In this document: one piece after another, positions 1-29,980 of the stretch
How the letters are laid out: every line of letters starts with the position of its first letter
Position numbering within the stretch: the stretch's first letter is position 1
From: a virus
Length of the DNA: 29,980 nucleotides
Virus record (IMG/VR): IMGVR_UViG_3300009285_001487
Coordinates: 1-29,980 of that record
Reading direction: 5' to 3' (one strand)
Position numbers and translations under genes: made by a program
Notes under the pieces: generated by a model
Seen by the model: only the letters and a program-made list of their open reading frames with translations
Told to the model about the DNA's origin: nothing
Database searches by the model: none

Positions 1-188
1 ATGAAAAGGCTAAAAATAACGGAGCATTGGGATTTAAGTTAAGTGGTGCTGGTGGTGGTGGACATTTTGTGGTAATATGTAAACCAGAGGATCAAGAGAG
101 ACTTATAAAATCTATGAATGAAATAGGTGTCAAAAATATTGATTTTTCGATAGACTACAATGGCCTTGATGTACGCAAAATAGAATGA
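1..188 (+). CDS. GHMP-family sugar kinase, C-terminal end (heptose 7-phosphate kinase-like), partial
   Basis: An open frame enters from the left edge (codons start at base 3) and stops at 186-188, giving about 61 residues. The stretch GFKLSGAGGGGH is the C-terminal glycine-rich motif of GHMP kinases, and the ending, with a short FSIDYNG strand, resembles the end of D-glycero-D-manno-heptose 7-phosphate kinases (HddA type). Those enzymes phosphorylate the anomeric carbon of a sugar phosphate before nucleotidyl transfer. A sugar nucleotidyltransferase lies one gene downstream and a split transketolase follows, which supports a heptose pathway. The stop overlaps the next start (ATGA at 185-188), so the genes are translationally coupled. 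The GHMP assignment is firm for so short a piece; the heptose substrate is inferred. Confidence 0.75.
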   Translation, partial: EKAKNNGALGFKLSGAGGGGHFVVICKPEDQERLIKSMNEIGVKNIDFSIDYNGLDVRKIE

Positions 189-691
189 TACTAAATTGTA
201 AAGTTTGTAACAGAGAATTTAAGACATTTCCATCAAGAACAAAAATTGGAAAGGGAAAGTATTGTTCTAAAAAGTGTTCAGATAAAGCAACATTGATTAA
301 AACTGGCGTTCGGCTTTCACCCAAGACCGAGATTAAAAAAGGTGAAAGAAAGGGTGTAAATACTGAATTTAAACGAGGAGAAAGACCTTGGAATTGGAAG
401 GGGGGAATAGAACCTTTAAATAGATTGATAAGGAAACATCAAGATTTTTACGATTGGAGAGAGTTGGTATTTAAAAGAGATAATTTTAAATGTAGGAAAT
501 GTTGTCTTTCTGGTAGAAATGGGGCATATTTACATCCTCATCATGTTCTAAATTTTTCAAAATATCCCAATCTAAGATTTGTTGTGTCTAATGGAATTAC
601 TTTTTGTGCAGAATGTCATTGGGAATTTCACAGGATTTATAAAAAGACAAACAATACGAGAGAACAGTTAAATGAATTTCTAAAACGATGA
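185..691 (+). CDS. HNH endonuclease, free-standing homing type
   Basis: 168 residues. The N-terminus has a treble-clef-like zinc site (CKVC near residue 6, CSKKC near 28). The middle has the GERPWNWKGG segment common in phage HNH proteins. The C-terminal half is a zinc-bound HNH domain: CRKC, then HPHH with the general-base histidine, an asparagine in the SNG segment, then FCAECHWEFH. Such proteins nick or cut DNA and often spread as homing endonucleases. The gene sits exactly between the kinase and the nucleotidyltransferase with ATGA overlaps at both ends, so it rides on operon translation and has no evident ribosome site of its own. It probably plays no part in sugar metabolism. Confidence 0.9.
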   Translation: MILNCKVCNREFKTFPSRTKIGKGKYCSKKCSDKATLIKTGVRLSPKTEIKKGERKGVNTEFKRGERPWNWKGGIEPLNRLIRKHQDFYDWRELVFKRDNFKCRKCCLSGRNGAYLHPHHVLNFSKYPNLRFVVSNGITFCAECHWEFHRIYKKTNNTREQLNEFLKR

Positions 692-1215
692 AAGCGATAA
701 TTTTAGCCGGAGGATTGGGAACCAGATTAAAACCTTTAACAGATGACGTTCCCAAACCAATGGTGGAAATATCCGGTAAACCAGTATTAGAACACATCGC
801 GAATCATCTCAACATGTTCGGTATCCATGAAATCATAGTTAATACCCACTACCTGCCCGAAAAGATAATGAACTACTTTGGAACCAGATTCTTATATACT
901 TATGAACCAAAACTCTTGGGTGAAGAAGGTACCGTCTACAGCGTTTCCCATTGGATAGAAAGAGACTTCTGTGTGGTGGTTAACGGAGACACTCTAACCA
1001 ACTTAAATATAAATGAAATGTTTACAATGTCCGGCGGCAGGAATATAAAATATATGGATAAAGATGTGTATGCCGGTACAAGAATAATAGAACCATTTTA
1101 TTGGAGGACCAAAAATCCATCAATTAGTTACCAAACAGCTAAGGCTTATTGGGTTGACATGGGAAGTCCCAAAGGACTGGCAAGAGCTAGAGAAATATAT
1201 GAAAAGATTAATTAA
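688..1215 (+). CDS. Sugar-phosphate nucleotidyltransferase, shortened (HddC/RmlA-like)
   Basis: 175 residues. The N-terminus carries the nucleotide-binding signature LAGGLGTRLKPLT followed by PKPM (residues 6-25), and NGDTLT (99-104) supplies the metal-binding Asp101. The C-terminus has the YWVDMGSP segment (154-161) typical of sugar-nucleotide pyrophosphorylases. The family transfers NMP from NTP to a sugar 1-phosphate, and the closest type I recognise is the D-glycero-D-manno-heptose 1-phosphate guanylyltransferase. The usual length is near 230 residues; the part between the Asp motif and the C-terminal motif is unusually short here, so either a loop-and-strand section is lost or this is a compact phage form. 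It starts on an ATGA overlap with the HNH gene. Family is confident; substrate is inferred from neighbours. Confidence 0.85.
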   Translation: MKAIILAGGLGTRLKPLTDDVPKPMVEISGKPVLEHIANHLNMFGIHEIIVNTHYLPEKIMNYFGTRFLYTYEPKLLGEEGTVYSVSHWIERDFCVVVNGDTLTNLNINEMFTMSGGRNIKYMDKDVYAGTRIIEPFYWRTKNPSISYQTAKAYWVDMGSPKGLARAREIYEKIN

Positions 1216-1453
1216 ATGCGGTAACTGTGAAATAAACGGAGTAGCACAGGTGTTGGGTGAAATTGACGATAACGGAAACTTTGTCGTCTTACGTTTCCAT
1301 AAAGGGTCGACCATAATATCAGGAGATAACTTAGAAGTAACTTGTGGAGGCTGTGGAGAAAAAGTATATAGAAAGGAGGTTAATGAAATACGCAATATCG
1401 GGTTCATCGGGTTTCGTAGGCAAACATCTTTCGCGACGCTTGGGACAATTTGA
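1199..1453 (+). CDS. Small zinc-ribbon protein
   Basis: 84 residues from the ATG at 1199, which overlaps the end of the nucleotidyltransferase by 17 bases. Two CxxC knuckles (KCGNC near residue 7 and CGGCG near 50) flank a short beta-rich stretch, the layout of a zinc ribbon. About 24 C-terminal residues are read from DNA that also encodes the start of the epimerase in another frame. No function is assignable. Small zinc ribbons of this kind are common as uncharacterised phage proteins, and a nucleic-acid or protein-contact role is possible. Confidence 0.6.
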   Translation: MKRLIKCGNCEINGVAQVLGEIDDNGNFVVLRFHKGSTIISGDNLEVTCGGCGEKVYRKEVNEIRNIGFIGFRRQTSFATLGTI

Positions 1454-2156
1454 ACCTCTCGAAAGAGACGGAATAATTCCTAAAGATATTGATGTGGTAT
1501 TTGATTTGGCCGGTTATGGAAATCTGGCCAGCCAAACCCCTGACCCCCGTTCAATTTATCAAGCCAACTTACTAAGGGTTGCTGCGTCACTCCAGGAAAT
1601 CATAGGAACTAAAACAAAATTCATTTACATGTCCACGAGTTCCGTGTCTTTGCCTGCCCAAACATTCTATTCAGCAAGCAAAAAAGCAACGGAAGAAATG
1701 ATACAAATAGCTGTTAGAGAATGGGGTGTAAAAGCGGCGATAGTCCGACCTTACACGATTATCGGTCAAGGCGAGCAGAGAGAGCATTTTGTGCCCACCT
1801 TAATTAACTCCTGTATATCGGGTAAAGAAATGCCTTTTGTTGAAAGACCTGTCCACGATTTTGTGAATGTCGAAGATGTTATTGATGCTTTACTTCTGAT
1901 TGCAAAAAAGGGTAAATTTCAAGGTGAAATCTACGAAGTAGGGACAGGGCAACAATTTACTAATCGCTACATCCGACAAATGACTGAAAGAACGCTTAAT
2001 TGTAAAGCTAATGTTAAATTGGTTAAGAGTCTGCGTAAATATGATACGAAAAAATGGAAAGCCAACAATCGAAGTCTGAGAGCTTTAGGTTGGAAACCAA
2101 AAAGAAAACTTAGTGAAACAATTAAATACATGACGCAAGACTACTTACCTTTATGA
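1383..2156 (+). CDS. NAD-dependent epimerase/dehydratase (extended SDR family)
   Basis: 257 residues from the ATG at 1383, chosen over upstream starts because AAGGAGG lies at 1373-1379 and the Rossmann motif SGSSGFVG (residues 6-13) then begins at the proper distance from the N-terminus. The catalytic pair is visible as YSASK (Tyr96, Lys100), with an upstream STSS serine segment. Extended SDR enzymes epimerise, reduce or dehydrate nucleotide sugars. It follows the nucleotidyltransferase and precedes the transketolase halves, so it most likely modifies the nucleotide sugar made by this operon. It is somewhat shorter than the 300-350 residues of most sugar epimerases. The stop overlaps the next ATG (2153-2156). 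The exact reaction cannot be told from sequence. Confidence 0.88.
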   Translation: MKYAISGSSGFVGKHLSRRLGQFEPLERDGIIPKDIDVVFDLAGYGNLASQTPDPRSIYQANLLRVAASLQEIIGTKTKFIYMSTSSVSLPAQTFYSASKKATEEMIQIAVREWGVKAAIVRPYTIIGQGEQREHFVPTLINSCISGKEMPFVERPVHDFVNVEDVIDALLLIAKKGKFQGEIYEVGTGQQFTNRYIRQMTERTLNCKANVKLVKSLRKYDTKKWKANNRSLRALGWKPKRKLSETIKYMTQDYLPL

Positions 2157-2854
2157 CTGACCTTAAACGAAGAATCCTAGACCTAAGTTACATCCACAAA
2201 CTCTCCCACATAGGAAGTTGCCTCACGGCAGTTAATTTAATTGATGCGGTTTATGCCGTTAAAAATGACGATGAGAAGTTTATATTGTCTTCAGGCCACG
2301 CGGGATTGGCTTTATATGTTGTCCTTGAAAAATACAAATTTATAGACGCAGAGTTTTTAGTAGAACACTCCGGCACACATCCGGACAGGTTAAACACAAT
2401 GACAAGGTCGGGGTCCGACATAGACTGTTCTACCGGCAGTTTAGGGCAGGGACTGCCCATTGCGGTTGGGATGGCACTAGCCGACAGGAACAAAAGAGTC
2501 TTCTGTGTTATAAGCGATGGCGAATGTAGCGAGGGTTCAATTTGGGAAGCGTTGAGAATGGCCTACGAACAGAAACTCAAAAACCTGGTTGTCTTGGTTA
2601 ACGTAAACGGCCTCGGAGCTTACAAAGAAATAAAGGGTTGTGATTTGTTTGATGCGTTTAAGGGGTTCGGTTGGATAGTAGAAGTAGCAGAAGACGACGT
2701 GAGGCACATCAAAAAAGCCATATCTCAAAAGGTCCAGATGCCTACCATGATATTTGTAAGGACCGATGTAGAACAATACCCATTCTTAAAAGGAATCGAC
2801 GCGCATTATTGCGTAATGACAAAGGAGGATTATGAACAGACACTTGAAACATAG
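2153..2854 (+). CDS. Transketolase, N-terminal subunit (TPP-binding half)
   Basis: 233 residues covering only the diphosphate-binding domain of transketolase. Visible motifs in order: SHIGSCLTAV, LSSGHAGLALYVVL, HSGTHPDR, the STGSLGQGL loop, and the TPP/metal motif SDGECSEGSIWEA with a following VNVNG that supplies the metal-binding Asn. Split transketolases use this subunit with a separate pyrimidine-binding subunit, which is encoded at 3339-3851. The active pair moves two-carbon units between sugar phosphates and can make sedoheptulose 7-phosphate, the precursor of heptoses. It starts on an ATGA overlap with the epimerase. An HNH gene now separates it from its partner. Confidence 0.93.
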   Translation: MTDLKRRILDLSYIHKLSHIGSCLTAVNLIDAVYAVKNDDEKFILSSGHAGLALYVVLEKYKFIDAEFLVEHSGTHPDRLNTMTRSGSDIDCSTGSLGQGLPIAVGMALADRNKRVFCVISDGECSEGSIWEALRMAYEQKLKNLVVLVNVNGLGAYKEIKGCDLFDAFKGFGWIVEVAEDDVRHIKKAISQKVQMPTMIFVRTDVEQYPFLKGIDAHYCVMTKEDYEQTLET

Positions 2855-2872
2855 AACTGAACAAGCTATAAT
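2844..2872 (+). promoter_or_regulatory. Promoter for the HNH gene at 2879
   Basis: TTGAAA (2844-2849), 17 bp, TATAAT (2867-2872). The -35 lies in the last codons of the transketolase N subunit. A start 7 bases after the -10 would fall on the A of the HNH ATG, so the message would be leaderless. Confidence 0.7.
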
Positions 2873-2878
2873 ATAACT

Positions 2879-3346
2879 ATGCCATTTATTAAAGGTAAAA
2901 CCTCTTGGAACAAAGGATTAAAGATGCCATTTAAGCATAGAAAAATGGCAAAGGGATTTATGCCTGTTAAAGCGTTCAAAAAAGGCAATTCTCCTTGGAA
3001 TAAAGGAAAGAAACTTAATTATCCAGTTTGGAATAAAGGAGGAAAAGGAAGACAGAAAAACCACAATATTGATGGATTAAAAATAGGTCAACATTTTAAT
3101 TTTAAAGAAGTTGGATATACTTATGCCGCTCTTCATCAGTGGGTGAAACGAAGGTTGGTCAGACCCAATAAGTGTTGTAAATGTGGTGGAACAGGAAAGA
3201 TACAATTAGCTAACAAAAGCGGGAAATACTTGAGAAACTTAAATGATTGGATTTGGTTGTGTGTATTTTGTCATCGTCAATACGATGGTCTAGTTGGTGA
3301 TTGGAAAACGAGACCGAGTAAAATTAAAAAAAGATTCAATGTATAG
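2879..3346 (+). CDS. HNH endonuclease with NUMOD-like repeats, between the transketolase halves
   Basis: 155 residues. The N-terminal third is very basic and repeats the short TSWNKG / SPWNKG / PVWNKGG unit, a NUMOD3-like DNA-binding helix found in phage homing endonucleases. The C-terminal part has a zinc-bound treble clef (KCCKCGG near residue 99, LCVFCHRQYDG near 131) with the asparagine and histidine expected for an HNH fold, although the first HNH histidine is not clear, so activity is uncertain. It has its own promoter just upstream and no ribosome site. Its last 8 bases overlap the start of the transketolase C subunit. It is best read as a mobile gene inserted between two genes that belong together. 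Confidence 0.82.
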   Translation: MPFIKGKTSWNKGLKMPFKHRKMAKGFMPVKAFKKGNSPWNKGKKLNYPVWNKGGKGRQKNHNIDGLKIGQHFNFKEVGYTYAALHQWVKRRLVRPNKCCKCGGTGKIQLANKSGKYLRNLNDWIWLCVFCHRQYDGLVGDWKTRPSKIKKRFNV

Positions 3347-3851
3347 ATTTTTAAAATCGTCAATTCATGATAGTCAGCGAGGATACTTTGCGTATGCACT
3401 TTTTAAGGAGATGGAAAAAAACAAAGATGTTTTTTTGGTAGTTGGAGACTTGGGATACAAGATATTCGATAGACATTTTGCGTGTTTTCCTGAAAGGACT
3501 TTCAATACCGGAGCAGCCGAGCAATCTTTAATAGGTATATCAGTAGGGCTAGCACTAGAAGGTAAAATACCATTTGCTTATTCGATAACTCCATTTTTAT
3601 TATATAGGGGTTTTGAAACTATCAGGAATTATATCAATAGGGAGAAGATAGCTGTCAAGTTGGTAGGGGGAGGTAGGGGCAGGGATTACCTAGCAGACGG
3701 ATGGAGCCACTGGGCCGAGGAGGATAAAAAAGTAATGAGGATCTTTAAAAATATAAAATCTTACTGGCCGGAGACAAAAGAAGAAGTACCCAACTTAGTA
3801 AAAGAAATGATAAAAAAGAAGAAACCTTATTATTTGAACCTAAAAAGGTAG
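3339..3851 (+). CDS. Transketolase, pyrimidine-binding subunit
   Basis: 170 residues from the ATG at 3339, which overlaps the HNH gene. The catalytic Glu61 lies in TGAAEQS, the TPP-activating glutamate position of transketolases. The pyrimidine-site region follows (GISVGLALEGKIPFAYS), then DGWSHWAEED, matching the DG-x-x-H-x-x-x-ED segment. The protein stops after this domain: the third, C-terminal transketolase domain (about 120 residues) is absent, so the phage enzyme is a minimal two-domain, two-gene form. It should pair with the subunit at 2153-2854. It closes the sugar operon, and a new promoter starts one base after its stop. Confidence 0.88.
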   Translation: MYRFLKSSIHDSQRGYFAYALFKEMEKNKDVFLVVGDLGYKIFDRHFACFPERTFNTGAAEQSLIGISVGLALEGKIPFAYSITPFLLYRGFETIRNYINREKIAVKLVGGGRGRDYLADGWSHWAEEDKKVMRIFKNIKSYWPETKEEVPNLVKEMIKKKKPYYLNLKR

Positions 3852-3880
3852 TTGACTTATCTATATACACCTTGTATACT
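3852..3880 (+). promoter_or_regulatory. Strong sigma70-like promoter
   Basis: TTGACT (3852-3857), 17 bp, TATACT (3875-3880). It begins right after the transketolase stop and drives the gene at 3911 through a short leader containing the ribosome site AAGGGGGTG. No terminator is visible before 4760, so the pentamer array is probably transcribed from here. Confidence 0.8.
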
Positions 3881-3910
3881 TTAATGGTCAGTAAAAGGGG
3901 GTGAATAAAT

Positions 3911-4498
3911 ATGCCAACGATATTAAAGTTTGAGATACCAGCTCCAAATATAAAATCTTTATTAGTTGTAATAGAAGGAACTTCTCCATTAATTTTCCAC
4001 AGGTGGTCAGAGAAGGCCAAACAAATGATTCTTGATAAGCAAATGAAAAAGGCTTCCAAGGGTCGTGAAGTTAGAAATCCAGAAAAAGACGTGGAAGATT
4101 CCTATTACAAAAACTCTGAAGGTAAGATAGCTTTTCCGGCACTTTGTATTAAACAAGCAATGGTAAATGCTGTTAGAAACGTAGAGGGGGTTACGATGAC
4201 ACTTCTTCGTGGTTCAGTATTCGTGGTTGGAGACAAAGACGGACTTATTTTGGTTCAATACAAGGAGAAGTCTGGTAGAAGCGATATGGTGAGAGTTGGA
4301 ATGGGATCGGCAGATATTAGATTTCGTGGACAGGTAAAAGACTGGTCTATGAAATTTATTATTAAGTTTAACGCTGATGTAATTTCAGCCGAGCAGGTAC
4401 TTAATCTTCTTAACATATCTGGGTTTAGTTGTGGATTAGGGGAATGGAGACCTGAAAGGAATGGAGACTTTGGAACATTCCAAGTTAGCCAGAGTTGA
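3911..4498 (+). CDS. Phage protein with RAMP/Cas7-like glycine-rich C-terminus
   Basis: 195 residues. I know this only as a widespread uncharacterised phage type. Visible features: an N-terminal strand ending in the small motif EGTSPLIFHRWS (residues 22-33), a basic linker near 45-60, an AFPALCIKQAMVNA helix near 75-90, and a C-terminal motif GLGEWRPERNGDFG (175-188). The opening strand and the closing glycine-rich loop resemble the layout of RAMP-type (Cas5/6/7-like) RNA-binding folds; this is a similarity by eye, not a proven relationship. It has its own promoter and strong ribosome site, which set it apart from the sugar operon. The GGNNN array starts 4 bases after its stop, which suggests the protein may act on that sequence as DNA or RNA. 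Confidence 0.6.
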   Translation: MPTILKFEIPAPNIKSLLVVIEGTSPLIFHRWSEKAKQMILDKQMKKASKGREVRNPEKDVEDSYYKNSEGKIAFPALCIKQAMVNAVRNVEGVTMTLLRGSVFVVGDKDGLILVQYKEKSGRSDMVRVGMGSADIRFRGQVKDWSMKFIIKFNADVISAEQVLNLLNISGFSCGLGEWRPERNGDFGTFQVSQS

Positions 4499-4501
4499 TG
4501 G

Positions 4502-4732
4502 GGCAGGTGTGGAATGGTGCGGTGGGGTATGGTCGGGAGCGGTAAGGAGTGTTGAGGTCGGGTAGGGTTTGGCAGGTGTGGTAAGGTAAGTTCGGGAACG
4601 GTGTGTTTAGGTCGGGCAGTTGGGGAGTGGATAGGTAGGGCTAGCAGAGGTAGGGATTGGCAGGTCAGGTTTGGTACGGTGAGGTAAGGTGTGGTGAGGT
4701 ATGGTGAGGTGAGGTATGGTGAGGTGAGGCAG
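4502..4732 (+). repeat. GGNNN pentamer array with evenly placed GGCAG landmarks
   Basis: The whole gap between two genes is a G-rich, C-poor tract built of 5-base units that start with GG. In-phase runs are 4511-4575 (13 units), 4580-4619 (8), 4629-4668 (8) and 4673-4732 (12, all beginning GG). The phase slips are mostly 4-base units (GTGT, GTGT, GTTT) and directly follow GGCAG or GTCAG. GGCAG occurs at 4502, 4571, 4615, 4659 and 4728, so the spacings are 69, 44, 44 and 69 bases. Units such as GGTGA and GGTAT recur near the end. The tract contains no long open frame. It could be a protein-binding platform, a G-quadruplex former, a packaging or origin site, or a structured 3' UTR. Confidence 0.9.
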
Positions 4733-4759
4733 GATTTATCAGAAAGAAGGTGATTAAAA

Positions 4760-5188
4760 ATGGTTAAAAAAGATATAGTTTTAGAAACATTACAAGGGTT
4801 GGTTAAAAACGGTGAAATTAAACCCGAGGAGGTTGTTGAGTCAGCCAGAGATGAAAATTCTCCTATTCACAACAACTTTGAGTGGGATAATACCGTAGCC
4901 GGTCGGGCATATCGACTTTGGCAAGCGAGACAACTCATTACTTGCAAGTTTAATATTGATGGAAGCAAAGAACAGCAATATTACAATATTAGAACTGTTG
5001 TAAACAAGATTCCAACACGGGGATATTTCACCAAAGAAAAAATACTATCCGACAAGGATATGTATATACAACTTTTAAGAGAAGCGATTGGTGAAATTAA
5101 ATACTGGAAAAAGAAATATATTGAGATCAAAGAACTCGCACCCATTATCAATGAAGACAAAATAGAAGAGATTGAGAATGTCTTATAG
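4760..5188 (+). CDS. Conserved-type phage protein of unknown function
   Basis: 142 residues with AGAAGG as ribosome site and start at 4760. The N-terminal half includes VVESARDENSPIHNNFEWD and then AGRAYRLWQARQLI, a phrase I recognise from many small phage proteins with no assigned role. The C-terminal 50 residues are charged and helical (KYWKKKYIEIKELAP), likely a coiled coil. It lies between the pentamer array and the terminase promoter and is probably co-transcribed with the RAMP-like gene from the promoter at 3852. A helper role in DNA metabolism or packaging is possible but not shown. Confidence 0.7.
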   Translation: MVKKDIVLETLQGLVKNGEIKPEEVVESARDENSPIHNNFEWDNTVAGRAYRLWQARQLITCKFNIDGSKEQQYYNIRTVVNKIPTRGYFTKEKILSDKDMYIQLLREAIGEIKYWKKKYIEIKELAPIINEDKIEEIENVL

Positions 5189-5199
5189 GTTGTATTTCC

Positions 5200-5228
5200 T
5201 TGAATCCCTTGACAATAAAGAGTAGAAT
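5200..5228 (+). promoter_or_regulatory. Promoter of leader copy A (packaging operon)
   Basis: TTGAAT (5200-5205), 17 bp, TAGAAT (5223-5228), followed after 7 bases by the leader hairpin. A TTGACA at 5209-5214 lies inside the spacer and is too close to this -10; spacing and alignment with copies B and C favour TTGAAT as the -35. Confidence 0.65.
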
Positions 5229-5235
5229 GTAATCA

Positions 5236-5288
5236 CTAACATATATAGTTAGCACTTCGTTGAATCAGAAGGACGGAATAAAACGTCC
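5236..5288 (+). ncRNA. Structured leader RNA, copy A
   Basis: Hairpin 1 is CTAAC / GTTAG (5236-5240, 5248-5252) around the 7-base loop ATATATA. After 9 bases comes GAATCAGAAG (5262-5271), then hairpin 2, GGACG / CGTCC (5271-5275, 5284-5288), ending one base before the ATG at 5290. Unlike copies B and C there is no T-tract, so hairpin 2 here more likely acts on translation of the small terminase. The AAGGA in the conserved core is the only Shine-Dalgarno-like site and partly overlaps hairpin 2. Confidence 0.7.
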
Positions 5289-5289
5289 T

Positions 5290-5682
5290 ATGAAACATCC
5301 AGGCGGCAGACCAACAAAATATACTCCAGAAGTTATTGATGAATTGAACAAATATCTCGCTGAGGCAATTCCCCAAAATATGAAGATTCCCACAGTTGAA
5401 GGAATAGCCTTGAAGTTGAATATTAGTAAGAATACCTTATATGAATGGGCCAAAAAGAACTCAGAGTTTCAGGACGCTTTGGACGAATTAAAAATGAAGC
5501 AGAAAGAAGCATTAACAGAAATAGGAATCTTTGGAGGCAAAGAAATTAATGCCACAATAGTTTCACTTCTTCTCAAGGTAAACCACGATATGATTGAAAC
5601 AGAAAAGAAAGTAATTACTGGAGAAGATAATCAGCCACTAGAAATAAGAATTGTTAGAAGCAAACACAATGAAGAGGAATAA
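5290..5682 (+). CDS. terS: Terminase small subunit
   Basis: 130 residues from the ATG at 5290. The start HPGGRPTKYTPE and the helix-turn-helix region (PTVEGIALKLNISKNTLYEW, roughly residues 36-55) are typical of phage small terminases that bind the packaging site. The C-terminal part (residues 60-110) is helical and suits oligomerisation. A TTG start at 5260 would add 10 residues, but that codon lies inside the predicted leader RNA, so I prefer 5290. The stop is followed at once by the large-subunit ATG. Confidence 0.85.
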   Translation: MKHPGGRPTKYTPEVIDELNKYLAEAIPQNMKIPTVEGIALKLNISKNTLYEWAKKNSEFQDALDELKMKQKEALTEIGIFGGKEINATIVSLLLKVNHDMIETEKKVITGEDNQPLEIRIVRSKHNEEE

Positions 5683-6990
5683 ATGCAAATTGACTTTGAA
5701 ACAGAAAATTTCCCAGCACAACAGACAATCTTTGATTCAAAAGCCCGTTATAAAATTGTTGTAAAGGGTAGACGTTTTGGTTTAACCAAAGGTGCAGCCA
5801 ACGATTTTATAAATGAAGCTCTTGAGGATAAGTATAAAGCGGGTTTGTGGGTTGATACTGTAAACGCAAACATTGAAAAGTACGTAGAAAGATATTTTAT
5901 ACCGCACCTTAAAAAGTTGCCAAAAACCGTTTGGCGTTGGAGAAAACAGGCCAAAATACTTGATATTAAAAATTCGTACATCGACTTTAGGTCAGCAGAT
6001 AGACCAGAGAATATTGAAGGTTTTGGCTACGATAAGTTGTTTATAAATGAAGCTGGTATCGTTCTGAAAGACGAGTACCTTTGGGACAATGCCATAAAAC
6101 CAATGCTTTGGGATTATCAACCAAGGTGTGTAATTGGCGGTACGCCCAAAGGGATGGGAATATTTAACAAGTTGGCAGAATACGGGAAAGATAAAGATAA
6201 ACCTGAATACGAGTATTTTCACTTTACTAGCTATGATAATCCATATCTTCAACTAGATTTACTTAGAGAAGAAGTAAAAAATATGCCGGAGCGGGTAGTC
6301 AGGCAAGAGGTATATGCTGAGTTTCTGGAAGACACGGGGGTGGTATTTAGGAACGTAAGTGCAATAGCAGACGCTTTACCTGAAAAGCCACTTGATGAAC
6401 ACACCTATGTAATTGGGTGTGATTTAGCCAAAGTTACAGATTTTACAGTAATCAGCGTTTACGACAGAAGTAATAACAAACAGGTTTATCAAGATAGGTT
6501 TAATAAATTGGAATGGCCCTTTCAAAAAGCGAAGATTAAGTCTGTATCAGATCATTATAACCGAGCTTTGGTAATGTTAGACGCAACAGGACTTGGAGAT
6601 CCAATCGCAGACGATCTAACAAGGGCAGGAGTACCAATTGAGCCTATCAAATTAACAAACGAAACAAAGAAACAAATTGTTGAAAAACTGGCAATCTTTA
6701 TTGAACAACGGCACATTCACATGCTAAATATTGAGGACACGATTAAAGAGTTTAATAATTTTACTTATGATATAAGTGCATCAGGTAGAGTAATGTATCA
6801 ATCCCCACAAGGTTTCAATGACGATATTGTGATTAGTCACGCACTCGCAGTATGGTCATTGAACCCCTTGTACAAGGCGACTCATGAGAAGCCAAAGACA
6901 CCTTTACAAGAGGCTTACGAAGAACAAAAAATATTATATGAGGAAACAGACCAAAACCTCGCCGAACTCGACGAGTGGAACGAAAGCTGA
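5683..6990 (+). CDS. terL: Terminase large subunit
   Basis: 435 residues with an ATPase domain and an RNase H-like nuclease domain. The ATP-site segment is KGRRFGLTKGAA (about residues 27-38), a known terminase variant that departs from the classic GxxxxGK[ST]. The Walker B-like strand is KLFINEAG. The nuclease acidic residues are seen in IGCDLAKVTDF, MLDATGLGDP and FNDDIVISHALAVW. The enzyme pumps DNA into the capsid through the portal and cuts concatemers. It directly follows the small subunit and its 3' end overlaps the next gene by about 53 bases. Confidence 0.95.
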   Translation: MQIDFETENFPAQQTIFDSKARYKIVVKGRRFGLTKGAANDFINEALEDKYKAGLWVDTVNANIEKYVERYFIPHLKKLPKTVWRWRKQAKILDIKNSYIDFRSADRPENIEGFGYDKLFINEAGIVLKDEYLWDNAIKPMLWDYQPRCVIGGTPKGMGIFNKLAEYGKDKDKPEYEYFHFTSYDNPYLQLDLLREEVKNMPERVVRQEVYAEFLEDTGVVFRNVSAIADALPEKPLDEHTYVIGCDLAKVTDFTVISVYDRSNNKQVYQDRFNKLEWPFQKAKIKSVSDHYNRALVMLDATGLGDPIADDLTRAGVPIEPIKLTNETKKQIVEKLAIFIEQRHIHMLNIEDTIKEFNNFTYDISASGRVMYQSPQGFNDDIVISHALAVWSLNPLYKATHEKPKTPLQEAYEEQKILYEETDQNLAELDEWNES

Positions 6991-7474
6991 ATTAAGAAGC
7001 GCATACCAGGATGGCAGATGCGTATTTTGTGGTGGCCACGAATGTGATGACAAAAACCCCTGCAAGTGGCGTAAAGAAATGGGAGACGGACTGGGGGAGG
7101 ATTCGCTACTTAAAGCACTAGAACATGTAGAAGATATTATGGACAGAATAGGAATACCCCATATGCTTTTGGGTGATGTTGCTGAGAAAGTACACAAAGA
7201 CGCATCACTCGCCGGCATCAAAAAGATTGAAGTAGGAATACAGGAGAAGTATCTGATACCAGAGATGATTAGCTCTCTAAAGACGCTTGTGGGAGACATC
7301 AAAACACCCTATGGGTATGGGTACAATTTTGACAAAATCCCAGTTGAGATTAGAATTATAAGAAGACACTATCACTTTTTTGAACACCCAGAGTTGGTAA
7401 TTTACAAAATGCAGGATTACTGGCTACCTAACTCAATGGAAAGTTACCTGAAAGCGAGGTGGATAATAAGATGA
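6938..7474 (+). CDS. Hypothetical protein with zinc knuckle, between terminase and portal
   Basis: 178 residues if it starts at the ATG at 6938, inside the end of the terminase gene. The N-terminus is polar, then CVFCGGHECDDKNPC (near residues 28-42) forms a probable zinc knuckle. The rest includes an IPHMLLGDVAEKVHKDAS segment and a PVEIRIIRRHYHFFEHP strand-helix region. That arrangement faintly recalls nucleotidyltransferase-fold proteins, but I see no clear catalytic pair and do not claim it. The stop overlaps the next ATG (7471-7474). Its position in the head operon suggests a role in packaging or head assembly, or a carried accessory enzyme. Confidence 0.6.
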   Translation: MRKQTKTSPNSTSGTKAELRSAYQDGRCVFCGGHECDDKNPCKWRKEMGDGLGEDSLLKALEHVEDIMDRIGIPHMLLGDVAEKVHKDASLAGIKKIEVGIQEKYLIPEMISSLKTLVGDIKTPYGYGYNFDKIPVEIRIIRRHYHFFEHPELVIYKMQDYWLPNSMESYLKARWIIR

Positions 7475-7716
7475 TTATTTTGACTTTGGTTATTGTTGCT
7501 CTGGTTGCTTTAATTGGTTGGCAAGAGTGGAATAACCGCAAGGAAAGAGCCAAGTTATTAAACGCTATTCTTGGAAAGAATGTTCAAGAGATCGCCAGTT
7601 TAGATTTAGCAGATAAGACCGTAATCAAGGCAAATACCGACAAACCTGAAATTACACCTCTTGAAAATATGTCCGAGGAAGACTTTGGTAAGGTTATAAA
7701 GACACAAAATGGCTGA
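7471..7716 (+). CDS. Small single-pass membrane protein
   Basis: 81 residues from the ATG at 7471 (ATGA overlap, AGGTGG upstream); a GTG at 7459 would add four residues. One hydrophobic helix (residues 2-18, IILTLVIVALVALIGW) is followed by a basic EWNNRKERAK stretch and a soluble acidic tail. Single-pass proteins of this layout often sit between terminase and portal genes; their function is unknown. It overlaps the portal start by 8 bases. Confidence 0.7.
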   Translation: MIILTLVIVALVALIGWQEWNNRKERAKLLNAILGKNVQEIASLDLADKTVIKANTDKPEITPLENMSEEDFGKVIKTQNG

Positions 7717-9910
7717 TAGATTAAGAGATTATCAAACAAGCAATATATCCTCTGCCTCCATAGGTCAGGCGGTTGATGAGATTATGACTTCAGCTACCTC
7801 ACAACGCAAAACCTTTGAACGCAGGTGGTATGATAACAACTTCTTTGATGACGGCTTTCACTTCAGATATCTTAGTAGAACCCAAAACAAGATAGTTGAT
7901 TTAACAGAACGGCAAAACATGTGGGCACCTATTAGGGCCATACCCAAAGCATCACGTCAGATTAGGGGTGTTGCTAACTTACTTGTATCGAGAGACTTCA
8001 CCCCAACCGTGTATCCGGAACGTATATCCAAGTATCAATACCCCCCCCAACAGGTTCAAGACCCCGAAACAGGAGAGACGGTTAATCAAGAAAACCCCGA
8101 ATATAAACTTGCATTAGATGAAGCTAAAAGGATTGCCAAATCAAGCGGTCACTGGCTGGAAGAAGAGATGCGGGACAAAGACATTCCAGAACTCATAGCC
8201 TATATGGTTATCCTTGCAGCCAAACATTCAGTATCTTACTTGAAGATATGGCCAGATGCAGTTGAAGAAAAGATTAAGGTTGCAGTTAGGGATGCGTTTG
8301 ATATCTACCTGGCCGGTAACGTTAATGAGACAGAAGACTCACCTTACCTAATTGATGCAGTCCCCAAGTTTATAAGTGAGATTAAAGCTAATGAAGAGTT
8401 TGACGAAGAACAACTGGCAAAGATAAACCCTGACAATAAACAAGCCTCAAGCGAAATCAAGAACGCTTACATGACTTCAAAGTATGGCAGAGAGAATAAC
8501 TCTGACAGCAACGCCACGTTAATTCAAAAGGAGTCATTTTTGCAAGAATATATAGATGATGAAATAGTTGAAAGATTAAAGATTCAGTATGGAAAGTATC
8601 AAGACAAAGACTCTGAGGAAGTATTAACTAAAAAGAAAAAAGGGGACAGGGTTATAAGACATTCATTCACAGCAGGGAATATTGGACTCTATGACCGCTA
8701 TACATCGCTTCCTTCTTATCCTTATGCAGACTTCAGGTTTGAACCAGGTCCTATCTATCAAGTGCCTCTCATTGAACGATTCATTCCAGCCAACAAATCC
8801 CTCGACATGCTTATCAGTAGAGGCGAAAGGATAGCTCACACAATGGTTGTGGGAACTTGGTTGAAGAGCAAGGGACAGTCATTCAATATTACCAACCAAG
8901 CCGGAGGGCAGGTAATCGAGTATGAAGGTGTACCCCCGACACAAGGTCAAATGGCCAATATACCAACATTCTTCTTTGAGTTAATTGGCTTTATGCAAGC
9001 CTTAATAGAAGAGCAGGGTGTATCAACCTCAACGCTTGGTAAACTTCCTTCAGGAGTAAAAGCCAATGCAGCCATCGAGAGTCTTAAAGAGAGTGAATAT
9101 GCCAACTTAGTCATAGCCGACAGACGCTTAAAGCAGACAGTTAAAAAGATTGCCCAAAAGTTCCTAGATATAGCCGATGATTACTTCACCTCACCCAAGA
9201 CGGTTTACTACCTGGAGAAAGGCGAGCCACAGTATTATGACGTTATCGGAGCCAGTGCATTAAAGAAACGACAGGAAGTTGGTGTTGAAACTCCCAAAGA
9301 TGTCGTGCCTCTTAAAAAGGATTATAAAGTTGAAATTGAAATTTCAACAACGCCAGCCTATACACGCCAGGGACAAAGAGAAGTATTAAACGGACTTATG
9401 GACAAAATGATTCAGTTGGCAACAGGAGGTCTTATTCCTCCCGAAGCCATTAAAGCAGTGGTTCAACAGTTCCTAGACACTTACCAGTTCGGAGCAACAA
9501 GTGAGATAATGGATGCGATAGAAGACTTTGGACAAACGGGTAATATGGAACAAAATCAGATAGAAGCAATCAAAGTAGCCCTAATGGAAGTATTCAAAGA
9601 CCTTAAAGGAAGTGAAATGTTCCCAGATCAAAAGACCAGGATAGACGAGAATAAGGTGGCCGCGCTTGAAGTAATGAAAGACACGGGTGGGGGTAAACCT
9701 GCGCAACAAGAGGAAAAAGGCCCAAGTAAATCCATATCATTCAAAGACTTACCAGCAGAAGGCAAAGTACAACTGGCTGCACAGGCTGATATTGAGTTAT
9801 CACCAGAACAAATAAAAGCTCAGGAAGAAGAAACACAGAAGGTTGCGATGGCTAATGCCAAAGCCAAAGTAGTAGTAAAACCAAATGCCACTAATAAAAA
9901 GCAAAAGTAA
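7709..9910 (+). CDS. Portal protein
   Basis: 733 residues, a large portal that would form the dodecameric DNA gate at one capsid vertex. The order (terminase, small genes, portal, scaffold, capsid) and the content fit: residues near 60-75 carry LTERQNMWAPIRAIPKASRQ, a clip/wing region follows, then a long mixed stretch, and VSTSTLGKLPSGVKANAAIE around 441-460 resembles the segment of podovirus-type portals before the crown. The C-terminal 80 residues are helical, charged and rich in Gln/Lys/Ala, as in crown or barrel tails. No frameshift is seen. Confidence 0.85.
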   Translation: MADRLRDYQTSNISSASIGQAVDEIMTSATSQRKTFERRWYDNNFFDDGFHFRYLSRTQNKIVDLTERQNMWAPIRAIPKASRQIRGVANLLVSRDFTPTVYPERISKYQYPPQQVQDPETGETVNQENPEYKLALDEAKRIAKSSGHWLEEEMRDKDIPELIAYMVILAAKHSVSYLKIWPDAVEEKIKVAVRDAFDIYLAGNVNETEDSPYLIDAVPKFISEIKANEEFDEEQLAKINPDNKQASSEIKNAYMTSKYGRENNSDSNATLIQKESFLQEYIDDEIVERLKIQYGKYQDKDSEEVLTKKKKGDRVIRHSFTAGNIGLYDRYTSLPSYPYADFRFEPGPIYQVPLIERFIPANKSLDMLISRGERIAHTMVVGTWLKSKGQSFNITNQAGGQVIEYEGVPPTQGQMANIPTFFFELIGFMQALIEEQGVSTSTLGKLPSGVKANAAIESLKESEYANLVIADRRLKQTVKKIAQKFLDIADDYFTSPKTVYYLEKGEPQYYDVIGASALKKRQEVGVETPKDVVPLKKDYKVEIEISTTPAYTRQGQREVLNGLMDKMIQLATGGLIPPEAIKAVVQQFLDTYQFGATSEIMDAIEDFGQTGNMEQNQIEAIKVALMEVFKDLKGSEMFPDQKTRIDENKVAALEVMKDTGGGKPAQQEEKGPSKSISFKDLPAEGKVQLAAQADIELSPEQIKAQEEETQKVAMANAKAKVVVKPNATNKKQK

Positions 9911-9981
9911 AGTAAAAGATTTAAATTTCAGTAAGAGAGCAACTTTGCATTCTCAGGCGAGAAGTTGATGGATCGTTAATT
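9911..9981. other. Gap after the portal gene
   Basis: No gene seen. A small imperfect hairpin with CAAC/GTTG and TTCTC/GAGAA stems lies at 9940-9967; it has no T-tract and is not a convincing terminator. Confidence 0.4.
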
Positions 9982-10010
9982 TTGACAGAAATTTAAATCC
10001 GTAGTATTTT
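9982..10010 (+). promoter_or_regulatory. Promoter of leader copy B (scaffold/capsid operon)
   Basis: TTGACA (9982-9987), 17 bp, TATTTT (10005-10010). The flank AATTTTGACAGAA is shared with copy C. The predicted transcript starts at the base of leader hairpin 1. Confidence 0.75.
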
Positions 10011-10016
10011 AAATCA

Positions 10017-10078
10017 GTAGCATATATAGCTACCAAGTAGGTGAATTAGAAGACCGACACGAAAATCGGTCTTTTTTT
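10017..10078 (+). ncRNA. Structured leader RNA, copy B
   Basis: Hairpin 1 is GTAGC / GCTAC (10017-10021, 10029-10033) with loop ATATATA. After 9 bases comes GAATTAGAAG (10043-10052), then hairpin 2 with a T-tract. Length and spacing match copies A and C, and the stem differs from both by paired changes, which supports a real RNA structure. The scaffold gene begins 57 bases later with its own ribosome site. Confidence 0.75.
10052..10078 (+). terminator. Rho-independent terminator in leader copy B
   Basis: GACCGA / TCGGTC stem (10052-10057, 10066-10071) followed by seven T. It lies only about 40 bases after its own promoter and upstream of the scaffold and capsid genes, so it implies attenuation or antitermination; it also ends upstream transcription. 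Confidence 0.8.
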
Positions 10079-10135
10079 ATTGGCCGAAAGACTGGCTCCA
10101 CTCTAAAGTTGGGGCAGGAAGGGAGGTGAAAAATA

Positions 10136-10876
10136 ATGACAGACGATTTCTTTAAAAAAGAAGACAAAAAAGAAGATATTAAAGAAGAGGAAAAAGAGGA
10201 ATCAACCGAACCTGAAAAGATTAAATTAGGTGAGGAAGAATACTCTCAAGACGAGCTAAATGATTTGGTTGGTTTAGGCAAGATTGCCAAAGAAGCAGAG
10301 GAAAAATACAACGTCAAAGTAGAAGGTATTTGGCCGAAGTTTCAACAGACAATCAACGAGAATGTAGAGTTCAGAAAGGCTCAAGAGGAAGAAGAAAAGG
10401 CCAAAGCAGAAGATACAAAGGCCAAGGAAGACGAAGAGATAACCAAGAAAGCCGCTGAAGGTGAAGAACTGACAGAGGAAGAACAACTCGCACTCGCCGC
10501 AACCAAACTAAAAGGTATGGGTTTTGTAAGCAAAGACGAGATTGACAAGACGGTTAATGCAATCTTAGAGGGCAGGGATCTTTTAGGTCAGACTAAAAAC
10601 TTTATCGCAGAGCAGGAAACTGCGGGTAATCCGAAGGTAAGTGCCGAGGATTTACTTACATTTATGAGTGATAAGGGCATAAAAGACCCCCAAATAGCTT
10701 ACAAGATAAAGTTTGAAGCAGAATTGGATCAAATCAAAGAGGACAAACTTAAAGGTATCAAGAAGGATACTTTTGTAACGGAAGAAAAAGGCGGGGGAAT
10801 TAAACTCCCAGAGACAAAACCGATTACAAGAGCAAATCTAACCGAAGCTTTAAGTGACGCTTTAAACAGAGAATAA
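10136..10876 (+). CDS. Capsid scaffolding protein
   Basis: 246 residues, very rich in Glu and Lys, with long predicted helices, few hydrophobics and a lysine/arginine-containing C-terminal helix (TRANLTEALSDALNRE). It lies directly before the major capsid gene. This is the usual look and place of a scaffolding protein that templates procapsid assembly and then leaves. A strong site, GGGAGGTG, precedes the ATG at 10136. No protease domain is seen, so scaffold release would not rely on this protein cutting itself. Confidence 0.8.
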   Translation: MTDDFFKKEDKKEDIKEEEKEESTEPEKIKLGEEEYSQDELNDLVGLGKIAKEAEEKYNVKVEGIWPKFQQTINENVEFRKAQEEEEKAKAEDTKAKEDEEITKKAAEGEELTEEEQLALAATKLKGMGFVSKDEIDKTVNAILEGRDLLGQTKNFIAEQETAGNPKVSAEDLLTFMSDKGIKDPQIAYKIKFEAELDQIKEDKLKGIKKDTFVTEEKGGGIKLPETKPITRANLTEALSDALNRE

Positions 10877-10925
10877 ATTTGGCTATTAGAACTTATCTAA
10901 TCAGTTTAGAAAGGAGAATAAATAT

Positions 10926-12188
10926 ATGGCTTTACAATTAAGTAATGTTGCAGCTGCTTTGAAAGAAGTGGTATTACCTTACATTAAAGACAACTTCCCC
11001 AAGGATAAAATCCTAGTGGATCAGATGAAGAGAAACGCCGGTGTTACGTTCATGAATGATGAATTTATCGCCCCCGTTTGGACTTCTCGACACGGCGGAG
11101 TTGCTAACCTAGCAGATGATGGTAATAGTGTTGTAACATCAAGTGGAAGAAGTACGTCTAGGGGAACAGTGTCAGTAAAAATTCCGACTGGTGCGTTCGA
11201 TATATCTAAATTGGTTATCGATGCGACCAAGACCGTGAAGGGTGCTGTTGAGAATATGCTCAACGCGCAAGCACAAACTCTTTCGACAGACTTCGGGCGA
11301 CACATCAACCGGCAGATGTATGGAGATAGTTACGGTGTCATAGCTCAGGCTAGAGAAACAGGGGGTTCCGCAGGTGCAGCTACCGCTGCAATAGAAAGTG
11401 TTGGAGCAGGAACAGGACCCGACGATGGCAGAGTTAAGGACATGTACGGGACTATCAACGGCGATATTGCTCCGGCTAAATACGTATTCCCAGGGCAAAT
11501 CCTTGGAGTAGGTACCGCCAGTGCAGCAGAAGGTACGGTCTCTTCAGTTACGGGAACCTCTATTGTCTTTACGGGCAATACGGCAATCGCAGCTAGTGAC
11601 TCTATCTATATCGACGATGGTTCGTTAGAAGGTGGGGGAACCTCAGAGTTTAATGGACTTAAGGATGCTCTCTCTTCTACAACCGGCACATCTACGTACG
11701 CTGGACTCGCAAGAAGTAATACAGGATGGACTCCTAGTTTTGGATCAGTCTCAGAGGCTTTGACATTATCTAGAATGGAAGACAGCTACCTCGCAGCTCG
11801 CGAGTATGCTCAATCCGGAGACACCTTTGTTATCATTGTGAATAAATCTTTGTTTAAAAAGTATGGTGACATACTTACCGCTATGCGTAGAACAGTCGAT
11901 AAGGCTGATCTACTCGGAGGTTTCAAGGGTTTGGAGTTCGCGGCAGGTGATGGCAACGTTGGTGTATTCCTTGATTATGATTGTCCGGACGGAGTCGTGT
12001 TCATTTTGGACATGGATTCATGGACATTGTGTCAAGTAAATGACATCAATTGGCTCGAAGACCCAAGTGGTGGAGGACTTTTGCGTTTGCAAAATACTCT
12101 TACCTACCAAGCAGTGTTACATTGGTTCGCAAACATGTTATGTTTGAGTCCAGCTGCTAACGGGCAGGAAACGAGAAAGACGGATTAA
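10926..12188 (+). CDS. Major capsid protein (HK97-fold type)
   Basis: 420 residues. The N-arm region (LKEVVLPYIKDNFPKDKIL), the TGAFDISKLVIDATK strand-helix and the long AVENMLNAQAQTLSTDFGRHINRQMYGD helix look like a phage HK97-type capsid protein. Residues near 188-238 (GQILGVGTASAAEGTVSS and on) read like an inserted small beta domain, perhaps a surface-exposed insertion. The ribosome site AAAGGAG lies 9 bases before the ATG at 10926. The C-terminus (TLTYQAVLHWFANMLC) matches the closing P-domain strands. It should be among the most strongly expressed genes here. Confidence 0.88.
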   Translation: MALQLSNVAAALKEVVLPYIKDNFPKDKILVDQMKRNAGVTFMNDEFIAPVWTSRHGGVANLADDGNSVVTSSGRSTSRGTVSVKIPTGAFDISKLVIDATKTVKGAVENMLNAQAQTLSTDFGRHINRQMYGDSYGVIAQARETGGSAGAATAAIESVGAGTGPDDGRVKDMYGTINGDIAPAKYVFPGQILGVGTASAAEGTVSSVTGTSIVFTGNTAIAASDSIYIDDGSLEGGGTSEFNGLKDALSSTTGTSTYAGLARSNTGWTPSFGSVSEALTLSRMEDSYLAAREYAQSGDTFVIIVNKSLFKKYGDILTAMRRTVDKADLLGGFKGLEFAAGDGNVGVFLDYDCPDGVVFILDMDSWTLCQVNDINWLEDPSGGGLLRLQNTLTYQAVLHWFANMLCLSPAANGQETRKTD

Positions 12189-12195
12189 CGGTGTT

Positions 12196-12268
12196 GGTCG
12201 GCCTGGCATCGATGAGAGGCTAGAGCAGAATAAATAAATAAATTTCTGCCGAATCCTTAAACTAGGCC
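12196..12268 (+). promoter_or_regulatory. Structured intercistronic region after the capsid gene
   Basis: A hairpin GCAGAA / TTCTGC (12225-12230, 12244-12249) with an AT-only 13-base loop lies within an outer pairing of GG-CTAG with CTAG-g-CC. It has no T-tract, so it is more likely an mRNA-stabilising or partial-termination structure than a full terminator. Confidence 0.45.
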
Positions 12269-12274
12269 GAAACG

Positions 12275-12673
12275 ATGGAGAAAGGGATCACCAAGTTCGA
12301 CTCTTGGCCCCATCGCATGAAAGTAGCCCGACAAGACTGGAAGTTTGTTAAAGTTGAGCCCGACCCCGACTTTAACCCGCAACACAATAGGCGGGTGATA
12401 GACGAGGTAATACGGGAGAGTGAGATGTTGGGCAGGCAAAGGAAGCGCGAGTTTGCGGAAGGAATGGGTGAGAGAGCCTCCGCGCTGGCAACTTTCATCT
12501 CATCTGTAAACTTAGGTGGTAAAAGTGAGGCGGCAGAGAAATACTTTGGAAAGAAGTTTCTCAAACACTTAAAAGGAGACGACAAAATAGCCGAAAGGCA
12601 GTCCAAAGACGGTCTAACTGTTATTAACAGTAGGGGTAAGGTTGTTAGACGACCTTATGAAGTTACAGTTTGA
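12275..12673 (+). CDS. Hypothetical head-region protein
   Basis: 132 residues, basic and helical, starting MEKGITKFDSWPHRMKVARQ. I recognise no domain. It contains DPDFNPQHNRRVIDEV, a helix with paired basic residues, and a C-terminal strand region ending GKVVRRPYEVTV. No Shine-Dalgarno is evident before 12275, and the start follows a structured gap, so expression may be lower than that of the capsid gene. Its place between the capsid and a decoration-like gene suggests a head protein or an assembly factor. Confidence 0.6.
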   Translation: MEKGITKFDSWPHRMKVARQDWKFVKVEPDPDFNPQHNRRVIDEVIRESEMLGRQRKREFAEGMGERASALATFISSVNLGGKSEAAEKYFGKKFLKHLKGDDKIAERQSKDGLTVINSRGKVVRRPYEVTV

Positions 12674-12753
12674 AATTTAAAGCGTTGCGTAGAGTTGCTA
12701 GCATTGACTCGGCAACATGATCAATTGAAATGCGTTAGGGGGAGGTGAATATT

Positions 12754-13431
12754 ATGTCATTAAAAAGAACAATACCAGGATTAAGATTTGATTTGAGTTC
12801 CAATGCAGTTACACCTGATGAGCAAGATGCTTACACGGTGTATACAATCGTGAGCCCAAACAGGACGCAAACTTATTTGGGTACTGCACCTCCTACAGGG
12901 ACATCGCTTCCACAGGCAATAGTTTTTGATAATATCCTTTTGGATTATCCGAGAAACCTTGAGGTGGTCCATTTGGGTACACACGCTGCTATGAATGGCA
13001 CATTCGTTATAAACGGATATGACCAGTTCGGCAAGGCCATTACTGAAAACTTTGCAATAGCAAATGCAGCTAATGGTGGAACGACAGTAGGAACTAAAGT
13101 TTTTTCTTCAGTGAGAAGTGGAACTTTTACACCAGGCACAGCAGTTGGACTCGGTACCTCTAAAGTCGGCGTAGGGACATCCGGAACAACTTGTTTGTTC
13201 GGACTTCCTTGCAAGATAGGAGGAACCAACGACGTGAAGATATTAAACTTCACAGCAGGAACTGGGGCAGTAGCGATTAACGGTGGAACGATTGGCGCAT
13301 TTGTTGATACAGGTGTGCATGCAATTAAGTCTCCGTTTGATTTGGCTGGTACATCCTCAATTCAAGTTTGGGTTAAATCAACCTACAACAATGAAGAGGC
13401 TGTTCAGGCAAATATGAGTTTACAGGTATAA
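12754..13431 (+). CDS. Putative capsid decoration or head structural protein
   Basis: 225 residues from the ATG at 12754, with GGGGGAGGTG just upstream; a GTG at 12745 lies within that site and is less likely. The protein is rich in Gly, Thr and Val with many short predicted strands and almost no helix, as in beta-rich decoration or vertex proteins. The segment NLEVVHLGTHAAMNGTFVINGYDQ... reads as a beta-sandwich core. The strong ribosome site suggests high copy number. The function is inferred from composition and place only. Confidence 0.6.
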   Translation: MSLKRTIPGLRFDLSSNAVTPDEQDAYTVYTIVSPNRTQTYLGTAPPTGTSLPQAIVFDNILLDYPRNLEVVHLGTHAAMNGTFVINGYDQFGKAITENFAIANAANGGTTVGTKVFSSVRSGTFTPGTAVGLGTSKVGVGTSGTTCLFGLPCKIGGTNDVKILNFTAGTGAVAINGGTIGAFVDTGVHAIKSPFDLAGTSSIQVWVKSTYNNEEAVQANMSLQV

Positions 13432-13439
13432 TTTAGGTA

Positions 13440-13469
13440 TTGATTTACCTATTTTAGTTGGGATATAAT
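13440..13469 (+). promoter_or_regulatory. Possible promoter overlapping the first methyltransferase start
   Basis: TTGATT (13440-13445), 18 bp, TATAAT (13464-13469). The -10 overlaps the ATG at 13468, so transcripts from it could not use that start. A 9-bp inverted repeat, GTAGGCAGT / ACTGCCTAC (13471-13479, 13495-13503), follows directly. Confidence 0.45.
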
Positions 13470-14163
13470 GGTAGGCAGTAAGGGTTGGGCATTAACTGCC
13501 TACCTACCCAACATGAACGGTATTTTTTTTGAGGGATCGATAGAAGAGAATTTTATCGGTCATATAATGAAGGAGGTGTATGTTGAAAACGTATATGCTC
13601 CTTTTTTAGTGGGCAAATCTAATTTAACGATACTCGATGTGGGGGCAAATATTGGTCTAACATCACAATATTTTTCACAGTTTGCTTCTAAGGTCTATTC
13701 CCTTGAACCTTCAACGGAACACTTTAAATGTTTAAAACACATGCTTGAATTTAACAAGATTACAAACGTAGTACCTATTCAAAAAGCGCTATTCATGAAG
13801 AACGGCAAACTACCCTTTGGCGGTCCTGCAAACAATAAAACAATGCGCAGTTTACACATGTCTACCTGGAGAGACGGCAAGCCGGAGGAAGAAGTTGAAG
13901 CAATAACACTAGACACTTTATTTGAAGAAAACAAAATAGAACACGTTGACCTTATGAAACTTGACGTAGAAGGAAGCGAGGTTGAGATTATATCCTCAGA
14001 GGGATTCAGGAAGGTGGCCGACAAAATTGATAGAATAATTATGGAGAATCACGCATGGAACGGCAGAAACCCCGAACAAGTAAGAGGGGTCTTGGACATG
14101 AGAGGATTTGATGTAGAAACCCTACCCACAGATGCAAGCATACTTGTCGCCACAAAAAAATGA
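13468..14163 (+). CDS. FkbM-family methyltransferase 1
   Basis: 231 residues from 13468; the ATG at 13513 is an alternative (216 residues) if the promoter at 13440 is used. The SAM-binding motif is ILDVGANIGLT, followed by the acidic VYSLEPS strand and the family motif LMKLDVEGSEVEI. FkbM-type enzymes methylate hydroxyls of sugars or small molecules. It is followed by a second FkbM-like gene and lies in a module with two glycosyltransferases, so O-methylation of a phage-made glycan is likely. The stop overlaps the next start by ATGA. Confidence 0.85.
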   Translation: MVGSKGWALTAYLPNMNGIFFEGSIEENFIGHIMKEVYVENVYAPFLVGKSNLTILDVGANIGLTSQYFSQFASKVYSLEPSTEHFKCLKHMLEFNKITNVVPIQKALFMKNGKLPFGGPANNKTMRSLHMSTWRDGKPEEEVEAITLDTLFEENKIEHVDLMKLDVEGSEVEIISSEGFRKVADKIDRIIMENHAWNGRNPEQVRGVLDMRGFDVETLPTDASILVATKK

Positions 14164-14750
14164 GTAATATACTTAAATTATATAAAATGTTAGAAGACAA
14201 CAAAGCAAGATTCATAGACGAAGTGTTTGAAAAGGAAATCTATAAACCCACATGTCCGCAATTAACAATTATTGATGCAGGAGCTTATGAAGGTGAATTT
14301 TCTTTTTACAGTTATCCTTTTGCTAAAAAGATATATGCTATTGAACCAGACCCAAGGCCTTTCGAGATTATGAAAACCCACGTAGAGGAGTTTGAGGTTG
14401 GTAATATAATTCTTCCATTTAACATTGCCTTGGCTAAAGAAGATGGCGAGCGCAACTTTTTTAATTCTGGATACGGAGGAAGTGCATTTAAGAGTGGTGC
14501 AGATACTATCGTAGTAAAAACACAGTCACTAGCGAATTTTATGAAAGAGAATAAAATTGATCAGGTTGACGTGTTAAAAATAGATGTTGAAAGTGCAGAA
14601 AGAGAAATATTTGGCGCTCCCGACTTTCCTTCGGTGGCAGATAAAATAAAAATGATAATAGGTGAACACGGAGATGGATTACCCGAGATTCTTTTGCCGT
14701 TAGGATTTAAACTTAAAGATTATCAATATGGATTTATATACACAAGATGA
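14160..14750 (+). CDS. FkbM-family methyltransferase 2
   Basis: 196 residues with the same fold as the gene before it but clearly diverged: SAM motif IIDAGAYEGEF (Gly-x-Gly reduced to GAYEG), acidic strand IYAIEPDP, and VLKIDVESAEREIF in place of DVEGSE. The serine/alanine change in the DVEG motif may alter substrate choice. The pair probably arose by duplication or joint recruitment and would methylate different positions of a sugar. It starts and ends on ATGA overlaps with its neighbours, tying it to the chaperonin genes. Confidence 0.8.
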   Translation: MSNILKLYKMLEDNKARFIDEVFEKEIYKPTCPQLTIIDAGAYEGEFSFYSYPFAKKIYAIEPDPRPFEIMKTHVEEFEVGNIILPFNIALAKEDGERNFFNSGYGGSAFKSGADTIVVKTQSLANFMKENKIDQVDVLKIDVESAEREIFGAPDFPSVADKIKMIIGEHGDGLPEILLPLGFKLKDYQYGFIYTR

Positions 14751-15031
14751 TTAAACCACTTCCTGGCTATATTTTAGTAGAGCCTATTAAAGAGGAAACT
14801 CAATCTGGTGGTATTTATTTACCACAAGATTTAAATGACAAACCAAGTAAGGGGAAAGTTGTTGCCATTGGTTACTGGACTAAAGACTGGAAAGAACAAT
14901 GGGCCGAAATAGAAAACTTTGAAATTGGTCAAACAATTCTTTTTAAGAAGTGGACAAATCAGGAGGTTAAATACGAGGGGAAAGAATATCTACTTGTTAA
15001 ATTTGATGAATTGTTGGCAATAATAGAATGA
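14747..15031 (+). CDS. groES: GroES co-chaperonin
   Basis: 94 residues. The start IKPLPGYILVEP, the mobile loop EETQSGGIYLP that contacts GroEL, the GKVVAIG strand and the closing KYEGKEYLLVKFDELLAII are all diagnostic of Cpn10. The GGIYL tripeptide region has Tyr where host proteins usually have Val. Between the two halves is a Trp-rich YWTKDWKEQWAEIENFEIG stretch that may be an altered roof. It would form the heptameric lid of the phage GroEL and is coupled to it by ATGA (15028-15031). Confidence 0.95.
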   Translation: MIKPLPGYILVEPIKEETQSGGIYLPQDLNDKPSKGKVVAIGYWTKDWKEQWAEIENFEIGQTILFKKWTNQEVKYEGKEYLLVKFDELLAIIE

Positions 15032-16611
15032 AAATAACAAAAGAATTATTATTTGGTACAAGTGCAAGAAACAAAATCCTAAAAGGGGTTAATGTTGTTG
15101 CTGAGGCAGTTGCGACAACTCTCGGTCCAAGAGGTCGTAATGTAGCCATAAATGACCGTTTTGCAACCCCCACAATACTTCACGATGGCGTATCAGTAGC
15201 CCGCCAAGTTAATCTTAAAGACCAATTCGAGGACATGGGAGCTGAAATTCTCAAAACCGCAGCTATTAGAACCAACGAGGTGGCGGGAGATGGCACTACA
15301 ACTGCAACCATATTGGGTCAGGCGTTAATCAAAGAGGCGTTCCAGGCGATAGCGTCGGGAGCTAATCCAATGGTTATCAAGCAACAAATTGAGAAAGCCT
15401 CAAAGTTGGTTATGGAAGAGTTAAAGAAATTGACCAAAAAGATCGAAACAGATGAAGAAATCGCACAAGTAGCCACAATTTCCTCAACAGATCCCGATAT
15501 CGGGAAACTTGTAGCAGAAACCATCAAAAAAGTCGGTAAAGACGGCATTATCACCACAGAAGAAGGTAAAAAACTTGAAACTGAAGTTGAATATAAACAA
15601 GGCATGGAAATAGACAGGGGTTACCTTTCACCCTACTTTGTGAACAAAAACGAGACTGTCGAGGCTGTTATCGAAGACCCTTACATCCTAATTACCGACA
15701 AAAAGATAAACCATCAATATGAAATAGCCCCCTTGCTTCAAAAGTTACTTGAAAAGAAGATTAGAAGCCTTGTTATTGTTGCCGGAGAGGTTGTTGAGGA
15801 AGGAATGGCGGTTTTGGTTATAAATAAACTAAAAGGGGTATTCGACTTGGTAGCAATACAAGCTCCCGCCTACGGAGGCAGAAGAATTGATGAGTTGGAG
15901 GACATTGCCGCACTTACTGGTGGTATAGCCATACTTGAAGACAGTGGCAGACTTTTGGATAGCGTTGAAATTGAAGAGTTGGGCAAGGCTGAAAAGGTAA
16001 CGGTAGACAGGGACAAAACCATTATCCTTAACGGTGCGGGTACAAAAACCATTGTAAATAAGCGGATAAACGAGTTAAAAGAGCAAATTAAGGTAGCAAG
16101 CAGTGAATTTGATGGAGATATCAAAAAACAACGCCTCGCAAACCTTACAAGCAGTGTCGCAGTTATAAATGTAGGTGGTGCAACCGAAGTCGAAGTAAAA
16201 GAGAAGAAAGAAAGAGTAATAGATGCCGTAAACGCTACAAAAGCAGCAATAGATGAAGGAATAGTTGCCGGAGGGCAGATGGCATTGGTAAACATCTCCA
16301 AGATGCCCTTCTGGGGCGATGTGAGCGATTTTGGCGCGTTAATACTCAAAAAAGCACTAAGGATGCCTTTCAAGAGACTTATCGAAAATACAGGCTTAGA
16401 TTACGCAGAAATTTGGGGCAGTCTATCAGATCAGAAATATCCTATGGGAATTGACGTTACAGATGGCAAAGTAAAGAATTTGATAGAAGCGGGGATTATT
16501 GATCCGGTAAAAGTTGAGCGTGTAGCGTTAGAAAATGCAGTTTCAGTTGCCACAATGTTAATGACAACAAATGTCCTTATTTCTGAACTAAAACAAGAAG
16601 ATGAAAAATAA
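15028..16611 (+). CDS. groEL: GroEL chaperonin
   Basis: 527 residues with a full chaperonin layout. The ATP site shows TLGPRGRNV (31-39) and GDGTTTA (87-93), with Asp88 at the catalytic position. The apical substrate-binding region holds GYLSPYFVN, and the other nucleotide segments IDAVNATKAAIDEG and AGIIDPVKVE are present. Oddities: the conserved PGGG turn reads VAGGQ, and the C-terminal GGM-repeat tail is absent (it ends ELKQEDEK). The protein should fold substrates in an ATP-driven ring with the phage GroES. A complete pair inside a methyltransferase/glycosyltransferase module is unusual. The 3' end overlaps the next gene by 11 bases. Confidence 0.97.
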   Translation: MKITKELLFGTSARNKILKGVNVVAEAVATTLGPRGRNVAINDRFATPTILHDGVSVARQVNLKDQFEDMGAEILKTAAIRTNEVAGDGTTTATILGQALIKEAFQAIASGANPMVIKQQIEKASKLVMEELKKLTKKIETDEEIAQVATISSTDPDIGKLVAETIKKVGKDGIITTEEGKKLETEVEYKQGMEIDRGYLSPYFVNKNETVEAVIEDPYILITDKKINHQYEIAPLLQKLLEKKIRSLVIVAGEVVEEGMAVLVINKLKGVFDLVAIQAPAYGGRRIDELEDIAALTGGIAILEDSGRLLDSVEIEELGKAEKVTVDRDKTIILNGAGTKTIVNKRINELKEQIKVASSEFDGDIKKQRLANLTSSVAVINVGGATEVEVKEKKERVIDAVNATKAAIDEGIVAGGQMALVNISKMPFWGDVSDFGALILKKALRMPFKRLIENTGLDYAEIWGSLSDQKYPMGIDVTDGKVKNLIEAGIIDPVKVERVALENAVSVATMLMTTNVLISELKQEDEK

Positions 16612-17320
16612 GGTCATAGCCGTCTCCGTAGCTGATGCCAACAATCTCAAGTATTTTGAGATGATGAAAAACTCCCTAAGAAAGTTTCACACGGAAGAGG
16701 AGTTACCCCTAGCCTTGATCGGTCCTGATCAACTTAAACTTAACCCTGACCCGTCATTCTTTTACAGGGCAACTCCAATGTTGGGTAATCAATTCTTAAA
16801 CATAGAAGGGTATGACACAGTTATTAAACTGGATGCAGATCAGATAATCACGAGCGATTTAAACCATATTTTAAAAGATAAAGAAGATTATGATGTTGGT
16901 ACGGTTTTAAACGATTTACCCTTACGGGTTTGGGATATTCAAACTTATTATAACTGCGGAATGGTTGTGATGAAGAGTAGAGAATTTGTTAAGCATTGGT
17001 TGGATTTGTGTTTTAGTCCCCATTTTGACAGGTATCAATACAGAGAACAGGATATTCTTTCGATACTTACAAGTGATTATTTTAAATATAAAGTTAAATG
17101 TTATGACTTGGGGGATAGGTTAAATGGTCTTATTGCTAAACCGTCTTGGATTAAGTGTTATATGGACGACAATAAAATAATGTTAGACGCCCCCACCGGA
17201 AAGAAACAGTTAAGTGTTATTCATTTTGCTGGTGGAAATTCAGATCCCGCTAAGGGTAACTACAAGATTAAGTTTCAACCAGATGTTGTAAAATATATAG
17301 ATAGTTTAATAAAACCATGA
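16601..17320 (+). CDS. Glycosyltransferase, GT8-like (GT-A fold)
   Basis: 239 residues. The DxD metal motif is in VIKLDADQIITSDL (Asp78, Asp80), following a nucleotide-sugar fold, and a C-terminal VIHFAGGNSDPAKG segment supplies a second histidine-type ligand as in GT8 and glycogenin-like enzymes. YYNCGMVVMKS is the matching mid-domain motif. It should move a sugar from a nucleotide donor to a glycan or protein. It starts inside the end of groEL and its stop overlaps the HNH start by ATGA. The donor could be the sugar made by the operon at 1-3851; this is inference. Confidence 0.82.
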   Translation: MKNKVIAVSVADANNLKYFEMMKNSLRKFHTEEELPLALIGPDQLKLNPDPSFFYRATPMLGNQFLNIEGYDTVIKLDADQIITSDLNHILKDKEDYDVGTVLNDLPLRVWDIQTYYNCGMVVMKSREFVKHWLDLCFSPHFDRYQYREQDILSILTSDYFKYKVKCYDLGDRLNGLIAKPSWIKCYMDDNKIMLDAPTGKKQLSVIHFAGGNSDPAKGNYKIKFQPDVVKYIDSLIKP

Positions 17321-17823
17321 AAGGACACAAGGGTTTCCAAAAAGGCCACTCGATGTATAAAGGTTGTGAAAAAGGTTGGATAAAAAGGGGGCAGAAATTG
17401 TCCGAAGAAACTAAAAAAAGGATGAGCTTGGCTAGAAAGGGAAAACCCCAACCTTGGCACAAAGGGATAAAACACACAACAGAATGGAGAAAACACATGA
17501 GTGATTTAATGAGGGGTGAAAATCATTGGAATTGGCAAGGTGGAAAAGAAACGGCAAATAATGTTGTGAGGAAGTCTTTAGAATATAAATTGTGGCGTGA
17601 GGGTGTTTTTGAAAGAGATAATTACACTTGTCGAGAATGTGGAAAGATTCAGGGTTGGGACAAATTAAACAAAAGACACATAGATATTCAAGCAGACCAT
17701 ATAAAATCGTTTACAAAATACCCAGAATTAAGATTTGATATAGATAACGGGAGGACTCTTTGTACAGATTGTCATGTTGAAACTCCAACTTGGGGTAATA
17801 ATCAATATTATTTAAATGGCTAA
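17317..17823 (+). CDS. HNH endonuclease, free-standing homing type
   Basis: 168 residues. The N-terminus is basic with NUMOD3-like repeats (KGHKGFQKGHSMYKG, SEETKKRMSLARKGK, EWRKHMSDLMRGE), followed by NHWNWQGG, the same segment type seen in the HNH gene at 185. The HNH core has CRECG, then IQADHIKSFTKYPELRF, the DNGRTL asparagine and CTDCH. It is more complete than the copy at 2879. It is inserted between two glycosyltransferase-module genes with an ATGA overlap on the left and 8 shared bases on the right. A role in glycan building is unlikely. Confidence 0.9.
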   Translation: MKGHKGFQKGHSMYKGCEKGWIKRGQKLSEETKKRMSLARKGKPQPWHKGIKHTTEWRKHMSDLMRGENHWNWQGGKETANNVVRKSLEYKLWREGVFERDNYTCRECGKIQGWDKLNKRHIDIQADHIKSFTKYPELRFDIDNGRTLCTDCHVETPTWGNNQYYLNG

Positions 17824-18040
17824 ACAAACTAACGAAATAGATATAAAAATGGTGGTCGATAATATGGCTAGAGATACGGTTTATTTTTTGGATGAAGCAA
17901 TGTTCTCTTGGAAAAAACCCAAAAAACATGTAGATAGAAGAAACAAACTTGAAAAAATCAGAGATTGGATAAAAGATAAAATATACGAATGGAGACACGC
18001 AATTGGAGAATGGATAGCGGGTGATTACTTCGATTATTAA
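17816..18040 (+). CDS. Small hypothetical protein
   Basis: 74 residues, charged and helical, with Trp- and Lys-rich helices (EKIRDWIKDKIYEWRHAIGEWI). No domain is recognised. It fits exactly between the HNH gene (8-base overlap) and the GT4 gene, whose ATG follows its stop directly, which supports it as a real gene. The amphipathic C-terminal helix might contact a membrane or a partner protein. Confidence 0.55.
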   Translation: MAKQTNEIDIKMVVDNMARDTVYFLDEAMFSWKKPKKHVDRRNKLEKIRDWIKDKIYEWRHAIGEWIAGDYFDY

Positions 18041-19258
18041 ATGAAAAAAATAAAGGACAGAAGATTAAGAATACTGTGGGTGAGTAATAGTCACTGGTGT
18101 AATTCGGGATATGGTGTATTTACCAGAGATTTACTTTTCAGACTCCGTGATGACGGTTGGCCTGTTGCCGAGGTAGCTTTTTACGGATTGGAAGGTAATC
18201 CAACCATAATAGACGGTATCAAAGTATATCCTAAGATGGGTGATGTATGGGGGTCGGATTCAATGTTTCACTCAGCCATTGATTTCAAAGCCAATGTTGT
18301 TTTTAACATGCAGGATATGGGTTTTATTCAATCGCAATTCCTCGACCTTTTAATGAAGAACAAAATCCCTTGGATACCCTACCTGCCCATAGACCAGGAG
18401 CCCGCACCCGCACCCGTACTGGAAAAATTGAATTTTGCACACAAGATAATCACATTCTCCAAGTATGGGCAGAGGGTACTTGAAAATCACGGTTATGCTT
18501 CAAAAATGATTTATGAGGGTGTAGATACAAACATCTTTAAACCAATGGATAAAATGGCGTGTAGAAAAACATTGGGAATTCCGGAAGACGTGTTTTTGTT
18601 TTCTATGGTTGCTGCCAATAAAGAAAACCCCCCGCGTAAAGGCTTTCAGGAGGTTTTAGAATCTTTCAAGCTGTTTTACGATAAACACCCAGAAGCCGCA
18701 ATACTTTTTCATACTCAGCAAACAGCCCCTGGAAACTTCCCGATAGCCGAATATGCTAACCATTTGGGCATTTCCAGTAGAATATTTTTTATGGACCCGT
18801 ATAAATCAACATACTTCTCCGGCTCTCCTGAAATTGCCATAGAGATGAACGCTTGCGACATATATCTGCAACCTTCAATGACTGAGGGGTTTGGCCTTAC
18901 CAGTGTAGAAGCTCAAGCGTGCGGAAAACCAGTTATCGTAAATAATTGTCAATCCATGCCGGAACTTGTGATACCAGGTAAAACAGGCGAGATTTGTGAA
19001 ACCAACTATAAGTGGTGGAGAGGGCAAAACGGGTATGTATTTACGGCAGACACCAAGTCAATGTACGAGAAAATGGAGAAAATCTATGACATGTTAAAGA
19101 AAAATCCCAATAAAGTTCAAAATGATTGTCGGCAACACATTTTGACAGATTTAAACATAGATAGTATATTTAAAAATGAATGGATGCCCTTTTTAGAGGA
19201 TTTGCAAAATGATCTTCTAGGGGAACCAAAGGGAGAGAAACACTCTCCCACCAAGTGA
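18041..19258 (+). CDS. Glycosyltransferase, GT4 family (GT-B fold)
   Basis: 405 residues. The N-terminal Rossmann domain opens ILWVSNSHWCNSGYGVFTRD, with the glycine-rich acceptor loop. The C-terminal domain has AANKENPPRKGF at the donor side and the EX7E motif in MTEGFGLTSVEAQACGKPV, the hallmark of retaining GT4 enzymes. It would add a sugar from a nucleotide donor to a growing glycan. With the GT8-like enzyme and two FkbM methyltransferases it could build a methylated oligosaccharide for the virion or the host surface. A strong hairpin and a terminator overlap or follow its 3' end. Confidence 0.9.
   Translation: MKKIKDRRLRILWVSNSHWCNSGYGVFTRDLLFRLRDDGWPVAEVAFYGLEGNPTIIDGIKVYPKMGDVWGSDSMFHSAIDFKANVVFNMQDMGFIQSQFLDLLMKNKIPWIPYLPIDQEPAPAPVLEKLNFAHKIITFSKYGQRVLENHGYASKMIYEGVDTNIFKPMDKMACRKTLGIPEDVFLFSMVAANKENPPRKGFQEVLESFKLFYDKHPEAAILFHTQQTAPGNFPIAEYANHLGISSRIFFMDPYKSTYFSGSPEIAIEMNACDIYLQPSMTEGFGLTSVEAQACGKPVIVNNCQSMPELVIPGKTGEICETNYKWWRGQNGYVFTADTKSMYEKMEKIYDMLKKNPNKVQNDCRQHILTDLNIDSIFKNEWMPFLEDLQNDLLGEPKGEKHSPTK
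19231..19249 (+). other. Perfect 7-bp hairpin in the end of the GT4 gene
   Basis: GGGAGAG / CTCTCCC around AAACA, inside coding sequence just before the stop. It is the first of up to three hairpins leading to the terminator at 19297; an mRNA 3'-end protection role is possible. Confidence 0.6.
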
Positions 19259-19296
19259 GTAGACGTACAGAGCTACCAGGCGACGAAAAACAGAAG

Positions 19297-19318
19297 TCCC
19301 GCAAGGGATTTCTTTTTG
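19297..19318 (+). terminator. Rho-independent terminator after the glycan module
   Basis: TCCC-gcaa-GGGA stem followed by a T-rich tract (TTTCTTTTTG). CAGAAG precedes it, and a GTAG/CTAC pairing lies at 19259-19276, so it faintly resembles the leader RNAs but has no promoter. It separates the glycan genes from the virion genes, which begin with a strong ribosome site at 19322. Confidence 0.7.
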
Positions 19319-19335
19319 TTTAGGAGGTGAATATT

Positions 19336-19629
19336 ATGCAACCACCAAGCGGTTATCAATATACAAAAATTAGCGGAGGAGTAGGAACCACAGTTATAAA
19401 GGCTGCAAACGCAGTTCTGGAAAGAATAGTTATTCCTGGCACCTATGTCGGAAGCATTACCATACACAATTCTGCAACAGCCGCAGGAACATCGGCTACC
19501 ACCCCAATAGTGACTTTAGGACTACCGACCACATCAATTCCACAGAGTATTGAATTGGGTGTTGAGTGTAGAAATGGAATTACATATGAAGCTACCGGAA
19601 CACCTGTAATGACTTTAGTCTGGAACTAA
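19336..19629 (+). CDS. Small beta-rich virion protein
   Basis: 97 residues from the ATG at 19336, with AGGAGGTG at 19321-19328; the GTG at 19327 is within the ribosome site. The sequence is made of short Thr/Val/Gly strands (IVIPGTYVGSITIHNSAT...) and looks like a compact beta-sandwich, as in small decoration or fibre-knob proteins. The AGGAGGTGAATATTATG leader is nearly the same as that of the gene at 12754, which suggests both are high-copy virion proteins. Confidence 0.6.
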   Translation: MQPPSGYQYTKISGGVGTTVIKAANAVLERIVIPGTYVGSITIHNSATAAGTSATTPIVTLGLPTTSIPQSIELGVECRNGITYEATGTPVMTLVWN

Positions 19630-19630
19630 A

Positions 19631-19849
19631 ATGATAGACGTTAAAAGTGTCAAGCCTAAATTGGGTGGTGTTTTAGATAACAAACCTAAATTATTGGTGA
19701 GGGATGTCAAGCCTAAATTATCGGTAATTGGGGTTGAACAAATGACATATATTGATAATATTATGGCTTACAAAGGACAACCAATGGGTCTTTTGTTAGC
19801 TTTAACATACCCAGTCGACATGGCAATGGGAACAACGGCAAGATTATAA
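19631..19849 (+). CDS. Small phage structural-region protein with KPKL repeats
   Basis: 72 residues. The N-terminal half repeats VKPKL-type units (SVKPKLGG, NKPKLLV, DVKPKLSV), two of which come from a near-identical DNA stretch. The C-terminal half, YKGQPMGLLLALTYP, resembles the hydrophobic ending of small phage proteins found next to fibre genes. It starts 2 bases after the previous stop and ends 1 base before the next gene. The function is unknown. Confidence 0.55.
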   Translation: MIDVKSVKPKLGGVLDNKPKLLVRDVKPKLSVIGVEQMTYIDNIMAYKGQPMGLLLALTYPVDMAMGTTARL

Positions 19850-19850
19850 A

Positions 19851-20720
19851 ATGGCAGTAACAATTACACAAGGCACGCAAACAAGCATTAAAACCACCAC
19901 AGACGGTGTAAACGGTGAGATTCAACATGTTATAAATGACGGGGGAACGATTGGGGTTATTTCTTCAATAGTAGCAGGTACACAAAACACATTGGGAACA
20001 GTGGGCACTGTTGCAGGAGTTGGTTCGATAACAAACATAGGAACGATAGGGTCAATAGTTGGTATGCCAGCGTCTACTTTAACAATGGATTCAGGCACTA
20101 TTACAACAGGTTCGTTAAGTGATGTTGCATTGGTTGGTTCGGTAACTGGGGTTGGTGGAGTAGTGCAGGTGTCTGGAACAGTGTCTACAGGTGGTGCAGG
20201 AACCCAACCTGTTAGTTTTACAAATGATCCCCTAGGAAGTGTTGTGGTTACGGCAGGAACCGTTACAACGACACTTGCAATGAACACTGGTACTATTACA
20301 ACAATTGCAGCTGGAACCCAGAATACGTTGGGTACGGTGGCGGTAGTTAATAATGTGGCAGGCGGTACAATTCAGATCAATCCAAAATCCCCAACAGATG
20401 TTTTAATTGCTCAAGCTGTGGGTACTACTGGAGGTACAGTAGTTGGTACACTTTCAGCTGCTTCAGGTGCAGGAACTTATCATTATGTATCAGGGCTTCA
20501 GATAGTAGTTAATTCAGGAACAACTGATGTTTTCTTAGGGTATGGAACTACAACCACAGGAGGTTCTGTCTTGGCAAGAGGACAATTTACTCCAGGTGGA
20601 GGTATTATGAGAGATTTCACATTCCCAATTAAAAGTGTTGGCACCAATTCCGAGATTTGCTACATTATTGCAGGAGCGGGAACTGCATCAATAGCGGTAA
20701 ATTATTGGAAAGGGGTTTGA
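19851..20720 (+). CDS. Gly/Thr/Val-rich repetitive virion protein (fibre- or head-fibre-like)
   Basis: 289 residues with almost no helix. The first 170 residues are an irregular repeat of GTI/GTV/GS strands, including an exact 10-residue duplication AGTQNTLGTV at 42-51 and 154-163. This composition is typical of fibrous beta-structured phage surface proteins. The C-terminal 100 residues (TGGTVVGTLSAASGAGTYHY onward) read as a compact beta domain that could be the tip or head. It is a candidate surface fibre; the exact role is not known. Confidence 0.6.
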   Translation: MAVTITQGTQTSIKTTTDGVNGEIQHVINDGGTIGVISSIVAGTQNTLGTVGTVAGVGSITNIGTIGSIVGMPASTLTMDSGTITTGSLSDVALVGSVTGVGGVVQVSGTVSTGGAGTQPVSFTNDPLGSVVVTAGTVTTTLAMNTGTITTIAAGTQNTLGTVAVVNNVAGGTIQINPKSPTDVLIAQAVGTTGGTVVGTLSAASGAGTYHYVSGLQIVVNSGTTDVFLGYGTTTTGGSVLARGQFTPGGGIMRDFTFPIKSVGTNSEICYIIAGAGTASIAVNYWKGV

Positions 20721-20723
20721 AAC

Positions 20724-21698
20724 ATGGATATCAATTTTTGGGAAACAAGTGAAAATGAAATTCTTGACCTGGCCAATACGGATGCGGGGAAATTTCTTTT
20801 AGGAGCAAAGAGCAAAAACCCGATAGTTAAAGTTACTTCAAATTCATACCACGAGTTAATATTTTCAGACAACAAAACCGCAATTGTTACAGGATATTTT
20901 TGTACTTCCTCAAAATCAAATCAGGCTTTTTTATCAGCAATAACAAAAATGGACATTGCCAAGGAAGAATACAAAATTATAAATAATTATGAAGCATTTT
21001 TACATTTTTCTGATTTACAACCACGTGATTATAAATACCCACAGATTTATCTGACCGACTTTAATGTTGGGTCGGGGGATGGTTATGTCAGAAACGACTC
21101 CACCGTTAATTACGCTACTGCTAGGAATGCTGGAACTGGAAATGTAGCAAATGGTACAGCTACACTTTCAGATTTTACAAGCCCAGGGCAAGCTTATTCG
21201 GGCGGTAAATATTACGTAGGTAGGGTATTTCTCCCAACCGATACGAGTTCTATACCAGACACCGATGTGATATCTTCGGGTTCTGTAAATTTTTTTCCAA
21301 CTGGAGTAAGAAATGTTGACTCTGATTCTGTGGTTTTTGTTTCAACCAACCAAGCATCAACTTCTACGCTTGCGCTTGATGATTTTGACACTGCGGGTTC
21401 TGTAAGTGGCGGAGACTTGCCTTTAGCTTCCATTACAGCTAACACAATGACAGCTGTAACTTTGAATGCAACAGGCTTGGGTTTTATAAACAAAAGTGGA
21501 ATTAGCAAGGTCGGTCTACGAAGTTTGCAAGATATAAATAGCTCAGCCCCAACGGGAGATGCTAACGACTTTTATCCGGGGATATGTTTTAGTGAACACG
21601 CTACAAGTGCCCAAAGACCTTATTTAAGCCTGACTTATGCTGCAGAAACCACAACAAACTTGGGAGGATCTAGAAATTTACTTGGTGTAGGAATATGA
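20724..21698 (+). CDS. Virion protein with DNRLRE-like beta domain
   Basis: 324 residues. The N-terminal 100 residues are mixed alpha/beta and unfamiliar. The remainder (YVGRVFLPTDTSSIPDTDVIS ..., RPYLSLTY near the end) is like the DNRLRE or carbohydrate-binding-like beta-sandwich seen in many surface proteins: an outer strand with FLPTDTSSIPD, a middle strand, then a closing RPYLSLTY. It is probably exposed on the virion. The end overlaps the next start by ATGA (21695-21698). Confidence 0.6.
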   Translation: MDINFWETSENEILDLANTDAGKFLLGAKSKNPIVKVTSNSYHELIFSDNKTAIVTGYFCTSSKSNQAFLSAITKMDIAKEEYKIINNYEAFLHFSDLQPRDYKYPQIYLTDFNVGSGDGYVRNDSTVNYATARNAGTGNVANGTATLSDFTSPGQAYSGGKYYVGRVFLPTDTSSIPDTDVISSGSVNFFPTGVRNVDSDSVVFVSTNQASTSTLALDDFDTAGSVSGGDLPLASITANTMTAVTLNATGLGFINKSGISKVGLRSLQDINSSAPTGDANDFYPGICFSEHATSAQRPYLSLTYAAETTTNLGGSRNLLGVGI

Positions 21699-22834
21699 TA
21701 ATCAAACAAACTAACGATTTACATATAGGAGCGCCTGTTACAAGACTTTCTCATGGAGAGAGTGCTGGACAGGCGGTTATCAGGTGGCAAAATTCTGCAG
21801 GCTTTACAGCCTCATGGGGAGTGCAGATCGGAGAGTTAGGCGAGGAACAGACCGAAACCTCCATACTGGGAACTGCAACGATTACAACAGGAACAGCAGG
21901 TACACTTACATCTAACCTTCTTTATGATCACCCTGCCGACACACCCATATATGCAATCAAATATAATCAGGTTGTTTTTGAAGTGTCGACTTCGGGAACG
22001 GCTGGGACAGCCACACCAATTACTGACGGAACAATTACTTACCAGTCAGACCGCCCGTATACGTCTTTCGACCATACAACAGGCTCGTCAAGTTATGCGT
22101 ATAGAACCTATTACAGATCATCGGTTTTAAATGTTACCTCACTGGAAAGCGACTGGCTAACCTCTGCAGGTTATTCGTACTACTCACTTGGGAAGCTCAG
22201 GCAAAGGATAAAAGATAAAATTTGGGACCCGACATTTATTACCGATGACACAATTATTGACGACTGGATAAACGAATATAGGGAACAAATGGTCAATGAA
22301 ATTATAAATGTTAATGAGGATTACACCCTGGGAACGGTTGAAGTTGCACTTGGAACAGGAGGGTTGGGAACCATCACAACCGGCGACTTTGTATCTCCAC
22401 GAAGGGTTTGGATTACAACAAACGGGCAGGACTGGTACCAGTCAACAAAAATGAGTGTAAACGATTTTAATAACGACCAGCAATTTAGCAGTGTTCACCC
22501 TTACCATTACTGGCAGGGAGATACGGTAATAGGTGTTAAACCTGCCGAGGGAGGAACGGCACAAATAGTCTTTTATAGATTTGGCGATCCTTTAGTCAAC
22601 GATACAGATGAGTTGCCTCTGCCAATGAGGTCTTTCACAACGGGTTTTGTAGAATATGGGTTAGGAAATGCTTTATTTAAAGATGGTAAAACAACCGAGT
22701 CAGATAGAAAATTTGGGATGGCAAATAACGCTAAAAAGGACTTTGTTAATAAAATAGTACCGAGAGATAAGACTGGACCGACACAAATTGATATTGTTGA
22801 GGGAGTATCTGGAGATGACGGCTGGATGCCTTAA
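21695..22834 (+). CDS. Putative head-tail adaptor fused to a beta-rich N-terminal domain
   Basis: 379 residues. The first 170 residues are beta-rich, Thr/Gly-heavy and Ig-like. The rest (LGKLRQRIKDKIWDPTFITDDTIIDDWINEYREQM...) has the short helices and the GDPLVNDTDELPLPMRSF strand-turn seen in connector/adaptor proteins of short-tailed phages, which attach to the portal ring. A fused N-terminal beta domain could face outward. It is followed by the nozzle-like gene, which fits a podovirus tail order. Confidence is moderate for the adaptor part and low for the N-terminal part. Confidence 0.6.
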   Translation: MIIKQTNDLHIGAPVTRLSHGESAGQAVIRWQNSAGFTASWGVQIGELGEEQTETSILGTATITTGTAGTLTSNLLYDHPADTPIYAIKYNQVVFEVSTSGTAGTATPITDGTITYQSDRPYTSFDHTTGSSSYAYRTYYRSSVLNVTSLESDWLTSAGYSYYSLGKLRQRIKDKIWDPTFITDDTIIDDWINEYREQMVNEIINVNEDYTLGTVEVALGTGGLGTITTGDFVSPRRVWITTNGQDWYQSTKMSVNDFNNDQQFSSVHPYHYWQGDTVIGVKPAEGGTAQIVFYRFGDPLVNDTDELPLPMRSFTTGFVEYGLGNALFKDGKTTESDRKFGMANNAKKDFVNKIVPRDKTGPTQIDIVEGVSGDDGWMP

Positions 22835-22950
22835 CGCGGTATATATGCGGAAATTAACAAAACGGGGTAGGGGAGTGGTACTCAGGCACGAAATATGAAA
22901 TATAGGATACACACAGTGAGCGGGGGAGTAAGTGGAAAATATGCGGAAAT
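22835..22950. other. Gap with a flanking 12-base direct repeat
   Basis: ATATGCGGAAAT occurs at 22843-22854 and again at 22939-22950, just before the next ATG. A 17-codon frame starting MRKLTKRG begins at 22845 but has no ribosome site; I do not call it a gene. Confidence 0.6.
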
Positions 22951-24372
22951 ATGGCAATAACGAGAGTTTATCAGCTTGGCGAACTTCAGTTAAAAGTTAG
23001 CCCTTTTCTTCAAAAAGAAGGGTCACTTCTCCGTTGTTTGAACGTAGAACGTGACTCCGTTGGCAATTACAAAAAGCGCAGAGGTTATACTACCTACTTG
23101 GGTACGGCAGACGGATTAAAAGTAAACTCCTTGTTTAGTTGGATTAAGAATGATGGCACGACCTTTCATAATTATAGATATTCAGGAAGCGTGCTTTATT
23201 ACTCTAAGCAGGGAACCGATGTGTGGACAATACCAACCAACGGAACTTTTACATCAAATTCATATATAGGTCATGATGTATTAGATGACGTAATGATACT
23301 TGGAGACGGTACTGCCCCAACGAGTTCTTCAACATCCGGAACACTCCTGGGAACGATTGCGGGCGCGCCCAAGTCTTCACAGTTTATAGAATTTCAGGGC
23401 AGGATTTATTCTGGTCGCGGAACCGCGAATGCCGGAACGGATACAAACTGGTTTTATTCAACTACTGGTACTGCTACAGATTGGACAACAGATTCAAGTT
23501 CTATCCGTATTCCAGGGGAAGGTAAAATACTTTCAACTTTCAAATCAAGCGATAGGGGTATAGTAACTAAAGATACAGGCAATATATTTAAATGGGATGG
23601 TGACAGTTTGATTGACACGGTAACAAACTTGGGTCCGTCATCCCCCTACTCCATTGCTGGCATAGAGGGTTATAAATTATGGCTTAATAGAAAAGGCTTT
23701 TATGGCTTCGGTGGTGTAAGACCCGAAATAGTATCTAACGCGATTGAAAGAATTGTCTACAATGATGCCAATACAGGAATAGTCGGAAGTCAATTTGACG
23801 TAGCTCCGGCGGGAATTTATAAATATGATTATTATTGTGCGGTGGGTACGGTTACAGACGATCTAACAGGAGAACCTGTACCAGACTGTGTACTTAAATA
23901 CAATTTCCAAGATAATGAATGGGCCACCTGGAAGTTTGCCAACTTCCCCACTTCCTTTATGACTTACAAAGATCAGTCTGGCGATGAGCAAATGGTTTGG
24001 GGAGGTGCAAATGGACAGTGTTATCAATTATCGGGCACTGCGGTAAGTGACAACGGAGTTGCTATTGAATCGGAGATGATGGGCATGCTTCACTTCGGCG
24101 CGCCGGAAACAGATAAAAAGTTTGGGTATATCTGGGCATTTGCCAGTCCAGGTGCTCAATTAAAGGTTCAGGTGGCTGTTGCTGATACTTTTACTAAAGG
24201 AAAGTTGAATTGGATTGATCTTAAACAAACCAGGGATGGAGTAATGGAGGCAAGGTTCCCTTCAGGCACGCAAGGTAAACTTCTTTTCTGGAAACTATAT
24301 GAAATGTCCAAAGATTCACGTTGGATATTTTACGGATTTTCGGTCAGTCACGATTTAATAAAACGGGAATAA
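22951..24372 (+). CDS. Probable tail nozzle / beta-propeller stabilisation protein
   Basis: 473 residues. The N-terminus (CLNVERDSVGNYKKRRGYTTYLG) and the run of repeated blade-like units (FIEFQGRIYSGRGT, YKLWLNRKGFYGFGG, WGGANGQCYQLSG) resemble the tail-tube or stabilisation proteins of short-tailed phages (the P22 gp10 group and related propellers). Such a protein closes the portal-adaptor channel and carries the fibres. The C-terminal domain (MLHFGAPETDKKFGYIWAF) matches the beta-sandwich that follows the propeller in that group. The family is identified by eye only. Confidence 0.68.
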   Translation: MAITRVYQLGELQLKVSPFLQKEGSLLRCLNVERDSVGNYKKRRGYTTYLGTADGLKVNSLFSWIKNDGTTFHNYRYSGSVLYYSKQGTDVWTIPTNGTFTSNSYIGHDVLDDVMILGDGTAPTSSSTSGTLLGTIAGAPKSSQFIEFQGRIYSGRGTANAGTDTNWFYSTTGTATDWTTDSSSIRIPGEGKILSTFKSSDRGIVTKDTGNIFKWDGDSLIDTVTNLGPSSPYSIAGIEGYKLWLNRKGFYGFGGVRPEIVSNAIERIVYNDANTGIVGSQFDVAPAGIYKYDYYCAVGTVTDDLTGEPVPDCVLKYNFQDNEWATWKFANFPTSFMTYKDQSGDEQMVWGGANGQCYQLSGTAVSDNGVAIESEMMGMLHFGAPETDKKFGYIWAFASPGAQLKVQVAVADTFTKGKLNWIDLKQTRDGVMEARFPSGTQGKLLFWKLYEMSKDSRWIFYGFSVSHDLIKRE

Positions 24373-24373
24373 A

Positions 24374-24973
24374 ATGGCCACAGATTATGGAACATTAGGA
24401 TATGACAGCCAATTAAATGCCTTAGATAGTTTGGCGGCTAAACCCATTGAACAAAGCAACCCCCTTAATACTGAAACAATAATCGAAAGAGGAGCCATAT
24501 CTACAACAATGGTTTCTGCGGAAGTGGGTTCGGTTGCCGATTTGTCTATTACAACGGCTAAATTAGCAGACGCAGCAGTTATTACTTCAAAATTTGGTAC
24601 CAATTCGGTAGACAGTACAATTCTTCAAGACTTGGCCGTAACAGCCGGTAAATTGGCAGGAAGCTCGGTTGGAAGCGGTAATTTACAGGATGCTTGCATT
24701 GGAGCTGCCCAAATAGGTTTGGCAGCAATAGGTGCGGCAGCCATTGCAAATGCAGCCATTGGAAGTGCGGCAATAGGAACCGCTGTTATTCAAGATATAC
24801 ATGTAGCCAACGTTGGGGCACAAAAAATAACAGCTGGAACACTGGATGTTGCCATTGGAGTAGGAACGAGTGGGTCGGGATATGTTCGAATTGATGGAGC
24901 AAATACTAGAATTATTATTAACGATGGAACAAACGATAGAATATTAATTGGTTATCAATCTGGAGGATTTTAA
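24374..24973 (+). CDS. Tail fibre with trimeric beta-helix-like repeats
   Basis: 199 residues. It opens with TDYGTLGYDSQ, close to the TDYG start of the next three genes. Residues 40-160 are an Ala/Ile/Leu repeat (SITTAKLADAAVI, TILQDLAVTAGKL, AAIGAAAIANAAIGSAAIG), the layout of a triple beta-helix fibre shaft. The C-terminal NDRILIGYQSGGF may be a docking point. It lies next to the nozzle gene and probably forms the trimeric shaft. Confidence 0.72.
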   Translation: MATDYGTLGYDSQLNALDSLAAKPIEQSNPLNTETIIERGAISTTMVSAEVGSVADLSITTAKLADAAVITSKFGTNSVDSTILQDLAVTAGKLAGSSVGSGNLQDACIGAAQIGLAAIGAAAIANAAIGSAAIGTAVIQDIHVANVGAQKITAGTLDVAIGVGTSGSGYVRIDGANTRIIINDGTNDRILIGYQSGGF

Positions 24974-24975
24974 AT

Positions 24976-25320
24976 ATGACAGATTACGGAATAAAAATAT
25001 CACAAGACGGGTATGGTGTTGGAACCTCGAATATTGAGGACCTTGTGATGACTTCTAAAGCCAATCAATGGAAAGTTCATACACAAGGAGAAGTAACCTT
25101 TACGGGTACAGCACAAACAATTCAAGTAGAACACGGGTTGGGTTATACTCCAGGATTTTTAGTTTTGTTTCATAGTAAGTATTGGACGGGTACAGATGAA
25201 TATAGATATGCATGGACAAACCCAGGAGCATGGAACGCAAATGGAACATATCTTAATTTGAGAGGACAATTACCAGATGACAGGGCTATGTATGTAATTT
25301 TTAAAGATTTTGGAGCATGA
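24976..25320 (+). CDS. Fibre-tip-like protein 1 of a tandem trio
   Basis: 114 residues, N-terminus TDYGIKISQDGYGVGT, followed by variable sequence, then the strand HGLGYTPGFLVLF that the two following genes also show in altered form (HNFGYYPAYVHY, HDLGYVPFVLVFF). Small beta domains of this type cap phage fibres and often bind the receptor. The gene starts directly after the shaft gene and ends on ATGA with copy 2. The shared start is also shared in DNA (50 identical bases with copy 2). Confidence 0.72.
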   Translation: MTDYGIKISQDGYGVGTSNIEDLVMTSKANQWKVHTQGEVTFTGTAQTIQVEHGLGYTPGFLVLFHSKYWTGTDEYRYAWTNPGAWNANGTYLNLRGQLPDDRAMYVIFKDFGA

Positions 25321-25366
25321 CAGATTACGGAATAAAAATATCACAAGACGGGTATGGTGTTGGAAC
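24976..25366 (+). repeat. 50-base direct repeat at the start of two fibre-tip genes
   Basis: Bases 24976-25025 and 25317-25366 are identical, covering the ATG and the first 16 codons of each gene. It is a ready site for homologous recombination that would delete or swap the gene body between them. Confidence 0.95.
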
Positions 25367-25706
25367 TGCTGCTGACAGAGAATTATTATTAAGCAGTAAA
25401 TTCCCTTTTCTTAAAACATTTGCACAGGGAGAAGTTGCGTTTAGTGTGACAGGAACTGGCCAATATGAACAGGATATTACACACAATTTTGGATATTATC
25501 CTGCATATGTTCACTATAATGTAACCCAATTTCTAGGTGCAGAAAGACAAATTGGTGGTTTTAGAGCCGAGGGAACATCTTCATATCAGTCAATTGAGTC
25601 ATATGTTGGAACATCAATTTTGAAACTTGCGTATTATTCAGAGGGATTATCTTATCCTTTTACGGTTAGATTATATTATTATTTATTTTATGACAAAATA
25701 GCATGA
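25317..25706 (+). CDS. Fibre-tip-like protein 2 of a tandem trio
   Basis: 129 residues. The first 17 residues are identical to copy 1, and the DNA is identical for 50 bases; the rest diverges strongly, with VTGTGQYEQDITHNFGYYPAYVHY as the matching central strand. The C-terminus (FTVRLYYYLFYD) is Tyr-rich and differs from the other copies. It overlaps copies 1 and 3 by ATGA. Identical starts with different bodies suggest recent duplication with exchange of the binding part. Confidence 0.72.
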   Translation: MTDYGIKISQDGYGVGTAADRELLLSSKFPFLKTFAQGEVAFSVTGTGQYEQDITHNFGYYPAYVHYNVTQFLGAERQIGGFRAEGTSSYQSIESYVGTSILKLAYYSEGLSYPFTVRLYYYLFYDKIA

Positions 25707-26104
25707 CAGATTACGGATTCAAGGTTAGTCAAGAAGGTTACGATGTTAAAACCGCAACCGACACTCAATTGGTTTTTAGCACCAAGTTTGGTGCATTTCC
25801 ACCAATGTCTATTGTTGCTTCTGGTAGTGTCGAGGCCACAGGCACAGACCCAATAACCATAACCGTTGACCATGATCTTGGTTATGTTCCATTTGTACTT
25901 GTTTTTTTTAATAATGAAGATGAACCTAATAAATGGCAATCTGTCTTTTCAAGCCAACTTGCAGACATTGTTTCACCAAATTTTCCAACAGCCACCTTTT
26001 TAGATGTCTACCCAGACAGATTTATACAGAAATTTGTTGTTGATACTGGAGAAAAAACTGTTACAATTAAATATTATATATTTAATGCTGGAATATCCGT
26101 ATAA
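25703..26104 (+). CDS. Fibre-tip-like protein 3 of a tandem trio
   Basis: 133 residues, N-terminus TDYGFKVSQEGYDVKT, related to but diverged from copies 1 and 2. The central strand is VDHDLGYVPFVLVFF, and the C-terminus ends VTIKYYIFNAGISV. Only the first 15 bases match the other copies exactly, so this is the oldest of the three paralogues. The three could form a mixed tip or give alternative receptor choices. Confidence 0.7.
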   Translation: MTDYGFKVSQEGYDVKTATDTQLVFSTKFGAFPPMSIVASGSVEATGTDPITITVDHDLGYVPFVLVFFNNEDEPNKWQSVFSSQLADIVSPNFPTATFLDVYPDRFIQKFVVDTGEKTVTIKYYIFNAGISV

Positions 26105-26107
26105 TTT

Positions 26108-26365
26108 ATGATTATTTTTTACGATAAAAAGACCGGTTTTATTACAGGCACAATAGAAGGAAGAATCCATAATGATTTACAATTAAAGATGTGGATTGGT
26201 GATAAAGAAAAAACGAACAGAATTGTGTGTCAATGGAAAAAACAGGGTAAAAATTATATACCAGACAATACACAAACCGAATTGTTTACAGACATAGACA
26301 GGAACCCCTTGCAAATATATAAATATATAGTAGACATAAAAACAAAAAAATTAAAACAGAAATAA
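26108..26365 (+). CDS. Small hypothetical protein after the fibre genes
   Basis: 85 residues, beta-rich then basic. Starts IIFYDKKTGFITGTIEGR and ends in a lysine-rich IVDIKTKKLKQK tail. No domain is recognised. It lies at the end of the fibre operon, 3 bases after copy 3, so a fibre-assembly or accessory role is possible. A promoter for the next gene begins just after its stop. Confidence 0.55.
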   Translation: MIIFYDKKTGFITGTIEGRIHNDLQLKMWIGDKEKTNRIVCQWKKQGKNYIPDNTQTELFTDIDRNPLQIYKYIVDIKTKKLKQK

Positions 26366-26369
26366 TTTG

Positions 26370-26378
26370 TGATATAAT
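26370..26378 (+). promoter_or_regulatory. Extended -10 promoter
   Basis: TGATATAAT, an extended -10 (TGn-TATAAT). The expected start lies on or near the ATG at 26385, so the small gene would be read from a leaderless message. No clear -35 is seen. Confidence 0.55.
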
Positions 26379-26384
26379 ATAGGT

Positions 26385-26513
26385 ATGGTAAAAGCATTGG
26401 TTGCATCCCAATTAATGCTCGAGATTATCACGCTGGGAGTGGCCTTTTCTACAGGGCTTCTCACAGTAGCGATACTTTGGGCGTTATCAACCATCAATTT
26501 TGACAGAAGATAA
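26385..26513 (+). CDS. Tiny single-pass membrane protein
   Basis: 42 residues, missed by length-based calling. A short N-terminal part is followed by one hydrophobic helix (residues 10-33, EIITLGVAFSTGLLTVAILWAL) and a FDRR tail. Its own extended -10 lies 7 bases upstream, and the promoter of leader copy C is in its last codons. Its nature is unknown; a small membrane-acting phage protein is plausible. Confidence 0.55.
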   Translation: MVKALVASQLMLEIITLGVAFSTGLLTVAILWALSTINFDRR

Positions 26514-26528
26514 ATTGGATAATAAAAT
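26500..26528 (+). promoter_or_regulatory. Promoter of leader copy C (ejection/lysis operon)
   Basis: TTGACA (26500-26505), 17 bp, TAAAAT (26523-26528). The -35 overlaps the end of the tiny membrane-protein gene. AATTTTGACAGAA is shared with copy B. Confidence 0.8.
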
Positions 26529-26535
26529 TTAGATA

Positions 26536-26592
26536 CCTACAAATATAGTAGGCGTTATCGTGAATAAGAAGACGAGAAAGCTCGTCTTTTTT
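26536..26592 (+). ncRNA. Structured leader RNA, copy C
   Basis: Hairpin 1 is CCTAC / GTAGG (26536-26540, 26548-26552) with loop AAATATA. After 9 bases comes GAATAAGAAG (26562-26571), then hairpin 2 with T-tract. Stem pairs differ from A and B by compensatory changes. The downstream gene at 26601 starts 8 bases after the T-tract and has no visible ribosome site. Confidence 0.75.
26571..26592 (+). terminator. Rho-independent terminator in leader copy C
   Basis: GACGAG / CTCGTC stem with an AAAG loop and six T. It lies about 40 bases after its own promoter and directly before the ejection-type gene, so most transcripts would stop here unless readthrough is licensed. Confidence 0.8.
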
Positions 26593-26600
26593 GTATTAAA

Positions 26601-27410
26601 ATGGCACTATCGTTCGAACAAGCGTATCCAGTACTCTATAAAGGTTGGGATCAAGCCTCGGCAAGAGCCGACTTCAACGCCACCGGAGGGGCAAATAAAG
26701 CAGGTTACCAAGAACTCGCAGGAGGAGGATATTCTGGTGGGGGAAACCCTGTTCCTCAAACTTCCAATGTTGTAGATACAGCCAAACAATTGCTTCAATT
26801 TCAGCAACAGGCTAACCAGCCTGCTATTTCTTCCCTACAGGCCAGTATCCCCGAAACTACGGCAAAATTCGCAACAGCTAGGACAAGTTTGGAGGGTCAG
26901 AAAGTACCTCTTGAGGCGAGATATAAAAACTTACTTGATACCATACTTGGCAATCAGGAAGCCGATATCTCACAAACAAACCTGGCAACATCAAGAGAAT
27001 TTGGAAGACGGGGCATCCCTACAACTTCAGGAATTGTAGAAAAAACGCTTGCAGAGAAGACCTCTCCTATTAGGAAGTTTTATACAGGGCAGGTAACTGA
27101 GGCTGGTATATCTAAAGAAGAGAACTTAACTAAATTAAATGACCTGGTCGCTTCTCTTACAGGTCAGGAAACAGAAGCGTCAAGGGCTATTACTAATGCC
27201 ATAGCACAACTTCAAGCCGGCGATTCAACAGGAGCAGTAACACAAGCACTCAATCTACTTGCACAGAATCAATCTAAAACACAAGCCGATGCAGAATCAG
27301 CTTGGAAGGAAAAAGTTTATAAGGAGACTACCCTACCTGAAAGTACATATCTACAGAATAAACCTTACTATAATCCGAATACTGGTGGTGGAGGAGATGA
27401 GTGGAGTTAA
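26601..27410 (+). CDS. Probable ejection / internal virion protein 1
   Basis: 269 residues, helical and rich in Ala, Gln and Thr, with a Gly-rich linker (ELAGGGYSGGGNP) near residue 40 and coiled-coil-like stretches from residue 60 to 240 (KQLLQFQQQANQPAISS...). This matches internal proteins that leave a short-tailed virion with the DNA. There is no Shine-Dalgarno before 26601; the start follows the T-tract of leader C by 8 bases. Its function is inferred from order and composition. Confidence 0.6.
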   Translation: MALSFEQAYPVLYKGWDQASARADFNATGGANKAGYQELAGGGYSGGGNPVPQTSNVVDTAKQLLQFQQQANQPAISSLQASIPETTAKFATARTSLEGQKVPLEARYKNLLDTILGNQEADISQTNLATSREFGRRGIPTTSGIVEKTLAEKTSPIRKFYTGQVTEAGISKEENLTKLNDLVASLTGQETEASRAITNAIAQLQAGDSTGAVTQALNLLAQNQSKTQADAESAWKEKVYKETTLPESTYLQNKPYYNPNTGGGGDEWS

Positions 27411-27412
27411 AC

Positions 27413-28672
27413 ATGGGCGTAACAATAACAATCCGCAACAAAAAAACAGGTGAAACTAAAAGGGTTACTCCAGAAGAGGCCCTTAGTGTATATGGTGTTC
27501 CTGCAGAAGTCGTATCTTCTAAAATTAAGGCAGAAGCAGAAATTGAAGCGGCATCTAGGGGTGAAGATATAACAAAAACTGCGGCAGAAAAAACAAAAGA
27601 AGCCTCAGCAAAATCCGCTATGGCGCTTGTTGATACATTAGAGGGAAGATTCAGTGAGGCAAAAGGCGGAGAGTACACAGGATTGGGTGCCAAGGTGGCT
27701 GGAACCAAAAAGAATATAATGGCAATTTTGGGATTAGATACTTCAGCTACTACATACAATCGATTAAGAAAGGGTTTTACGGCTTCGCTAAAAGCAACAA
27801 CAGGCGATACGGGGGTAATGACCGAACCGGATTACCAGCGTATTGCAGACCTTATGCCCAAGTTCACCGATGATCCTGCGGTTGTAAAAAACCTATTCAA
27901 TGACTTGAGAACCTTAATGGCTGCAAAATTTGGGGAAGAACCGACCCAAAGCAAATATGTCCAACCGGAAGGCAAAGGTGACGTATTGGAAGCGGTTGTA
28001 CCAGGACTTACTGAACTTTATAAAGGAAAGAAAAAGGAAATTGAAAACAATGGCATAAAAGCACTTCCCAAACAATCATTGGAAACCATGATTCCCGCAT
28101 TAAATCTTTTTGAAAAAGGGGGAACAAAAGCCGCGAGCGAGGTTCTTTCGGTTTTGGGATTAAACAGTTTGGTTAAAGCGGGAGTTAAAAAGATAGGTGC
28201 GTCAACAACAAAAGGGGCTTTAGCAAATAGGGCAACTACGGCTGAAGCATCAACGGCCAAACTATCAGCAGATAAAATATTGGCAAATGCTGAAAAACAG
28301 GTAGCAAAAGCCTCAGAAGCCGATTTACCACAGGCACAAGAATATCTTAAGGGGGCTAAGGAAATACTTAAAGGAAAAGAATTTACCCCCCAAGAAATAT
28401 TAGACAAATTAGCAAGTTATAATAAAGCATACACGGTAGCAGGAAGAGCCGGTAAAAGTGCAAAAGCTGTGTTTAATGATGCAATGTCCAAGGCTGTCAG
28501 AGAAGAATTAAGGAGTGTTGCACCTGATGTTGCAGTTGCACAAGAAGCACTCAAAAAGGCGCTACAAAGGCCAAAAGATATAAGAAAGATATTGGGAATG
28601 ATCGGAGTTACGGCTGGTGGAGTTGGTGGTGGTGCTTACTTACTCAATACTATCTTTGGGAAGAAGAAATAA
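27413..28672 (+). CDS. Probable ejection / internal virion protein 2, with C-terminal membrane helix
   Basis: 419 residues from the ATG at 27413; a GTG at 27401 would add 4. The sequence is basic and helical, Ala/Lys/Glu-rich over residues 1-300, with a GVMTEPDYQRIADLMPKF segment near 135-155. It ends with a glycine-rich hydrophobic helix and a basic tail (GMIGVTAGGVGGGAYLLN, then FGKKK). A membrane-inserting end suits a protein that helps DNA cross the cell envelope. It pairs with the gene before it. Confidence 0.62.
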   Translation: MGVTITIRNKKTGETKRVTPEEALSVYGVPAEVVSSKIKAEAEIEAASRGEDITKTAAEKTKEASAKSAMALVDTLEGRFSEAKGGEYTGLGAKVAGTKKNIMAILGLDTSATTYNRLRKGFTASLKATTGDTGVMTEPDYQRIADLMPKFTDDPAVVKNLFNDLRTLMAAKFGEEPTQSKYVQPEGKGDVLEAVVPGLTELYKGKKKEIENNGIKALPKQSLETMIPALNLFEKGGTKAASEVLSVLGLNSLVKAGVKKIGASTTKGALANRATTAEASTAKLSADKILANAEKQVAKASEADLPQAQEYLKGAKEILKGKEFTPQEILDKLASYNKAYTVAGRAGKSAKAVFNDAMSKAVREELRSVAPDVAVAQEALKKALQRPKDIRKILGMIGVTAGGVGGGAYLLNTIFGKKK

Positions 28673-28736
28673 AGCAATCGGAACAGAAATAAGAAGAGTT
28701 ATGATAATTCCTAACACAATATAATTATAACACAAA

Positions 28737-28946
28737 ATGACAAAACAAAACAATACATTAACGTGGAGAGTGGAACAGCTTGAAAGAAGTGTTAGTAATT
28801 TTGATAATAAACTAGACCTTCTTATGGAAAACCACATCCCCCATTTAAAACTAGAACTTGAAGCATTGAAAACCCGAATAAATGTAATGACTGCTGTAAA
28901 TGTATCTGCTGTTATTCTCGGAATTTTAATTGCTAAATATTTATAA
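28737..28946 (+). CDS. XhlA-like holin/antiholin candidate
   Basis: 69 residues: an N-terminal coiled coil (residues 8-50, WRVEQLERSVSNFDNKLD...) and one C-terminal transmembrane helix (NVSAVILGILIAKYL). This is the layout of XhlA-type haemolysin/holin proteins. The endolysin gene follows 17 bases later, the classic lysis cassette order. The -10-like TATAAT at 28720 lies just upstream, and no ribosome site is seen. The assignment rests on layout and neighbours. Confidence 0.7.
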   Translation: MTKQNNTLTWRVEQLERSVSNFDNKLDLLMENHIPHLKLELEALKTRINVMTAVNVSAVILGILIAKYL

Positions 28947-28963
28947 AGGAGTAAAATATAATT

Positions 28964-29668
28964 ATGAAAGATAAATTCAACTTCTTCTTTCAGGCTTGGA
29001 ACGGTAAACCCTGTGAAGTAAACGACCCCAGCAACCTCAATCAATGTATGGACCTCGCCTATGCCTGGTGTGATGTATTAGGGGTTACAAGAGATACCAT
29101 CCGGCATCAATATGCTTCACAAGTCTATACAAACCCCTTTGACGTAACTATTAAATTCTTTGAACTTGTTCCTAATACCGCATTAGCCACTCCCCGGGTC
29201 GGAGACTTGGTGGTATTTAAGGGAGGAACTGCGGGACACATCTCGGTAGCTAACGGAACTGGAGACGTAAACACCTTTCAGTCTTTCGACCAAAATTGGG
29301 GAACAACGGTTAATAAATGCGGAATTGTCACACACACTTACGATAACGTTCTTGGATTTTTGAGATTTAGAGTCGCAACATCTCTGGTAATTACAGATCA
29401 AACAATTCTTCCGATAATTGACGCAAACGGCAACAAAATGGAGGTTCAGGCCGTAAGAAGCAAAATTGCCGATCAGGAAAGACAGATAACCAACCAAATA
29501 ATGAGTATGGATGGACTTAATGCGAAAATAAGCCAACTGGAAGAACAAATTGCCAATCCACCGCCCTGTGTATCTGATGCGGTTCTCAAGCGATTACATG
29601 ATGTCAGGTGGGGTACAGGTTTTTGGTGGACAAAGTGGGCCAAAATCACGGAGTTGCTCCCGAAATAG
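28964..29668 (+). CDS. CHAP-domain endolysin
   Basis: 234 residues, starting after AAAGGAG. The CHAP domain occupies residues 1-125: catalytic Cys28 in NQCMDLAYAWC, His92 in TAGHISV, and the QSFDQNW segment (106-112). CHAP enzymes are cysteine amidases or endopeptidases that cut peptidoglycan. Residues 155-200 form a coiled coil (QAVRSKIADQERQITNQIM...), and the C-terminus is aromatic and Trp-rich (WGTGFWWTKWAKITEL), a possible membrane or wall anchor. There is no signal peptide, so it needs a holin. Confidence 0.85.
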   Translation: MKDKFNFFFQAWNGKPCEVNDPSNLNQCMDLAYAWCDVLGVTRDTIRHQYASQVYTNPFDVTIKFFELVPNTALATPRVGDLVVFKGGTAGHISVANGTGDVNTFQSFDQNWGTTVNKCGIVTHTYDNVLGFLRFRVATSLVITDQTILPIIDANGNKMEVQAVRSKIADQERQITNQIMSMDGLNAKISQLEEQIANPPPCVSDAVLKRLHDVRWGTGFWWTKWAKITELLPK

Positions 29669-29675
29669 AGCAACA

Positions 29676-29915
29676 ATGATGACAAAACGGAGTGAAAACA
29701 GAAAAATTAAGGCAAAAGAGAGATATTGGGACGGGATATTGCGTCCTTTTAACCATTTTTGCAAGTCAACGAAGAAAGAAATAAAAAAACAAATGGAAGG
29801 AATGATGTACGGAGTTAGACCGAAAGACCCGATAGACAGGTTTGAACACCTGTTCTTTTGGTGGGCTAAACTTTTCATTATTTTATTTGCACTTAAAGGC
29901 ATGGGGATAATTTAG
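29676..29915 (+). CDS. Small basic protein with C-terminal membrane helix
   Basis: 79 residues from the ATG at 29676 (or 78 from 29679). The N-terminal 50 residues are strongly basic (TKRSENRKIKAKERYWDG); a hydrophobic helix (residues 60-78, FFWWAKLFIILFALKGMGII) ends the protein. It follows the endolysin directly. It may be a second holin, spanin-like or regulatory lysis protein; the sequence alone does not say. Confidence 0.55.
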   Translation: MMTKRSENRKIKAKERYWDGILRPFNHFCKSTKKEIKKQMEGMMYGVRPKDPIDRFEHLFFWWAKLFIILFALKGMGII

Positions 29916-29927
29916 GGGGTGAGCATC

Positions 29928-29980
29928 ATGGCAAAAATTACATTATCAGAAGTTTTCAAAAAACAGTTAAGGATTATTGG
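29928..29980 (+). CDS. Partial gene at the right edge
   Basis: The ATG at 29928 has GGGGGTGAG at 29915-29923 as ribosome site. 17 codons are visible (AKITLSEVFKKQLRII...), basic and helical. The function cannot be told from this piece. Confidence 0.6.
   Translation, partial: MAKITLSEVFKKQLRII

What the first reader, a model, noticed from the sequence alone, without database searches (positions are those of the whole stretch)
1..3851. Phage-encoded nucleotide-heptose-like pathway with its own transketolase
A GHMP kinase end of the heptose-kinase type, a sugar nucleotidyltransferase, an epimerase/dehydratase and a split transketolase lie in one operon. Known GDP-heptose synthesis goes from sedoheptulose 7-phosphate through isomerase, kinase, phosphatase and guanylyltransferase. 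Transketolase makes sedoheptulose 7-phosphate, so the phage may even supply the starting sugar. Glycosyltransferases and methyltransferases further on could use the product. Few phages are known to carry this much of a sugar pathway.
Basis: partly seen in the sequence, partly recalled or inferred. Interest (0 to 1): 0.8.

Follow-up and report, generated by a model that had tools for sequence, protein, structure and literature searches.

The report
Phage nucleotide-sugar operon with mini-transketolase
This phage carries genes that probably make an activated seven-carbon sugar, plus a cut-down transketolase that, judging by about 65 related loci and their bacterial cousins, more likely adds a two-carbon branch to a nucleotide sugar than supplies ordinary sugar phosphates.

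Summary
The genes are real. The window holds a 61-aa GHMP-kinase end (cut by the contig edge), a compact nucleotidyltransferase, an SDR and both halves of a split transketolase, plus two HNH genes. The split is native, not made by the HNH insert.

Heptose part: three related phages carry the missing left end: a GmhA-family isomerase and an intact kinase whose best match is HddA, then the same nucleotidyltransferase-SDR-TktN-TktC. No convincing GmhB phosphatase was found.

Transketolase part: supplying sedoheptulose 7-phosphate is not the best reading. The SDR-TktN-TktC trio recurs in dozens of phages without heptose genes. Its relatives sit with RfbF/RfbG/RfbH in Patescibacteria and on plasmids, and in Paenibacillus the SDR is fused to TktN. 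Catalytic and ThDP residues are kept, but the third domain and phosphate-binding His461 are lost; His461-to-Gly also marks bacterial homologues in nucleotide-sugar clusters.

Best model: a ThDP-dependent two-carbon transferase acting on an NDP-ketosugar with the SDR, a role the literature proposes only for 13 untested Streptomyces split transketolases. The chemistry is inferred, not shown.

The parts
3..188 (+). C-terminal 61 aa of a GHMP kinase (HddA-like by its intact homologues), 5' part beyond the contig edge
   Evidence: PF08544 E 1e-08; homologues L010 1310-2245 and L014 7142-8056 hit HddA NF049969 at 5e-47 and 5.8e-41
185..691 (+). HNH endonuclease gene inserted between kinase and nucleotidyltransferase; absent at this junction in L010
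   Evidence: phrog_1271 E 7.4e-16; L010 kinase and NTPt genes overlap
688..1215 (+). Compact sugar-1-phosphate nucleotidyltransferase, 175 aa (MurU/ManC/HddC-like)
   Evidence: PF00483 4.6e-20; MurU 4e-25, HddC 3.7e-23, all below curated cut-offs; short form conserved in 4 phages with GxGxR, NGD and DxG motifs
1199..1453 (+). Small zinc-ribbon ORF (84 aa as read), conserved between nucleotidyltransferase and SDR in L010 and before the SDR in L054 and L056
   Evidence: family c105, C..C / CG.CGE pattern
1383..2156 (+). SDR2: NAD epimerase/dehydratase-type short-chain dehydrogenase, 257 aa, S-Y-K catalytic residues, no 4,6-dehydratase acid pair after the Ser/Thr
   Evidence: PF01370 1.9e-21; alignment A6; nearest solved chain 6zl6
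2153..2854 (+). TktN: ThDP/Mg-binding subunit of a split transketolase, 233 aa
   Evidence: PF00456 9.3e-18; H26, H66, H100, D155, E160, N185, H261 equivalents kept
2879..3346 (+). HNH-like ORF inserted between TktN and TktC (155 aa); homologue at the same junction in L010 and in L074-L077
   Evidence: phmmer 3.7e-09 to L010 4776-5222, 5e-10 to L074; positions
3339..3851 (+). TktC: pyrimidine-binding subunit only, 170 aa, third transketolase domain absent; catalytic E411 and H473 kept, H461 replaced by Gly
   Evidence: PF02779 7.2e-17; AlphaFold model pLDDT 88, Z 21.4 to split transketolase 6yaj
13468..14163 (+). FkbM-type methyltransferase, possible user or modifier of the glycan
   Evidence: PF05050 2.7e-16
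14160..14750 (+). Second FkbM-type methyltransferase
   Evidence: PF05050 1.7e-14
18041..19258 (+). Glycosyltransferase group 1, candidate to transfer the product
   Evidence: PF00534 6.2e-19
5683..6990 (+). Terminase large subunit (shows the record is a phage)
   Evidence: phrog_2 1.2e-37

Best explanation
The cluster is a phage nucleotide-sugar operon. The left half (GmhA-like isomerase, HddA-like kinase, compact nucleotidyltransferase, read in relatives) makes a nucleotide-activated heptose. The right half (SDR plus the mini-transketolase TktN/TktC) is a separate, portable module. The SDR creates or reduces a keto group on a nucleotide sugar, and the ThDP enzyme transfers a two-carbon (hydroxyacetyl) unit from a host ketose phosphate or hydroxypyruvate onto that keto group, giving a branched, longer sugar. 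Glycosyltransferases and FkbM methyltransferases of the phage would then use it, perhaps on the virion. Shown: gene content, conserved trio, SDR-TktN fusion, RfbF/G/H association, residue changes. Inferred: every reaction, the substrate, the donor and the final use.
For: 65 non-redundant loci hold both Tkt subunits; SDR2 is the gene just before TktN in 27 and SDR8 the gene just after TktC in 19; 61 of 65 have an SDR-type sugar gene within 8 kb, but an HddA homologue only 3. RfbH (L030: 473 bits, cut-off 423) and a 4,6-dehydratase-type SDR accompany many. Methylovirgula plasmid: rfbF-rfbG-SDR-rfbH-TktN-TktC. Paenibacillus plasmid: rfbF-rfbG, a methyltransferase, then one 635-aa protein with Epimerase 19-247 and Transketolase_N 383-612, then TktC. 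Patescibacterium L127: RfbF-RfbG-TktN-TktC-SDR8-RfbH side by side. This is the gene set expected if Tkt takes the place of YerE, the ThDP enzyme that branches CDP-3,6-dideoxy-4-ketoglucose (PMC12247030). One tree branch (SH-aLRT 98) holds all phages and these bacteria and leaves ordinary split transketolases outside. ThDP, Mg and catalytic residues are kept, while H461 is Gly in 61 of 63 scored phage sequences and in 11 of 11 scored sugar-context bacteria, against His in 18 of 21 others. In a second set of genomes the G461/Y466 type had sugar genes in 6 of 13 short loci, the H461 type in 0 of 12.
Against: No activity is known for any member; the precedent (miharamycin/amipurimycin split transketolase) is itself unproven. 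R358 and R520 equivalents are kept, so phosphate binding is weakened rather than abolished; D469 is kept in the window's own subgroup. The H461 loop has low model confidence, although the sequence alignment there is gapless. Several lineages pair Tkt with heptose-type genes (HddA in 3 relatives and 2 Azospirillum plasmids, HldE-like in 5 phages), as a sedoheptulose 7-phosphate role would predict. SDR2 alone does not say which carbon is oxidised. In the control test with 8-kb flanks, 3 of 10 ordinary loci also had a distant sugar-gene hit.
Confidence: 0.55

Rival explanations
1. One reading: TktN/TktC is a true transketolase that makes sedoheptulose 7-phosphate, feeding GmhA, the kinase, a (host) phosphatase and the nucleotidyltransferase to a nucleotide-heptose, which the SDR then modifies.
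For: Isomerase and HddA-like kinase found left of the homologous operon; heptose-type genes also near Tkt in HldE-carrying phages and Azospirillum B510, where HddA and an HddC-GmhB fusion lie in the same region; ThDP and catalytic residues kept; L019 carries an RpiB-like domain by Tkt.
Against: In about 60 of 65 loci there are no GmhA/HddA genes; the SDR, not the heptose genes, is the fixed partner and is even fused to TktN; the clade includes RfbF/G/H clusters that need no heptose; H461 lost; Tkt of HddA phages groups with Tkt of phages lacking HddA in three places.
Confidence: 0.22
2. Auxiliary metabolic gene for the pentose phosphate or Calvin pathway, boosting nucleotide precursors, as viral tkt genes are usually read.
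For: Viral tkt is interpreted this way in marine and soil viromes (PMC4053976, PMC12615777).
Against: Neighbours are sugar-nucleotide genes, not other pentose phosphate genes; members fall outside the ordinary split-transketolase branches.
Confidence: 0.08
3. Another ThDP carboligase with an alpha-keto acid donor (YerE- or DXS-like chemistry) or a different acceptor, working on a nucleotide sugar but not as a transketolase.
For: TktC fold is equally close to DXS (Z 22.0) and split transketolase (21.4); substrate-loop residues differ from transketolase.
Against: TktN and TktC both match transketolase best by sequence among NCBIfam models and TktC matches the C. hydrogenoformans split transketolase best in the PDB.
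Confidence: 0.12

Closest known systems
D-glycero-alpha-D-manno-heptose nucleotide pathway (GmhA-HddA-GmhB-HddC)
   Same: Isomerase, GHMP kinase and nucleotidyltransferase of these families in one phage operon (L010, L014, L051; window has the right part)
   Different: No convincing GmhB; compact nucleotidyltransferase below every curated cut-off; SDR and transketolase attached
Split-gene transketolase (Carboxydothermus hydrogenoformans, PDB 6yaj/6yak)
   Same: Two adjacent genes, ThDP and pyrimidine domains, catalytic residues
   Different: Third domain absent, N subunit typically about 205 aa, H461 and S385 equivalents lost
Split transketolases proposed to branch ketosugars in miharamycin/amipurimycin biosynthesis (13 Streptomyces sequences, PMC12247030)
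   Same: Split transketolase preceded by an oxidoreductase on a sugar
   Different: Those are in Streptomyces antibiotic clusters; here phages, Patescibacteria and plasmids, with nucleotide-sugar genes; sequences were not compared
Yersiniose-type pathway (RfbF/RfbG/RfbH, YerE, YerF)
   Same: Relatives place a ThDP enzyme and an SDR with RfbF/G/H
   Different: YerE belongs to another ThDP superfamily (decarboxylases); the window phage itself has no RfbF/G/H

Membership tests
Nucleotide-heptose pathway (GmhA/HddA/GmhB/HddC) | GmhA isomerase | tested here: inconclusive
   Not readable in the window (contig edge); in relatives L010/L014/L051 the best models are GmhA-family, E 2.9e-44, 2e-43 and 2.6e-26, below curated cut-offs (proteins 146-161 aa)
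Nucleotide-heptose pathway (GmhA/HddA/GmhB/HddC) | HddA 7-phosphate 1-kinase | tested here: inconclusive
   Intact homologues best match HddA (5e-47), far below the curated cut-off of 600 bits; window stub undecided
Nucleotide-heptose pathway (GmhA/HddA/GmhB/HddC) | GmhB 1,7-bisphosphate phosphatase | tested here: inconclusive
   None seen in the operons of the window, L010 or L051; the L014 ORF has no family match; the phage genomes are not all complete here and the host could supply it
Nucleotide-heptose pathway (GmhA/HddA/GmhB/HddC) | HddC guanylyltransferase | tested here: inconclusive
   MurU, ManC and HddC models score alike
Transketolase (EC 2.2.1.1) | ThDP, Mg and catalytic residues | tested here: met
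   H26, H66, H100, D155, N185, H261, E411, H473 equivalents kept in nearly all family members
Transketolase (EC 2.2.1.1) | C-terminal third domain | tested here: not met
   Window TktC is 170 aa with Transket_pyr only; phage TktC genes are about 134-185 aa
Transketolase (EC 2.2.1.1) | Phosphate-binding His461 | tested here: not met
   Gly in 61 of 63 scored phage sequences, the window included
Transketolase (EC 2.2.1.1) | Ketol transfer between sugar phosphates | not testable with these tools
   needs enzyme assay
Ketosugar-branching split transketolase | Co-occurrence with an oxidoreductase of the nucleotide-sugar type | tested here: met
Ketosugar-branching split transketolase | C-C bond formation on a ketosugar | not testable with these tools
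   needs enzyme assay; unproven in the known group too
YerE family | Decarboxylase-superfamily ThDP enzyme in one chain | tested here: not met
   Subunits are Transketolase_N and Transket_pyr in two genes

The most novel reading that the evidence does not exclude
A large, phage-dominated family of very small transketolase-type enzymes (about 205 + 160 aa, no third domain) has become a nucleotide-ketosugar branching enzyme working with a fixed SDR. In the window's phage group it acts on a nucleotide-heptose made by the phage's own GmhA-HddA-nucleotidyltransferase set, producing a nine-carbon branched sugar for a phage glycan.
Probability: 0.35. Interest if true: 0.8.

Novelty: new variant of a known kind. 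Interest (0 to 1): 0.66.

Why it matters
Viral transketolase genes are routinely counted as carbon-metabolism auxiliary genes. If this reading holds, a whole group of them belongs to glycan building instead, and a two-residue signature (Gly at 461, Tyr at 466) separates the two. It would also offer testable enzymes for transketolase-type branching of ketosugars, a reaction proposed in antibiotic biosynthesis but not yet shown, in a minimal two-subunit form. Phages would then carry unusual branched or long-chain sugars of their own.

Tried and rejected
(1) The split of transketolase caused by the HNH gene: rejected, since nearly all relatives have two genes without an insert. (2) Degenerate or truncated enzymes: rejected, since short nucleotidyltransferase, TktN and TktC are conserved in length and motifs across divergent phages. 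(3) Named cultured phages with this family: none; the best matches in 50,697 phage records are 25-36% identical and most lie in short unannotated records or bacterial contigs. (4) A single-sequence search for the nucleotidyltransferase in viral contigs found nothing. (5) GmhB in the phage operons: not found. (6) AlphaFold model of the nucleotidyltransferase: pLDDT 70 with 4 sequences, too weak to use. (7) RNA families in the window: none. (9) Literature on transketolase with RfbH or phage-encoded heptose pathways: no relevant paper found in the held library.
Full report
WHAT IS THERE. The window is a whole 29,980-base viral record. It starts inside a GHMP kinase: 61 residues of its C terminus remain (3-188, PF08544 E 1e-08). 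Then come an HNH gene (185-691), a 175-aa nucleotidyltransferase (688-1215), a small zinc-ribbon ORF (1199-1453), an SDR (1383-2156), TktN (2153-2854), a second HNH-like ORF (2879-3346) and TktC (3339-3851). Terminase (5683-6990) and major head protein (10926-12188) follow, so this is a phage.

WHAT LIES TO THE LEFT. The window cannot show it, so I searched viral contigs with TktC and TktN alignments (80 loci) and clustered the neighbouring genes. Three phages, L010, L014 and L051, carry the same operon with its left end: SIS isomerase, GHMP kinase, short nucleotidyltransferase, SDR, TktN, TktC. The isomerase is of the GmhA family (TIGR00441 2.9e-44, 7.2e-41, 1.1e-25) and the kinase's best model is HddA (5.0e-47 in L010, 5.8e-41 in L014). 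None reaches NCBI's curated cut-offs. L014 has a 101-aa ORF with a DxD-type start between isomerase and kinase, but no library recognises it.

THE TRANSKETOLASE BELONGS TO THE SDR. Among 65 non-redundant loci with both subunits (64 viral contigs and one Daviesbacteria genome), SDR2 is the gene immediately before TktN in 27 and SDR8 the gene immediately after TktC in 19; 61 have an SDR-type sugar gene within 8 kb; HddA homologues are near in 3. The two SDR families make up 3.7% of all ORFs in these loci, so 46 of 130 flanking positions is far beyond chance (binomial about 1e-32; the loci are related, so this is only indicative). A Paenibacillus plasmid has the two fused in one protein (Epimerase 19-247, Transketolase_N 383-612), close behind rfbF and rfbG and right before TktC.

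THE CELLULAR RELATIVES. The plasmid proteins nearest to an RfbH-type phage TktC include Methylovirgula rfbF-rfbG-SDR-rfbH-TktN-TktC, the Paenibacillus fusion and two Azospirillum plasmids with an HddA-like kinase; in strain B510 an HddC-GmhB fusion lies in the same, insertion-sequence-rich region. A Patescibacterium, L127, has RfbF-RfbG-TktN-TktC-SDR8-RfbH in a row, and L126 has the phage-like SDR2-TktN-short TktC. RfbF/G/H make CDP-3,6-dideoxy-4-ketoglucose (established knowledge); in yersiniose synthesis YerE then adds two carbons at the ketone (PMC12247030). Here the only ThDP enzyme seen in that slot is TktN/TktC.

RESIDUES AND TREE. ThDP, Mg and catalytic residues are kept in both subunits. 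The third domain is gone from the phage genes. The predicted TktC fold is confident (pLDDT 88) and matches the split transketolase 6yaj at Z 21.4, 155 residues, 2.0 A, and DXS at 22.0. His461, which binds the sugar phosphate in E. coli transketolase (established knowledge), is Gly in 61 of 63 scored phages and 11 of 11 scored sugar-context bacteria, with Tyr at 466; of 21 other scored bacterial sequences 18 have His461, 19 Asp469 and 19 Gln474. R358 and R520 equivalents remain. Asp469, which contacts the acceptor's hydroxyl in transketolase (my knowledge), is lost in the RfbH/SDR8 phages but kept in the window's group. In the tree all phages and the sugar-context bacteria, plus one Salmonella protein on a long branch, form one set (SH-aLRT 98); phages with two short Patescibacterial proteins form a subset (95). 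HddA-carrying phages lie in three separate places within it.

A PREDICTION CHECKED ON NEW GENOMES. I scored a second draw of 380 genomes, a few of them shared with the first draw but none of the scored loci. In 3.4-kb loci the G461/Y466 type had sugar genes in 6 of 13 and the H461 type in 0 of 12. With flanks of up to 8 kb, 8 of 10 loci that first lacked them (G461 type, or not fitting either pattern) showed SDR4, RfbH/DegT or nucleotidyltransferase hits, against 3 of 10 controls; contigs were often shorter than the flank asked for. In the first set the difference within 1.5 kb was 6 of 7 against 1 of 23 (Fisher 8e-05).

MOST LIKELY MECHANISM. Step 1 (inferred from families): isomerase, kinase, a phosphatase from the host, and nucleotidyltransferase give a nucleotide-heptose. 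Step 2 (inferred): SDR2 makes a ketone; it has the Ser-Tyr-Lys set but no 4,6-dehydratase acid pair and is nearest to sugar epimerases and dehydratases, which pass through a 4-keto state. Step 3 (inferred): TktN/TktC transfers a two-carbon unit to it. Step 4 (speculative): glycosyltransferase 18041-19258 and FkbM methyltransferases 13468-14750 use the product. In several relatives the trio lies a few genes behind the major head protein (L057), which hints at virion decoration.

HOW SURE. That the right half is a nucleotide-sugar module rather than a pentose-phosphate gene I hold at about 0.85; that Tkt forms the new C-C bond on a nucleotide ketosugar, 0.55; that the sugar in this phage is a heptose, about 0.65. 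The known precedent, 13 Streptomyces split transketolases, has not been tested in vitro; I did not compare sequences with them. Viral tkt genes are so far read as carbon-metabolism genes.

HNH GENES. The one between TktN and TktC has a homologue at the same junction in L010, the window's nearest relative in the tree, and in L074-L077. The one between kinase and nucleotidyltransferase is missing in L010, where those two genes overlap. They look like mobile insertions at gene borders and leave the sugar genes intact.

Noticed in passing
window 4499-4740: About 240 bases of G-rich intergenic DNA made of short GGTNNGG-like words (repeat periods 5/10/15 at 4662-4729); no comparably G-rich, C-poor stretch was found in any of the fetched loci.
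   Followed up: partly
window 15028-16611: A cpn60/GroEL-type chaperonin gene (PF00118 3e-57) in the phage genome.
   Followed up: no
window 17317-17823: A third HNH gene, homologous to the one at 185-691 (phmmer 8.6e-22).
   Followed up: no
L057 14723-16864: Glycosyltransferase of 713 aa with an inner stretch (182-294) matching thymidylate synthase and ribonucleotide reductase PHROGs, probably an intein or homing endonuclease.
   Followed up: no
L019 8201-9367: Nucleotidyltransferase fused to an RpiB-like domain, next to a KdsC-type phosphatase, a PfkB kinase and TktN/TktC: a different sugar set tied to the same transketolase.
   Followed up: partly
L003 8248-11200: In Daviesbacteria the short transketolase pair follows a NodU-like carbamoyltransferase and a DegT aminotransferase; TktN is frameshifted in this assembly. 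L171 and L172 may show a similar set.
   Followed up: partly
L040: One phage carries two TktN/TktC pairs, one with RfbH and SDR4, one with SDR2.
   Followed up: no
L023, L032, L034, L038, L039: Phages with HldE-like kinase and adenylyltransferase plus a small HAD gene right after TktN-TktC-SDR8, a second and unrelated heptose-activation set.
   Followed up: partly

Follow-up and report, generated by a model that had tools for sequence, protein, structure and literature searches.

A probable VIPR locus in a virus record, its guide blocks separated by a four-base GGCA mark

Positions 3911–5188 of the window (the whole 29,980-base virus record analysed here, probably a fragment) very probably form a VIPR locus, composed of the vipr gene, an array of four guide RNAs and one accessory gene; judged by homology, the locus most likely works as the VIPR of Escherichia phage SUSP1 does. 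According to the accessible part of the 2026 preprint on this system (PMC13142463), VIPR is an RNA-guided weapon that resembles CRISPR and is deployed by phages against other phages. It consists of a phage RAMP protein and guide RNAs (vrRNAs) of GGY/NN pentamers, reads DNA by a code that skips one base, is mostly virus-borne and is related to CRISPR effectors, whose ancestor it is proposed to be. VIPR as a kind of system was already described in 2026, and the window locus is a further example, in which a four-base mark stands between the guides. A VIPR locus is recognized by a small RAMP homologous to SUSP1 Vipr, by an adjacent non-coding tract of GGY and hypervariable NN, and by carriage by a virus; these traits were found in the protein, the array and the window, respectively. 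The viral origin of the window is indicated by the virus record itself, by its terminases and by a capsid protein. The closest terminases to those of the window are distant, and the protein encoded at 7709–9910 has no phage matches.

The vipr gene (3911–4498, plus strand) encodes a 195-residue protein of phrog_4652, a family of unknown function; it was assigned as a RAMP (Cas7-like) protein by homology and predicted structure. Homology to SUSP1 Vipr (PDB 36pp_D) was established with phmmer, using the single protein as query (E = 3.4e-7), and by a profile match extending over 187 residues (E = 6.2e-23). The AlphaFold model is of high confidence (pLDDT 93). Its best structural matches in the PDB are the CRISPR Csm3/Cas7 subunits (Foldseek E = 1.6e-7, Z about 12), and the predicted fold is that of a Cas7/Csm3-type RAMP, in agreement with the RAMP-like character that the sequence-only reading had given to this gene. 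Searches of Pfam, NCBIfam and PADLOC returned no match for vipr itself. One candidate sigma-70-type promoter (TTGACT-17-TATACT, 10/12 matches) is located at 3852–3880 on the plus strand, 30 bases upstream of vipr; its support is weak, six such sites having been found against 4.7 expected in shuffles.

The array starts right after the vipr stop codon (4496–4498). GGCAG is present at 4502, 4571, 4615, 4659 and 4728, and the 69-44-44-69 spacing reported earlier proved exact on recheck. In pentamer units, the tract was parsed into four blocks of 13, 8, 8 and 13 units (69 = 13 × 5 + 4; 44 = 8 × 5 + 4), each bounded by the four-base GGCA; the marks are at 4502–4505 (left array edge), 4571–4574, 4615–4618, 4659–4662 and 4728–4731 (right array edge), all on the plus strand. 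The earlier pentamer counts stand, but the slip that had been placed in the following GTGT or GTTT is better read as GGCA, because GGCA is what the relatives share. Guide block 1 (4506–4570, plus strand) has 13 pentamers, with NN being GT, AT, GC, GG, AT, CG, GC, AA, GT, GA, CG, AG and TT. Guide block 2 (4575–4614, plus strand) has eight, with NN being GT, AA, AA, CG, AC, GT, TA and CG, and GGY is kept in five of them. Guide block 3 (4619–4658, plus strand) also has eight, and just three carry exact GGY. Guide block 4 (4663–4727, plus strand) is composed of 13 perfect GGY pentamers with low-complexity NN, and is partly a tandem repeat with a period of 15 bases and 84% matches. In total, GG opens 37 of the 42 units and GGY opens 30. 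The tract contains no ORF of at least 60 residues, and a search of Rfam gave no family.

The regularity of the tract was compared with that of 5000 dinucleotide-preserving shuffles. GG recurs at lag 5 in 35 cases, against 12.95 (sd 2.99) in the shuffles, whose maximum is 25; none of the 5000 reaches the observed count, and the same holds for lags 10 and 15. The longest unbroken GGNNN run has 14 units (shuffle maximum, 8); outside the tract, no run in the window exceeds five units, a length reached at 3662. These values bear out the earlier view that the order goes beyond simple G-richness. A functionless pentanucleotide microsatellite grown by slippage could produce the 15-base repeat of block 4. 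However, NN is strongly variable in blocks 1–3, the GGCA marks recur in phages whose bacterial hosts are unrelated, and the tract is a predictor of vipr; we regard such an origin as scarcely credible. The predicted RNA fold of the tract is no more stable than those of shuffles (z = 0.04), which is what one would want for a guide that needs to stay open.

The array may be in partial decay, since five of the eight units of block 3 are off consensus; block 3 is possibly a decayed guide. A rival reading is a VIPR locus with a partly decayed array, in which Vipr is intact and the guides are degenerating or aimed at something now lost. Besides block 3, the reduced GGY of block 2 and the 15-base repeat of block 4, which looks slippage-expanded, point in this direction, and no convincing target of the window guides was found in exact xNN scans of viral contigs, where matches were at chance level. 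For units 3–10 of block 1, 18 matching stretches were obtained, about the number expected by chance; the best (22/26 bases) is on contig L135, within a regulator-like ORF. Block 2 gave one match in the viral contigs, outside any long ORF. Units 1–9 of block 4 also gave one, in contig L229, where a terminase-like large-subunit gene begins; it is in frame with that gene, and the skipped base falls on the wobble position. This match is just 21/26 overall and about one such match is expected, the 18-base patterns of other guides having given two and zero; none of the tested genes is common to L229 and the window, and we treat it as a lead only. Within the window, no convincing self-target was observed (block 2 attained 14/16, a score that 3% of reordered guides also attain), and a guide that is conserved among mycobacteriophages has no match in mycobacterial genomes. 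Against this reading, GG is retained in most units, block 4 shows no departure from GGY, both vipr and the accessory gene are intact, and off-consensus units also occur in the tract of viral contig L001, the closest of the relatives found, whose Vipr is 68% identical. We judge this rival unlikely.

In L001, vipr and the accessory gene are arranged as in the window, and a GGNNN tract separates them. A similar tract lies beside vipr relatives in L001, Gordonia phage ODay, cyanophage Cy-LDV1, mycobacteriophage Saal, Pseudomonas phage LESphi2 and Felixounavirus Z31, and GGCNN tracts directly adjoin the homologues in Gordonia phages, a cyanophage, mycobacteriophages (Cheoctovirus) and a Pseudomonas phage. 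Relatives keep the tract and shuffles do not reproduce it; neither of the two refuting outcomes named in the sequence-only reading came about. The co-occurrence was also established in the opposite direction. A scan of IMG/VR for ten consecutive GGYNN units, blind to genes, returned at least 120 loci; among the 120 listed, vipr is present in 81 with an HMM from six seed proteins and in 86 with an iterated profile. None of the control loci has vipr (0/20 viral and 0/68 genome; 0/88 together). Tract and vipr are on the same strand in 86/86 cases, at a median distance of 75 bases and never more than 1.5 kb apart. Among the 34 listed tract loci without vipr, some arrays reach the contig end; the remaining ones may represent more distant Vipr types or chance. 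One tract, at 5147–5396 of L100, has fifty unbroken GGYNN units, and no Vipr homologue was found in that locus. The guide array of Gordonia phage UmaThurman (L156, 1801–2124) carries a protein-gene annotation (gp40), which is probably spurious.

These data also bear on the idea that the tract is a DNA element to which the protein binds, serving in packaging, replication or transcription or folding into a G-quadruplex. The strong asymmetry of G over C in the tract and the terminase genes that come next (5293–6990) agree with it. Different from what this idea predicts, gene and tract lie away from the packaging genes in relatives, being near the tape measure gene in ODay and near the excisionase in mycobacteriophages, which speaks against the packaging or replication site proposed earlier. 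In addition, the protein is a Cas7-type RAMP by its model, the tract is always on the vipr coding strand, and a DNA site needs neither register marks nor variable NN. We consider a DNA element very improbable. By homology to VIPR, the tract would instead be an RNA platform for the neighbouring protein, one of the roles that the sequence-only reading had offered while knowing no named element of this form; the form is that of the VIPR guide RNA array in the accessible part of PMC13142463.

A tree built from 87 Vipr proteins places the window Vipr in a clade of 36 (support 100/97), separate from the SUSP1-like Vipr of L002 (Felixounavirus Z31) and from that of Pseudomonas phage L006. This clade takes in 31/31 rows with a phrog_15946-like gene and 24/26 rows with GGCA-marked arrays, L001 and L004 having been entered as GGCA-marked on the basis of the unit parse. 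Within the clade, GGCA can be replaced by CGCA or TCAN. Among relatives, the GGCA-to-GGCA interval is 7–14 pentamers in 112 of 139 blocks; the 69-44-44-69 symmetry is just a matter of block lengths and lies inside the ordinary spread. Block-wise gain and loss was established in mycobacteriophages, those with near-identical Vipr differing by whole GGCA-to-GGCA blocks: one 11-unit block of Saal is absent from ByChance, and two blocks of Donkeykong are absent from Brocalys, while the last half-block is constant among the phages compared. The GGCA-to-GGCA block is therefore regarded as a cassette, and the window would hold four guides. We infer that GGCA is a register-breaking guide boundary. More tentatively, and with somewhat more doubt than conviction, we propose that this Vipr clade, which spans phages with unrelated bacterial hosts, marks off its guides with a register-breaking four-base unit (GGCA, CGCA or TCAN), a minimal punctuation with neither hairpin nor long repeat, and that cassettes of about 7–14 pentamers are gained or lost whole. 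A whole guide array could then be packed with no more than a four-base mark between guides, and the mycobacteriophages offer natural cassettes in cultured phages for studying where guides begin and end, how they are gained and lost, and what they target. The accessible main text of PMC13142463 has no description of a GGCA-type mark, and the four-base punctuation is possibly undescribed. Two further arrays show other layouts: positions 2000–4700 of L095, near a Vipr gene, contain about 40 GGCA marks, mostly 34–54 bases apart (far more guides than in the window), and at 4580–5070 of L093, a VIPR array outside the window's clade, GGCTA-ATG between pentamer blocks makes a 3-base register shift.

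Like VIPR type II, one of seven types and represented by phage SUSP1 and a Pseudomonas fulva prophage in the accessible part of PMC13142463, the window locus has a homologous Vipr RAMP, an adjoining GGY/NN tract, a phage as carrier and a small adjacent gene. Different from type II, its Vipr sits in another supported clade, its small neighbouring gene has no relationship to the gene that accompanies the SUSP1-like vipr in phage Z31, and its guides are contiguous GGCA-separated blocks, whereas type II, as far as that source is accessible, has separate units with a structured tail. In the same source, each vrRNA of the SUSP1 clade ends in an invariable structured 3′ tail, and other types have other array architectures; the window array shows no conserved 3′ tail with structure, and its sole recurring element is GGCA. 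vrRNAs are quoted there as having 9–16 repeats; blocks 2 and 3 of the window, as delimited by GGCA marks, fall below this range. These two points count against the VIPR reading, as do the off-consensus units of block 3, an RNA fold no more stable than those of shuffles and the lack of an assigned target. The contiguous array with register shifts fits the wording 'staggered arrays with overlapping vrRNAs' (PMC13142463, fig. S18, as far as accessible). In phage Z31, downstream of vipr (L002, 1090–1560), four GGYNN tracts are split by a recurring sequence, and no genes are annotated there.

With Cas7/Csm3 of Class 1 CRISPR, the window Vipr has in common the predicted RAMP fold and, presumably, the lining up on a guide RNA. 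In contrast to Class 1 CRISPR, the window has a single small RAMP and a period of 5, not 6, and the VIPR code is non-contiguous in the accessible account of PMC13142463. Near-identical repeats with unique spacers are not present in the window, which has just the four-base marks between pentamer blocks, and no other cas gene was found among the 10 neighbouring proteins scanned or by PADLOC on vipr and the accessory gene.

By homology to the system in PMC13142463, as far as it is accessible, the array would be transcribed, and the RNA would be lined by copies of the small RAMP Vipr that follow its GGYNN pentamers, with GGY gripped by the protein and the two variable bases displayed. The NN pairs would read double-stranded DNA as xNN, one base in three being skipped, and the bound complex would silence a gene belonging to a rival phage or satellite by blocking its transcription. 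In a window-type array the guides would follow each other head to tail, and GGCA, with four bases rather than five, would shift the register by one base. Our own suggestion is that this break may keep one protein filament from running into the next guide, or may mark a processing site.

The putative vipr-accessory gene (vap; 4760–5188, plus strand, 142 residues) comes after the array and was assigned by family search to phrog_15946, a family of unknown function that tracks one Vipr clade; genes vap1–6 are named as accessory genes of VIPR loci in the accessible part of PMC13142463. A weak match to DUF7746 is its sole result in Pfam, NCBIfam and PADLOC. Its model (pLDDT 89) retrieved nothing below E 0.2 from the PDB; the top rows are DNA-binding proteins with insignificant scores. 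Upstream of vipr, a transketolase-like protein is split over two genes, the N-terminal part at 2153–2854 and the pyrimidine-binding part at 3294–3851; the ORF between them (2879–3346) is rich in paired cysteines. Genes for a GroES-like protein and a full-length GroEL are adjacent at 14747–16611. At 24976–26104, three consecutive genes, apparently duplicated, open with a near-identical peptide (MTDYGIKISQDGYGVGT in two of them and MTDYGFKVSQEGYDVKT in one).
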